From NCBI RefSeq assembly GCF_022865125.1, contig NZ_CP094831.1, positions 1 to 50,674 of the forward strand: 50,674 nucleotides of DNA, given 5' to 3'. Position 1 is the stretch's first letter, and each line of letters starts with the position of its first letter. This DNA comes from Acuticoccus sp. I52.16.1. Its GTDB lineage: Bacteria; Pseudomonadota; Alphaproteobacteria; Rhizobiales; Amorphaceae. A program made the translations under genes and the position numbers. Under the pieces are notes generated by a model. The model had not been told where the DNA came from, did not search any database, and saw only the letters and a program-made list of their open reading frames with translations. Below, piece after piece: positions 1-50,674 of the stretch.

Positions 1-2
1 CG

Positions 3-404
3 ATGCGCACGGTCGACGAGGTGCGCGTCGCGCTGGGCGAACTCGCCCCCGCCGAGGCCGAAGAGCTCAACGCCAACCTCCTCGACCAGGTGCCGCTGCG
101 CCGCGTCGGCGACACGCAGACCGTCCTCGTGCTCGCCGCCCTCGACCGCGCCCTCCCGCTCGACGTCGTCGCCGAGACCGAGCCGGCCGACGGCGAGCGC
201 CTGAGGTCGCTGCTGATCGGCCTCGACGGGGCGTGGTCGGACGGGGGCGAGGTCGGCGAGCCGGACGGGCGCGCCGCGCGCCGCATGCGCTTCGGCAGCC
301 GCAACGACGCCGCCTCCCGCGTGCAGCTGTGCGCCGTGCAACTGCGTCTCGCCGTCCCCGGCACCATCCGCCTCACCCGCCTCGCCATCGAACCGGCGGC
401 CTGA
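3..404 (+). CDS. Hypothetical protein, probably truncated by the window edge
   Basis: The reading frame is open from the first bases of the window to a TGA at 402-404, giving at least 133 residues. An ATG lies at position 3, but there is no upstream sequence to show whether it is the true start, so treat the 5' end as unknown. The visible part is acidic and helical for about 60 residues (starting MRTVDEVRVALGEL). It then becomes beta-rich, with alternating hydrophobics in VQLCAVQLRLAVPGTIRL at the C-terminus, as in a small beta-sandwich. I recognise no family. The large glycosyltransferase gene starts 55 bp downstream on the same strand, so the two are probably co-transcribed and this protein may belong to the same glycan pathway; that role is inference. 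Confidence 0.6.
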   Translation: MRTVDEVRVALGELAPAEAEELNANLLDQVPLRRVGDTQTVLVLAALDRALPLDVVAETEPADGERLRSLLIGLDGAWSDGGEVGEPDGRAARRMRFGSRNDAASRVQLCAVQLRLAVPGTIRLTRLAIEPAA

Positions 405-459
405 GGATGGGAGCGCCTCCGGTCGCGGCGAGGGCGCCGCACAGATCAGGATCCGAGCG

Positions 460-3400
460 ATGATCGACGACGCGCTGAGCATCGATGGCGTGCTGCTGCG
501 CTTCGGCGGCGAGGATACGCTGCTGGGCATCATCGACCTGGTGCGCCGCGCCCCCTCGCCGAACGCCGTCACCGCCATCCGCCGCGAGATCGCCCGCCGC
601 ATCGCCACCGGCGACGACGTCGCCACCTACCGCGCCGTCGACGCGCTGCTCGGCTACGAGGCGGGCAGCGTCAAGGCGCCGGTGCTGGTCGCCGCGCTCG
701 CCGAGAGCGTGCGCGGGGACAGCCTGCGCGGCGGCCTCGCCGCCTATCCGCCCTACAACGTGCTCGCCTATGTCGGCGCCAACCTTCCCTCGGTCCACGA
801 CGCCACCTTCCGCGCGCTGATGCTGGAGGCGACGGCGCGCAACCCCGAGCTCGCCCTCTCCGCCCCGGTCTGGGCCGGGCCCGAGGAGCGCGGCCCCGCC
901 TACGGCCTGCTGCTCGGCCACGTGAAGCGGGACGGGCTGACGGCGCGCGCGGCGATGGCGCTGCTGCGCCTCGCCCGGCGCATCTCCGACGGCGTCTTCG
1001 CCACCACCTTCAACGCGCTGTGGCTGATGATCCCGGCCTCCGACCCGGCCAGCGCCGAGGTGATCGAGGCGCTGGGCGTCGCCCTCCTGGAGGCCGGCGC
1101 CCAGGAGAGCGGGCTCGCCGGCATGCTGACGGCGGCGCGCGAGCGGGCGCCCACCCCGGCGCTGACCTACACCTGCGCCATCATCGACACCCGCTGCGAG
1201 CGCCTCGAGGCCGCCGCCCGCGCCTTCCGCAGCCTCGAGGGGGACGCCGCGTTCGGCGCCAAGGCGCGCATCGCGGCGAGCCGGATCGACCTGCTGCTCG
1301 CCTATCGCGGCTTCGCCAAGGCCTCGCCTCGGCGCCAGCGCACCGAGCTGGCCGGCCTCCTCGCCACCGCCGCGGCGGCCGAGGCGCCGGTGCCGCAACC
1401 GCTGGCGCTGGCGCTCGGCATCGTCGCCCTGCGGGCCGAGATGCTGGAGGTGCTGCCGGAGCTGAAGGCCGTCGCCGCCAAGACCGAAGGCGGCGCCGAG
1501 GCGCTCGCCGGTGCCCTCGCCGAGGCCTTCGAGGAGGAGCTGCGCCACCCCGCCGCCAAGCCGGAGAAGCTGCCCGCCGGCGTCGAGGCGCGGCTGAAGC
1601 GCATCTGCGCCGGTTTCCGCCGCGCCGGCCGTGGCCACGCCGCCTACATGCTGCGCACGCTGCTGGGCGCGCCCGACGGCGTCCAGAACCCGGTCGAGGC
1701 GCTCGACCATTACTTCGCCGCCGTCACCGCCGGCGACCTGATGGAGGGCCGCCCCGGCCTCGCCCCGATCACCCGCCTCTATGCCGACACCCTCGCCGGG
1801 GTGAGCTGGCCGACGAGCCCGGCAGGCCTGCCGTGGCCCTACTACGAGCTGCCCAACCTCTCGGGCGCGCGAAACGACTGGCCGCGCATCTCGATCATCG
1901 TGCCCTCGTTCAACCAGCGCCAGTACGTCGAGGAGACGATCCTCTCGATCCTCCATCAGGGCTATCCGAACCTGCAGATCATCGTCTACGACGCGGTCTC
2001 GACCGACGGCACGACCGAGATCCTGGAGCGCTACCGCGAGGCCTTCGACATCCTCGTCGTGGAGCCGGACGCGGGCCAGTCGGACGCCATCAACAAGGGC
2101 ATGGCCCGCGCCGACGGCGACCTGCTCTACTGGCTCAACACCGACGACATGCTCGCCCCCGGCGCGCTCCACGCCGTCGGCGCCACCTACGCCGAGACCG
2201 GCTCGGACGTCATCGCCGGCTACTGCATCGAGACCACCAACCGGATGATGCGCCTCCTCAACCTGCCGCAGGCCGAGGAGCGGGACTTCACCCCCGACCA
2301 GATCACCGACCTGTTCGGCCGCTGGCTGAAGGGCGATTACTTCTACCAGCCGGAAGTCTTCTTCACGAAATCCATCTGGGACCGGGCCGGCGGCGCCGTG
2401 CGCCAGGACGCGCACTTCGCCATGGACTTCGAGTTCTGGCTGCGCTGCACCCGGCTGGGTGCCACCTACACCCGCGTGCGCGCCCCCATCGCCTTCTTCC
2501 GCAAGCACGCCGAGCAGAAGACCGACGACCTGCCCGACTGCATCGACGAGCAGGCCGGCATGATCGTCGAGAGCGGCTTCGCCGAGACGCTGCCCGAGCG
2601 GCGCGCCGCCGTCGCCCGCCTCGCCCAGCGCTTCGCCGAGACCGGCACCCGCGTCGCCGTCGTCTCCAAGCGCTATTCGAAGATCTTCGCCGCCAACGTC
2701 CACACCGAGCTCGACACCCACGAGACGCGCTACCAGGTCGAGTTCTACGACAGTCCCGAGGCGTTCGACCCCGCCCAGGCCGACCTGATCATCAACCTGT
2801 GCCACGTCCTCGCCGACTATTCGGACACGCTGCGCTACCGCCATCGCGGCTTCCAGGGCCCGATCGTCGGCTGGTTCTGGGACAACCATCACACCTATTT
2901 CGAGAACGCGCACGCCGCCCGCGTCGCCGACTTCGTGTGCCCCAGCCACGTGCTCTTCGCCGACTATCTGCGCAATCGCGACGCCGTCTTCATGGAGACG
3001 GTGCCCTTGTGCGTCACCCAGTGGACCGCGCGCAACGCCCGCACGCTCTACCGGCGCTGGGGCCTGTCGGCGCGCGACGACCGCCTCTACGGCGGGTTCG
3101 TGCGCTACAACATGGGCTCCAAGCGCAACCAGCTGGTGCTCGACCTCATCGGCACCGACCGGCCGCACGCGCTCTATCTGCTCGACGAGATGAACCTCGC
3201 CCCCTACTTCGGCAAAAGCGCCGGCGAGCGCTTCGCCGACTGGTGCCGCTACAAGACCTCGCTGTGCCTGCCGCTGCGCAACGACCTGTCGCAGCGCTTC
3301 TTCGACGCCTGGCTGACCGGGCAGATCCCGGTGGTGCCGCGCGGCCTGGTGCCGGCGCTGGAATTCCTCGGCGCGGACGCCCTCGAGCGCCACGTCGCCG

Positions 3401-3576
3401 TCTTCGAGGACTACAGCCCCGACGCCGTCCACGCCGCCCATGCCGAGGCGCTGGAGAAGTTCGACGCCGCCGGCCAGGCCGGCGCCGACGCGCGCCACGC
3501 CCTCGCCCGCGACCACCACATGTTCGCCAACCGCGTCAGCGAGATCATCGACAAGGTGCTCGCCGCGGCCGGCTGA
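460..3576 (+). CDS. Large multidomain glycosyltransferase (GT2 core plus second transferase-like domain)
   Basis: The protein has 1,038 residues. Residues 1 to about 440 are Ala/Leu-rich helical repeats with no family I can name, perhaps a TPR-like scaffold. Residues 477-700 form a GT2 (GT-A) domain: it opens with ISIIVPSFNQRQYVEET, has the nucleotide-binding Asp region (VYDAVSTDGT), and a metal-binding TDD at 561-563 inside YWLNTDDML. Residues 730-1035 form a second domain. Its late segment (KTSLCLPLRNDLSQRFFDAW, then TGQIPVVP) resembles the donor-binding region of GT10/GT47-type enzymes, so the protein may add two sugars in sequence. The start is supported by an AGGA seven to ten bases upstream (tcaggatccgagcgATG). 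It is cytosolic, with no signal peptide or membrane segment. Donor and acceptor cannot be told from sequence. Confidence 0.88.
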   Translation: MIDDALSIDGVLLRFGGEDTLLGIIDLVRRAPSPNAVTAIRREIARRIATGDDVATYRAVDALLGYEAGSVKAPVLVAALAESVRGDSLRGGLAAYPPYNVLAYVGANLPSVHDATFRALMLEATARNPELALSAPVWAGPEERGPAYGLLLGHVKRDGLTARAAMALLRLARRISDGVFATTFNALWLMIPASDPASAEVIEALGVALLEAGAQESGLAGMLTAARERAPTPALTYTCAIIDTRCERLEAAARAFRSLEGDAAFGAKARIAASRIDLLLAYRGFAKASPRRQRTELAGLLATAAAAEAPVPQPLALALGIVALRAEMLEVLPELKAVAAKTEGGAEALAGALAEAFEEELRHPAAKPEKLPAGVEARLKRICAGFRRAGRGHAAYMLRTLLGAPDGVQNPVEALDHYFAAVTAGDLMEGRPGLAPITRLYADTLAGVSWPTSPAGLPWPYYELPNLSGARNDWPRISIIVPSFNQRQYVEETILSILHQGYPNLQIIVYDAVSTDGTTEILERYREAFDILVVEPDAGQSDAINKGMARADGDLLYWLNTDDMLAPGALHAVGATYAETGSDVIAGYCIETTNRMMRLLNLPQAEERDFTPDQITDLFGRWLKGDYFYQPEVFFTKSIWDRAGGAVRQDAHFAMDFEFWLRCTRLGATYTRVRAPIAFFRKHAEQKTDDLPDCIDEQAGMIVESGFAETLPERRAAVARLAQRFAETGTRVAVVSKRYSKIFAANVHTELDTHETRYQVEFYDSPEAFDPAQADLIINLCHVLADYSDTLRYRHRGFQGPIVGWFWDNHHTYFENAHAARVADFVCPSHVLFADYLRNRDAVFMETVPLCVTQWTARNARTLYRRWGLSARDDRLYGGFVRYNMGSKRNQLVLDLIGTDRPHALYLLDEMNLAPYFGKSAGERFADWCRYKTSLCLPLRNDLSQRFFDAWLTGQIPVVPRGLVPALEFLGADALERHVAVFEDYSPDAVHAAHAEALEKFDAAGQAGADARHALARDHHMFANRVSEIIDKVLAAAG

Positions 3577-3600
3577 CCCGCCTCGCCTCGCCCCCTCCCG

Positions 3601-3681
3601 TGCCGCGTCCCGGCGCGGACACGATGCCGCGTCCCGGCGCGGCAAGGCCGGAGGCAGACACGATGCCGCGGCCCGGCCCGC
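3601..3681. repeat. Short GC-rich direct repeat after the glycosyltransferase gene
   Basis: An 18-bp unit (tgccgcgtcccggcgcgg) is present exactly at 3601-3618 and 3625-3642. A degenerate third copy begins at 3665 after a repeated gacacgatgccgcg. It sits in the 346-bp gap between the glycosyltransferase stop and the bfd gene. No terminator hairpin with a T-run is evident. The rest of the gap holds the bfd promoter region. Confidence 0.6.
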
Positions 3682-3744
3682 CGCCGGCAGGCAGCAACGC
3701 CCGCCACGCGCGCCGAGTCCGCCGGGAATGCGGGAAACTTTCGT

Positions 3745-3773
3745 TTGGGATTGGGATAATTCCAGACTATGAC
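3745..3773 (+). promoter_or_regulatory. Candidate sigma-70 promoter of the bfd-like gene
   Basis: TTGGGA at 3745-3750 and TATGAC at 3768-3773 are 17 bp apart, in an AT-richer island of an otherwise very GC-rich window. They lie just upstream of the Irr-type operator at 3781-3797, which would cover the transcription start. A second AT-rich inverted repeat (AAGTATT / AATACTT) spans roughly 3785-3809. The match to consensus is moderate, so this is a prediction. Confidence 0.4.
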
Positions 3774-3780
3774 GGCGCGA

Positions 3781-3797
3781 TGTAGAAGTATTCAAAA
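3781..3797. promoter_or_regulatory. Iron-control element (Irr-type operator) upstream of bfd
   Basis: TGTAGAAGTATTCAAAA agrees at 14 of 17 positions with the alphaproteobacterial iron-control element TTTAGAAYNRTTCTAAA bound by Irr. A second match lies in front of the bacterioferritin gene. Irr is known to control iron-storage genes in Rhizobiales and Rhodobacterales, so the position fits. That Irr binds here is inferred; the Irr gene is not in this window. Confidence 0.6.
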
Positions 3798-3922
3798 TCC
3801 ATAATACTTGCCGAGACTTGATTGATCTTCCCCGGACCCTTACACGAAGACGGACGGCCCTGAAGGATCGGCGCGACGCCCTCCCCGACCGGCCGCCTTC
3901 GCGACGTCCCGGACGGGTTTTC

Positions 3923-4177
3923 ATGATCGTTTGCCACTGCAACATCATCAAGCGGACCGAGATCCGCGAGGCCGTGCGCAGCATCCTCGCCGCCGATCCC
4001 TCCGGCCGGCTGGAACCCCAGTACGTCTATCGCGAGCTGCAAAAGCGCGGTCGCTGCTGCTCCTGCTTCCCCCTCGTCTCGTCGATCGTCGAGGAGATGC
4101 TGCAGGAGGCCATGCACGAGATCGAGAACCCGGTGTTCGGCGCCCGCGCCCCCAGCGCCGCCGTCCGCGGCGCCTGA
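3923..4177 (+). CDS. bfd: Bacterioferritin-associated ferredoxin-like [2Fe-2S] protein
   Basis: The protein has 84 residues from ATG 3923; an in-frame start further upstream would run through the operator and promoter, so the ATG is preferred (GGACGGG lies just upstream). It begins MIVCHCNIIKRTEIREAV and has CxC near the N-terminus and a CCSC cluster (GRCCSCFP) about 40 residues later. This gives the four-cysteine pattern of the BFD [2Fe-2S] domain. In other bacteria Bfd passes electrons to the haem of bacterioferritin, reducing stored ferric iron and releasing Fe(II). The bacterioferritin gene follows 158 bp downstream on the same strand, which supports that role. Both genes carry an Irr-type operator. 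The C-terminal ten residues are Ala-rich and probably disordered. Confidence 0.85.
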   Translation: MIVCHCNIIKRTEIREAVRSILAADPSGRLEPQYVYRELQKRGRCCSCFPLVSSIVEEMLQEAMHEIENPVFGARAPSAAVRGA

Positions 4178-4244
4178 CGGCCCGTCCGCCGGCCTCCCGC
4201 ACGTCCGCCTCACGCCCACGGGTCGCGGCCGAAGCCCCTCAGTT

Positions 4245-4261
4245 TCTTGAATTACTCTAAA
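4245..4261. promoter_or_regulatory. Iron-control element (Irr-type operator) upstream of bacterioferritin
   Basis: TCTTGAATTACTCTAAA matches the iron-control consensus TTTAGAAYNRTTCTAAA at 14 of 17 positions. It directly abuts TAAAAT (4262-4267), a likely -10 element, so bound Irr would block RNA polymerase. The site lies about 75 bp before the bacterioferritin start and shows that this gene has its own promoter besides any read-through from bfd. Confidence 0.65.
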
Positions 4262-4335
4262 TAAAATGTGTTGACGGGCCCCCTCGCGAGCCGGCATCAC
4301 ACCCCTTCGACGATGCGGCCAATCAGGGGGCAGGA

Positions 4336-4821
4336 ATGAAGGGCAAGCCAATCGTGATCGAGCGCCTCAACCAGGCGCTGTTTCTGGAACTCGGTGCGGT
4401 CAACCAGTACTGGTTGCACTACCGCCTCGCCGAGGACTGGGGCCTGGGCAAGCTCGCCGACAAGGAGCGCGCCGAGTCGATCGAGGAGATGCACCACGCG
4501 GACAAGCTGGTGCAGCGCATCATCTTCCTCGAAGGCCACCCCAACCTGCAGACGGTCGCCCCGCTGCGCATCGGCACCAACGTGCGCGAAGTGCTGGAGG
4601 CCGACCTCGCCGGCGAGTACGAGGCGCAGAAGACCTACGCCGAGTCCCGCGAGATCTGCGACAAGGAAGGCGACTACGTCTCCAAGGAGCTGTTCGACCA
4701 GCTGCTGATGGACGAAGAGGGCCACATCGACTTCCTCGAGACCCAGCTCGACCTCCTCAACAAGATCGGCGACGAGCGCTACATGCTCCTCAACGCCAAG
4801 TCCGCGGACGAGGCCGAATAG
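4336..4821 (+). CDS. bfr: Bacterioferritin (haem-containing iron-storage ferritin)
   Basis: The protein has 161 residues, the usual length for bacterioferritin. All ferroxidase ligands known from E. coli Bfr are present at the same positions: Glu18, Glu51, His54, Glu94, Glu127 and His130, and the haem-ligating Met52 sits in EEMHHAD. The protein should form a 24-subunit cytosolic shell with up to 12 haem groups at subunit interfaces. It oxidises Fe(II) and stores the ferric mineral. The start is set by the conserved MKG N-terminus and by a GGGGG(CAGG) stretch just upstream. The partner ferredoxin gene lies upstream. Iron control through the operator at 4245-4261 is likely. It is an odd neighbour for a glycan cluster, but is otherwise canonical. 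Confidence 0.97.
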
Positions 4822-4929
4822 AGCGCCCGCCGGCGGCGAGGCCCCGCGGGGTCGTCGCCGACCGGCCGGGGCCCGCGGGCACCCCGATCGACGGATTCGA
4901 TCCTTCGAGGAGCCCGAGGGAGAAGGGCG

Positions 4930-5035
4930 CTAGAGCACGTTCAATGAACTTGCGTTCGCCGCCCGCGCTCCAGACGTTTGGTATGCGCGCGTTCCGGGCG
5001 GAAAACCGGCTCCACTTTTCCTGAACGCGCTCTAG
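4930..5035. repeat. Palindromic interspersed repeat (REP/MITE-like), CTAGAGC ends
   Basis: CTAGAGCACGTTCA at 4930-4943 and TGAACGCGCTCTAG at 5022-5035 are inverted with one mismatch in 14. The 106-bp element contains a further short palindrome (gttcaatgaac) and a GCGCGTTCC segment. The pattern resembles repeats I recall in many Hyphomicrobiales genomes. The right end overlaps the stop codon of the next (minus-strand) gene: that gene's TAG at 5032-5034 is part of the CTCTAG end. No transposase is encoded. Confidence 0.6.
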
Positions 5036-6876
5036 GCGTCGGGGAAGCCGGCGAGGCGGTCCAGGCGCGCGACGACGCCCGGGTAGCGGTCCAGGAAGGC
5101 GAGCTCGGCGTCGATGCCGGCGCGGAAGGCCTCCAGGTCGCGGGACTCCAGAAAAGCGCGGTAGAGCAGCGTCAGCTGGTCCCGCGCCGGGCTCAGCTCG
5201 GTCGACAGCACCGGCTGGCAGCAGAACTCCGCCCGTCCCGTGCGCCGCGCCACATAGGCCGAGACCGTGTCCGCGTCCGCCCCGTCGAGGCACAACAGGT
5301 CGTCCGCGCTCCGGGCCAGCGGCAGCATCCCCTGCACGTAGCGCGCCCACAGGACCCGCGCGAAGTCGAGCCCGAACCCGTCCCGGCGCGACAGGCTCTC
5401 GGCCACCCGCGTCGGGTCGCGCAGCACCAGGAGGTGGGTCGGCGCCACGCCCATCCGCGCCGCCGCCCGCTGCCACACCGGCACCGTGCGGCAGATGCGG
5501 GGATCCTTCAGCACCCACCCCGCCCCGTTGCCGATCGGCGCGGTCTCGCCCTCCGCCTCGCCGCCCTCCGCCTCGCGCCCGCCGGCGTCGAGCGCCACCA
5601 GCAAGTGCTGCAGCGTCCGGGCGTGATGGTCGATGAAGGCGGCGCTGCGGGTCTCCAGGCCGGTGGGGCCGAGCGCCGACCAGCTGAGGCCGAGGCGCGA
5701 CAGGAGGTCGTTGTGCCAAGCGACCAGCTCCAGCGGCTCGTAGTGGCCCTCCGGGTTGGAGCGTGCCGACCCGGCCATCGGCGTCCCCGGCACGACGAAG
5801 CCGTTGCGCACCATCTGCCGCGCCAGGAAGCTGGTGCCGGAGCGGTGCATGCCCACCACCAGCGTCATCGGCGCGCGCGGCGCCTGGTGCGGCAGCGCCT
5901 CGGGACGCTGCGCGGTGATCTGCGCCAGCACCTTGGCCCCGTCGGTCGGGCGCTGGTTGTCCTCGCTGCGCAGCGTCGCGATCATGGAATCCAGCGCCGT
6001 CGGCTGCATCAGCCGCGGCAGCGTGCCGAGGTAGACCGGCGGCCGCTCGGGCGCCAGCACGAAGGGCCGCCCCGTCTCCTGCTCGAAGGCGGCCTTCAGC
6101 GTCTCGCCCGCCCCGCGCACCTTGGCCGACGTCGTCGTGCCGCCGTGGTGCTGGTGGAAGGTCGCCTCGCCCAGCGGCACGACCAGCGGCCGCCCCTGCT
6201 CCGACAGGACGCGGGTGTAGAAGTCGCAGTTGGCGAGCCCCCCGCCCGGCAGCGTGATCGCCTCGTCGTAGCCGCCGAGCGCCTCGAACAGCTCGCGCGG
6301 CACCATCAGCGCGCACGACTCGGCCATCGGCCCGAACCAGCCGCGCCGGCTGGACCCGGCCCAGCACGAGACGTTGAAGAGCTGCGGCGGGCGGTTGGGG
6401 AAGTCGATGCTCTCCAGCAGGCCGTCCTCGATCGCGGCGCTGTGGGTGCCGTCCGGCACCGCCACCTGCTGCGGCCGGCGGCCGAGGTGGCGCCCGTGCA
6501 CCGCCATCACCGCCCGCTGACTGATGCGGATCGTCTGGCGGGCTCGCTGCAGGATGCCCGCCGAGAGGATGCGCGCCCCGTCCACGCAGATGAGGACGTG
6601 CGTGCCTCGCGTGCGCCGAACCGCCCGGTTGATGGCCACCGGGAGGGGGAAGTTCTCGCTCTCCAGCGTGTAGCGGAGGTTGGTGGGAAAGCCCGCCCGG
6701 TCGGCCTCGGTGAGGGTCTCGTCCGAGGGCATCTCGGCCAGCTCGATTTCGTAGTGCTGGGGGTCGAGGTGCTGGTAGGCGGGGGCGAGCGAGGCGACGG
6801 TGCGCGGCAGCTCGCGCCGCATGCGGTACCCGATCACCACGACGGAGATCTGTGGCGGTTTGGCGGCCGCGCTCAT
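5032..6876 (-). CDS. Glycosyltransferase (GT2)-sulfotransferase fusion protein
   Basis: The protein has 614 residues in two parts. Residues 8-270 begin ISVVVIGYRMRRELPRTV and carry a D-containing motif (LICVDGAR, near 97), typical of a GT-A fold. The middle contains a long transferase-like C-terminal segment with FHQHHGGTT. From residue 337 there is a sulfotransferase fold: the 5'-phosphosulfate-binding P-loop is in VVGMHRSGTSFLARQ (342-349), and the 3'-phosphate region near 482-495 reads LLVLRDPTRVAESLSRR. The simplest reading is an enzyme that adds a sugar and sulfates it, or sulfates a neighbouring residue, using PAPS. No signal peptide is seen. The ATG at 6876 has only a weak ribosome-binding site, but no better start precedes the GT2 beta-strand. 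The stop codon lies inside the palindromic repeat. Confidence 0.85.
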   Translation of the reverse strand: MSAAAKPPQISVVVIGYRMRRELPRTVASLAPAYQHLDPQHYEIELAEMPSDETLTEADRAGFPTNLRYTLESENFPLPVAINRAVRRTRGTHVLICVDGARILSAGILQRARQTIRISQRAVMAVHGRHLGRRPQQVAVPDGTHSAAIEDGLLESIDFPNRPPQLFNVSCWAGSSRRGWFGPMAESCALMVPRELFEALGGYDEAITLPGGGLANCDFYTRVLSEQGRPLVVPLGEATFHQHHGGTTTSAKVRGAGETLKAAFEQETGRPFVLAPERPPVYLGTLPRLMQPTALDSMIATLRSEDNQRPTDGAKVLAQITAQRPEALPHQAPRAPMTLVVGMHRSGTSFLARQMVRNGFVVPGTPMAGSARSNPEGHYEPLELVAWHNDLLSRLGLSWSALGPTGLETRSAAFIDHHARTLQHLLVALDAGGREAEGGEAEGETAPIGNGAGWVLKDPRICRTVPVWQRAAARMGVAPTHLLVLRDPTRVAESLSRRDGFGLDFARVLWARYVQGMLPLARSADDLLCLDGADADTVSAYVARRTGRAEFCCQPVLSTELSPARDQLTLLYRAFLESRDLEAFRAGIDAELAFLDRYPGVVARLDRLAGFPDA

Positions 6877-7499
6877 CGCGCCGGCCCGCGGAGGGCGGAG
6901 GTCGGGGGCGAGGGGATCGGGCGCGCGAGGATCGGGAGGCGCGCAGGAGCGGGGGCCGGGCGGCGGTCAGCCATCCGGCGAGACGGTCTTGAAGGTCGTG
7001 CCATGGAGGAAAAAAGAAACGCGAGGCTCATGCAAAAAGTAGCGGTCCCGACCCGACCAGGACCAGAAAGACGAAGGCGTTCCGCGCAAGGCCGGCAATC
7101 AGACCCCGCGAGCCAGCCCGTCATGGGCCGCGCCCGGCGAACCCCGAGAATGCCCCAGCCTCCGGCACTAATCAATCGTGGCGATAGGGTGGCTCAAGAT
7201 GAATTGACCATCCGTTAGGGTTGAAAGACCGACGTCCGCGTCACCGCAACCAAGAGTTTGCCGCCCGAGATCCTCCACGCCGCCCGCCGGGGCCGATCAA
7301 ACGAGACCCGCCGGGTCCATGATCCAGCAAATATTGCATTCCTGAACGATCGAGCCGAGCCTTCGACTATCCCGACAGAATTCATTTCTTATCCTGGCAC
7401 AAAGGACGCCCGGGATCGACAAACCAGGCCAAGGCTCGCCGGAAGAATGCCGCCGCGCATGAGAACGGCACCGGAATTGACGCCGGTGTGACAAGAAAA
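6877..7499. other. Non-coding interval with an AT-richer core
   Basis: About 620 bp separate two minus-strand genes. The first 130 bp are GC-rich and repetitive; 6990-7250 is clearly lower in GC (for example gaggaaaaaagaaacgcg and ctaatcaatcgtggcgatag) and probably holds the promoter of the downstream glycosyltransferase-sulfotransferase gene, though I cannot pick a confident -10/-35 pair. Open frames here have atypical codon use and no recognisable domain. One 71-codon frame from ATG 7003 is Arg/Pro-rich and I do not call it. Confidence 0.45.
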
Positions 7500-7518
7500 T
7501 CTCTACCTGCGATAGAGA
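7500..7518 (-). terminator. Weak intrinsic terminator of the DXD glycosyltransferase gene
   Basis: TCTCTA at 7500-7505 and TAGAGA at 7513-7518 form a 6-bp stem with a 7-base loop. On the minus strand the stem is followed by TTTTCTT, the order needed to stop transcription of the gene ending at 7581. The stem is short and AT-containing, so efficiency is uncertain. Confidence 0.35.
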
Positions 7519-7580
7519 AAATCGGCCCTCTTTCGCGCGGCGCGGCGCGGCGCGGTGGCCGGGCGGGGCGGGACGCACGC

Positions 7581-8237
7581 TCAGCGCGGCGGCGGCGCGT
7601 CCACGAAGATCGAGGCCGCGCCCTCGGCGAGCCCGGCCCGCCAGTCGACCCCGGTGCTCTTGTAGGCCAGTTTGTGGCGAAACTGGACGATCTTGCGCAC
7701 CTCCTGCACCGGGTGGACGACGAAGCCGTCGAACCAGGGGCGCTGCTCGGGGGTGCGGTACATGCGCGTCATGATCGCCGGCCCCGTCACGGCCCAGACG
7801 TTGTTGGAGATGCGCTGCTCGATGTTCTCGACCGCCTGGCGGATGACCTTCTCGTAGAGCGGGTCGCGCGCGGCGCGCACGAAGAGGAAGTCGTTGGCGA
7901 TGCGCACCTCGCGCGTCATCAGCATGCCGCGGGGAGCGTCGGCGATGAAGCCGGCGAGGTTGCCGCCGTTCTCGCTGTCGGCGTCGACGTAGACGCCGCC
8001 CTCCTCGTAGAGGGCGCAGTAGCGGAAGAGGTCGGCCTGCATGGCGGGGATGGCGCAGGCGCGGTAGGCCGCGAGGGTGCGCGCCTCGAAACGCTGGGCG
8101 ATGTAGGCCTCGGCGTCGGCCTCGGTGAAGCGTCGGTAGACGAAGTCGGGATCGGCCTTCCAGGTGTCCATGAGGGCGGCGACTTCGGCGGGCGGCTCCG
8201 GCGAGTTCCAGAACTGAAACAGGTTGTGGGCGATCAT
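7581..8237 (-). CDS. DXD-type glycosyltransferase (GT32/OCH1-like)
   Basis: The protein has 218 residues. It begins MIAHNLFQFWNSPEPP, like the IPKIIHQxW start of GT32 enzymes. The diagnostic block is at 67-88: QADLFRYCALYEEGG followed by VYVDADSEN, with the metal-binding DxD at Asp85 and Asp87. This family transfers hexoses (mannose, galactose or related) from nucleotide sugars in capsule and lipopolysaccharide pathways. The protein ends soon after VDWRAGLAEGAASIFVDAP and is a compact version of the fold. GGGAG six bases before the ATG supports the start. It is transcribed alone, with the 60-bp repeat array upstream and a possible terminator downstream. The sugar specificity is unknown. Confidence 0.85.
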   Translation of the reverse strand: MIAHNLFQFWNSPEPPAEVAALMDTWKADPDFVYRRFTEADAEAYIAQRFEARTLAAYRACAIPAMQADLFRYCALYEEGGVYVDADSENGGNLAGFIADAPRGMLMTREVRIANDFLFVRAARDPLYEKVIRQAVENIEQRISNNVWAVTGPAIMTRMYRTPEQRPWFDGFVVHPVQEVRKIVQFRHKLAYKSTGVDWRAGLAEGAASIFVDAPPPR

Positions 8238-8400
8238 GCGGGCTCCCGGCCAGGACGTCGCCTCTTCATAGCCACAATCTCCCCTCCGGCGCGAGCCATC
8301 GACGGGATAGGTCCGGTTTATATGGTTTACACCGCTCCGGTCCGCTTTGAACCTCTGAACCGATATTCATGAACCGGACGGGGGCCGGTCCACGAAGGGC

Positions 8401-8860
8401 ACACCCGAACCGTACCGGTTCGGGTGATCTTTTTCGGTGCTACCGCTTCGCTGCTCGAGCACGCCCGACCCGTACCGGTTCGGGTGATCTTTTTCGGTGC
8501 TACCGCTTCGCTGCTCGAGCACGCCCGACCCGTACCGGTTCGGGTGATCTTTTTCGGTGCTACCGCTTCGCTGCTCGAGCACGCCCGACCCGTACCGGTT
8601 CGGGTGATCTTTTTCGGTGCTACCGCTTCGCTGCTCGAGCACGCCCGACCCGTACCGGTTCGGGTGATCTTTTTCGGTGCTACCGCTTCGCTGCTCGAGC
8701 ACGCCCGACCCGTACCGGTTCGGGTGATCTTTTTCGGTGCTACCGCTTCGCTGCTCGAGCAGGCCCGAACCGAACCGGTCCGGGTGATCTTCGTCCGTGC
8801 TGTCGCTGCGCTCCGCGAGCTGGCCCGAACCGTACCGGTTCGGCCGGTCTGCCCGGGTGG
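8401..8860. repeat. 60-bp tandem repeat array with internal palindromes
   Basis: The period is exactly 60 bp. Five copies from 8461 to 8760 are identical. The copy at 8401 differs only in its first few bases; copies at 8761 and 8821 are progressively diverged. Each unit holds an inverted repeat (CCCGAcCC-gtacc-GGTTCGGG, perfect in the first copy) and the palindrome GCTCGAGC. Reading on the plus strand, the hairpin is followed by TGATCTTTTT, which looks like a poor intrinsic terminator repeated seven times. Because 60 is a multiple of three, several frames stay open through the whole array. No spacers are present, so it is not CRISPR. The array lies upstream of the DXD glycosyltransferase. Confidence 0.95.
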
Positions 8861-8955
8861 TGCGATGGTCCGCGACCACCATCCCCGATGGGCCGGCGCA
8901 ACGCCATGTCGACAGCCCCGGAATGAAAAGACGCCGGGGCGCCGGGGGCGCCGGC

Positions 8956-9300
8956 TCAGTAGCAGACGCGTTCCTTGACGATCACGTAGGCGCCGCGGCG
9001 GGGGGACCAGCGCTCGGTGCGCTCGATGTAGCATTCGCGCTGCACCACCACCCGGGGCTGCGACGCCGCGCTCGCGGCCATCGCGCCGAGGGCGAAGGCG
9101 CCGAGACCGATGGCGGCCGCCGTGCCGGCATGGCGGCGATGGCGGTGACGATGACCGACCGTCTCGACGTCCGAGGCGGCGGCGATGGCGGCGGTGCCGG
9201 CGGCGGGGCCGAGCGGCGCGGCGCTGGCCGGGCCGGTGACGGCGACGGAGCCCAGGGCGATCGCGAGGGCGGTCGAAGCGGCGATGATGATCTTCGTCAT
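8956..9300 (-). CDS. Small secreted His/Arg-rich protein of unknown function
   Basis: The protein has 114 residues from ATG 9300, with AAAGGAC upstream as ribosome-binding site; a longer in-frame start at 9339 lacks this and would precede the signal peptide. It begins MTKIIIAASTALAIALGSVA, followed by a cleavage site near ASA-AP at about residue 26. The mature part has a basic stretch (VGHRHRHRRHAG), a hydrophobic Gly/Ala segment (GTAAAIGLGAFALGAMAASAA) that could span or associate with a membrane, and a C-terminal domain with two cysteines (RECYIERTERW and VKERVCY) likely to pair in the periplasm. Similar short proteins with a C-terminal Cys pair are common and uncharacterised in Hyphomicrobiales. 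I do not assign a function. Confidence 0.75.
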   Translation of the reverse strand: MTKIIIAASTALAIALGSVAVTGPASAAPLGPAAGTAAIAAASDVETVGHRHRHRRHAGTAAAIGLGAFALGAMAASAASQPRVVVQRECYIERTERWSPRRGAYVIVKERVCY

Positions 9301-9462
9301 GTTCGTTGCGTCCTTTGTTTTCGGCTCCTGCCGACACACCGAAGATGGCGCCGACCGCGAACAACCACTGTGCGTTGCGTCACACGCGGCACGTTCGCCG
9401 CAAACCCGGGCGCCGGCAGCCTCCCAGCCCCCCAGTCCCCCGCGAACCGGGTGCCGCGAATT

Positions 9463-10512
9463 TCAGGCGCCGGCCAGCAGGCGCAGCGCCCGCAGCGCCG
9501 GGCCGACGTGGCCGCGCCGCAGCCGGGCGACGACGCGGCGCGCCTCGCCGCGCTTCAGCCGGCGGTGGATCGCGCGGGCGTCGGCCTCGGCGATGCCGCC
9601 CGCCGCGCGCACCTCGCGGAAGATCGTCATGTAGTCGGCGAGGTCGCGGGCGGAGCGGTTGTAGGCGCGGCTGAGCTGGCCCTCGTGCAGGCGGATCGTG
9701 GTCAGCGTGTCGTGGAGGTAGGCGATGGGCGCTTCCTGGAGGGTGCGGACCAGGAGGTCGTAGTCGGCCGCGTGCTTCAGGTCGGGGCGGAAGGGGTGGC
9801 GCTCGAAGTGCGCGGTGCGGGTGAACGAGCCGCTGATCGTCCAGTAGCAGCCGCGCTCGAAGGCCCGCCTCACCGCCTGCGGCGAGGGGTGGGTCAGGCT
9901 GACCGCGCCGGTGCGCTCGCCGCGGCGGTGGAGGGTACCGGCGGCGTCCATATGGTCGACGTCGGCCCAGAACATGGGCACCTCGGGGTGGGCGGCGGCG
10001 AGCGCCAGGAAGCGGGCGCAGTGGTCGGGGGCGAGCGTGTCGTCCTGCATCAGGACCACGGTGAAGGGCGTGTCGATGGTGGCGATATGGTGCCGCAGCG
10101 AGGCGTAGAGGCCCATGTTGGCGGGGTTGGTGCGGACGGTGACGCGGCGGTCGCGGGCGGCGGCGGCGTGGGCGATGGCCGGTGAGGCGTCGCGGCTGGC
10201 GTCGTCGACGAGGAGGAGGCGCAGGTTGCCCGCGCTCTGGCGCAGGACGCTGCCGATGGCCGCCTCCAGGTAGGGCGCGCCGTCGTAGACGGGGATGACG
10301 ACGCTGACCGGGGGTGTGGACCGGGCCGGTGGGGTGGGTTGTTGGTCTGGGGGCATGGTCTCGTCTGGGTCTGGGTCTGGGTCTGGGTCTGGGTCTGGGT
10401 TTGGGGTCGGATCCGGGGCCGGGGATCTGGCCGGGGTCATGGGCTGGAGCGTGGTAGGGCGCGGGTTTGCGGCACGGGTCGCGCGAGCGGCCGGTGGAGG
10501 CTCGAACGGCAT
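9463..10512 (-). CDS. Family 2 glycosyltransferase with Pro-Asp repeat N-terminus
   Basis: The protein has 349 residues. The start at 10512 is chosen because ATG overlaps the TGA of the upstream polymerase gene in the order TGATG, a standard translational-coupling arrangement. Starts at 10440 or 10356 are also possible. The first 60 residues are disordered and include a run of alternating Asp-Pro encoded by a 6-bp repeat. The GT2 domain opens with VSVVIPVYDGAPYLEAAI at about residue 67, has LLVDDASRDAS, and an acidic metal site in LMQDDTLAP near 152. A Trp-rich acceptor region follows (MFWADVDHMD, CYWTISGSF). The enzyme is cytosolic. Coupling to a Wzy-type polymerase suggests it builds the repeat unit that the polymerase joins; this is inference. 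Confidence 0.85.
   Translation of the reverse strand: MPFEPPPAARATRAANPRPTTLQPMTPARSPAPDPTPNPDPDPDPDPDPDETMPPDQQPTPPARSTPPVSVVIPVYDGAPYLEAAIGSVLRQSAGNLRLLLVDDASRDASPAIAHAAAARDRRVTVRTNPANMGLYASLRHHIATIDTPFTVVLMQDDTLAPDHCARFLALAAAHPEVPMFWADVDHMDAAGTLHRRGERTGAVSLTHPSPQAVRRAFERGCYWTISGSFTRTAHFERHPFRPDLKHAADYDLLVRTLQEAPIAYLHDTLTTIRLHEGQLSRAYNRSARDLADYMTIFREVRAAGGIAEADARAIHRRLKRGEARRVVARLRRGHVGPALRALRLLAGA
10364..10405. repeat. Hexanucleotide microsatellite inside the GT2 gene
   Basis: TCTGGG is repeated six times without error at 10364-10399, followed by the variant TTTGGG. On the minus strand it encodes alternating Pro and Asp in the N-terminal linker of the glycosyltransferase. A 6-bp unit changes length without shifting the frame, so it would alter linker length only. 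Confidence 0.9.
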
Positions 10513-13500
10513 CACTCGCGAGGAGGAGCGCGGCGATGGAAGGCGGATTGTCCGCAGGGCACCGGGTCGGCCTCGCGCGGGGTGGCGCGCCGGGCGCCGG
10601 GCGTCTCGTCGGCCGCCATGCGCCGCGTGATCCGCCGTGCGCCCGCCTCGTCGACGGCCCCCGGCGTCCCCCCGCCCCGCCCCGGCTCGACGACCCTGCC
10701 CCGAGCCGTCTCCACCTCCCGCCCCACGCCGCCCACTCGCGCCGCCGCCGCTGCCGCCGCCGCTGCCCGCGTCGAGACGCCCACCGCTGCCGCGCCCACG
10801 TCCCTCTGCGGGGCACCCGCCCGACCCGAGGCCGCCTCCCGCAGCGGGACGCTCGCCCGTGCCGAGACCACCTCCCGCTGCGGGGCGCTCGCCCGTGCCG
10901 AGGCCACCTCCCGCGGCGGGACGCTCGCCCGTGCCGAGGCCCTCTCTCGCGGCGGGACGCTCGCCCGTGCCGAGGCCCCCTCTCGCGGCGGGACGCTCGC
11001 CCGTGCCGAGGCCACCTCTCGCGGCGGGACGCTCGCCCGCGCCGAGGCCACCTCCCGCAGCGGGGCGCTCGCCCGTGCCGAGGCCACCTCCCGCAGCGGG
11101 ACGCTCGCCCGATCCGAGGCCACCTCTCGCGGCGGGGCGCTCGCCCGTGCCGAGGCCACCTCTCGCGGCGGGACGCTCGCCCGTGCCGAGGCCACCTCCC
11201 GCTGCGGGGCGCTCGCCCGTGCCGAGGCCCCCTCTCGCGGCGGGGCGCTCGCCTGTGCCGAGGCCGCCTCCCGCGGCGGGACGCTCGCCCGACCCGAGGT
11301 CACCTCCCGCGGCGAGATGCTCGCCCGATCCAAGGCCGCCTCCCGCGGCGGGGCACCCGCCTGATCCGAGACTGCCCCCCGAGGCGAGACTGCCCCCCGC
11401 GGCAGGGCGCTCGCCCGTGCCGAGGCCACCTCTCGCGGCGAGGCACTCGCATGGGCCGTGGCCATTTTCCGCGACGGGGAGCTCCGGGGCGGGACGGCAC
11501 CCTCTGGTGCCGAGGCCGCGTCCGGCGGGGCCAGAGCCTTCCGGACCTCGGTCGCCCTTCGCGTCGCGGGCCCGGGCTCCGCGCTTTCCCTGTGTTCGGG
11601 AGAAGCAGCCGGCCGGGGATCCCCCGACCCAACTCGCGACGAGGCGCTGGAGCGGCTGGCGGCTGCGTTCGGCCTCCCGCCCGTCCCACCGATGGCGGCG
11701 GGTCCGGGGCCGCGCGGCTCGGCCCCGGACCCGCCGAGCGCCGCCGCGGACGGCATCGCCCGTGCCTCCCGGCCCCCACTCGGACGATCCCGCCGCGACG
11801 AAGCGGCGCCCGCCGTGGCATCGTGCGGCTCGGCCTCCCGCCCGCGCCGTCCGGTCCCCCGCACCCGAGTGCCCGACGGTTCGAACAGAGCACCGCGTTC
11901 CTCCGCCGCGTGTGTCGCAAGGGGCGCCCGCTCGCGCTGCGGCTCCGCCCGTCGCGCGCCGCTGGCGTCCTCCGCCGCGGCCGGCCGGCGCCGCGGGGCC
12001 GCAGCGACCGCGCGCGTGGCGGGCGTGTCCGGCGCTCCGGTGGATCCTCGGCCCGCGTCGCCCCGCTGCCGAGCCCGGCCGCCGGATGCATCGCGGTTGC
12101 CCCCCTTCTCCGCCCCCGGCGCTTCGGCGCCTCTCCCGTGCGCCGCGGCCTGCGTCCGGTGCCACAGGGGCGAAGCGTCTCGCCGCATGGGTGACGGGCC
12201 CGGCGATCCGGCGACCCCGGCGTGTCCCTCGGCATCGCGCGATCGCCGGTCCGAATGTTCGGCGCGCCCCTCGGCATCGCCCGGCCTCCGGTCCGAGGGT
12301 CCGGCGGGCGCCGCGCCGCGCCTCGGCGAACCGGATACCGCCAGGCCCTCGGCCCCGCCTCCTTGGAGCGCGGCCGGCGGACTATCCCGTGAGGGCGAGG
12401 CGGAGCGCGGCTCGGCGGCGGGGCCCGGCGATCCGGCGGTCCCGGCGTGTCCCTCGGCATCGCGCGATCGCCGGTCCGAATGCTCGGCGCGCCCCTCGGC
12501 ATCGCCCGGCCTCCGGTCCGAGGGTCCGGCGGGCGCCGCGCCGTGCCTCGGCGAACCGGATACCGCCAGGGCCTCGGCCCCGCCTCCTTGGAGCGCGGCC
12601 GGCGGGCTATCCCGCGAGGGCGAGGCGGAGCGCCGCTCGGCGGCCGGGCCCGGCGATCCGGCGGTCCCGGCGTGTCCCTCGGCATCGCGCGATCGCCGGT
12701 TCGAATGCTCGGCGCGCCTCTCGGCATTGCCCGGCCTCCGGTCCGAGGGGCCGGCGGGCGCCGCGCCGCGCCTCGGCGAACCGGATACCGCCAGGGCCTC
12801 GGCCCCGCCTCCTTGGAGCGCGGCCGGCGGACTATCCCGCGAGGGCGAGGCGGAGCGGGGCTCGGCGGCGGGGCCCGGCGGCCTGGACGTTCCGGCTTGC
12901 GCCCCGGCACCGCATGGCCGCCGGGCAGGGCGTTCGATGGGGGCCCCGTGGCCCGGTCGGTCGGCCGCCATCTGGATCCGCGCGGCTCTTGCCTGCCTGG
13001 CGGGCGGCGTCGAGAGGCGTGGGGCCGAGGCGGCAGGATGCTCGGCAGACGGGGGCGGTGACCCGGTCTGGGCATCTCGTGACCGATCGTCCGGGTATTC
13101 GGCGGTGGCTTCCTTGCGGGGCGCGCCGGAGACCGCGGGGGATCCTGCGCAACGTTCCGGCTTCCCGGCCGGCCTCGAACGCTGCGGCGGCGGAGCGGCA
13201 CGTCGCGCGAAGGACGGGCCGGGGGGATCGGCGGGTTCCCCGCGCTCGGCGCTTGGCGGATGGAGGGGGGGAGGCGCGGTGGCGGGGGCACCGTGGTCCG
13301 GAGAGGCCGTCGCCGGCCGGGACCGGGGGTGTTCGTCCTGCGCCGCCGTCGCAGACTGGCGGGGCCGGGGGGATGGGGCGGGCGGTATGCGGCGCGCGGT
13401 CGTCGGCTCGGAGCATCCGTCGTCTCCTTCGCCGTCTCGGGCTCGAGCCTCGCCCCGATCGCCCTGCGGTGCGGGGGAAGGGGGGGCGGCTCTTTCGGGC

Positions 13501-16322
13501 GCCGCTGGCCTTGCCGCCACCCGGACGTCGCCGCTTCGGGGCTGCGATGCGGGGGCGGGGCTGGCGGCTTCTTCGGGCGCCGTCATTCCGGCCTTCACTG
13601 GGGCGTCGCCGTGCTGGGGCTGGGGCGCGGGGGTGTGGAGGGCGGTTCCTTCGGGCGTCGCCGGCTCCGTCTCGGCTCGGACGTCGCCGCGGCCGGGCCG
13701 GACTGCGGGCGAGACGGTTCGCGGCGGCCGGGTGGGGCTGCTGCGTTGCGCGGTGCCTTGGAACCGAGTGGCGGGGACGGCGGGAGGGGGCGTGCCGGGC
13801 TGCATCTCCGTCTGAGGCGGGGCGGCCTGCAAGAGGACGCGTGGCCGGCTTCGCGGCGAAACGGCGGGCCCGACCCGTTCCCCTCCGACCCGGCCTCCTC
13901 CGACCCGTGCCCCTCCTCCCCGTGCCCCTCCTCCCCAGACCCCGCTCCCTCGTGCCCCCTCTTCCCGTGCTCCCTTTCCTCGTGCCCGCCCTCCCGGTCC
14001 CGGTCCCGGTCCTTGCCCTGGTCCTTGCCCTGATCCTTGCCGGGCGGGTGTCTCCCGCACCGCCTCCCCTTGCGCCTCGGGTCGTGCCGGGGCGGGGCGC
14101 GGGGGCGGCGTCCGGCGCACGTCGGCCGCCTCCGCGGGACGCGAGACCGGCGGCACCGTGCGCAACGCCGCCAGCACCAGCGCCGTCCGCCGCAGCCGCC
14201 GCGCCGACAGCCGCCGCGCCCCCCGCTCGACCGCGATCCGCCGCACCGAGGGGAGCGCCAGGCGCATCGCCGCGAACACCCCCACGGTCGCGAGCGCCGT
14301 GTTCACCAGGAAGAACACCGAGGACAGCGGCCGCACCAATCCCAGCCCCACCGTGAACCACAGCGCCGCCGTCATCAGCCGTCCGTGCCGCAGCGCCCGC
14401 CCCGCCCGCCGGTCGATCGCGCTCACCGCCAGCCCCAGCACGAAGAGCCCGCCCGCCACCCCGGCCGCGCCGAAATTGGCATAGAACTCCACCACCTGCC
14501 CGGCGCCGAACGTCGCCCCGCTGGAGAAGCTCTGCCCGGTGTGCGCGGCGAGGAAGTCGCTGCCGCCCAGCCCCGGCTTGCCCGGCCACACCACGCGCGG
14601 GATCCACGCCACCAGCGCCAGCACCAGCGACTGGCCGTAGAGCCACAGCCCCTCCACCGCGTCGTGATACTCGGCCACCTTGCCGACGAAGACGCCCTGG
14701 TTCAGCCGCACCACGAGGTGGTCGAGGCTGGCCGCGTCGAACGGGTCGAGCAGCCTGACGTGGCCGAGGGCGTGGGCGACGGCGCCGATCCGCTCGCCGA
14801 TCCCGGCCCCGCCCCAGATCGCCGCCCGCAGCTCGGTGCGGAACGACATGTAGACCACGAAGACCGACAGGAGCGCGTAGAGGACGCCGAGGAAGAGGCC
14901 GGCGAAGAGGGGGGTGGAGAGCCGCCCCCGCCGCAGCGCCACCAGCGCGAACGCCGAGACGATGACGAAGGCGGCGAAGCCGAAGGAGAGGAAGCCGGCG
15001 AACAGCAGGTAGAAGGCCGGAATCGCCGCCGCCAGCGCCATCCACGGCAGCAGCGTGCCCTCCCGCACCCCCACCCGCACCATGTAGGCGCCGAGGCAGA
15101 CGTAGACGACGGCCGCGTTCTGGCCGACCTGCTGCAGTGCGTCGATCATCGGCAGCGGCAGGCGCACCCGCGACAGGACGAGCCCGGTGAGGGCCAGCAG
15201 CCCGACGAGCTGCATCGCCATCGGGTCGAACGCCCGCCCGGCCGGCCTCGGTCCGGCAGCGAAGGCGGAAGGGGGAGAGAAGACGGAAGCACCGTTCGCC
15301 TCGGCCCGAACCACGGCGGGGGCGAAGGCCGGCCCGCCGGCGCGAGGGCGGGCGCGGTGCGGCGGAGCGCCCGGCGCCCCGGCCGCCTGCCGTGACGCCG
15401 GGCGCCCCCGCATGGAAGATCCCTCCGCGGGTCGTCGCGCCCCGCTCGTCCCCACCCCGCTCGTCCCCACCCCGCTCGTCCCCACCTGGCTCGTCCTCGC
15501 CCCGCCTGTCCTCGCCCGGCCTGTCCTGGTCTCGCCGGCGGTCTCTCCGCCGGGCCCCGTGCCGCCCGGTCGCCGGTCGCCTCGCCCCTCTCCGCTTCGT
15601 CTCGGCGCGCCGGGTCCATTCGTGCGGGGTCCAAGCGCGCCGGGTTCATTTGCGTCGGGTCCATGCGCGTGGGGTCCATGCGCGCCGGGTTCTTGGGCGC
15701 CGGGCTCCCGTGCGGCGCGTTGGTGCGCGTCGGGATCGGGTCCGTGCGGCGCCTGCCCTCGTGGCCGCTCGCCTCTCGCCCCCCGGGAGGCGTGCGTCCG
15801 CACGAGGCGCAAGGGGGCGAAGCGCAGCCGTTCGGGGCGGCGAGCCGGGCCAGGGCGGATCCTGTCGGAAGGGGATGGGCCGGAAGGGGATGGAGCAGCA
15901 CGGAACGGGCCGAGACGCGCTCGGGCCAGGCGGCTGCCGGCGCTGCGCCGGAATGCGCCGGGCGGGGCGGTGGAGGCTCGGCAGAGAGGGCGCGGCCGGG
16001 GCCGCCCGCCGGCGTGCACCAGGACTGCCCCCACCGTGAAGGCGACGATGCCGAGCACCGTCAGCGCGATCCCGCGCACCACGGTGGCGGGCGTGAAACC
16101 GTAGCCCAGGAGATAGAGGTAGAGGTCGCTCTGCGGCCGCAGGTGGGTGTAGCCGGGCACCATATAGGCCAGCGCGCCGACATATTCGAACGTCATCGCG
16201 AAGAGGAAGGCGAGGGTGAGGCCGACGCCCCCGCGCCGCCTTTGCGCGCTCGCCCGGAAGACGACGAGGATCGCCGCGAGCCACACCAGCGCCAGCGCGC
16301 CCATCGCGACGCTCGGGCTCAT
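10512..16322 (-). CDS. Wzy-type O-antigen/exopolysaccharide polymerase with giant repetitive tail
   Basis: The frame encodes 1,936 residues from ATG 16322; a TTG at 16406 is an alternative. Membrane segments begin at once (MGALALVWLAAILVVF) and continue to about residue 105. A 250-residue low-complexity insert follows, then membrane segments resume from about 370 (MQLVGLLALTGLVLSRV) to 720. Between them lies a Wzy-like periplasmic block: RLNQGVFVGKVAEYHDAVEG, then LVAWIPRVVWPGKPGLGG, then FGAGQVVEFYANFGAAG. Residues 740-1936 are Pro/Ala/Arg/Ser-rich, built from 75-residue repeats (three copies) and 12-residue repeats (REVASARASVPP type). The frame ends in TGATG overlap with the GT2 gene, which supports translation of the whole tail. 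Normal Wzy proteins are 400-500 residues. The core call is firm; that the tail is one continuous protein is less so. Confidence 0.7.
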   Translation of the reverse strand: MSPSVAMGALALVWLAAILVVFRASAQRRRGGVGLTLAFLFAMTFEYVGALAYMVPGYTHLRPQSDLYLYLLGYGFTPATVVRGIALTVLGIVAFTVGAVLVHAGGRPRPRPLCRASTAPPGAFRRSAGSRLARARLGPFRAAPSPSGPSPSDRIRPGPARRPERLRFAPLRLVRTHASRGARGERPRGQAPHGPDPDAHQRAAREPGAQEPGAHGPHAHGPDANEPGALGPRTNGPGAPRRSGEGRGDRRPGGTGPGGETAGETRTGRARTGGARTSQVGTSGVGTSGVGTSGARRPAEGSSMRGRPASRQAAGAPGAPPHRARPRAGGPAFAPAVVRAEANGASVFSPPSAFAAGPRPAGRAFDPMAMQLVGLLALTGLVLSRVRLPLPMIDALQQVGQNAAVVYVCLGAYMVRVGVREGTLLPWMALAAAIPAFYLLFAGFLSFGFAAFVIVSAFALVALRRGRLSTPLFAGLFLGVLYALLSVFVVYMSFRTELRAAIWGGAGIGERIGAVAHALGHVRLLDPFDAASLDHLVVRLNQGVFVGKVAEYHDAVEGLWLYGQSLVLALVAWIPRVVWPGKPGLGGSDFLAAHTGQSFSSGATFGAGQVVEFYANFGAAGVAGGLFVLGLAVSAIDRRAGRALRHGRLMTAALWFTVGLGLVRPLSSVFFLVNTALATVGVFAAMRLALPSVRRIAVERGARRLSARRLRRTALVLAALRTVPPVSRPAEAADVRRTPPPRPAPARPEAQGEAVRETPARQGSGQGPGQGPGPGPGGRARGKGAREEGARGSGVWGGGARGGGARVGGGRVGGERVGPAVSPRSRPRVLLQAAPPQTEMQPGTPPPAVPATRFQGTAQRSSPTRPPRTVSPAVRPGRGDVRAETEPATPEGTALHTPAPQPQHGDAPVKAGMTAPEEAASPAPASQPRSGDVRVAARPAAPERAAPPSPAPQGDRGEARARDGEGDDGCSEPTTARRIPPAPSPRPRQSATAAQDEHPRSRPATASPDHGAPATAPPPLHPPSAERGEPADPPGPSFARRAAPPPQRSRPAGKPERCAGSPAVSGAPRKEATAEYPDDRSRDAQTGSPPPSAEHPAASAPRLSTPPARQARAARIQMAADRPGHGAPIERPARRPCGAGAQAGTSRPPGPAAEPRSASPSRDSPPAALQGGGAEALAVSGSPRRGAAPAGPSDRRPGNAERRAEHSNRRSRDAEGHAGTAGSPGPAAERRSASPSRDSPPAALQGGGAEALAVSGSPRHGAAPAGPSDRRPGDAEGRAEHSDRRSRDAEGHAGTAGSPGPAAEPRSASPSRDSPPAALQGGGAEGLAVSGSPRRGAAPAGPSDRRPGDAEGRAEHSDRRSRDAEGHAGVAGSPGPSPMRRDASPLWHRTQAAAHGRGAEAPGAEKGGNRDASGGRARQRGDAGRGSTGAPDTPATRAVAAAPRRRPAAAEDASGARRAEPQRERAPLATHAAEERGALFEPSGTRVRGTGRRGREAEPHDATAGAASSRRDRPSGGREARAMPSAAALGGSGAEPRGPGPAAIGGTGGRPNAAASRSSASSRVGSGDPRPAASPEHRESAEPGPATRRATEVRKALAPPDAASAPEGAVPPRSSPSRKMATAHASASPREVASARASALPRGAVSPRGAVSDQAGAPPREAALDRASISPREVTSGRASVPPREAASAQASAPPREGASARASAPQREVASARASVPPREVASARASAPPREVASDRASVPLREVASARASAPLREVASARASVPPREVASARASVPPREGASARASVPPRERASARASVPPREVASARASAPQREVVSARASVPLREAASGRAGAPQRDVGAAAVGVSTRAAAAAAAAARVGGVGREVETARGRVVEPGRGGGTPGAVDEAGARRITRRMAADETPGARRATPREADPVPCGQSAFHRRAPPRE
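10804..11452. repeat. 36-bp tandem repeats encoding the end of the polymerase tail
   Basis: About 17 to 18 imperfect units of 36 bp, with a core such as gccgaggccacctctcgcgg. On the minus strand each unit encodes a 12-residue motif of the type REVASARASVPP. Variation includes Arg CGA/CGG and Ala GCA/GCG changes that are silent in this frame, and V/A, P/L/Q replacements. The array loses regularity near 11365-11400. All six frames are nearly open here, so codon pattern alone is weak evidence. Confidence 0.85.
12202..12876. repeat. Three 225-bp tandem repeats in the polymerase tail
   Basis: Near-identical units start at 12202, 12427 and 12652, each opening with ggcgatccggcg and containing ggcatcgcgcgatcgccggt. 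The period is exactly 225 bp, equal to 75 codons, so copy-number change keeps the minus-strand frame open. A fragment of a fourth unit starts at 12877. Few differences separate the copies, which suggests recent duplication or gene conversion. Confidence 0.92.
15430..15705. repeat. 15-bp repeats in the low-complexity insert of the polymerase
   Basis: Two runs of 15-bp units. At about 15440-15500 the unit is ccccgctcgtcccca (three to four copies). At about 15600-15700 the unit resembles gggtccatgcgcgtg (about seven imperfect copies). On the minus strand they encode pentapeptides such as GTSGV and GPHAH. They lie between the first membrane segments of the Wzy-type protein and the main membrane core. 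Confidence 0.75.
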
Positions 16323-16814
16323 GGGCGGCGGCCCTCGGCGGCCGGGCGAGCGGACAAGGCGGGCGCACCGCCCCCGAACCGACCGCTGCAAGACTTGTCG
16401 CCGCAAGGCCGCCCGTTTCGGAGCCGCCCGCCGCTGGGCCGATGATCCCCGGCGGCTCTCCGGGCGGTGGCCGTTCTGGTGGCGGTTCTACGGATCGGCC
16501 GGGCGTTCGCCGGCCGTGCGGCGGCCTGCTGCGGGGGCGTGGGCGCAGGGGCCGGCCGGGCGGCACCTCGCAAGGGCATCCCAACGTCGCTCAAGCCAGA
16601 CCCCCAAAGCTCTGCTCGCGTGGGTTCGTGTCGATCACCACCCTAGACGAGTAACGAGCCTCATACTATACCCTTAGTTGTATAGGCGGCGACCATGTTC
16701 CACGACCCCGCGCGAAACCCGGCCGGGCGACGGCCAACGACCTCCCTCGCAAAGCATGCGCGCTCGGCGCAGCCTCGCCTCGCGGCGCGTCCCGGCCCCG
16801 CCGTGAGCGCGGCG
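16323..16814. other. Intergenic region upstream of the polymerase, with AT-rich hairpin
   Basis: This 492-bp gap lies between two minus-strand genes. The part next to the polymerase (16323-16600) is GC-rich and I see no credible gene in it. At 16640-16690 there is a marked AT-rich island with the inverted repeat CTATAC (16666-16671) / GTATAG (16680-16685). On the minus strand this includes GGTATAGTATG, a good -10 candidate. No convincing -35 lies 16-18 bp upstream, so an activator or an alternative sigma factor may be needed. A promoter here would give a leader of about 330 bases before the polymerase. Confidence 0.4.
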
Positions 16815-18647
16815 TCAGAAGCTCCAGGCGGCGGGGTCGGCGATGTAGGCGCGCTGGTCGGCCAGCAGTGCCGGCACCGCCGGCCAGGCCTGCGGCGCGC
16901 CGGCGGCGACGGCCCGCGCATTCCAGTCCCAGTGCTCCTGCGGGCCGGCACCGTTGAGCGGCGCGCCGTCGCCGAAGGTGCCCAGCCCCGAGAGGTCCTT
17001 CAGGCGGAAGTCGCCGCTCGCCGGGTCGCCGGCGAAGATCTCCGCCGCGGCGCCGGCATAGTCGTCACGGTCGAGGAAGACGCTGTTGGCGTCCGTCCCC
17101 GTCGCGGCGATGAAGGCGGCGAAGTCGTCGTAGGTCGTCGACCCCAGCCGCCAGGAGGCGTTCGGGTTGCCGACATAGAGGTTGTTGTCGGCCGTGATCG
17201 AGTAGGCCGCATTGGTCGCGTTCACCGCGCTGTAGCGGATGAAGCCGTTGACGTTCTCCGGATAGTCGCCGCACTCGGGGAAGAAGAAGACGTTGTTCTC
17301 GATCGTCGCCGACACGGTGCCGGGCGAGCCGTAGCGGCTGATCTGCAAGGCGGCGGTGACCGCCGGGCCGGCGTTGAACACGAACGCGCAGTTGCGGATC
17401 ACGATCGACCCGTTGCGCCCCCAGCGCAGCACGAAGTCGGCGATCGAGGCGTCCTCGACATAGAACACGCAGTGCTCGACGATGGTGTCGATGTCGCGCG
17501 TCTCGGTGCCGCCGGTGCCCATCATCATGTAGTCGCCCGAGGCGCTCCAGACCGGGTCCTCGATCATCACGTGGCTGACCCGCGTCGTCGGCGCCACGAT
17601 CGACACGCCGCGCTGCGGCCGCTTCACGTAGCAGCCCTTGACGGTCAGCGCCTCGGTCGAGGCGTCGATGCCGGTGGCGCAGTCGAGCGTGGCGCATTGC
17701 TCGAAGGTGACCGCGCCCCATTCGTTGGGCGAGCCGTGGGCGTAGAAGGCCTGCACCCCCTGCGCGGGCCGGTCGTTCACCACCATCACCCGGCGCGCGG
17801 TGCGCGTCAGGCCCGAGGGGTCGTCGCGGTAGATGGTGAACGGGTAGGCGCGCGAGGCGCTCTCGCCGCTGATGGCGAAGTCGCGGCGGATGCCGGCGCA
17901 GATGACGTCGGTCGCGTCGCCGTCGACCACGGCGTGGTGGAGGCCGCCGTCGCGCACCAGGAGGCGGCTGTAGCTCGCCGGCCCGGCCGACAGGTTGCCG
18001 TAGTGGCCGAGCGCGCGATGCAGCTCCAGCGGGCCGGCGAGGGCGACGCCCGTCACCCCCGAGCCGCCGTCGCCGGCGTGCCAGGCGATGTTGTGGTCCC
18101 GCGCGCCCGCCTCGTAGAGGACGCCGCCGATGGCCGGGTCGACGGCCGACTGGACGGAGATCGTGGTGGTGCCGGCGAAGCGGTCGGCGGCGTACCAGCC
18201 GCCGTTCGCCGAAAGGTCGGCGAGGTCGGCGGCGCGGCGCGGCTGGGCGCCGTCGGCGTAGACCTGCAGCGGCTCGGTGCCGCTGGGCGAGGGGGTGGCG
18301 CGCGTCCAGGACGCGGACCAGACGTTGGCGTAGGTGCCGTGCTGCGTCCACGGCCCGGCGACGACGCCCGCCCCGTCGAGGACCGGCGCGGCGCCCGAGC
18401 CGTAGGGCGTGACGGTGACGTCGGCGAGGGCGAGGTCGAGCTGCTCGCGCCAGGCGGAGCCCCTGGCGAGGCCGAGCGTCTCGCCGGCGGAGAGGCGCGA
18501 GAGGCCCTCGGCGAGGGTCTCGGCCGGGGTGCCGGTGGCGCCGGCGTCGTCGCCGGAGACGGCATCGACCTTCACATCAACGCTCGGCCCGCTGGGCGCG
18601 GGACGGGCACCGAGCGCCGACCAGAGGGAAACGTTGAGCATCAGCAT
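16815..18647 (-). CDS. Right-handed parallel beta-helix protein (pectate-lyase-like fold)
   Basis: The protein has 610 residues from ATG 18647, preceded by GCAGGAC at good spacing. The frame stays open upstream through a 15-bp repeat array, so a longer form is possible. Early residues show DVKVDAVSGDDAGATGTPAE and an LSAGETLGLARGSAWREQL block, the usual start of bacterial beta-helix proteins that act on or bind polysaccharide. Mid-protein coils have the expected pattern of short beta-strands and turns, for example SIVIRNCAFVFNAG, TIENNVFFFPECG and SITADNNLYVGN. No signal peptide is visible at this start. It could be a polysaccharide lyase, an epimerase, or a phage-tail-spike-like binding protein; no catalytic triad could be fixed. 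Its place between a polymerase and glycosyltransferases points to glycan trimming or release. Confidence 0.75.
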   Translation of the reverse strand: MLMLNVSLWSALGARPAPSGPSVDVKVDAVSGDDAGATGTPAETLAEGLSRLSAGETLGLARGSAWREQLDLALADVTVTPYGSGAAPVLDGAGVVAGPWTQHGTYANVWSASWTRATPSPSGTEPLQVYADGAQPRRAADLADLSANGGWYAADRFAGTTTISVQSAVDPAIGGVLYEAGARDHNIAWHAGDGGSGVTGVALAGPLELHRALGHYGNLSAGPASYSRLLVRDGGLHHAVVDGDATDVICAGIRRDFAISGESASRAYPFTIYRDDPSGLTRTARRVMVVNDRPAQGVQAFYAHGSPNEWGAVTFEQCATLDCATGIDASTEALTVKGCYVKRPQRGVSIVAPTTRVSHVMIEDPVWSASGDYMMMGTGGTETRDIDTIVEHCVFYVEDASIADFVLRWGRNGSIVIRNCAFVFNAGPAVTAALQISRYGSPGTVSATIENNVFFFPECGDYPENVNGFIRYSAVNATNAAYSITADNNLYVGNPNASWRLGSTTYDDFAAFIAATGTDANSVFLDRDDYAGAAAEIFAGDPASGDFRLKDLSGLGTFGDGAPLNGAGPQEHWDWNARAVAAGAPQAWPAVPALLADQRAYIADPAAWSF

Positions 18648-18845
18648 CGGGGGCGTCCTGCGTTCGACCAAAGTCCGGCCAGTCTCGATCAGGCGGGCCC
18701 GCCGGGGATAAGTTTTCCCGCCTCGCGAGGGGCCGCCGCCGCGCGGACCGCCGCCCTCCACGGCGCCCCTTCGCGGAGGACCGCGAGGGCGAGCGGCCCA
18801 CTCCTGCGGGCCGGCCCGCTGCGGGGCGGGCCGTCGCCGGACCGC

Positions 18846-18975
18846 GCGCTGCGAGACCGGCCTTTGCGAGATCGACCTTTGCGAGATCGACCTTTGCGAG
18901 ATCGACCTTTGCGAGACCGGGCGCTGCGAGACCGGGCGCTGCGAGACCGGGCGCTGCGAGACCGGGCGCTGCGAG
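18846..18975. repeat. 15-bp minisatellite between divergent genes
   Basis: Eight full units and a partial ninth of 15 bp, alternating between two types: gcgctgcgagaccgg and cctttgcgagatcga. The order is one of the first type, three of the second, one hybrid, then three and a part of the first. It sits in the 557-bp gap between the beta-helix gene (minus) and the first gene of the plus-strand glycosyltransferase operon. The repeats are open on both strands, encoding SQRPV/SQRSI (minus) or RDRAL/RDRPL (plus). Confidence 0.92.
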
Positions 18976-19204
18976 CGACGGGGGCGACCGGGGCTGACCC
19001 GGTGTGCCCGCAGCCGCAGCCGCCGTCGGCGTCGTCCGCGCCGGCATGCGGGGCGGTGATGTCCGGTCGCAGCCGGCCTGTCCCGTCGCCTCTTTCCCTG
19101 TCCCTGCGCCGCCTCCCCCTCCTCCCGTCCCCGTCCCTGCTCTTCTCTCGTCGACGGGCGATCGGCCCTCATCCCGCCGGTTCGGCTTCATGGGGGGCGC
19201 GGCG

Positions 19205-20473
19205 ATGAGGACTCCCCCCGCCACCGATGGCGGCGGCGTCGACGTGCTCGCCGTCATCCGGGCCCCGCTGGAGGCCTACCCGCCGTCGCTCAACCAGGTG
19301 CGCCTGCTCGCCCGGCACGGCCTTCGCGTCACCGTCGCCGACCTCGCCCCGACCCTGCCCGCCGAGGACGCCCTCGCCGCCGAGCCCGGCACCGCGCGCG
19401 TCAGCCTCGGCGTGCAGCGCGCGCTGGAGGGGCAGGACGTCGCCCTGGCCCGCCGGCTCTGCGACCATGTCCGCTTCGGCCACGGGGTACGCCGGCTGGC
19501 CGCGCGGCTGCGGCCGGCCGTCGTCCTCGCCTACGACCCGGCCGCGATCGCCGCCGTCCGGCGTCCGCCGGGAGCCGCCCTCGTCGCCCACTTCCACGAG
19601 CTGCCGCTCCCCGCCACCGCCGGCGGCGGCCCGCTGATGCGCCGCGCCGCCCGCCTCGCCGCGCGCCGCGCCGCGGACGCCGACCTCGTCCTCTTCCCCG
19701 ACCCCGCCCGCGCCCGGATCTACGCCGAGGCGACCGGCCTGCCGCGCCCGCCGGCGGTCGCCTTCAACTGCCCCCTCGCCGTCCCCGACGCGGCACTGCC
19801 GGCCGACGCGCTGCGCCCCCGCCTCGCCGCCCTCGGCGTCCCGGCCGAGGCGCCCGTCGTCCTCTTCCAGGGCTGGATCGGGCCGAGCCGGGCGATCGCC
19901 GAGACGATCCGCTCGATGCCGCTGTGGCCGGCGGCCGCCCGCTTCGTCCTCATCGGCCCGGTGCGCGGGGCCCAGCGGGAGGCCCTGACGGCGCTCGCGG
20001 CCGCGACCGGCGTCGCCCGGCGCGTGCTCTTCCTGGGACCGCTCCCCTATCCGGCGCTGCTGGCCCACACCGTCGGCGCCGACGTCGGCCTCGCCCTGGT
20101 CTCGCCGCGCCACGAGGCCGAGCCGGCCTGGCGCTACACCGCCGGCGCCGTCAACAAGCGCTTCGAGTACATGGCCGCCGGCATCGCCCAGGTCGCCTCG
20201 ACCGGTCCCGGCATGGCCGAGATCGTCGCGGCGCCCGGCGCCGGCCTGCTGGTGGACCCGGACGATCCGGCCGCCATCGGCGCGGCCGTCGCCCGCCTGC
20301 TGACCCGCCCCGAGGAGCGCCGCGCGATGGCCGCCCGCGCCCGCCGCGCCCACCTGGAGCGCTTCTCCTACGAGGCCCAGTTCGCCCCGGTGCTGACCCG
20401 CATCGAGGCGCTCGCCGCCGCGCGCTGCCCGGCCCGGCACCCCCTCCCTCCCGTCATCCCGAGGCCGGCATGA
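19205..20473 (+). CDS. Glycosyltransferase, GT-B fold (GT4/GT1-like)
   Basis: The protein has 422 residues. ATG 19205 is preferred because GGGGGGCGCGG precedes it; ATG 19190 has no ribosome-binding site. The N-terminal Rossmann half (VDVLAVIRAPLEAYPPSLNQ to about 180) binds the acceptor; VAHFHELPLP is characteristic. The C-terminal half binds the nucleotide sugar: VVLFQGWIGPSR, ARFVLIGPVRG, RRVLFLGPLPYPALLAH, then NKRFEYMAAGIAQVAS near residue 320, where Glu is the usual donor-binding residue. A proline-rich C-terminus follows. It is the first gene of a three-gene plus-strand operon; its stop overlaps the next start as ATGA. Substrates cannot be assigned. Confidence 0.88.
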   Translation: MRTPPATDGGGVDVLAVIRAPLEAYPPSLNQVRLLARHGLRVTVADLAPTLPAEDALAAEPGTARVSLGVQRALEGQDVALARRLCDHVRFGHGVRRLAARLRPAVVLAYDPAAIAAVRRPPGAALVAHFHELPLPATAGGGPLMRRAARLAARRAADADLVLFPDPARARIYAEATGLPRPPAVAFNCPLAVPDAALPADALRPRLAALGVPAEAPVVLFQGWIGPSRAIAETIRSMPLWPAAARFVLIGPVRGAQREALTALAAATGVARRVLFLGPLPYPALLAHTVGADVGLALVSPRHEAEPAWRYTAGAVNKRFEYMAAGIAQVASTGPGMAEIVAAPGAGLLVDPDDPAAIGAAVARLLTRPEERRAMAARARRAHLERFSYEAQFAPVLTRIEALAAARCPARHPLPPVIPRPA

Positions 20474-21504
20474 AGATCCTGATCCTCTCGCACGGCGACG
20501 CCGCCGCGCTGGAAGCCTCCTACGGCCGCGCCTTCGCGGCGCTCGGCCACGAAGTCACCGTGCTGAACCCGATGCCGCGGCTGGAGGCCGACCCGATGTG
20601 GCGGCACCGCGCCGCGCGCCGCCTCTTCGAGCGCGCCATCCTCGCCCGCCACAACGCCGCCTGGTTCGACGAGGTCGCCGCCGTCCCCGCCGACCTGACC
20701 TTCGTCGCCAAGGGGACATGGGCGCTGCCGGGCTTCTGGCGGCGCTACAAGGCGGCGCGGCCGGGGACGGTGCTCGTCTGCATCAACGCCGACGACCCGC
20801 TGACGACCTACAGCCGGGGCGCCAACCGTCGCTGGATCACCGAGTCGATCGGCACCTTCGACCTCTACTCGACCTACAAGAGCGCCCTCGTCGCGCCGCT
20901 CCTGCGGGCCGGCGCGCGGCGGGTCGTGCGCATCCCCTTCGCCTGGGATCCCGACCTGCACCCGCCGTCCCCGGCCGGAGGCGGGCCGGACCTCGTCTTC
21001 GTCGGCAACGCCGACGCCCACCGCGAAGCCTTCCTCACCGCGATCGTCGACCATCCGGCCGCCGCCGCCTGGCGCATCGAGGTGCACGGCCTGTGGCCCC
21101 GCGTCGCCAGCCCGGCGCTGCGGGCGGCGATCCGGCCCGGCCAGCTCACCGGCGCGGCGATGGCGCGGTGCGTCGCCTCCGCGCGGCTCGCCCTCAACAT
21201 CATGCGCCGGCAGAACGAGGGCGCCCACAACATGCGCACCTTCGAGACCGCCGGCTGCGGCGGGCTGATGGCGAGCCAGTATTCGGCCGAGCAGCACGCG
21301 GTCTTTCCCGCCGGCGAGGCGGCGGTCTACTTCGCGGACGCCGGCGAGGCCGTCGCCGTCCTCGCCGCCGCGCTCGCCGAGCCGGAGCGTCTCGCCGTCA
21401 TGCGCGTCCGGGCCGGTGCCATCGTCGCCCAGCACACCTATGTCGCGCGGGCCCGCCAGCTCCTCGCCGCCGCCGAGGGCGTCACGTTGAAGGCCGCGGC
21501 ATGA
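20470..21504 (+). CDS. CgeB-like glycosyltransferase (Glyco_trans_1_2 type)
   Basis: The protein has 344 residues. The start ATG 20470 overlaps the previous stop (ATGA), which fixes it. The N-terminus (MKILILSHGDAAALEASYGRA) and the LTFVAKGTWALPGFW, VLVCINADDP and FDLYSTYKSALVAPL segments match the spore-maturation CgeB family of GT-B enzymes. The conserved C-terminal signature is LALNIMRRQNEGAHNMRTFE followed by TAGCGGLMASQYS near residues 238-280; here the Arg-Thr-Phe-Glu and Gly-Gly-Leu motifs mark the donor site. Members modify polysaccharides and proteins with sugars. The protein is cytosolic and translationally coupled to genes on both sides. Confidence 0.88.
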   Translation: MKILILSHGDAAALEASYGRAFAALGHEVTVLNPMPRLEADPMWRHRAARRLFERAILARHNAAWFDEVAAVPADLTFVAKGTWALPGFWRRYKAARPGTVLVCINADDPLTTYSRGANRRWITESIGTFDLYSTYKSALVAPLLRAGARRVVRIPFAWDPDLHPPSPAGGGPDLVFVGNADAHREAFLTAIVDHPAAAAWRIEVHGLWPRVASPALRAAIRPGQLTGAAMARCVASARLALNIMRRQNEGAHNMRTFETAGCGGLMASQYSAEQHAVFPAGEAAVYFADAGEAVAVLAAALAEPERLAVMRVRAGAIVAQHTYVARARQLLAAAEGVTLKAAA

Positions 21505-22571
21505 GCGCGGCGCTCCACGTCAGCCTGCTGCAGCGCCGCTCCTTCGCGGGGCAGTTCTCCATCGAGGGGATCGCCGCGCACCTTGCCCGCGATCTCCGCG
21601 CGGCGGGGGTCGACGCGTGCCTCCACGTCGCCCCGGTGCACAGCCGCGGCCTCGGCCCGCGGCTCGCCATCGCCCGCTTCGCCCGCGCCCACCAGGGCGA
21701 CGTCACCCACATCACCGGCGACATCACCTTCGCGGCGCCGGCGCTGAGGGCGGCGCGCACCGTCGTCACCTTCCACGACTGCGAGCCGCTGGAATGGATG
21801 AGGGGGCCGCGCCGCGAGGTGCTGCGCCGGTTCTGGTACGACGCGCCGGCGCGCCACGCCGCCGCCGTCACCGCCGACTCGGCCCACACCAAGGCGCGCC
21901 TGCTGGTGCACGTCCCCGGCCTCGAGCCGGACAAGGTGCACGTCGTGCCCAACGCGGTCGCCCCGGTCTTCCGGCCGCGGCCGCAGCCGCCGCGGGAGGG
22001 GCCGCCGGTGGTGCTGCAGGTCGGCACCAAGCACAACAAGAACGTCCCCCGCCTGCTCGCCGCGCTCGAGGGGCTCGACGTGGTGCTGCACATCGTCGGC
22101 CCGGTCGATGCGGCGCTGGGGGCCGACCTCGCCCGCCGCCGCATCCGTCACCGGGTCTTCCAGGATCTCACCGAGACGGCGCTCGCCGAGTGCTACGCCG
22201 CCGCCGACGTCGTCGCCTTTGCCTCGCTGGCGGAGGGGTTCGGGATGCCGGTGATCGAGGCGCAGGCGATGGGGCGCCCGGTGGTGACGAGCCGCACCAC
22301 CTCGCTCCCCGAGGTCGCCGGCGCGGGCGCCCACTTCGTCGACCCGCAGAACGTCGGCGACATCCGCGCCGCCCTGGTGCGCGTCCTGGGCGACGCCTGC
22401 TGGCGGGCGCGGCTGGTGGAGGCCGGGTTCGCCAACGCCCGCCGCTTCACCCGCGAGCGCGTCGTCGCCCTTTATGGGGCTCTCTACCGGGATCTCGCCG
22501 AGGCGGCCGGGCCGGCGGCGGCGTACGGCCGGCGCTCGCCGCCGCACCCGCCTCCACGAGAGGCCCGGTGA
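21501..22571 (+). CDS. Family 4 glycosyltransferase
   Basis: The protein has 356 residues and starts in ATGA overlap with the preceding gene. It is a GT-B enzyme: residues 1-165 contain VTHITGDITFAAPAL and TVVTFHDCEPLEW; 175-340 include VVLQVGTKHNKNVPRLLAAL, the EGFGMPVIE donor-binding EX7E motif near 245-253, and GRPVVTSRTTSLPEVAGAGA. This is a retaining transferase, typically using GDP-mannose, UDP-glucose or UDP-galactose. The last 30 residues are Pro/Arg-rich and not part of the fold. It ends the plus-strand operon. The converging minus-strand operon ends 190 bp away, and I see no clear terminator hairpin between them. Confidence 0.92.
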   Translation: MSAALHVSLLQRRSFAGQFSIEGIAAHLARDLRAAGVDACLHVAPVHSRGLGPRLAIARFARAHQGDVTHITGDITFAAPALRAARTVVTFHDCEPLEWMRGPRREVLRRFWYDAPARHAAAVTADSAHTKARLLVHVPGLEPDKVHVVPNAVAPVFRPRPQPPREGPPVVLQVGTKHNKNVPRLLAALEGLDVVLHIVGPVDAALGADLARRRIRHRVFQDLTETALAECYAAADVVAFASLAEGFGMPVIEAQAMGRPVVTSRTTSLPEVAGAGAHFVDPQNVGDIRAALVRVLGDACWRARLVEAGFANARRFTRERVVALYGALYRDLAEAAGPAAAYGRRSPPHPPPREAR

Positions 22572-22761
22572 CGGCGCCCCCGCCCCCGCCCGTACGCCGC
22601 CTCCGACGCCACCGGCCTCCGCACCCGCCTTTGCCGCCGCACACGCACGCTTCCGGACACGTCCCCGAACACGCCTCCGCACACACCGGCGCCCTGCCCC
22701 CCGCTTTTCCGGCGCGCCCCGCCGTCCCACCTCGCTGGCGGGGCGGCGGAGGTGCTCTGGG

Positions 22762-23898
22762 CTATGCCGCGAAGTCCGGTGTGCCGGGCGTGGGGCGGCG
22801 GGGGACCGGCGCGATCGCCGGGCGGGCGCTGCCGCGGAGCAGCGCCGCGTCTTCGCCCATGCCGGCGGTGGCGACGGCGAGGAGGCGCTCCACCCCGTCG
22901 GCGAAGCGCTCCGGACCGAAGCGCCTCGCCAGCGCCAGCGATACCGGGCGCGCCACCTGCCAGGCGGCCTCGTCCCAGCCCATCAGCGCGTCGAGGGCGC
23001 CGGCGAGGGCGCCCGTGTCGCCCGCCGCGAAGCGCACCGCGTTGGCCGGCGTGGCGAAGTCGTCCGCCGCGCCGACCCCGTCCGACAGGGCCAGCGCACA
23101 GCCCGACAGCGCCGCCTCGTGGACGCTCAGCCCCCAGTGGTCGCACAGCGAGGGGAGCACCAGCGCCCGGCTCTCCCGCAGGATCCCCGTCAACGCCTCT
23201 GGCTGCACGAAGCCGCGCACCTCGATCTGCGGATGGGCCGGGATCGCCTCCCGCTGCGGCCCGCTCCCGCACATCACCAGCGACCAGCCCGGATGCCGCG
23301 CCGCCACCCGCGCGAACGCCTCGGCGAGGCCCAGGACGTTCTTGCGGGCGACGAACTGGCCCACGAAGAGGAGCCGCCGCGGTCGCGTCTCCAGCGGCCC
23401 GCCGTCGCCGAAGACGGACGGGTCGGCGCCGTAGAAGCCCGTCACCGTGCGGTCCGGGTCGTAGCCCATCGCCCGCGCGAAGCGCTGACCGGAGGCGCCC
23501 GGCACGAAGATCCCGGCAAAGCGCGGCACGAAGGCGAGGCGGTGACGCACCGGGTCGACGGTGCGCTGGCGCCAGGTCGGCCGGGCCGAGTTGTCGGCCA
23601 TCAGCACCACCTGCCCGCCCGCGGCCCGCGCGTCGGCGGCGAGGCGGTTGAAGGCCGGCACGTGGTAGCCGCCCTGGAAGACGAGGTCCGGCACGGTCAG
23701 GCCGAGCGCGGCGAAGCTCGTGTCGGTGGTGTCCTTGATCCAGTGGGCGCGCTGGCCGAGCGAGCGCTCCATGCCCTCGATCGGCACGTACGGCCGCGTC
23801 GCGATCACGTCGACCTGGTGGCCGCGGTCGATGGTGGCGCGGATCAGGCGGGCGGCATAGTCCGGCAGGTGGCGCCAGAGGAAGGTGATGCGGCTCAT
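22762..23898 (-). CDS. Family 4 glycosyltransferase
   Basis: The protein has 378 residues from ATG 23898, overlapping the stop of the acyltransferase gene as ATGA. It begins MSRITFLWRHLPDYAARLI. The acceptor half ends near 165 (FYGADPSVFGDGG). The donor half has RRLLFVGQFVARKNVLGLAE, LVMCGSGPQREAI, and HWGLSVHEAALSGCALALSD (near 250-270), with the EX7E-equivalent Glu at VHEAAL. The C-terminal 30 residues are basic and Pro-rich. It closes the minus-strand operon of transferases starting at 27850. Donor sugar unknown. Confidence 0.9.
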   Translation of the reverse strand: MSRITFLWRHLPDYAARLIRATIDRGHQVDVIATRPYVPIEGMERSLGQRAHWIKDTTDTSFAALGLTVPDLVFQGGYHVPAFNRLAADARAAGGQVVLMADNSARPTWRQRTVDPVRHRLAFVPRFAGIFVPGASGQRFARAMGYDPDRTVTGFYGADPSVFGDGGPLETRPRRLLFVGQFVARKNVLGLAEAFARVAARHPGWSLVMCGSGPQREAIPAHPQIEVRGFVQPEALTGILRESRALVLPSLCDHWGLSVHEAALSGCALALSDGVGAADDFATPANAVRFAAGDTGALAGALDALMGWDEAAWQVARPVSLALARRFGPERFADGVERLLAVATAGMGEDAALLRGSARPAIAPVPRRPTPGTPDFAA

Positions 23899-24749
23899 GG
23901 CGTCACCTGCGCCGCGGCCGGGGTGGGGGGCGCGCCGGGGTCCGGCGGGCGGATCGTGCGGCGCTGCGGCGCCGTGGCGGCGACGGCGGCGAGGATCTCC
24001 CGCTCGGCGAGGTCGCGCATGGCGACCGCCCCCAGCGCCACGATCGCCCCGCGCCCGACCGCCACGCCCGGCCCGACGACCGCCCGCGCGCCGATCCACG
24101 CCCCGTCGGCGACGGTGATCGGCGCAGCACGCAGGTCGAAGCCGGGCCGGCTCCAGTCGTGGTTGCCGGTGCACAGATAGACCCCCTGCGACAGGCACGC
24201 ATGGGCGCCGATGGTGACGGGGACGATGTTGTCGATCCACGCCCCCTCGCCCAGCCACGAGTGGTCGCCCACCGCCAGGCGCCACGGGAACTTCACCCGC
24301 ACCCCCGGCTTAACGACGACGCCGCGCCCGATCCGCGCCCCGAAGAGCGCCAGCAGCCAGCGCCGGTGCCGCGAGCCGGGCACGAACGAGGCGACGAAGA
24401 GCGCCGAGAGGACCATCCACAGCGCTTCCACGAACGCCGGCCGGCCGCGGTCGAGACCGCCGCGATAGGACGCCAGGTCGGGGACGGCGATGTCGACCGC
24501 GGTCACGTCGACGGGATGGGCGTCGATCCGGGCGGCGTCGGCGTCCGCCCGCGCCCGCTCGGCATCACCGTCGTCGCGGACGCCCCACGGCGTCGCCCGA
24601 GGCGCGAGAGGGGCCCTGGAGGGGGCGGGGGTCGCCGGCACGAAGGACAGGCGGCGCGCCGCGGTGCCGGCTCCCGCCGCCGGGTAGAGGGCGCCCGCCT
24701 CGGGCAGCGCGCCGCCGGGGTGCCAGGTCTCGCTGGGGGTGCGTTCCAT
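23895..24749 (-). CDS. WcaF-like O-acetyltransferase (left-handed beta-helix)
   Basis: The protein has 284 residues. The first 85 are disordered (Ala/Pro/Asp-rich), so a later start is possible, but ATG 24749 follows the upstream stop by only 3 bp. A hydrophobic stretch (FVEALWMVLSALFVASFVPG) precedes the hexapeptide-repeat fold (about 135-260): VKPGVRVKFPWRLAVGDHSW, then LGEGAWIDNIVPVTIGAHAC. The catalytic His is in CTGNHDWSRPGFDL near residue 197, the same context as in colanic-acid acetyltransferases. It would use acetyl-CoA to acetylate a sugar hydroxyl on the growing repeat unit. It is flanked on both sides by glycosyltransferases in one operon. Confidence 0.9.
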   Translation of the reverse strand: MERTPSETWHPGGALPEAGALYPAAGAGTAARRLSFVPATPAPSRAPLAPRATPWGVRDDGDAERARADADAARIDAHPVDVTAVDIAVPDLASYRGGLDRGRPAFVEALWMVLSALFVASFVPGSRHRRWLLALFGARIGRGVVVKPGVRVKFPWRLAVGDHSWLGEGAWIDNIVPVTIGAHACLSQGVYLCTGNHDWSRPGFDLRAAPITVADGAWIGARAVVGPGVAVGRGAIVALGAVAMRDLAEREILAAVAATAPQRRTIRPPDPGAPPTPAAAQVTP

Positions 24750-24752
24750 GGA

Positions 24753-25973
24753 TCAGCTCCGCTCGCTCACGACGCCGCCGATCGCGGACCGCGCCTCGTC
24801 GCGGGGGCACGCCTCTGCCATGAGGCGGCCGATGCGGGCGAGGTGGGCGTCGTAGGAAAAGGACAGGGTGAAGGCGGCGCGCCGGATGCGCTCGGCCGGG
24901 GCGTCGACGACGGCGAGCCGGCCGAGCGTCGCCGCCAGGAGGTCCGGCAGCGGGGTGTTGTCGAGGGTCGGCGGCATCGCCACCAGGTCGCGTCCCGCGT
25001 AGGCCTCGACCCAGTTGGAGACGACGGCCTTGCCCGTCGCCAGGTACTCGAGGAGCTTGTGCGGGTTGGTGGCGCCGTCGCGGTCGCGGGTGCCGTCGTA
25101 GGCCATCAGCCACACGTCGACCCGGCGGGCGAGGTGGAGGATCGCCGCGGACGACATCGCCCCGGCGAAGACGACGTTGGGCCGCGCCCGCACCGCGTCC
25201 GGCGGCCCAGCCCCCGCCCCCGCCCCCGTCGTCGCGTCGCCGCCGTGGGGGCCGACCATGACGAAGCGTGTCGCGGGGAGGCGGCGGGCCATCGCGTCGA
25301 TCGCGGCCCAGTCGATCCCCGGCCGGGCGAGGTTGCCGACCATGGCGACGACGGGAGGCCGCTCGCCGTCCGGCACCGGGTGTCCGGCCGCGGCAGGGTC
25401 GTCGCACACCGCCTTGGCGCGGGCGATGAACGGCTCGGCGAGGCCGTGCGGGATGACGGCGTGGGCGGGGGCTCTGGCGGCGGCGGGGGCGCGGCTGGCC
25501 GCGAGGCGCAGGCGGGCGAGGTAGCGCGGCGCGTTGGCGAGCACCAGGTGGGCGCCCTTGGTGCCGCGGCGCCCCGGCGGCAGGTCGTCGACCGGGTGGA
25601 ACACGGCGAGGCGCGCGCCGAAGGGGGCGAGCGAGGCGAACTGGTAGGCGTTGTCGAAGTCCCAGACGATGTCGGGCGCCACGCCGATGGCCCGGCGCAG
25701 GCGGCGAGCCTCGAGACGCATCAGCGCGTCGAACAGCGGCCGGGCGTGGAACTTCAGGCGGTAGGGGGTGAGGGTCGCGTAGGTGACCCGCGTGAGGCCG
25801 GGGTGAGGGCCGGGGGTGAGGGTGATGCCGCGAACGTCCCGGCGCGGCGGCTCGATGAAGTAGACGCGGTGGCCGTGGGCGGCCAGGCGGCGGGCATAAT
25901 GGTGCTTGGAGACCGGCGGCGCGTCCCAGCGCTGCGGCGAGATCAGGTAGATGGTCCGCGCTCGGCTCAGCAT
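24753..25973 (-). CDS. Glycosyltransferase, GT-B fold (TuaH-like)
   Basis: The protein has 406 residues and starts at ATG 25973, overlapping the end of the upstream gene by 7 bp. The N-terminus reads TIYLISPQRWDAPPVSKHHY and ARRLAAHGHRVYFIEPPRRD, a pattern seen in TuaH-like and related GT1 enzymes. IVWDFDNAYQFASL and LAVFHPVDDL follow. The donor half has PVVAMVGNLARPGIDWAAID, FVMVGPHGG, VDVWLMAYDGTRDRDGATN and PHKLLEYLATGKAVVSNW (Glu of the donor site). A Gly/Ala-rich loop of about 12 residues (TTGAGAGAGPPDA) interrupts the domain. The product is cytosolic. It belongs to the minus-strand operon of transferases. Confidence 0.88.
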   Translation of the reverse strand: MLSRARTIYLISPQRWDAPPVSKHHYARRLAAHGHRVYFIEPPRRDVRGITLTPGPHPGLTRVTYATLTPYRLKFHARPLFDALMRLEARRLRRAIGVAPDIVWDFDNAYQFASLAPFGARLAVFHPVDDLPPGRRGTKGAHLVLANAPRYLARLRLAASRAPAAARAPAHAVIPHGLAEPFIARAKAVCDDPAAAGHPVPDGERPPVVAMVGNLARPGIDWAAIDAMARRLPATRFVMVGPHGGDATTGAGAGAGPPDAVRARPNVVFAGAMSSAAILHLARRVDVWLMAYDGTRDRDGATNPHKLLEYLATGKAVVSNWVEAYAGRDLVAMPPTLDNTPLPDLLAATLGRLAVVDAPAERIRRAAFTLSFSYDAHLARIGRLMAEACPRDEARSAIGGVVSERS

Positions 25974-27850
25974 GATAGGCCCGTCGAGCGGCCAGCGCCG
26001 CCCGCCCCGGCGGCCTCCGCCCTGCTCCCCCGAGCCGCTCCCGCCACGCCCCCGTCCGGCGCCGGCGAACCAGCGCCGAACGCCGCAGCAGGCCCCCTGC
26101 CCGCCCTCGCCGGCCCACCGCCCGCGACCTCCGCGACAGGGTCCGACGCCCCGCCGGCCGAGGCTCCCGCGCGAACGTCCGGCACGGCGCAGGCCCGTGG
26201 GTCGGCGGAGATCTGCGCCGGAGCGCCGCGCGGGCGGGCGCGTATCGGTGCGCCGTCACGGGTCGCCGCCGGCGCCTCCAGGGAAGCACCGCGTGGTCCG
26301 TTGGCGGATGTTCCGGCTGGGCTCCTGCGGGAGGCGCAGGCCGGCCGGCCGCCGGCAGCCGCCGCAGACGCGGCGCTCCAGACGTCGCCGGCGGGTGCCT
26401 CCGCCCAGATGCCGGCGGATGGTCCTGCCGGGACGGCCGGAGCGGTGCGGGCCGGTGCGGCGGCGGAGACCTCGGCCGAGGGTCCCATGGGGGCACCCGC
26501 GGGCATCGTCGTCGTCGCGAGGTGGAGCGCCGGGTCGCCAGGGGCGCCGGCCGGGAGAGCGCTCAGGACGAGGGCGCGAGCCGGAACGCGAGGCGGAACA
26601 CGAGGCGGAACACGAGGCGGGGCGTGCGCCGCTGGGGCGGACCGCGGCAGGGCCCGGGCGCAGGCTGCACGGGCCGCGGAACGCGCCGGAACGCGCGCCG
26701 GCCCGTTCGCGGCGAACAGCGTCGCCACCTCCTGCGCGACGGCGCTCCAGCCGTGATGCTCGGCGATGTGTGCCGCGTAGGCCCGGCCCAGCGCCGCGCA
26801 GCGCGCCGGGTCGGCGAGGAGGCCGGCCAGCGCCGCCCCGATCGCCCGCGCCCCGCGCGGCACCACCAGCGCCGGGTCGAGCGCCTCGACCAGGACGCGC
26901 GCGCCGACCCCCTCGGTGACCACCGTCGGCGTGCCGACGGCCAGCGCCTCGGCCACCACCATACCGAAGCTCTCGTTGATCGAGGGCACCAGGGCCGCGT
27001 CGGCGGCGGCCAGGAAGGCGAACTTGTCGCCATCCTCCAGCGGGCCGACGAAGCGGACCCGCTCCGCCGCCCCCGCCGCGGCGACCTTCGCCTCCAGCCC
27101 GGCCCGCAGCCCGCCTTCGTCGGGGCCGGCGAGGCGCAGGTGCAGGCGCGGATCGCCGAGCGCGGCGTCGACGGCGAGGTCGACGCCCTTCTTCCAGTCG
27201 AGCCGGGCGAGGAAGGCGACCCGCCGCCCCGCCGGCGCCCCGGCCCACAGCGCCTCGCCGCGCCCCCGGTCGAGCGTGGCCGGCGGCTCGACGCCGTTGG
27301 GGATCAGCGCCACCGCGCCCGTCCTCAGGCCGAGCGCGGCGAGCTCCGTCGCCTCGACCGGGCTGGTGACGTGGATCGCCGCCGCCCCCGCCAGCGCCCG
27401 CCGCTCGATCAACGCCAGCCACGCCCGCTTCACCAGCGCCGAGCGCGCCGCGATCAGCTCGCGCACCAGCATGCCGCGCGGGGCGAGCACATAGGGAGTG
27501 CCGGCCCGCCGTGCCGCGCCGGCGGCCGCCGGGCCGGGGTGCAGGAACACGCCGTTGATGTGCACCCCGTCGGCCCAGCGCGCCGCGGTGGCGAGCGCCT
27601 CGACCATCATCGGCGAGCGGTAGACCCGCCGCGGCGCCACCACGGGAAAGTAGCTCACCGCCACCCCGTCGCGCTCCACCGGCCGGCCGAGCGGCACGTC
27701 GAGCGTGCCCGCCCCGTCGACGTTGGTGGTGAAGACGCGCACCTCGTGGCCGAGCCGCACCAGCGCGCGGGCGAGCCCGTGGGTCGAGCGCACCGGCCCG
27801 CCATAGCGCGTCGCGGGGTAGTAGTTGGGGGTATAGAGAAGGAGGTTCAT
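25967..27850 (-). CDS. Family 4 glycosyltransferase with long disordered C-terminal tail
   Basis: The protein has 627 residues. ATG 27850 is preceded by GGAGGGGGCG, a strong ribosome-binding site. Residues 1-390 are a full GT4 enzyme: MNLLLYTPNYYPATRYGGPV, VLAPRGMLVRELIAARSALV, RVAFLARLDWKKGVDLAV, and ESFGMVVAEALAVGTPTVVT near 291-300. Residues 390-627 are Ala/Pro/Arg/Gly-rich, without domains, and include 12-bp repeats at about 26588-26625 giving PRVPPRVP. Normal family length is about 380, so the tail is an addition of 240 residues. Its stop overlaps the next start. It is first in a four-gene minus-strand operon; the promoter is probably in the AT-rich island at 28150-28215. Confidence 0.88.
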   Translation of the reverse strand: MNLLLYTPNYYPATRYGGPVRSTHGLARALVRLGHEVRVFTTNVDGAGTLDVPLGRPVERDGVAVSYFPVVAPRRVYRSPMMVEALATAARWADGVHINGVFLHPGPAAAGAARRAGTPYVLAPRGMLVRELIAARSALVKRAWLALIERRALAGAAAIHVTSPVEATELAALGLRTGAVALIPNGVEPPATLDRGRGEALWAGAPAGRRVAFLARLDWKKGVDLAVDAALGDPRLHLRLAGPDEGGLRAGLEAKVAAAGAAERVRFVGPLEDGDKFAFLAAADAALVPSINESFGMVVAEALAVGTPTVVTEGVGARVLVEALDPALVVPRGARAIGAALAGLLADPARCAALGRAYAAHIAEHHGWSAVAQEVATLFAANGPARVPARSAARAACARALPRSAPAAHAPPRVPPRVPPRVPARALVLSALPAGAPGDPALHLATTTMPAGAPMGPSAEVSAAAPARTAPAVPAGPSAGIWAEAPAGDVWSAASAAAAGGRPACASRRSPAGTSANGPRGASLEAPAATRDGAPIRARPRGAPAQISADPRACAVPDVRAGASAGGASDPVAEVAGGGPARAGRGPAAAFGAGSPAPDGGVAGAARGSRAEAAGAGGAGRSTGLSC

Positions 27851-28297
27851 CGCCCCCTCCGAACCCGGATCGGACGCGCACGCCCTCCCCGGCGCCGGGA
27901 CGCGTCGTCCCGGTCCTTCCAGCGAGCCGGCATCACACATTCTCCGCCTGACCGCGCGGGCGCGGCTCTGCGGCGTGGCGTCGACCGTCGGCGCGGGCGG
28001 GCCTCGGGAAGCCGGGCGAAGACCCCGGCGTCCGACCCCTCGGACCGCGCCGAAGACAGGCGCGACCCCGTGCGGCGACATTCCTTCGACGCCAGGCGCA
28101 GCGTTGATCATCCGCATCGACCGCCCACCCCGACGGCGTCGGCCTGGTGCGATGTGCGAACACCACCTTAAGTCGAAAACAGTATGAATTGCAATCTTGA
28201 ATTATACTTGGGCGAGATTACAACCCGGTGATTGCCGCCCTCGCGGCCGCCGCGAGGGCCCCGGCCGCGCCGGTGAGCGCACCGGGGGCCGTGCCGC
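27851..28297. other. Intergenic region with candidate promoter of the four-gene transferase operon
   Basis: This 447-bp gap separates two minus-strand operons. Most of it (27870-28140) is GC-rich with no credible gene. An AT-rich island at 28155-28215 has, on the minus strand, a perfect TATAAT (plus 28201-28206), plus TTGCAA and TACTGT nearby. No well-spaced -35 hexamer precedes the TATAAT. The island would drive the gene starting at 27850 with a leader of about 340 bases. Confidence 0.4.
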
Positions 28298-29491
28298 TCA
28301 GCGCCAGAAGAGGGCGCTGGCGCGGCGGCGCAGAGGTGCCGGCATCGCCCCCCGCAGGCGCTGCGCGGCCACGAGCATGTCGGCGGCCCGGCGCGGGCCC
28401 AGCGCGGCGACGAGGGTGCGGATCAGCGCCGGCAGCGGCTCGCGGTCGTCGCGCCGGCCGAACGCGGCGGCGAAGGCGAAGCACTCGTGCGGCGCCTCGC
28501 CCCGGTGCAGCGTGCCGACGCCCGCGTGCCAGCCCATGCGCGCCAGCACCCGCAGCGCCGCGTCGTCGATCGCCTCGGGGCACGCCCGTTCCAGCGCCGC
28601 CTGCAGCCAGCGCAGGTTCGCCGCGGTGCCGGCGAAATGGACGTGGCGGGCGGTGGAGATGCGCGGACCGGGGTGCGCGCGCCGGGCGTAGATCGGGTGC
28701 GGCGCGTAGACGAAGCGCCACCCCGCCAGCACCAGGCGCAGGTTGAGATTGTACTCCTGGCCCCGCCGCACCGCCGGGTCGAAGCCGCCGACCGCGGCGA
28801 GCGCGGCGGCCGGATAGAGCGGCGAGGTGGTCATCGGCCCGGCCTCCAGCATGAAGGCGAGCGGCACCGCGCCCGGCCGCAGCCCGGCATAGCGGGCGGG
28901 GCGCGGGGTGGGGGCGCCGCCCGCGTCCACCGGCACGTGGTCGCCGAAGACGATCCGGCGCGGGCCGAGCCGCGCCGCCGCCTGGCGCTGGGCGGCGAGG
29001 GCGCCGGGCAGGAGGGTGTCGTCGGCGTCGAGGAAGGCGACGAGGGGGGCGCGGGCGAGGGCCAGGCCGCGGTTGCGCGCCGCACAGGCCCCCCGGTGAG
29101 GGCCGGCCTCGAAGACGATGCGCGTCCCGAAGGCGGCGAGGCGGGCGGCCGAGCCGTCGCGCGAGCCGTCGTCGACGGCGATCACCTCGACCTCGCCGGG
29201 CGGCCCCTGGGCCAGCGCGCTCGCCACCGCCTCGGCGACGAAGGCGGCGCCGTCGAACACGGGGATGACGACCGAGACCGCGGGCCGCCGGCCCTCGCCG
29301 CGCCCGCTCGTCGGGCACTGGCGCGCCCCGTCCTCCCCGTGCCCGTCCTCCCCGTGCCCGTCCGCCCCGTGCCCGTCCGTCCCGTGCCCCCCGGCGGGCG
29401 GGGCGTCCTCGCCGCGCTCGCCCGGCGGCACCCCTTGCGCGCACACCGGGGTGGCCGCGTCGTCGGCGGCGGGGGGCGGCGGGGGCGTCAT
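28298..29491 (-). CDS. Family 2 glycosyltransferase with Gly-His-rich repeat N-terminus
   Basis: The protein has 397 residues; ATG 29491 overlaps the upstream stop as ATGA. Residues 1-66 are disordered, with a pentapeptide repeat DGHGE/DGHGA encoded by 15-bp units at about 29331-29394. The GT2 domain starts AVSVVIPVFDGAAFVAEAVA near 69, followed by VIAVDDGSRDGSAARL, the metal-binding VAFLDADDTLLPGAL near 155, and a receiver region FDPAVRRGQEYNLNLRLVLA. The last 110 residues are helical and basic. A His-rich acidic N-terminus could bind divalent metal, but that is speculation. It is the last gene of the ABC-exporter operon. Confidence 0.9.
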   Translation of the reverse strand: MTPPPPPAADDAATPVCAQGVPPGERGEDAPPAGGHGTDGHGADGHGEDGHGEDGARQCPTSGRGEGRRPAVSVVIPVFDGAAFVAEAVASALAQGPPGEVEVIAVDDGSRDGSAARLAAFGTRIVFEAGPHRGACAARNRGLALARAPLVAFLDADDTLLPGALAAQRQAAARLGPRRIVFGDHVPVDAGGAPTPRPARYAGLRPGAVPLAFMLEAGPMTTSPLYPAAALAAVGGFDPAVRRGQEYNLNLRLVLAGWRFVYAPHPIYARRAHPGPRISTARHVHFAGTAANLRWLQAALERACPEAIDDAALRVLARMGWHAGVGTLHRGEAPHECFAFAAAFGRRDDREPLPALIRTLVAALGPRRAADMLVAAQRLRGAMPAPLRRRASALFWR

Positions 29492-30702
29492 CGGGGCGCG
29501 CCCTCCTCCAGGAAGGCGAACACGGTGTCCCACATCGCCGCCGCGCGGGCCCGTTCGGCGGCCGCGTGGCGGGCGAGCGTGTCGCGCGCCGCGGGATCGG
29601 CCATTCGCGCGGTGAGTGCCCCCAGCGCCGCGTCCCAGGTGTCCGGCGCGGCGAGGTCGACGACGGCGTCGGCGAGGCCGTAGGCGGCCATCAGCTCGGC
29701 ATATTTGTGCGACCAGCCGGCCGCCAGCGCCGGAACGTGCGAGGAGAGCGCGCTGACGAGGCCGTGAAAGCGCGAGGACACCACCCCGCAAGCCGCCGCC
29801 ACGAGGCCCTTGGTGACCATCGCATCCGGGCTGTGCAGCACCGGGCAGGGGACGGACAGGCCGGAGTTGGCCGCCTCGGCGAGGGCGCGGTCGGCCGCCC
29901 CCTCGTGCACCAGGAAGACCGGGGAGAAGCCCGCCGCGCGCCCCGCCGCCACCGCCGCGCGCAGGAAGGCGAGGTAGCGCGCCCGGCCGTCGGCGGCGGC
30001 CTCGGCGGTGCCCCGCACCCCCGCGTCGAGCACCTTCTGGTTGGGGACGACGACGAGCCGTCCGTCGCCTCTTCCGCCACCGTCTTCGCCGGCGTCTCCG
30101 CCGCCAGATCCGCCGCCCCTCTCCGGCGCGGTGAGGAGGGTGGTGAAGTCGGGCGCCAGTCGCACCGTGGCGCCGGGCGCGACGCCCGCCTCCTCGAGGT
30201 AGGCCATCGACCGTCCGTCCCGCACGAAGGCGAGGCCGACGCGGTCCATCGCCTCGCGGATCGCCGCCGCCATGCCGGGGTTCCGGAACGGACCGTAGGC
30301 CTGTGGCAGCAGCACGGTGCGGCGCTCGGGAAAGGCCCGCAGCGGCCGCAGGAGGCGCGCGTTGAGCTTCTCGATCCCCCAGAAGTCGCCATAGGCGAAG
30401 CCCGACGCGTCGAAGCGCGCGGCCACCTCGCCCGGCGTGACCACGCCGAAACGGGCGAGCCGGCCGCGCCGGGCCGCGAGGCGGGCGCTGAGGACGTCGC
30501 GCCGGCGGCGGATCTCGGACGGCCAGGCGGTGCGCGCCCCGTGGGCGAGGCGCACGTCGAGCGGGACCGCCTCGGCGAGCGCCAGCCGCGCCTCCGGGCG
30601 CCGCGCCTTCAGCGCCGCCTTGGCCGCCTCCAGCATCAGGACCGCGCCCTGGTTCTCGTGGTGCACGCCGACGATCTCGAAGACGGGAGGGGCGGCGGCC
30701 AT
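29488..30702 (-). CDS. Polysaccharide pyruvyltransferase family protein
   Basis: The protein has 404 residues, near the usual family length. It opens FEIVGVHHENQGAVLMLEAA, the GxxNxGD-like start of the family, with a DFWGIEKLNARLL segment. The conserved late block SSRFHGLVSALSSHVPALAA followed by GWSHKYAELMAAYGL (about 305-345) is diagnostic of PS_pyruv_trans enzymes (CsaB, WcaK, ExoV). These use phosphoenolpyruvate to put a pyruvate ketal on a sugar, giving the polymer negative charge. A 20-residue Gly/Asp/Glu-rich insertion (RGGGSGGGDAGEDGGGRGDG) interrupts the fold. It lies 6 bp after the nitroreductase-like gene and overlaps the following GT2 gene, so the three are one transcription unit. 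Confidence 0.92.
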   Translation of the reverse strand: MAAAPPVFEIVGVHHENQGAVLMLEAAKAALKARRPEARLALAEAVPLDVRLAHGARTAWPSEIRRRRDVLSARLAARRGRLARFGVVTPGEVAARFDASGFAYGDFWGIEKLNARLLRPLRAFPERRTVLLPQAYGPFRNPGMAAAIREAMDRVGLAFVRDGRSMAYLEEAGVAPGATVRLAPDFTTLLTAPERGGGSGGGDAGEDGGGRGDGRLVVVPNQKVLDAGVRGTAEAAADGRARYLAFLRAAVAAGRAAGFSPVFLVHEGAADRALAEAANSGLSVPCPVLHSPDAMVTKGLVAAACGVVSSRFHGLVSALSSHVPALAAGWSHKYAELMAAYGLADAVVDLAAPDTWDAALGALTARMADPAARDTLARHAAAERARAAAMWDTVFAFLEEGAPR

Positions 30703-30708
30703 CGTCGA

Positions 30709-32058
30709 TCAGCCGTAGCGCAGGAGGTCGCCGGGGGCCTTCTTGGCCGAGAACGGCACCAGCCCGTCCGGGTCGGGGTGGCCGATGGCGATCAGCATCA
30801 CCGGCCGTTCGTCGGCCTCCAGGCCGATGAGCGCGGCGAGCGCGGCCTCGCGCGCCTCGATGTCGGGCCAGTTGACGAGACAGCTCGCCAGGCCGAGCGT
30901 CTCCAGCGCCAGCACGAGCGCCATCGCCGCCAGCGCACCGTCGATGTAGACGAGGTGGCGGTCGCGCGCGTCGAAGAAATGGCGCTGCTGGCCGACCAGG
31001 ACGGCGATCATCGGCACGTTGTGGGCGTAGCCGCGGGTGCCCATCGCGGTGTCGGCGACGGCGCGGACCATCGCCGCGTCGTCGAACACGCGGAACACGA
31101 AGGGCTGGCGGTTGCAGGCGCTGGGCGACTGCGCGGCCACGGCGAGCGCCCTTTCGAAGAGCGCGCGGGGCACGGGCTCGGGCCGGAACCAGCGCACCGA
31201 GCGACGGCGGCGGGCGAGCGCCAGGAGGTCGGCGTAGGCGACGGGGGGCGGCTCGGCGAGGTCGCGGGCGTAGGGGATGCGCGGGGCGGCGGCGTCGCGC
31301 GTGCGCCCGGCGGTCGAGTGGTCCGCCGCGGCGGGGGTGCCTTCGTGCGGTCCGGCTCCGCGCGGTGGCGGCGGCAGGGCGGCGAAGCGGACCTCCTGCT
31401 GCGCGAAGACGGGGTGCGGCGCGCACGCCGCAAAGGTGCGGGCGAGGACGTCGTGGGCCCAGATCAGCGTATCGTCGACACCGGCCGCCTCCCCGCCGGC
31501 CCTGCCGCCGCCCGTCGCCGCCCGGTGCGGCGGCGCGGCACGGGTCGCAGGGGCCGGCATGTGAGAGGCCGGCGCCCGAGAGGCAGGCGGGCCTTCGCTC
31601 CCCGCCTCGCCGCCCGCCCTCCCGGCGGCCGGGGGGACGGGCGCGGTCTCGTCCCCGCGCCGGCGGGCCTCGGCGGCGACGTGGGCGTGGCGCAGGGCGT
31701 AGGCGTCGACGGTCTCGGCGATGTAGTCGAGGGCGAAGACCGCGCGGCGGGGGCGCATGGCGAGGCCCTTCTCCAGCATGTGGATGCGCCGGCGCAGCAG
31801 CGCCTGGTTGCGCGCCTCGGTCCGCACCTCGTCCCGGTAGCGGCGGATGCCGGCGAGCACGGCCTGCTGCTCGCGGGTGAAGTCCTCGCACAGCAGCCGG
31901 TAGAGGAGCCGCCCGGCCGGCGAGCCCGGCCGCACGCGCGCCAGCAGCGCCCGGCGGGCCTCGTCCCACCCGGCCCGGACCGGGCGCACCGCCCGTCGCA
32001 GGATCGCCGGGGCCCCTCCCCCGCCGCGCGGCAGCCGTGGCATGACGAGCGGTCTCAT
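30709..32058 (-). CDS. Nitroreductase-family flavoprotein in the polysaccharide operon
   Basis: The protein has 449 residues; ATG 32058 overlaps the ABC ATPase stop as ATGA (ATG 32043 is possible). Residues 1-135 are helical, with RRRIHMLEKGLAMRPRRAVF, a feature of nitroreductase-like proteins found in polysaccharide clusters. A disordered Ala/Pro/Gly linker occupies about 150-200. The FMN-binding nitroreductase fold follows: RRRSVRWFRPEPVPRALFER, AVAAQSPSACNRQPFVFRVF, MIAVLVGQQRHFFDARDRHL, and LGLASCLVNWPDIEAREA. The SACNRQP segment contacts FMN in relatives. The substrate is unknown; a redox step on a sugar or lipid carrier, or pairing with the pyruvyltransferase next to it, is possible. 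Confidence 0.85.
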   Translation of the reverse strand: MRPLVMPRLPRGGGGAPAILRRAVRPVRAGWDEARRALLARVRPGSPAGRLLYRLLCEDFTREQQAVLAGIRRYRDEVRTEARNQALLRRRIHMLEKGLAMRPRRAVFALDYIAETVDAYALRHAHVAAEARRRGDETAPVPPAAGRAGGEAGSEGPPASRAPASHMPAPATRAAPPHRAATGGGRAGGEAAGVDDTLIWAHDVLARTFAACAPHPVFAQQEVRFAALPPPPRGAGPHEGTPAAADHSTAGRTRDAAAPRIPYARDLAEPPPVAYADLLALARRRRSVRWFRPEPVPRALFERALAVAAQSPSACNRQPFVFRVFDDAAMVRAVADTAMGTRGYAHNVPMIAVLVGQQRHFFDARDRHLVYIDGALAAMALVLALETLGLASCLVNWPDIEAREAALAALIGLEADERPVMLIAIGHPDPDGLVPFSAKKAPGDLLRYG

Positions 32059-33620
32059 CCGGCCGGCAGCCGTCGCCGCGCCGCGGGCCGTTCGGCGGGC
32101 CAACCCTCGCCGGCGGCCGCCGTCCGCGCGTTCGCCGCCGCATATGGCGGGTCCGCCGCGGCGCCTGACCGGCCGATGTCCGGCGCCCGGTCGCCCGCTC
32201 GCGGCCCCGCGCGCCCAGCCGCCGCGCACCCAGCCGCTGCGCCCTCCTCCGATCCGCGCGCCCCCAGTTCGCCCTCCCCGGGCGCGGGCCCCGCCGCTGC
32301 GCGCTCCTCCGATCCGCGCGCCGCCGGGGCCAGGGCGCGCACCGTCCAGTCGAGCGCCGGGCAGACCGCGCCCGGCCACACCGGCTGGATGCCGCTGGTC
32401 GCCTGGTCGTCGGCCGGCTCGATGAAGATCTCGCCGATGTCGGTCGGCGGGATGTGCACCGCCTGGCCCGGCACGCGGCCCGTGATCTGGAGGAAATAGG
32501 GAATGCGGTTCAACAGGTTGCCCGGCACCACGCACTCGCTCTCGTAGACCCCCGGCCCCTCGAGGTCGGCGCCGCGGCCGGGCAGGTCGCTGGAGGTGAA
32601 GGCCACCTCCCCGCTGGCCGTGACGAGGCGCAGATGCAGCCGGAAGCCGGCGATGGGCGCGCGGAGCTCGGTGCGGATCGCGATGCGGATCGGCTCGCTG
32701 GAGAAGAAGGTCGGCCCCTCGCCGGTGGCGCCGCGCACGCGCACCGCGCGCAGCTTCACCCGCGCGTCGCCGGGGGCGCCCTCGCCGGGGAAGGTCCACT
32801 CCCCGCCCGCCGCCGCGCCCGACCCGCCGCGCGCGGCGGCGAGGTAGTGCGCGCAGGCCACGTCGATCGCCGCATCCAGCACCAGACGGCCGCGCTCCAG
32901 CACCAGGCCGCGCCGGCACAGGTTGCGGATCGTCCCCATGTTGTGGCTGACGAAGAGGACCGTGCGCCCCTCGCCCGACACGTCCCGCATCTTGCCCAGG
33001 CACTTCTTCTGGAAGGCGGCGTCGCCGACGGCCAGCACCTCGTCGACGATCAGGATCTCCGGTTCCAGGTGCGCGGCGACGGCGAAGGCGAGACGCACCG
33101 CCATGCCGCTGGAGTAGCGCTTCACCGGCGTGTCGAGGAAGGGCTCGACGCCGGAGAAGTCGACGATGGCGTCGAACGCGGCGCGGATCTCGGCCCGCGT
33201 CATGCCCAGGACGGCGCCGTTGAGGTAGATGTTCTCGCGCCCGGTCAGCTCGTGGTGGAAGCCGGTGCCGACCTCCAGCAGACTGGCGACGCGCCCGGCG
33301 ATCTCCGCCTCCCCGGCCGTCGGCTCGGTGATGCGCGACAGGATCTTCAGGAGGGTCGACTTGCCCGCCCCGTTGCGGCCGATGATGCCGACCACCTCCC
33401 CCTCGCCGATCGTGAAGTCGACATCGCGCAGCGCCCAGAACTCCTCCACCGCGTCGCCGGCGACGAGGGGGCGCCCGGCCAGCAGGCGCCGCGTGGTGCG
33501 CCCCAGGGTCGCCGCGCCGCGGGCGAGCGCGTCGCGCAAGGTGGTGGCCCGCTCGGCCCGCCCGTGGCCGATCTCGTAGGCCTTGCCGAGGCCCCGTGCG
33601 GCGACGACCCCCTCCCCCAT
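32055..33620 (-). CDS. wzt: Polysaccharide ABC exporter ATP-binding protein (Wzt-like)
   Basis: The protein has 521 residues. Residues 1-250 are an ABC ATPase: Walker A GIIGRNGAGKSTLLKI near 77-84, signature VKRYSSGMAVRLAFAVA near 168, Walker B ILIVDEVLAVGDAAF near 190, and the switch His in FVSHNMGT. Residues 265-425 form a beta-sandwich with FTSSDLPGRG, YESECVVPGNLL and FLQITGRVP, matching the carbohydrate-recognition domain of Wzt proteins that senses the finished chain end. Residues 430-521 are disordered with a repeated ARGSEERAAAG / ARGSEEGAAAG motif. Its ATG lies 2 bp after the permease stop. It drives export of a completed, lipid-linked glycan across the inner membrane. Confidence 0.93.
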   Translation of the reverse strand: MGEGVVAARGLGKAYEIGHGRAERATTLRDALARGAATLGRTTRRLLAGRPLVAGDAVEEFWALRDVDFTIGEGEVVGIIGRNGAGKSTLLKILSRITEPTAGEAEIAGRVASLLEVGTGFHHELTGRENIYLNGAVLGMTRAEIRAAFDAIVDFSGVEPFLDTPVKRYSSGMAVRLAFAVAAHLEPEILIVDEVLAVGDAAFQKKCLGKMRDVSGEGRTVLFVSHNMGTIRNLCRRGLVLERGRLVLDAAIDVACAHYLAAARGGSGAAAGGEWTFPGEGAPGDARVKLRAVRVRGATGEGPTFFSSEPIRIAIRTELRAPIAGFRLHLRLVTASGEVAFTSSDLPGRGADLEGPGVYESECVVPGNLLNRIPYFLQITGRVPGQAVHIPPTDIGEIFIEPADDQATSGIQPVWPGAVCPALDWTVRALAPAARGSEERAAAGPAPGEGELGARGSEEGAAAGCAAAGRAGPRAGDRAPDIGRSGAAADPPYAAANARTAAAGEGWPAERPAARRRLPAG

Positions 33621-33622
33621 CC

Positions 33623-34507
33623 TCAGACGAGGTCCGCGAAGGTCGCCTCGGTGCGGCGGAAGACGGCGAAGCCCAGCCACAGGAAGGCGGCGCTCACCAG
33701 GACACCGAGGGCCAGGCCCGGCAGGTAGAGCGTGACGTCCGCCCCCAGGAGGCAGAAGCGGAACCCGTCGATCACCGAGACCATCGGGTTGAGGCTGTAG
33801 AGGAGCCGCCACTCGGGCGCGACGACCCCGCTGGAGAAGCCGACGGGCGAAACGTAGAGCCCGAACTGGACGATGAAGGGCACGACGAAGCGAAAGTCGC
33901 GGTAGCGCACGTTGAGCGCGGTCAGCAGCAGCGCCGGGCCGAAGCTGGCGGCGAGGGCGAGGAGGACGAAGGCCGGCAGCAGCACCACCCGCCCGTCCGG
34001 CACGACCGCGAAGAGCGCCATCAGCCCGAACATCAGGACGAGGGCGATCGCGAAGTCGACCAGGGCGACCATGGCGCTGGCCGCCGGGGCGATGACGCGC
34101 GGGAAGTAGACCTTGCGCACCATGCCGGCGTTGGCGACGAGGGTCTGCGCCGCCTCGGTGAGGATGCTGGCGAAGAGGAACCAGGGGAGCATGCCGGCGA
34201 AGACCATCACCGGATAGGCGACGCCGCCTTCGCTGGGCAGCCCCGCGACGCGGCCGAAGACCACGGTGAAGACGATCATCGTCAGCAGCGGACGCAGGAC
34301 CGCCCAGCCGACGCCGATCACGCTCTGCTTGTAGCGCACGGCGATGTCGCGCCAGGCGAGGATGAGGAAGAGCTCGCGGAAGGCCCACAGGTCGGCCCAG
34401 TAGTTGCGGCTGGCCCGCCCCTTGGCGAGGATCAGGCGGCGGACGGGTCGCCCGGCGTCCCGCCCGCCCGCCAAGGTCGATATCGCCGCCGCATCGGCCC
34501 GCCGCAT
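33623..34507 (-). CDS. wzm: Polysaccharide ABC exporter permease (Wzm-like, ABC-2 type)
   Basis: The protein has 294 residues with about six membrane segments. An N-terminal cytosolic stretch carries the coupling region typical of the family (RNYWADLWAFRELFLILAWR, then DIAVRYKQSVIGVGWAVLRP). Later segments include LLTMIVFTVVFGRVAGLPSE, PVMVFAGMLPWFLFASILTE, VYFPRVIAPAASAMVALVDF and VVPFIVQFGLYVSPVGFSSG. It pairs with the ATPase encoded immediately downstream. It is first in a five-gene minus-strand operon with the nitroreductase, pyruvyltransferase and GT2 genes. The promoter should lie in the AT-rich sequence at 34515-34580. Confidence 0.94.
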   Translation of the reverse strand: MRRADAAAISTLAGGRDAGRPVRRLILAKGRASRNYWADLWAFRELFLILAWRDIAVRYKQSVIGVGWAVLRPLLTMIVFTVVFGRVAGLPSEGGVAYPVMVFAGMLPWFLFASILTEAAQTLVANAGMVRKVYFPRVIAPAASAMVALVDFAIALVLMFGLMALFAVVPDGRVVLLPAFVLLALAASFGPALLLTALNVRYRDFRFVVPFIVQFGLYVSPVGFSSGVVAPEWRLLYSLNPMVSVIDGFRFCLLGADVTLYLPGLALGVLVSAAFLWLGFAVFRRTEATFADLV

Positions 34508-34842
34508 GGTCCACCCCAGGAGATTGTAGATCTCAACTATTGCCCGTTATGATTGAATTAGGCCGACAATCATAGCCGTCCGCCTGAAAAACGTGCCGGC
34601 CCTTCGCGCGAGGTTCGGGGCGCGGTCCCGAAAGCGCGGGTTTCGGCACCTGTCCCCGGCCGGATCGCACAGCCGGATCGCACAGCCGGACCCTGGAGCC
34701 GAGCCGCGCCCCGTTGACGCGCCCGCCCCGTTGACGCGCGGGGGCGTTGACGCGTTGGAACGGGAGACGGGCGCGCCATTGCCCCGCAAGGGGAATGGGC
34801 CCAAGAGCCCGACGTGAAACGTTGCCGCAAAGGGCACAGACG
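34508..34842. other. Divergent promoter region between wzm and the SHOCT-domain gene
   Basis: The 335-bp gap has an AT-rich segment at 34515-34580 (gagattgtagatctcaac, ctattgcccgttatgattg), a likely promoter zone for the ABC-exporter operon. It then has GC-rich direct repeats: agccggatcgcac twice near 34670-34690, and cgttgacgcg three times at about 34712-34752. The second set could be operator-like for the SHOCT gene. No gene is seen. Confidence 0.45.
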
Positions 34843-35733
34843 ATGAGCGATCTGACGGACGATGCGCGCCGGACCCTCGGCGGCCTGGCGATGCGCTACT
34901 CCCTGCCCGCCTCGGCCGTGGAGGAGATGGCCCGCGCCGTGGCCCGCGGCGGCGGGACGATGGCGCAGTTCAACATCCCGGAGCTGGGCGGCTCGGGCCA
35001 GTGGATGGCCGGCGGGATGACCATGGTGGGCGACATGTTCAACCACGGCCTGAAGGCGCAGGTGGACGGCCTGTGCGCCGAGATCGTCGCGGCGATGGCC
35101 GGGCAGCCCTTCTTCCGCACGCCGCAGACGCCGGCGGGGAGCGCGTGGTGGCCGGCCGAGCTCGGCCAGCCCTCGTCGAGCGGCGGACAGAACAGCGTGC
35201 GCTACGCCTATTTCCCGCAGGCGCGGCGCATCGTCGTCGATACCGGGGACGGCGGCCCGGTGATCGTATTGGACACGCTGGACCACAATATCGGCGGCTT
35301 CGGCCAGCAGCAGAGCGGGGGCTACGGCGACCCGTTCTCCGGCGTCACATTCTCCAGCCAGTACGGCCAGTTCGCCCTGTCCTCGCTGCCGCGGGTGACG
35401 CCCGAGGCCGCGCCCGCGCCCGCTCAATCCCGGCACGCGGCCCCCGACCTCGCCCCCGACCCCGCCCCCGCCGCGCAGCCCGAGGTCCGTCCCGAGCCGA
35501 TGGCGGAGCCGGCGGCCCCCTCTTTTTCCGCCGCACCCTCCTCCGCCGCATCTGGGTCCGCCCCCTCCTCCCCGGCCCCCGTGCCGGGCATGGCGCCGGG
35601 CATGGCGCCGCCTCGGGCGGAGGGGCTCGACATCCTCGCCACCATCGAGCGGCTCGCGGCGTTGCGCGACGCGGGAGCGCTGACGGAGGAGGAATTCGTG
35701 GCCAAGAAGACCGAGCTGCTGGGCCGCCTCTGA
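34843..35733 (+). CDS. SHOCT-domain protein of unknown function
   Basis: The protein has 296 residues; AAAGGG lies upstream of ATG 34843. The first 180 residues are an uncharacterised globular part rich in Gly, Gln and Met (LTDDARRTLGGLAMRYSLPA, GGSGQWMAGGMTMVGDMFNH, DNIVIG-like DTLDHNIGGFGQQQSGG). A Pro/Ala/Ser-rich linker spans about 185-255. The last 36 residues are a classic SHOCT motif, ILATIERLAALRDAGALTEE followed by EFVAKKTELLGRL, a short oligomerisation or tethering helix. No signal peptide or membrane segment. It stands alone next to the partition locus and may be a plasmid-borne regulatory or scaffold protein; no function is assigned. Confidence 0.8.
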   Translation: MSDLTDDARRTLGGLAMRYSLPASAVEEMARAVARGGGTMAQFNIPELGGSGQWMAGGMTMVGDMFNHGLKAQVDGLCAEIVAAMAGQPFFRTPQTPAGSAWWPAELGQPSSSGGQNSVRYAYFPQARRIVVDTGDGGPVIVLDTLDHNIGGFGQQQSGGYGDPFSGVTFSSQYGQFALSSLPRVTPEAAPAPAQSRHAAPDLAPDPAPAAQPEVRPEPMAEPAAPSFSAAPSSAASGSAPSSPAPVPGMAPGMAPPRAEGLDILATIERLAALRDAGALTEEEFVAKKTELLGRL

Positions 35734-35789
35734 GCGCGTGAGACACCCGTGCGCGCCTTGTGCACGGGCTGCTCCCACCTTGCTCACAG

Positions 35790-36030
35790 TCAGTGAACTG
35801 CGCGCATCCAGTCTACGGCGTGTGAACCGTGAGCGAATGGCGCACGGTTCACACACCGGCCGCACCCTGTTCACAGTGTGTGGACTGCGAGCGGCCTGTT
35901 CACGGTTCGTGAGCCGTACACAGGATGCTCACGGCCCGCTCACAGGATGTGAACCGTGAGCGGACGGCTCACTGTCCGTGAGCCGTCCGCAACCCGTGCG
36001 CTGTTAGTGATCCGTTAGCGGCGAGGGGCG
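35790..36030. promoter_or_regulatory. Candidate plasmid centromere (parS) and par operon control region
   Basis: The region just upstream of parA is packed with GTGA(A/G)CCGTG-type half sites. A perfect 12-bp inverted repeat GTGTGAACCGTG / CACGGTTCACAC lies at 35820-35831 and 35843-35854. A second perfect 12-bp inverted repeat CGGACGGCTCAC / GTGAGCCGTCCG lies at 35961-35972 and 35978-35989. A 15-bp direct repeat TGTGAACCGTGAGCG occurs at 35821 and 35948, with imperfect copies between. In type Ib partition systems the centromere is located upstream of parA and also serves as operator. The position and structure fit; function is inferred. Confidence 0.65.
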
Positions 36031-36067
36031 AAGATGGGCGCCGTGACCCTCGAACGGGAGTTTCGGC

Positions 36068-36766
36068 GTGCCCACGATCGTTTTTGCCAGTCCGAAAGGG
36101 GGGGTCGGCAAGTCCACCTCCGCCGTGATCCTCGCCACCCAGATCGCCGCCAAGGGGGCGAGCGTGACCCTGATCGACGCCGACCCGAACAAGCCGATCT
36201 CGCGCTGGGCCTCGCTGCCGGGGGTGCCGGAGACGCTGACCGTCATCGCCGACGTCACGGAGGAGGGGGTGATCGACGCCATCGAGGAGGCGGCGGCACG
36301 CTCGGCCTTCGTGATCGTCGACCTGGAAGGCACCGCATCGATGATGGTGGGGTACGCGGTGTCGACCGCCGATCTCGTCATCGTGCCGACGCAGGGCTCC
36401 GCGCTCGACGCGGCCGAGGCGGTGCGGGCGATCCGCCTGGTGCGCAACATGGAGAAGGCGACGCGGGGCGCGTCGATCCCGGCGGCGATCCTGTTCACGC
36501 GCACCAGCGCGGCGATCCGGCCGCGCTCGCTGGCGGCGATCGCCGCCGAGTTCGCCGAGCACGGGGTGCCGGTGATCGCCACGCAGATGCACGAGCGGGA
36601 GGCGTTCCGGGCGGTGTTCGCCTACGGCGGCACGCTGAGCGATCTCGACCGCGGCCAGGTGAGCAACGTCGACACGGCGCTGCGCAATGCGCGGGCGTTC
36701 GCGGCGGAGGTGATCGGCATGCTGCCGGCGGCCGGTGCCGCGGCGCCGGAGCGGGAGGTGGCGTGA
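36068..36766 (+). CDS. parA: Plasmid partition ATPase ParA (small, type Ib-like)
   Basis: The protein has 232 residues. The start is GTG 36068, preceded by GGGAG, and gives the N-terminus PTIVFASPKGGVGKSTSAVI. The deviant Walker A KGGVGKST has the signature Lys10 and Lys15; DADPNKPISRWASLPG and FVIVDLEGTAS follow. It lacks the N-terminal DNA-binding extension of type Ia ParA proteins, and at this length it matches type Ib (or VirC1-like) ATPases. It should bind ATP and non-specific DNA and move plasmid copies apart. Its stop overlaps the next start as TGATG. The candidate centromere is directly upstream. Confidence 0.9.
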   Translation: MPTIVFASPKGGVGKSTSAVILATQIAAKGASVTLIDADPNKPISRWASLPGVPETLTVIADVTEEGVIDAIEEAAARSAFVIVDLEGTASMMVGYAVSTADLVIVPTQGSALDAAEAVRAIRLVRNMEKATRGASIPAAILFTRTSAAIRPRSLAAIAAEFAEHGVPVIATQMHEREAFRAVFAYGGTLSDLDRGQVSNVDTALRNARAFAAEVIGMLPAAGAAAPEREVA

Positions 36767-37158
36767 TGACGAAGTCGCGGATGAGCATCTTCGGCGACGA
36801 GGCCGATCCGGAGTTCGACGTCTCCGCCTTCACGCCCAAGCCACGGCCGCAAGGGCGGGAGGACGTGCCGACGCGGGGGCCGGGCGCGCCGCAGGAGGTG
36901 CGGGCCCTGGCCGAGGCGATGAACTTCAAGAGCCGCGAAGCCCCGGCGCCCGTGCCCGCCGAGCCCCGACCCCGCGCCGAGCCCCGCAAGCCGCGGCGTC
37001 ACCGCACCGGCCGCACCGCGCAGCTCAACGTGCGCACGACGCCGCAGACCGTCGACGCGTTCTACGCGATCGCCGACCAGGAGGGTTGGCTGGTGGGACA
37101 GACGGTGGAGCAGGCGCTGGCCGCCCTGCAGCGCGAGCTGGCCGCCCGCAAGGCGTGA
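36766..37158 (+). CDS. Ribbon-helix-helix ParB-like partition/stability protein
   Basis: The protein has 130 residues, coupled to parA by TGATG overlap. Residues 1-85 are disordered and rich in Pro, Arg and Glu, as expected for the ATPase-activating tail of small ParB proteins (MTKSRMSIFGDEADPEFDVS). The C-terminal 45 residues, RTAQLNVRTTPQTVDAFYAI then ADQEGWLVGQTVEQALAALQ, form a beta-strand plus two helices, the ribbon-helix-helix layout. It probably binds the repeats upstream of parA and represses the operon. Sequence similarity to a named ParB is not claimed; the call rests on context and fold pattern. Confidence 0.75.
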   Translation: MTKSRMSIFGDEADPEFDVSAFTPKPRPQGREDVPTRGPGAPQEVRALAEAMNFKSREAPAPVPAEPRPRAEPRKPRRHRTGRTAQLNVRTTPQTVDAFYAIADQEGWLVGQTVEQALAALQRELAARKA

Positions 37159-37207
37159 GGGGAGGGGGCCCGGAGCGGGCGCCCCGGAGGGGCGGGGCGC
37201 GTCCCTC

Positions 37208-38680
37208 TCAGCCCCTCCGCCGCACGGCGTCGACGCCGGCGCGGCGCAGCTGCGGCATCAGCACCGCGGCGAGGGCGAGATAGAGCGCCACCCCGAGCCC
37301 GACCGCGGCGAACATGGCGAGCGCGCCGGCCGCCTCGCCGCCCAGCGCGTCCAGGAAGAGGGCGACGGCGAGGCCCATGACAGCCGCCGCGCCCCAGGGG
37401 ACGAGAAAGCCCGTCACGGCGCCGCGCAGCGACACGTGCAGGCGCGTCAGCATCGCGCGGGCGGCCCACAGGCTCTCGGCGAGGTCGGCGACGAGGCGGG
37501 CGAGACCGGCGCCGATCCCCGCGAAGCCGAGGGTGACCGCCACGCCCAGCCCCAGCACCAGCGCGCCGAGGCCGATCACCCGCTGACCCACCAGATAGGC
37601 CGGCACGCTGCGCGCGTTGAAGGCGGTGGCGACGAGGTCGAACGGCAGCAGCACCGAGGTGCCGATGGCGATGAAGACGGCGATCTCGGCCGCCTCGTCC
37701 CAGCCCGGCCCCGCGACGATCGCGAACAGCGCGCCCGAGATCGCCGCCAGGCCGAGGAAGACCGGGGCGATGGTGGCCGTCGCCACGCTGATGATGAGGG
37801 CGAAGCGGGCGGGAAAATCGGCCTGATCCTGGGCCTTGGCGCGCATGAACTCGAAGGCGGTGTTGTGGGCGATGCCGCGGAAGAGCCCGCGCAGCGGCTC
37901 GGTGAGGCGCAGCGCCATGTTGAACTGGCCCACCGCGGCGACGCTGAAGAAGGCCGCCACGGTGTAGTTGATGACGAAGTAGGCGCTCTCGGTGGCGACG
38001 CGCTGCATGAAGGTGAACATCGAGTAGTGGCGCATCTCGGCGAGGCGGGCGCCGGAGAAGCGCGGCACCACGAGGAGGCGCGCGGTGGCCACGAGCACGC
38101 CCGCCTCGACCACGAGCATGACGCAGCGCATGACGACGATGGCCCACGGCCCGGCGCCGAGGAAGGCGAGCGCGACGGCGACCGCCGACCCGGCGAGCGC
38201 CCCGGCGAGGTTGGCCCGGGCCATCGCCTGGAAGGCGCGGCGGCGCCGCAGGTAGGCGACGAGGATGGTCTGCACGGTCTGCGGAAAGACCACCAGCGAG
38301 GCGACCAGCAGCAGCGGCCAGAAACGCGCGTCGCCGAACACCGGCCCGATGGCGAGCGCCGCCAGCGCCATCAGGGCGAGCGCCAGCGCGCTGCCGGCGA
38401 AGGAGACCGCCGTCGCCGTCTCGAGGTGCTGGCGCTTGAGCACCTTGCGCTGCGCCAGCACCTCGGCGAACGGCATGCCGCCGGTCAGCACCGCGAGGAG
38501 GATGGCGATGCTGTTGGCGAGGCCGGCGAGGCCGAAGTCCTCCGGCAGCATCAGCCGGGCCATGACGATGTTGGCGCCCAGCAGGACGGTGACGCGCATG
38601 AAGGCGCCGGCGACGAGGGCGCCGACCCAGGTCGCCGCGCGCCGGGCGATGCCGCCGCCGGACGTGATCCCGCCGTTCAC
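37208..38680 (-). CDS. Wzx-type polysaccharide flippase (MOP superfamily)
   Basis: The protein has 490 residues with at least 12 membrane segments. The start is GTG 38680, which forms a GTGA overlap with a 39-codon leader frame. The opening MRVTVLLGANIVMARLMLPE-DFGLAGLANSIAI segment is the classical start of Wzx/RfbX-like flippases. The loop with AYLRRRRAFQAMARANLAGA and the late FDLVATAFNARSVPAYLVGQ are also typical. It moves undecaprenyl-linked repeat units across the inner membrane and would serve the Wzy-type polymerase encoded at 10512-16322. It lies between the partition genes and repA, on the opposite strand, so it was probably inserted into the replicon backbone. Confidence 0.93.
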   Translation of the reverse strand: MNGGITSGGGIARRAATWVGALVAGAFMRVTVLLGANIVMARLMLPEDFGLAGLANSIAILLAVLTGGMPFAEVLAQRKVLKRQHLETATAVSFAGSALALALMALAALAIGPVFGDARFWPLLLVASLVVFPQTVQTILVAYLRRRRAFQAMARANLAGALAGSAVAVALAFLGAGPWAIVVMRCVMLVVEAGVLVATARLLVVPRFSGARLAEMRHYSMFTFMQRVATESAYFVINYTVAAFFSVAAVGQFNMALRLTEPLRGLFRGIAHNTAFEFMRAKAQDQADFPARFALIISVATATIAPVFLGLAAISGALFAIVAGPGWDEAAEIAVFIAIGTSVLLPFDLVATAFNARSVPAYLVGQRVIGLGALVLGLGVAVTLGFAGIGAGLARLVADLAESLWAARAMLTRLHVSLRGAVTGFLVPWGAAAVMGLAVALFLDALGGEAAGALAMFAAVGLGVALYLALAAVLMPQLRRAGVDAVRRRG

Positions 38681-38762
38681 GCCTTCCGGCCGTCGCGGTC
38701 CGCGGTCCGGCGCCCGAGCGGGGCGGCGAGGGCCTCACCGGCCGGAAGGCGTGAACGGCGGG
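38669..38762. promoter_or_regulatory. 24-bp perfect inverted repeat enclosing the flippase start
   Basis: Arms at 38669-38692 and 38739-38762 are perfectly complementary over 24 bases, with a 46-base spacer. The left arm covers the GTG start (38678-38680) and first codons of the flippase. In RNA the stem would bury that start. The right arm lies in the upstream leader frame. Stable hairpins of this size are unusual inside a translated region and argue for a regulatory role. Confidence 0.85.
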
Positions 38763-38796
38763 CTCGGTGTCTGGCGGTGTGCGCCGGTGCGGCCAT
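38677..38796 (-). CDS. 39-residue Arg-rich leader peptide coupled to the flippase
   Basis: An ATG at 38796 is preceded by GAGGAGATCCCG, one of the best ribosome-binding sites in the window. The frame runs 39 residues, is very rich in Arg (MAAPAHTARHRARRSRL at the start, GRRTADRDGRKA at the end) and stops at 38677. There the TGA overlaps the GTG start of the flippase (GTGA). The frame spans a 24-bp inverted repeat, so ribosomes translating it must open the stem that contains the flippase start. It looks like a translated leader controlling flippase synthesis. No family is recognised. Confidence 0.5.
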   Translation of the reverse strand: MAAPAHTARHRARRSRLPAGEALAAPLGRRTADRDGRKA

Positions 38797-39108
38797 CGGG
38801 ATCTCCTCGCCACGGCGAAAACGCCCTCGCCGCTCCGCCCCACCTTGGCGCGGCGGCGCGCGATTTGTCGAGCGGTGCGGGCCGCTCGTCCCCGCGTCCA
38901 CCCCCGCGTCCGCCCCCCGCGTCCACCCGCACCCACCCCGGCCGACAGGGACGCGCGGGGCGGGCCGGGAGGAGGGGGCGGGGCGCATGAGCGAGGCCAC
39001 CCGGCGGCGCGCCGGCCGCGCCCGCACCGCAGGCGTGGATGACGCCCGCCGGGGCCGCGACAGGGGCGCGCCGCTGGGGCATGCTCGCGCCGTCCGGAGC
39101 CGGAACCC
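38797..39108. other. Divergent region between flippase leader and repA
   Basis: This 312-bp gap is GC-rich. It holds the leader's ribosome-binding site and short direct repeats of cccgcgtccac/cccgcgtccgc at 38895-38930. I see no clear -35/-10 pair for repA and no iterons here; the iterons are placed 2.4 kb downstream of repA instead. Confidence 0.45.
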
Positions 39109-40401
39109 ATGGTGAGCTTCAAGCCGCGCAAGGACTTCGCCGCCCTGCGCCTTCACGACAAGAACGCCTACCTCCAGGAGGTGGCGAACGCCTTCCAGCA
39201 GGAGGCGGGCGAGGAGCCCGTGCTGCTGTCGAAGGTCGCCCTGTCGCGCCTGCGCCGGTTCTACTCGCGCCGCTCCTTCGCCGACCTGAAGCTCGAGGAG
39301 ATGGGCGACGGGCTGATGCGCGACACGCTCATCCGCATGGCCGAGGCGATCCACGGCAAGGAGCTGAAGAAGGTCCTCTCCTCCGAGATGCCGGCCACGC
39401 GCGAGGAGGCGGGCGCCGCGCCGCCGCCCGCCCGCGCCGGGACGGGCGGGCCGGCCGGCCGGCCGGCGAGCGCAGGGGGCATGACGAGCGCGGCGGGCGA
39501 GGCGATCCCGCCCGGCCGCATCATCCGCCTCGCCCCCGACGACGACGCCCAGCTCGACTTCTTCGTCCCCCAGCTGCACGACGCGCCGCTGAAGGACGAG
39601 ATGAACCTGATGGACATCGCCCCCTTCGCGCTTTCCAAGGTGCGGCGCGACGGGGTGATCCGCTACGAGCTGAAGGATTCCATCATCACCATCGAGGGCG
39701 GCGCCGAGGTCGGCCTCGCCACCTCCTACGACTACGACATCTTCCTCTCGATGGTGTCCTATCTCGCCGAGGAGGTGCGCCGCTTCCGCATCGAGGAATC
39801 CAAGGGCCGCCGCCCGTCGCTGCCGCCCCCCACCTACCGGCCGAGCGCGACGCAGATCCTGCGCTTCTGCCGCCGCGGCACCGGGGGCAAGCAGTATCTG
39901 GCGCTGGAGGCCGCGCTCGACCGGCTGCAGGCGACGCGCATCAAGATCACCAACCTGTCGGGCGGCAAGCGGCGCGAGACGCAGTCCTTCCCGCTGATCG
40001 GGCGCTACACGGTGATCTCGCGCACCGGACAGGACCACGTCGACCTCGTCGAGATCGACGTGCCGAAGTGGGTCTATGACGGGGTGGTGCAGCCGGACGG
40101 CAAGCCGACCATCCTGACGCTCAACCCGGATTATTTCCTGATCGCGCAGCCGATCGCGCGCTTCCTCTACCGCCTGGCGCGCAAGGCGGCGGGGACCGAC
40201 ACGGCGCACTATACGCTCGACGACCTGCACTACCGCTCCGGCTCGTCGCTGACGCCGGCCAAGTTCCGCCGCAAGGTGGAGGAGATCGTCGAGCGCTCGC
40301 AGACCGAGCCGCTGCCGGACTACGACCTGGCGCTGACGTCGGGCCGGCGGGGGCCGGTGCTGCACATGATCCGCCGCGCAGAGGAGCGCACCGAGGCCTG
40401 A
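39109..40401 (+). CDS. repA: Plasmid replication initiator RepA (RPA family)
   Basis: The protein has 430 residues. Residues 1-100 are a helical N-terminus, followed by an Ala/Gly/Pro linker (about 101-135). The conserved initiator core reads LDFFVPQLHDAPLKDEMNLM, then GLATSYDYDIFLSMVSYLAE (about 200-220), LALEAALDRLQATRIKITNL, and LTLNPDYFLIAQPIARFLYR followed by LARKAAG. This order of blocks matches replication initiator protein A of alphaproteobacterial plasmids, with two winged-helix domains. It should bind the iterons at 42771-43110 and open the AT-rich stretch beside them. Start ATG 39109 has a GGA upstream. The flippase and leader are divergent from it. Confidence 0.92.
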   Translation: MVSFKPRKDFAALRLHDKNAYLQEVANAFQQEAGEEPVLLSKVALSRLRRFYSRRSFADLKLEEMGDGLMRDTLIRMAEAIHGKELKKVLSSEMPATREEAGAAPPPARAGTGGPAGRPASAGGMTSAAGEAIPPGRIIRLAPDDDAQLDFFVPQLHDAPLKDEMNLMDIAPFALSKVRRDGVIRYELKDSIITIEGGAEVGLATSYDYDIFLSMVSYLAEEVRRFRIEESKGRRPSLPPPTYRPSATQILRFCRRGTGGKQYLALEAALDRLQATRIKITNLSGGKRRETQSFPLIGRYTVISRTGQDHVDLVEIDVPKWVYDGVVQPDGKPTILTLNPDYFLIAQPIARFLYRLARKAAGTDTAHYTLDDLHYRSGSSLTPAKFRRKVEEIVERSQTEPLPDYDLALTSGRRGPVLHMIRRAEERTEA

Positions 40402-40536
40402 TCGCCGCGCCCCGGCGATGCGCTTCCGAGGCCTTGCGGCGCCTGATAAAGTCGGCGCCGGGCGGTGTCGGGCAGCCGTATCGACAGCGGCCGGTCCCCT
40501 CGGCCCGGAGCCGGGCGTCGGCGGTTGGGAGACGAG

Positions 40537-41889
40537 ATGAGCGACCTCACGTGGATCGACCATCTGGCTCGGCGCGAGAAGGCGAACGCGGCGCGACAGG
40601 CCGCGCGGGGGGAATGGCTCACGCTGTGGACCGCGCGCGTCCTGCTCGTCGCCACCTACCTCTTCCTCCTCGTCGGGGTGAGCCCGCTGTCGGAGGACAC
40701 GGGCCTGTCGGCCGACGGGGACATGAAGCGCCAGCTCGTGCTGCTGCTGCTGGCGGGCATCGCCGCTCCGCTGCTGCTGGTGCGCTGGCGGTTCGTTATC
40801 GCCCTCCTCGCGCAGGCGTGGGCGCTGCTGCTGGTCTATGCGGCGATCGCGGCGACGACGCTCTGGTCCGCCTATCCCGGCGTCACGATCCGCCGCCTCG
40901 TCGTCTACCTCATCTTCCTGGAGATCGGGCTGGCGCTGGCGGCGGTGCTGCGCAGCCCCAAGCTCTATTTGCCGCCCCTCGTCATCGCCTTCACCGTCAC
41001 GCTCGTGGGGGATTACGCGGTGACCGTGCTGGTGCCGGACCGGGCCTTCACCGCCATCGGCCTCCAGGGGCTGCACCCCGGCAAGAACACGCTGGGCGCG
41101 GTGATGCAGATGATGGTCATCGTCCTCTGCGCCACCCTCCTGGCCGTGCGCACGCCGCTCTTCTTCTGGTCGCTCGTCGTCCTCGTGGTCCTCGCCTTCG
41201 GGCTCCTCGTCCTGTCCCTGTCCAAGACCTCGCTGGCGTTGGCGCTCCTTCTCGGCGTGGTCGTGATCCCGAGCTTCGTCGTCCTGCAGAGCAGCCGCAT
41301 GGCGCTGCTGGCGGCGTTCGCCGCGGGCATCGTGCTGTGCGGGTTCGTCGTCTTCGTGACGGGGGCCTTCTCGCTCGGCGCCGCGGACTGGGCCGAGATC
41401 ATCACCGGCGACGCCACCTTCACCTCACGCGACGAAATCTGGAGCGCCATGACCCGGCACATCGCCGCCGCGCCCTGGTTCGGCTACGGCTGGGGCGCGC
41501 AATGGTCGATGCTGCCGGTCTATCATCCGCTCTGGAACTACGTCGGATTCTGGACGGACAACGACCAGGACCTCAATATCCTGCGCCAATCCCACAACGG
41601 ATATTTGGACATCATGGTGCATGGCGGGCTCTTCCTCGCCAGCTTCGTCACGATATTCTTTCTCCGGGTGATCGCTCTGTTCGTGGCCTCGTTATGGCAG
41701 GGGCCGACCAACCGCTGGAGCCTCGCGGGGACGGTCCTCGTCTTCGCCTCCGTCGTGGCGCTTCTGTTCAATAACATGACCGAATCCAGCCTGTTCTTTC
41801 CCGACAAGCTGATCGGGCAGATTTTCATTCTTTTCGTTTTGGCATTTCACGCTTGGCAGATTGATCAAAATAGAGGACACATTCACTAA
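40537..41889 (+). CDS. O-antigen ligase/polymerase-like membrane protein (Wzy_C type)
   Basis: The protein has 450 residues; GGGAGACGAG precedes ATG 40537. About ten to twelve membrane segments are visible, for example LLVATYLFLLVGV, LLLLAGIAAPLLLV and FFWSLVVLVVLAFGLLVLSL. The large periplasmic loop has GLHPGKNTLGAVMQMM and AAPWFGYGWGAQWSML. The family signature is near the C-terminus: ILRQSHNGYLDIMVHGGLFL, with the conserved His. Members either ligate glycan to lipid A (WaaL) or polymerise exopolysaccharide (ExoQ-like). With a separate Wzy-type polymerase in the window, ligase or a second polymerase are both possible. It follows repA by 135 bp on the same strand. Confidence 0.9.
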   Translation: MSDLTWIDHLARREKANAARQAARGEWLTLWTARVLLVATYLFLLVGVSPLSEDTGLSADGDMKRQLVLLLLAGIAAPLLLVRWRFVIALLAQAWALLLVYAAIAATTLWSAYPGVTIRRLVVYLIFLEIGLALAAVLRSPKLYLPPLVIAFTVTLVGDYAVTVLVPDRAFTAIGLQGLHPGKNTLGAVMQMMVIVLCATLLAVRTPLFFWSLVVLVVLAFGLLVLSLSKTSLALALLLGVVVIPSFVVLQSSRMALLAAFAAGIVLCGFVVFVTGAFSLGAADWAEIITGDATFTSRDEIWSAMTRHIAAAPWFGYGWGAQWSMLPVYHPLWNYVGFWTDNDQDLNILRQSHNGYLDIMVHGGLFLASFVTIFFLRVIALFVASLWQGPTNRWSLAGTVLVFASVVALLFNNMTESSLFFPDKLIGQIFILFVLAFHAWQIDQNRGHIH

Positions 41890-41915
41890 TATTATGTCTT
41901 CGACATGGTGGAACC

Positions 41916-42740
41916 ATGGTCAGCACGACATTGAAAAAGGCCGCGGCCCACATTCTGGGGCCCAAAATGATGATCCGCCGGCGTCTTCGCTACGAACTCG
42001 CCGCCGGTGAGCCGGAGCTTCACCTCCTCGCACTGTTTGCCGATGCGCACAGAAGCTTCGTCGATGTCGGCGCCAACGAGGGCGTCTACGCCTGGCACGC
42101 TCGGGGATCCTTCCGGCACCTTTATGTCGTGGAGGCCAATCCCAGCCTCGCCGCCACGCTGCGGCACCTCTTCTCCAGGGCGGAGGCCACCGTCATCGAG
42201 AAAGCCGCCTCCGATCACGCCCAGCCGGCGACGTTCACGATCCCGGTCAAGGCGGGCGAGGACGTGCACAGCCGCGGGTCGCTCGAAGCCCAGACCGACC
42301 CGGACTATGCCAACCGCTCCATCACCGTTCGGGCCGAGCGGCTCGACGCCATGGACCTCGAGAGGGTCGGGCTGATCAAGATCGACGTGGAAGGCCACGA
42401 GATGGCGGCGGTCGAGGGAGCGTCCGGCATCCTCGAACGCGACCGTCCCGTCCTCATCGTGGAGTGCGAGGAGCGCCACCATGCGGGGGGCGTGGCGACC
42501 CTGCTCGCGCACATGAGCGCGCGGGACTACGACCCGTACTACCTGCACCGGGGACAGGTCCGCCCCGGTGCGTCCTACGACGTCGCGGCACTCCAGAACC
42601 CGGACGCGCAGAAGGCGCCGGGAGCCCATCGCTCGCCCGACTACGTCAACAACTTCGTCTTCGTGCACCGGGCGGACGAGAAGAACCGCGCCGCGCTCCT
42701 CGCCGGGGTCCGGCCGCCACAGTCCCTCGCGCCGTCGTAG
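41916..42740 (+). CDS. FkbM-family methyltransferase
   Basis: The protein has 274 residues. The SAM-binding site is SFVDVGANEGVYAWHARGSF (about 47-65) with VVEANPSLAATLRHL following. The family-specific block is GLIKIDVEGHEMAAVEGASG near 150-170, then RPVLIVECEERH. FkbM enzymes O-methylate sugars or polyketides; in this context a sugar hydroxyl of the polysaccharide is the likely target. It begins 26 bp after the ligase-like gene and ends 30 bp before the first origin iteron. The leader is AT-richer than neighbouring sequence (ctaatattatgtcttcgaca). Confidence 0.9.
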   Translation: MVSTTLKKAAAHILGPKMMIRRRLRYELAAGEPELHLLALFADAHRSFVDVGANEGVYAWHARGSFRHLYVVEANPSLAATLRHLFSRAEATVIEKAASDHAQPATFTIPVKAGEDVHSRGSLEAQTDPDYANRSITVRAERLDAMDLERVGLIKIDVEGHEMAAVEGASGILERDRPVLIVECEERHHAGGVATLLAHMSARDYDPYYLHRGQVRPGASYDVAALQNPDAQKAPGAHRSPDYVNNFVFVHRADEKNRAALLAGVRPPQSLAPS

Positions 42741-42759
42741 ATCGCCGCCGCGAGGCTCG

Positions 42760-43215
42760 TGACAAAAACAGCGTACTTCGGTCCGCCCGGATCGACACTT
42801 TTGGCCCGTCGGCCGACCGGGCGGAGGCGTCGCCGTGCCGCTCAGCGGCGAGGGCGGCGCGAAAAGGTCTGACAAAAACAGCGTACTTCAGTCCGCCCGA
42901 ATCGACAATTTGGCGGGCGAATCGCCGGCCTCCGATTCGTGCCAAAAATCGCGTACTTCGGTCCGTCCCAGAAGTGTCGAAGAGGGGCGCGGGAAGGGGC
43001 TGTGGACATTTTTTTTGTCACGCCGGCGCGGACCGTACTTCGGTCCTCCAACGCCGTACATCGTTCCGTCAATCGCGTACATCGTTCCGTCAAAACCGTA
43101 CTTCGGTCCGTGGAGGCCCCGTAACCCTCTGACGCAAAAGGTCGATTTCACCCCTAAAACTAGAGAAAAACTAGAAAAACATATAAAACCTGACAAAAAC
43201 GCCCGAACCGACGAT
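42760..43215. other. Iteron-type origin of vegetative replication (oriV)
   Basis: This interval combines seven iterons, one DnaA-box-like sequence (TGTGGACAT at 43001-43009, two mismatches to TGTGGATAA) followed by eight T residues, and an AT-rich stretch at 43131-43200. The AT-rich part has cctaaaactagagaaaaac and ctagaaaaacatataaaac, strikingly unlike the rest of the window, and is the expected unwinding site next to the iteron row. TGACAAAAAC recurs at 42761, 42870 and 43191. No gene is present. RepA, encoded 2.4 kb upstream, is the expected initiator. This is a prediction from structure. Confidence 0.88.
42771..43110. repeat. Seven 15-bp iterons of the plasmid origin
   Basis: Consensus SCGTACTTCGGTCCG. 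Copies start at 42771, 42881, 42951, 43033, 43054, 43075 and 43096. The last four are spaced exactly 21 bp apart, two helical turns, so initiator molecules would bind on one face. The second copy has one change (CTTCAGTCCG) and those at 43054 and 43075 share CATCGTTCCG. The first three lie in longer repeats that begin TGACAAAAAC (or gtgccaaaaatc) and continue with GTCCGcccg-a/g-atcgac. Confidence 0.93.
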
Positions 43216-43557
43216 TTTCGCGACGCGCCGACACCCCGTTCGGCCCCCCTCCGGCGCCACAAAAACGTCACCCGCCCCTGGACATCGATGACGCGATCGG
43301 CCAGCCTGACGACGCTCGATGGTGCCGATTCTTCACCGCCCTGCCCTGCCCCTCCCTCGATCGCGGACGGGTCGTCACGGGCCACCATCAGCCCGTCACT
43401 CTCCCCACGCACACCCCCCATCGCACTCCCCGTCGTCGCCTCTTCCCGTCGCCGAGAGACCACTCGCACACGCTTCGCCTGTGGGCAGCGCGGAAAGGTC
43501 GAGACGAAGACCTTCGTCGGCGGCGGCGCCCCGCCTCACCGCCACACCGTGTCGGTC
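43216..43557. other. Non-coding interval after the origin
   Basis: The 342 bp between the origin and the next gene contain only GC-rich sequence with scattered ccgtc/cgtcg motifs. I see no convincing gene, hairpin terminator or iteron. It may hold further origin control sequences. Confidence 0.4.
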
Positions 43558-44712
43558 TCAGAGCTTGAAGCGGCCGCGCAGACGCTTGATCTCGATCTGC
43601 ACCGCCTCGTCCTCCGGGGAGAGGCGACCGGCCTCGGCGAGACGGCCGCGCGCCCCCTCCAGGTCGTTCTTCTCGGCCAGCTCGCCCGCCCTCAGGCACA
43701 GCCTCAGCGCCTCCACCGCGTTGAGGAGGTCGGAGATCAGGAGCACGGTCGCATGCGCCGCCTCCACCTGCCGCTTGGGGTCGAGGGGGTGGTCCTCGCC
43801 GCTGGGCACCGGCGTGTCATAGAGCGTGGTGCCGAACGTCTCGTTGACCCAGGCGATATCCTGGCGGGTCTTCTCGTGCACCGTCCGCCGCACCTCGAGC
43901 GGCAGGCTGAACTTGTTGCCCGGCAGCGCCTCGAAGGTCAGCGTCTCCTTGCCGGTGCGCCGGCCGGAGCGACCCTCGGGGGTGAAGAGCGGGCGCGCGG
44001 TGTTGAGGTGGCTCATCATCCGCGCCGCCTCCATCGACAGCGACTCGTTGTCGATCTTCGCCTCGGCGAGCACCGCCGCCTTCGCCGCGGCGCCGAAGCC
44101 GAGCCCCTCGCAGAACTCCGCCACCAGGCCGCCCTCGGCCTTCACCGCCGCGCCGAAATCGCGGATCCGCACCGCCTCGCGGCCGAACGCGCCGATGGCG
44201 TTGCGCAGCCGGCCCGACCAGTTGGGAAGCTGCGGCTTGTTGTGCAGCTCGCCCAGCGTCATCCCGCCCTTCAGGAGCTGCTGGCTGACGCTGGTGGTGT
44301 AGCCCAGCGGCTCGCGCAGGTAGTAGATCACCTCGATCTCGTCGACGTACATGGCGAACCACTCGCGCAGCCGCTCCAGCTCCACGCGCGACAGGTTCGC
44401 CGCCCCCTCCGCCGAGACCAGGAGGCGGTCCCAGTCGTTGTTCTCCAGGTCGTGCACCAGGCTCGCCCGGTAGTGCGCCTGCAGCGCCACCACCTGCTCG
44501 GGCGTGCGGATGTCGGCCATCTTGTTGGAGATGTGCCGGGTCGGGTCGTCCATGAAGAGCGAGCAGATCGCGTTGGTGTGGTTGGCCGCGATCGAGGGAT
44601 AGAGGATGCCGTCCTCGGCAAGCAGCGTCCGGCGCGCGGCGAAGCACGCGTTCTGGATCGAGGTGGTGCCGGTCTTGGGCATGCCGGCATGGAAGAGGAG
44701 CGTGCGGGTCAT
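43558..44712 (-). CDS. Sulfotransferase-like P-loop protein
   Basis: The protein has 384 residues. The N-terminus LLFHAGMPKTGTTSIQNACF (residues 5-24) holds the P-loop that binds the 5'-phosphosulfate of PAPS. IEVIYYLREPLGYTTSVSQQ near 125-145 matches the 3'-phosphate-binding segment. A TVHEKTRQDIAWVNETFGTT block follows at about 280-300. The final 60 residues are an acidic-basic helix (LAEKNDLEGARGRLAEAGRL), possibly coiled-coil or TPR-like. It probably sulfates a sugar of the exported glycan. This is the second sulfotransferase-type domain in the window, after the fusion at 5032-6876. The ATG 44712 has a weak ribosome-binding site. Confidence 0.82.
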   Translation of the reverse strand: MTRTLLFHAGMPKTGTTSIQNACFAARRTLLAEDGILYPSIAANHTNAICSLFMDDPTRHISNKMADIRTPEQVVALQAHYRASLVHDLENNDWDRLLVSAEGAANLSRVELERLREWFAMYVDEIEVIYYLREPLGYTTSVSQQLLKGGMTLGELHNKPQLPNWSGRLRNAIGAFGREAVRIRDFGAAVKAEGGLVAEFCEGLGFGAAAKAAVLAEAKIDNESLSMEAARMMSHLNTARPLFTPEGRSGRRTGKETLTFEALPGNKFSLPLEVRRTVHEKTRQDIAWVNETFGTTLYDTPVPSGEDHPLDPKRQVEAAHATVLLISDLLNAVEALRLCLRAGELAEKNDLEGARGRLAEAGRLSPEDEAVQIEIKRLRGRFKL

Positions 44713-44817
44713 GGCGGGAAGCTCGCAAGGGCGATCGGCGAGGCGAGGCTCGCGAACGGCCGGGTCAGGGACAAGAGGACGGGACGGGTGTCGGCGCCGG
44801 AGGGGCCGTCGCGGTCG

Positions 44818-47800
44818 TCAATCGGGGCGACTTTCGCGGCGGCGCACCTCGGCGGCGTGGCGGCGCCGGGCATAGGCATAGACGTCGAGGTAGGCCTCGA
44901 CCATGGAGCCGGACTGGAACTTGTCCGCGACGCGGGCGCTGAGGCGGCGATATTCGGCCCGCACCGCCGGGTCCAGCATCCGCCCCATCTCGTCGGTGAA
45001 GGCGGCCGTGAAGGCGGCCGTGTCGCGCTGGACCGGTACCAGAACGCCCCCCAACCCCTCCTCCAGCGACAGCATGGCCGCGATCTCGCCGATGCGGCTG
45101 GCGATGATCGGCACCCCCTCCTGCGCCGCCTGGATGAGGCACAGCGGGTTCGACTCGCCCGGATAACGCGTCGGCAGGATCGCCACGTCCGACAGCGCGT
45201 AGATGCCGTTCACCCGTGACTGGTAGCCCAGGAAGGTGATCCCCGCGGCGGCCCCCTCCGCCGCGCCGCCGCCGGCGTCCTCGCGGGGGCGGGTGGCGAG
45301 GGTGCGCGCGACCTCGGTCTTCTCGCCCTCGCCCACCAGCAGGAGGTGCATGGGAACGTCGCGGTGCGCCGCCTGCAGCGCGCGGAAGGCCGTCACCGCC
45401 ACGCGCCAGCCCTTCCGCTCGATGCCGCGGGCGACGAAGGTGAAGACGACCGCGTCCTCGGCGATCCCCATCTCGCGCCGGCTCTTCTCGAACGGGGCGG
45501 TGTCGCGCACCATGGCGTTGCCGATCTTGAACAGGCGGTCGCGCGGCAGCGTCTCCTCGGTGAAGATCGCGAGGTTCTTGTCGGCCGTATAGACCGCTGC
45601 CGAGACGTTGCGGGCGAGCGCGGCCAGGTAGTGGGCGACCTGCGGCCGGGTGCGGTCCAGGAAGTCGTGCGAGCCGTGCAGCGTCACCACGTAGGGGGCC
45701 GCCTGCAGGCTGGGGTCGAGGCCGAAGAACGAGCTGTCGATGGCGTTGATGTGGCTGTGGACGACGTCGACCCCGGTGCGCCGCAGGAAGGCGTCGCGGC
45801 CCATGATCGCCATGTCGGCGACGTCGTAGATGGCGACCGACGGCGGCAGCATCGCCCGCATCTCCGCCTGCACCTCGGTGAGGTTCTGCGCCAGCATGGT
45901 GACGATGAACCCGCGCTCCTGCAAAAGCGCCGCGAGGCGGATGGCGAACACCTCCCCCCCGCCCGAATGGAAGCCGAGGAAGCCGAGGAGGATGTGCGTG
46001 CGGGTGCGCGGCTGGGCCGTCACGGCCTCGACCGAGAGCACCTCCTCGAAGACGAGGTGCTCTTCCCCCGGGCGCGTCCCCATGCCGAAGTGGTCGTACT
46101 CGGCGCGCACCTTGTCGAGGAAGCTCCGCCGCGTCGCGCGGGGGATCGGCCACGTCTCGCACAGCGCCAGCATCACCGCGGCATACTCGCGATAGTAGAA
46201 CTCGCGCGCGAAGTTGGAGGCGGAGGTGTTGGTGCCGTGCTGGCGGAAATGGGCCAGCGCCGCCGGCTCGTAGACGATCTGCCCGCCGCCGGCGATCTGG
46301 CTGTAGAGGTACCAGTCGCCGGCGATGCGGAAGCTCCTGGCGCGCGTCCAGACCGCCTCGGGGAGCCGCTGGCGGCGGAACATCGCCCCGCCGACGTTGG
46401 CGATCACGTTGCGCACGCCGAACGCCGCGGCGAACCACTCGGCCGCCGGGCGCTTGATCGGGACGGTCCAGTCGCGCGCCTCGGCGCTCTGGCGCAGGCC
46501 CTCCATGCCGGCCATGAACGCGCCGGCGGCGTCCGCGAACTCGATTCTGCCGAACGCCATGGTGACGCTCTCGTCGCGGAAATGGGGCACCAGCGCCGCG
46601 GCGAAGCCGGTGTCGCAGAAGTCGTCGCTCTCGCAGATCCAGACGAGGTCGCCGGTCGCCAGCGCCAGCCCCTTCTGCCACTGCGCGAAGACGTTGCCGG
46701 CGTTGGTCTCGTTGGGCACGATCCGGATCGGCCGCGCGCACGTCGCCGCGAAGCGCTCGACGACGGCGAGGCTGTCGTCGGTGGAGGCGTCGTCGAGGAC
46801 GATGATCTCGATGTGCGGGTAGGTCTGGTCCGCGATCGAGGCGAGGCGCTCCTCCAGGAAGCGGGCGTGGTTGTAGTTGGGGACGATGGCGCTGACGCGC
46901 AGCGCCGGATCGGGGCGCAGCGCGTGGTAGGCGTCGGGCGCGCGCAACTCGGCCTTGCCGTGCCGGTGGTAGTGCCAGAAGGCGCTGCGGTTGAGGCCGG
47001 CGAGGTCCGGATTGGAGCGGCGGTAGAAGTCGGGATCGAAGGTGGGGGTGGGCCGGTGACCCTCGGCCTCGCCGATCGCCAGATAGTGCGTCAGCGGGTC
47101 GAGATCGCTGTCGGCCGCCTCCGGGTAGGTGGCGAGGTAGAAGGCGGCGTCGAAGTGCGGGGCGACGACGGGCTTCTCGATCTCGGCGCGGGCGAGGGCA
47201 CGGGTGCGGGCCGCCTCGCGCGCCCGCGCCGCCGCCTTCGGCGACAGGACGATCGGCCCGGAGGCCAGACCCTGGGTGCGGGCGAGGTCGTACCAGAAGA
47301 GGTTGAAGGCGGCGTCGCGCAGCGCCGGGTTGCCGGCGCGGTAGAGGACGGGGTCGAAGTCGGGCACCGGGCGGCGCCCCTCCTCCTCGCCGTGGCGCAC
47401 ATAGTGGACCACGGGGTCGAAGCCGGCGGCGGCGACGTCGGGATACATCGCCAGATATTGCTCGGCATCGATGAAGGGGCGCAGGCGCTCCACCAGCTGC
47501 GCCTCGTCGGTCGCCGGGTCGAGCTCGAGGGGCGGGGCGGGGGCGCCCTGCCGGCCCTCGAAGATCCCCGCCGAGAGGTAGTGCCAGAAGAGGTTGTAGG
47601 GGGCGTGGGCGAGGTCGGCGTGCTGCTGGCGATAGAAGACCGGGTCGAAGTCGGGGCTCGGCGAGCGGCCCTCCGCCTCGCCGATCTCGATGTAGTGGGT
47701 GACCGGGTCGAGGCCGCTGTCGGCGACGTCCGGGTAGGCGGCGAGGTAGGCCTCGGGGTCGAAGTTGCGGGCGATCAGCTCGGCGCGGGCGGCGCGGCTG

Positions 47801-48129
47801 TCGGCCGGCTCGGCCTCGAGGCCCTGTTCCCGGCCGAGGGTGAGATAGTGCAGGAAGAGGTTCGCCGCCCCCGCCACCGCGGCGCCGTGGCGCTCACGGT
47901 AGCGGGCGGGGTGGAAGTCGGCCCGCGGGGCACGGCCCTCGGCCTCGCCGAAGCGGACATAGTGGGTCAGCGGGTCCATCCCCGTGGCCCGCACGTCCGC
48001 GTTCTCGGCGAGGTAGAAGTCGGCGTCGAAGTGGGCGCGCAGGGTCGCCGTCTGCGTCTCGGTGAGGGGCGCGGGCGCGGCGATGCCGTCGGCGGGGGGC
48101 GCGTCTTGGTCGGATCGATCGGCGCTCAC
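44818..48129 (-). CDS. Two-domain glycosyltransferase (GT2 plus GT4) with N-terminal FDPxxY repeats
   Basis: The protein has 1,103 residues from GTG 48129, with GAGGAGG four bases upstream; no ATG is as well placed. Residues 20-400 contain about five 60-80-residue repeats with consensus FDPxxYLxxYPDVAxxGxDPxTHYxxxGExEGRxP. Residues 408-640 are a GT2 domain: VSAIVPNYNHARFLEERLAS, IIVLDDASTDDSLAVV, and the metal site WICESDDFCDTGF near 503. Residues 706-1090 are a GT4 domain: ILLGFLGFHSGGGEVFAIRL, FVARGIERKGWRVAVTAF near 893, and YPGESNPLCLIQAAQEGVPI near 990 with the donor-site Glu. The repeats are known in other glycosyltransferases and are probably a scaffold. The protein can plausibly add two sugars. 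Confidence 0.9.
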   Translation of the reverse strand: MSADRSDQDAPPADGIAAPAPLTETQTATLRAHFDADFYLAENADVRATGMDPLTHYVRFGEAEGRAPRADFHPARYRERHGAAVAGAANLFLHYLTLGREQGLEAEPADSRAARAELIARNFDPEAYLAAYPDVADSGLDPVTHYIEIGEAEGRSPSPDFDPVFYRQQHADLAHAPYNLFWHYLSAGIFEGRQGAPAPPLELDPATDEAQLVERLRPFIDAEQYLAMYPDVAAAGFDPVVHYVRHGEEEGRRPVPDFDPVLYRAGNPALRDAAFNLFWYDLARTQGLASGPIVLSPKAAARAREAARTRALARAEIEKPVVAPHFDAAFYLATYPEAADSDLDPLTHYLAIGEAEGHRPTPTFDPDFYRRSNPDLAGLNRSAFWHYHRHGKAELRAPDAYHALRPDPALRVSAIVPNYNHARFLEERLASIADQTYPHIEIIVLDDASTDDSLAVVERFAATCARPIRIVPNETNAGNVFAQWQKGLALATGDLVWICESDDFCDTGFAAALVPHFRDESVTMAFGRIEFADAAGAFMAGMEGLRQSAEARDWTVPIKRPAAEWFAAAFGVRNVIANVGGAMFRRQRLPEAVWTRARSFRIAGDWYLYSQIAGGGQIVYEPAALAHFRQHGTNTSASNFAREFYYREYAAVMLALCETWPIPRATRRSFLDKVRAEYDHFGMGTRPGEEHLVFEEVLSVEAVTAQPRTRTHILLGFLGFHSGGGEVFAIRLAALLQERGFIVTMLAQNLTEVQAEMRAMLPPSVAIYDVADMAIMGRDAFLRRTGVDVVHSHINAIDSSFFGLDPSLQAAPYVVTLHGSHDFLDRTRPQVAHYLAALARNVSAAVYTADKNLAIFTEETLPRDRLFKIGNAMVRDTAPFEKSRREMGIAEDAVVFTFVARGIERKGWRVAVTAFRALQAAHRDVPMHLLLVGEGEKTEVARTLATRPREDAGGGAAEGAAAGITFLGYQSRVNGIYALSDVAILPTRYPGESNPLCLIQAAQEGVPIIASRIGEIAAMLSLEEGLGGVLVPVQRDTAAFTAAFTDEMGRMLDPAVRAEYRRLSARVADKFQSGSMVEAYLDVYAYARRRHAAEVRRRESRPD

Positions 48130-48319
48130 ACGCCCTCCTCGCCTCGTCGTTCGGTGCCGCGGGGGCCGACCCCCGCATCGTTTGGCCGGCGTGCCGGGAC
48201 CTCCTGTCACCTGACCGAATTGGCAGGCGGGGGCAAGTCCGCCGGGCCGGCGGGTGGAACCCCGGCGGGGCGGCGCGATTTTCCGAGGGATCGGACGACA
48301 CCGCAGGAGGAGCTGAGCG

Positions 48320-48724
48320 ATGCCACGCCGAGCCGCAGGACGCGCCATCCCCGAGGAGGAGATCGAGTGGCGCACGTGGAACGACCAGATCGAGGGCGAG
48401 TATCCGGGCGTGACCTGGGGCAGCGTCTTCAGCGAGACGGCGGCGCCGGGGATCGGCCTGTTCGAGATCGCGCCGGGGGCGGAGCTGCCCAAGCACCACC
48501 ACACGCCGGACGAGATCTATTTCGTTGTCTCCGGCGAGGGGACGGTGAAGATCTACAACCGCACGCACCGGCTGGCGCCGGGGACCACGGTCCACATCCC
48601 CTCCAACGCGGCGCACGTGACGGTGAACACCGGCGAGAGCCCCTTGCGGATCCTCTACATGTTCCCCGGCGCGTCGTTCTCGCAGGTCGACTACGTGATC
48701 GACGCGGCGCCCGCCGCGGCCTGA
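48320..48724 (+). CDS. Small cupin-domain protein
   Basis: The protein has 134 residues; GGAGGAGCTGAGCG precedes the ATG. Both cupin motifs are complete. Motif 1 is PGAELPKHHHTPDEIYFVVS-G, matching G(X)5HXH(X)3E(X)6G. Motif 2 is APGTTVHIPSNAAHVTVN, with Asn in place of the second Gly and the metal His present. The three His and one Glu would hold a divalent metal. It is a one-domain cupin, too short for a mannose-6-phosphate isomerase fusion. It could be a sugar isomerase or epimerase-like enzyme, or a binding protein. It diverges from the two-domain glycosyltransferase and converges with galE. Confidence 0.88.
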   Translation: MPRRAAGRAIPEEEIEWRTWNDQIEGEYPGVTWGSVFSETAAPGIGLFEIAPGAELPKHHHTPDEIYFVVSGEGTVKIYNRTHRLAPGTTVHIPSNAAHVTVNTGESPLRILYMFPGASFSQVDYVIDAAPAAA

Positions 48725-48752
48725 ACGCGAGGGGCGTGCGGGTGAGGCGGTG

Positions 48753-49751
48753 TCAGCCGGCGGTCGCGGCGGTGCCCCGGTGCTGCATCCAGCGCCAGGC
48801 GGTGGTGATCAGCGTGTCGGGGTCGGAGTGGCGCGGGCGCCAGTCCAGCAGGCGCGCCGCGGCGGCCGGCTCGGCCACCAAGAGCGGCGGATCGCCGACG
48901 CGGCGCGGCCGGATCTCGCGCCGCACCGGAAGGCCGGTGACGCGCTCGGCGTGGGCGAGGATCTCCAGGACCGACGAGCCGCGCCCGGTGCCGAGGTTGA
49001 TCGCGCGGAAGCCGGCGAGCCGGCCCGCCAGCAGCCGCTCGATCGCCGCGACATGGGCGCTGGCGAGGTCCACCACGTGCACGAAGTCGCGCACGCACGA
49101 GCCGTCGGGGGTCGCATAGTCGGTGCCGTTGACGCCGATCACCCGCTCCGGCCGCCCCGCCGCCATCAGGACGAGGGGGACGAGGTGCGTCTCGGGGTCG
49201 TGGTCTTCGCCGATCTCGGCCTCGAAGCTCGCCCCCGCGGCGTTGAAGTAGCGCAGCGCGACGGCGTCGAGGCCGTAGGCGGCGGCCGCGTCGGCGAGCA
49301 TCGTCTCGACCATCAGCTTGGTGCGGCCGTAGGTGTTCACCGGCAGGCAGGGCGTCGTCTCGTCGATCGGCAGCCGCTCGGGATCGCCGTAGACCGAGCA
49401 GGTCGAGGAGAGGACGAAGGCCTTCACCCCGTGCGCCAGCGCCCGGCGCACCAGGGTCAGCGAGTTCGCGACGTTGACGTCGTAGAAGAGCAGCGGGTCG
49501 GCGACCGAGTGCGCCACCTCCGACAGGGCCGCGAAGTGGACGACCGCGGCCGGCTGCCAGCGCGCGAAGACGGCGTCGAGCCGCGCCGCGTCGGCGAGGT
49601 CCCCCTCCTCGAACGGGCCCCACCGGACGGCCGCGCGGTGGCCCTTGAGGAGATTGTCGTAGACGACCGGGGTATGGCCGGCGCCGGCCAGCGCCTTGGC
49701 GGTGTGCGCGCCGATATAGCCGGCACCGCCGGTGACGAGGATGGTCGCCAT
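48753..49751 (-). CDS. galE: UDP-glucose 4-epimerase
   Basis: The protein has 332 residues, the normal length for GalE. It begins ILVTGGAGYIGAHTAKALAG with the NAD-binding GGxGxxG. The active-site Ser is in VLSSTCSVYGDP and the Tyr-Lys pair in NTYGRTKLM; LRYFNAAGASFEAEIGEDHD and HLVPLVLMAAGRPERVIGVN are further family marks, as is RDFVHVVDLASAHVAAIERL. It interconverts UDP-glucose and UDP-galactose in the cytosol and supplies galactose donors for the transferases here. GAGG before ATG 49751 supports the start. It ends 29 bp from the convergent cupin gene. Confidence 0.95.
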   Translation of the reverse strand: MATILVTGGAGYIGAHTAKALAGAGHTPVVYDNLLKGHRAAVRWGPFEEGDLADAARLDAVFARWQPAAVVHFAALSEVAHSVADPLLFYDVNVANSLTLVRRALAHGVKAFVLSSTCSVYGDPERLPIDETTPCLPVNTYGRTKLMVETMLADAAAAYGLDAVALRYFNAAGASFEAEIGEDHDPETHLVPLVLMAAGRPERVIGVNGTDYATPDGSCVRDFVHVVDLASAHVAAIERLLAGRLAGFRAINLGTGRGSSVLEILAHAERVTGLPVRREIRPRRVGDPPLLVAEPAAAARLLDWRPRHSDPDTLITTAWRWMQHRGTAATAG

Positions 49752-49804
49752 GAAAACCTCGAGTGGGGGCGCTCAAGTGGGGGGCGGGGGGCGGAGTCCG
49801 GCTC

Positions 49805-50353
49805 TCAAAGTTCCGTGACGACGATCTTGTGCAGGCCCACCGCCAGCGTGCGCGCGTCGCCCTGCGGGGTGAGGTCGACCTTGGCGCCGATCGAGAGCTT
49901 CACGTCGCTGTAGGCCGCGCCCGCCGGGCCGCCGACGGCGTCGAAGGTCGCGCTCTTCACGATCATCCCGTCGACCCGCTTGGTCTCGTCGTAGCTCGCC
50001 GGGGTGCGCCCGTCGCAGCTCACCTGGAAGGCGTTCAAGGTCTTCTCGTTGATGGAGATGGCGATGTAGACGTCCACCCGGCGGGGGCGGCGGCGGGTGA
50101 TGGGCAGCGTCAGCACCGCGGTGTCGTCGCGGCCCATCCAGTGGTAGTTGAGCCCGTCGCCGCGCACCTCGTTGGCGTAGAAGGCCGGATGCTCGAAGGC
50201 GGCGTCGAACCACAAGGTCGCCGAGGCCTGCTCCTCGAGGCCGCCGGCGGTGTCGGCCACCAGACCCACGTTCTTGGCGAACAGGGTGCTGAGCGTCGTC
50301 TCCAGCGCGCCGAGGCGAGCCTCGACTGCGGCAATTCTGCGTTCCTGGTCCAA
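49805..50353 (-). CDS. Coiled-coil plus beta-domain protein of unknown function
   Basis: The protein has 182 residues from TTG 50353, chosen because GAAGGGGGCGCG stands eight bases ahead; ATG 50440 is in frame but has no ribosome-binding site. Residues 1-35 are a heptad helix (DQERRIAAVEARLGALETTL) suited to trimer formation. The rest is beta-rich (LWFDAAFEHPAFYANEV, HWMGRDDTAVLTLPITRRRP, RRVDVYIAISINEKTLNAFQ). This layout resembles small carbohydrate-binding or tail-fibre-like modules. I recognise no family and do not assign a function. It lies 53 bp upstream of galE in the same direction and may form an operon with it. Confidence 0.65.
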   Translation of the reverse strand: MDQERRIAAVEARLGALETTLSTLFAKNVGLVADTAGGLEEQASATLWFDAAFEHPAFYANEVRGDGLNYHWMGRDDTAVLTLPITRRRPRRVDVYIAISINEKTLNAFQVSCDGRTPASYDETKRVDGMIVKSATFDAVGGPAGAAYSDVKLSIGAKVDLTPQGDARTLAVGLHKIVVTEL

Positions 50354-50584
50354 GCTCGCGCCCCCTTCGCTCGGGCCGTCGCCCCGTCCCGGCGCCCAGC
50401 GCCCGCCTGGGCCGCGGATATCCGCTTTGCCGGGCAACATCAATACAAGACGCCGCCGTGGCGCAATCTGCGCGCGAGGGGCGAGCGCCGCCGGCGCGGG
50501 CCGCGACGTCATCAAACGCTTGGAAGGGGCACCGGCTAGTGCTAGCCGACCAGGAGGCGGGTTCCGGCAAGGTCTGACACCACG

Positions 50585-50674
50585 GTGACGACGTTCGACG
50601 AGCGGCTCGATTTCTCCAGGGATCGGGCCGACCATCTCCACGATGCACTGAGCACCTTGGTGCGCACGCGCGCC
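50585..50674 (+). CDS. Start of a gene cut by the window edge
   Basis: From GTG 50585 a frame is open to the last base (30 codons), with codon use like that of the neighbours, mostly G or C at third positions. The visible peptide is polar and helical (MTTFDERLDFSRDRADHLHD). AAGG lies 15 bases before the GTG, a loose spacing. No domain can be seen in so short a piece, and it may not be a real gene. Confidence 0.35.
   Translation, partial: MTTFDERLDFSRDRADHLHDALSTLVRTRA

Follow-up and report, generated by a model that had tools for sequence, protein, structure and literature searches.

The stretch of DNA analysed here, referred to as the window, is the whole of contig C4 (50,674 bp) from the 5.53 Mb, six-contig assembly of Acuticoccus sp. 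I52.16.1, the largest contig of which measures 5.13 Mb. Polysaccharide genes are numerous on C4 and include glycosyltransferases, an epimerase, and flippase-like and O-antigen-ligase-like genes (Pfam scan of 30 hand-picked reading frames). Among the initiator families searched for, the contig carries one, a repA of the RPA family; repC (PF03428) is absent from C4, its sole match in the genome being on contig C5, and Rep_3 (PF01051) has no match across the whole genome. The contig ends share no exact overlap of at least 15 bp that would speak for a circular molecule. The features around repA, with the repeats downstream of it, are collected in Table 1.

Table 1. Features of the repA region and of the putative replication origin on contig C4.
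Feature	Position	Strand	Evidence or remark
ParA/VirC1-like partition ATPase, same plasmid backbone	36068..36766	+	VirC1 E 3e-22, CbiA 5e-14
Polysaccharide flippase-like gene, between parA and repA	37208..38680	-	Polysacc_synt_3 E 1.7e-35
repA, replication initiator, Pfam family RPA, 430 aa	39109..40401	+	PF10134 E 4e-61; tblastn matches in 1,098 plasmid records
O-antigen ligase/polymerase-like gene, between repA and putative origin; start codon uncertain	40465..41889	+	Wzy_C E 9.4e-14
FkbM-type methyltransferase gene, between repA and putative origin	41916..42740	+	PF05050 E 2.1e-14
Single iteron 1 in TGACAAAAA context	42760..42785	+	L041 and L051 have a similar context immediately at the repA stop
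Single iteron 2 in TGACAAAAA context	42870..42895	+	Motif and profile match
Single iteron 3 in TGCCAAAAA context	42940..42965	+	Motif and profile match
Degenerate DnaA-box-like site ATGTCCACA	43001..43009	-	Two mismatches from TTWTNCACA; just before the main array
Main array of four iterons spaced exactly 21 bp	43033..43110	+	Motif and profile match
AT-rich tract with AAAAC repeats; presumed unwinding element	43130..43199		Top AT window, AAAAC count

The repA gene is an open reading frame whose product scores 206.9 bits against PF10134 (cut-off 27), RPA being its only Pfam match. An AlphaFold model of RepA, built from a seven-row alignment, is weak (pTM 0.41); searched with Foldseek, it resembles best domains 2–3 of RctB (E 4.9e-8, TM 0.25–0.37) and then RepE (E 6e-3), both of them iteron-binding initiators. 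A search of solved structures by sequence with the same alignment gave no match at E up to 1. Inspection by eye shows a long inverted repeat at 38676–38760, its arms close to GTTCACGCCTTCCGGCCG, about 350–430 bp upstream of repA.

Seven iterons, all on the plus strand, start at 42771, 42881, 42951, 43033, 43054, 43075 and 43096; three match SCGTACTTCGGTCCG exactly, two with one mismatch and two with two mismatches. The last four follow one another at steps of 21, 21 and 21 bp, and the first three stand singly, 110 and 70 bp apart, with TGACAAAAA (single iterons 1 and 2) or TGCCAAAAA (single iteron 3) just upstream of the copy. Both the seven copies and the exact 21-bp spacing of four of them, as claimed in the first-pass annotation, are thus present. 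An open reading frame at 42464–43132 spans the array and was rejected as a gene, as it reads through the repeats. On its own the motif is weak evidence: at up to three mismatches it matches 15 times in the contig, against a mean of 6.2 and a largest count of 15 in shuffled sequence (one of 100 shuffles reaching 15). A profile was therefore made from 64 iterons of 11 other loci, the window excluded, and it scores the seven sites at 16.6–30.0 bits and reaches at most 4.3 anywhere else in the contig, with 100 first-order Markov contigs containing at most one site of at least 16.6 bits each (mean 0.05). Because the profile singles out these seven sites and the Markov contigs contain hardly any, the cluster is not a product of chance. 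By the same profile there is no second array of this kind elsewhere in the contig, and the exact 13-bp core occurs at this single locus in the organism's own genome, with two chromosomal sites one base off. An Rfam scan of the window returned no matches. Three identical motif matches with three mismatches, at 12281–12295, 12506–12520 and 12731–12745, are set 225 bp apart and probably reflect a long repeat in coding sequence that has nothing to do with the origin.

The array is followed by the 70-bp window that ranks first in AT content on the contig, at 67% compared with a mean of 26%, and AAAAC occurs six times within 43111–43280. The roughly 70 bp of AT-rich DNA reported earlier are therefore there and rank highest, but the description of them as very unlike the rest of the window was too strong, as a second 70-bp window at 41823 reaches 66%. 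Similarly, the DnaA-box-like site noted in the middle of the segment exists but is a poor one, and no DnaA box with one mismatch or fewer to TTWTNCACA is found in 42701–43300. Cumulative GC skew has its minimum at 23.3 kb and makes no turn at 43 kb, which counts against an origin at 43 kb; on small GC-rich plasmids skew is of little use as a guide, and with its minimum so placed it was dropped as independent evidence for the origin.

The array lies on the strand of repA without adjoining it, unlike the usual RPA layout. Measured from the end of repA, stop codon included, the first CGTAC core lies at 2,371 bp, the array at 2,633 bp and the AT tract at 2,729 bp, which matches the initial estimate of 2.4 kb with two glycan genes between. 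How far this departs from the norm was assessed with a tblastn search using RepA, which matched 1,098 plasmid records; in 40 of these a single place accounted for 80% or more of the query. From these 40 rows 25 were taken and joined with six further loci (L041–L046) from the species-genome collection, giving 31 named loci with RepA identities of about 49–66%; they are partly non-independent, with many Rhizobiaceae and with L070 close to L048. Iterons stand directly behind the repA stop and on the same strand in 30 of the 31, and 29 of these 30 adjacent loci have at least three iterons at 20–23 bp in an array 27–347 nt from the stop (22 by a strict core pattern, seven more by a loosened one). 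In L074 the iterons fall within about 220 nt of the stop and the array is irregular. All 30 have, behind the iterons, an AT tract with two to six AAAAC in a 70-bp window of 60–80% AT, and in L041 and L051 the TGA within the TGACAAAA that precedes the first iteron doubles as the stop codon of repA. A DnaA box with at most one mismatch, placed before the array, is found in 15 of the 30 (14/22 and 1/8) and is lacking in the other 15. The one exception among the 31 is Bosea pANAM02 (L068), where the array sits about 5 kb downstream of repA on the opposite strand.

Since almost all of the named relatives keep their iterons directly behind repA, the 2.4-kb separation on C4 looks derived. A 9-bp repeat, GATCGCCGC, found at 40400 and 42740 on the edges of the intervening genes, was considered as an insertion scar and rejected, with 192 of 3000 random 60-nt pairs having a match as long; because this edge repeat is not significant, we claim no mechanism for the insertion of the two genes. 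Several relatives have their ParA gene close to repA; on C4, glycan genes seem to have split the plasmid backbone twice, once between repA and the putative origin and once between ParA and repA. Polysaccharide or nucleotide-sugar genes also stand near repA in RPA plasmids of Shinella, Allorhizobium and Rhizobium (L057, L058, L073, L074, L075), hinting that glycan plasmids with RPA initiators are a recurring class.

The association was also approached from the side of the repeats, by blastn of 42750–43230 (481 bp) against 72,556 plasmid records. Matches were obtained in 22 records, and of the 20 that were listed 18 have E <=2e-5 and two E 0.1; none reaches 80% of the query, and most cover the main array alone (15–40%). 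Each of the 18 matches at E <=2e-5 has an RPA repA in front of it, reduced in one case to a remnant, although these records include near copies (Rhizobium) and some have repA annotated in pieces. Sequence comparison in this direction therefore bears out the pairing of the iteron with RPA genes across plasmids that the first-pass annotation had proposed to look for. The remnant, of 29 residues, is on Rhizobium binae p6 (L082/L083), adjoining a Tn3-family transposase gene, and no other RepA match occurs in the 25-kb stretch around it; p6 has the appearance of an orphan origin with intact-looking iterons. Nor is the paired motif (two iterons 20–22 bp apart, no mismatch) widespread: among 397 genomes from the order, three contain it, namely that of Acuticoccus sp. 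I52.16.1 together with G348 and G212, and the latter two have the pair beside repA. The layout in G348 is the usual one; in G212 the module is inverted in place behind repA; their RepA proteins are 56–57% identical to the one studied here. Both were found through the pattern and are left out of the adjacency figure. It had been thought that the iteron might be undescribed. It is common to a sub-family of RPA plasmids and not peculiar to the C4 plasmid, and no description of it was recognised in the open PMC literature among the matches listed, as far as titles and the beginnings of abstracts reveal. The general layout may reportedly be described already in papers on the pMG101 and pVS1 origins.

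If the iterons are read by RepA, their sequence should be expected to follow that of the initiator, and the two were compared on a RepA tree of 37 rows with iteron labels assigned by reading the arrays (L070, with repA in two annotated pieces and a plasmid close to that of L048, was left out). The 3' half of the iteron follows the tree with seven changes, the least possible being six, compared with a mean of 19.5 for shuffled labels and none of 200 shuffles as low. The CCGAC and CCAAT groups form clades, which the TCCG rows fail to do (three changes). C4 RepA groups with L041 and L047, both of the same iteron type, at modest support (84/70). Between the TCCG and CCGAC groups (13 rows each, with C4 RepA, G212 and G348 included) 19 RepA positions separate, seven of them within residues 291–309, and 15 of 20,000 random draws were as clustered; because clade and specificity are confounded here, this cluster of residues is a lead only.

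The genome of Acuticoccus sp. I52.16.1 offers a further comparison, as it has five RPA genes on four contigs. Besides repA on C4 these are L012 on C3, L013 and L014 on C2, and L015 on C6. Behind L013–L015 are the repeats CGTCACTTCACACACC, CGGGAATCACCCACC and GATTCGCCC..GGGAACC at steps of 21–24 bp, and at L012 there are CGTGTTTTTACCCACC-like repeats by eye, with no regular array found by script; some of these paralogues have TAACACT- or AACTCT-like AT tracts instead of TAAAAC. The four are very long-branched in the RepA tree, L013 having been entered as a 117-aa piece, and their placements were not used. Judged by sequence, the unrelated repeats would fit the need of replicons in one cell to be compatible.

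Taken together, the iterons, the AT tract and their association with RPA initiators in sequence comparisons make it very likely that 42760–43200 is the oriV of a 50.7-kb plasmid and would act as its origin, in support of the plasmid-origin reading made from the letters. General knowledge of iteron plasmids suggests how initiation would proceed. RepA, made from repA, would diffuse to the four phased iterons at 43033–43110 and bind them; since 21 bp corresponds to two helical turns, the bound monomers would share one face of the DNA. Together with host DnaA at or near 43001–43009, RepA would then open the AAAAC tract at 43130–43199, where the helicase would be loaded. The three upstream iterons that stand singly probably give further capacity for binding RepA and may tune copy number. 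With two polysaccharide genes presumably having come between repA and the module, RepA would act from a distance.

There are other ways to read such repeats. The separation raises the thought that the intervening genes severed the origin from repA, leaving the array as a relic with replication now starting elsewhere. Displacement is indeed uncommon (1/31 named relatives), the DnaA box is degenerate, and Rhizobium binae p6 has an orphan array beside a truncated repA; yet here nothing is missing from the seven iterons, their 21-bp phasing or the AT tract, the reading frame of repA is open, and the contig offers neither a second array of the same kind nor another initiator of the families searched, with one RPA gene and zero repC or Rep_3 matches. 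We consider a relic very unlikely. Slightly less improbable, though still unlikely, is that the repeats are a copy-number or incompatibility locus, or a repA operator, and not the start site itself. Separate control iterons are known from iteron plasmids, F among them, and the three single iterons could be such sites; the main array, on the other hand, is followed by an AT tract as in the relatives, the sites lie 2.4 kb downstream of repA and so away from its promoter, and the profile built from the relatives picks up no further array on the contig.

A ParA-type ATPase is encoded on the same plasmid (36068–36766), and ParA genes occur near repA in several relatives, so the repeats might instead be its partition centromere. 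This is the reading to which we give the least credence, for the 3' half of the iteron tracks the RepA tree, an AT tract is expected of an origin and not of a centromere, and the position of ParA varies among array-bearing relatives, where it is upstream of repA, downstream of the array or unlisted in the stretch (the gene tables being incomplete). The preferred reading remains a RepA-dependent origin at 42760–43200, displaced from its initiator gene. A second displaced array, in pANAM02, and the in-place inversion in G212 suggest from sequence that adjacency of repA and iterons is not needed, and because pANAM02 too is without adjacency, we do not count it as defining an RPA-type replicon.

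With this, the likely origin of a polysaccharide plasmid is placed to within a few hundred bases. The comparison shows that the origin of RPA-family plasmids is usually found behind repA and that its iterons track the tree of the initiator, which makes RPA compatibility groups testable. It also suggests that cargo can be inserted between initiator and origin, a point of weight for cutting out minimal replicons, as repA and its direct neighbourhood would miss the likely origin on C4. A wider scheme is conceivable, which we put forward tentatively and with considerable doubt: RPA iterons may form a two-part code, one half being near-constant (mostly CGTAC-A/T-TC) and the other clade-specific (TCCG, CCGAC, CCAAT, CTAT or CGGAC), the latter read by a variable beta-hairpin of RepA (~291–309) that would set compatibility. 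The origin would then be a free cis-module able to withstand being inverted or displaced by cargo, and the sequence of repA alone could suffice to predict incompatibility groups. The code-like split of the iteron and the clade-marking residues 291–309 of RepA could be the novel elements.

Among known systems, the C4 plasmid is very probably a replicon of a known kind, with an ordinary origin in a slightly unusual arrangement. It differs from repABC replicons in missing the repC initiator that defines them, and from iteron plasmids of the Rep_3 type (RepE, pi kind) in lacking the Rep_3 domain, with a weak resemblance to the RepE fold remaining. Phased direct repeats beside an AT tract also make up the iteron origins of F, RK2, R6K and Vibrio chromosome 2, and in RK2 the initiator and origin are likewise apart; the initiators of these four belong to other families than RPA. 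Closer comparisons are found within the RPA plasmids. In Rhodopseudomonas palustris CGA009 pRPA, RepA is 52% identical, and four iterons at 21 bp, a perfect DnaA box and an AAAAC tract stand directly behind repA, the iteron being CGTCTATCGCGGAC as against CGTACTTCGGTCCG in C4. Bosea sp. ANAM02 pANAM02 is like C4 in having an array apart from repA and then an AAAAC tract, which is the top AT window of a 41-kb stretch, and its array is linked by blastn to the repA-adjacent array of MesoLj131b5; it is unlike C4 in that the array is about 5 kb off on the opposite strand, with one of its four repeats recognised by eye only, and in that the plasmid measures 692 kb. Further examples are four RPA plasmids of Hyphomicrobiales, Agrobacterium pusense pC, Rhizobium beringeri pRlX4, Mesorhizobium MesoLj131b5 and Aureimonas pAU20e, with RepA 56–58% identical over 98–99% of the length. 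They share with C4 the TCCG-type iterons, the 21–22 bp steps, the AAAAC tract, the order and the strand; their iterons start directly behind the repA stop, whereas in C4 two glycan genes intervene.
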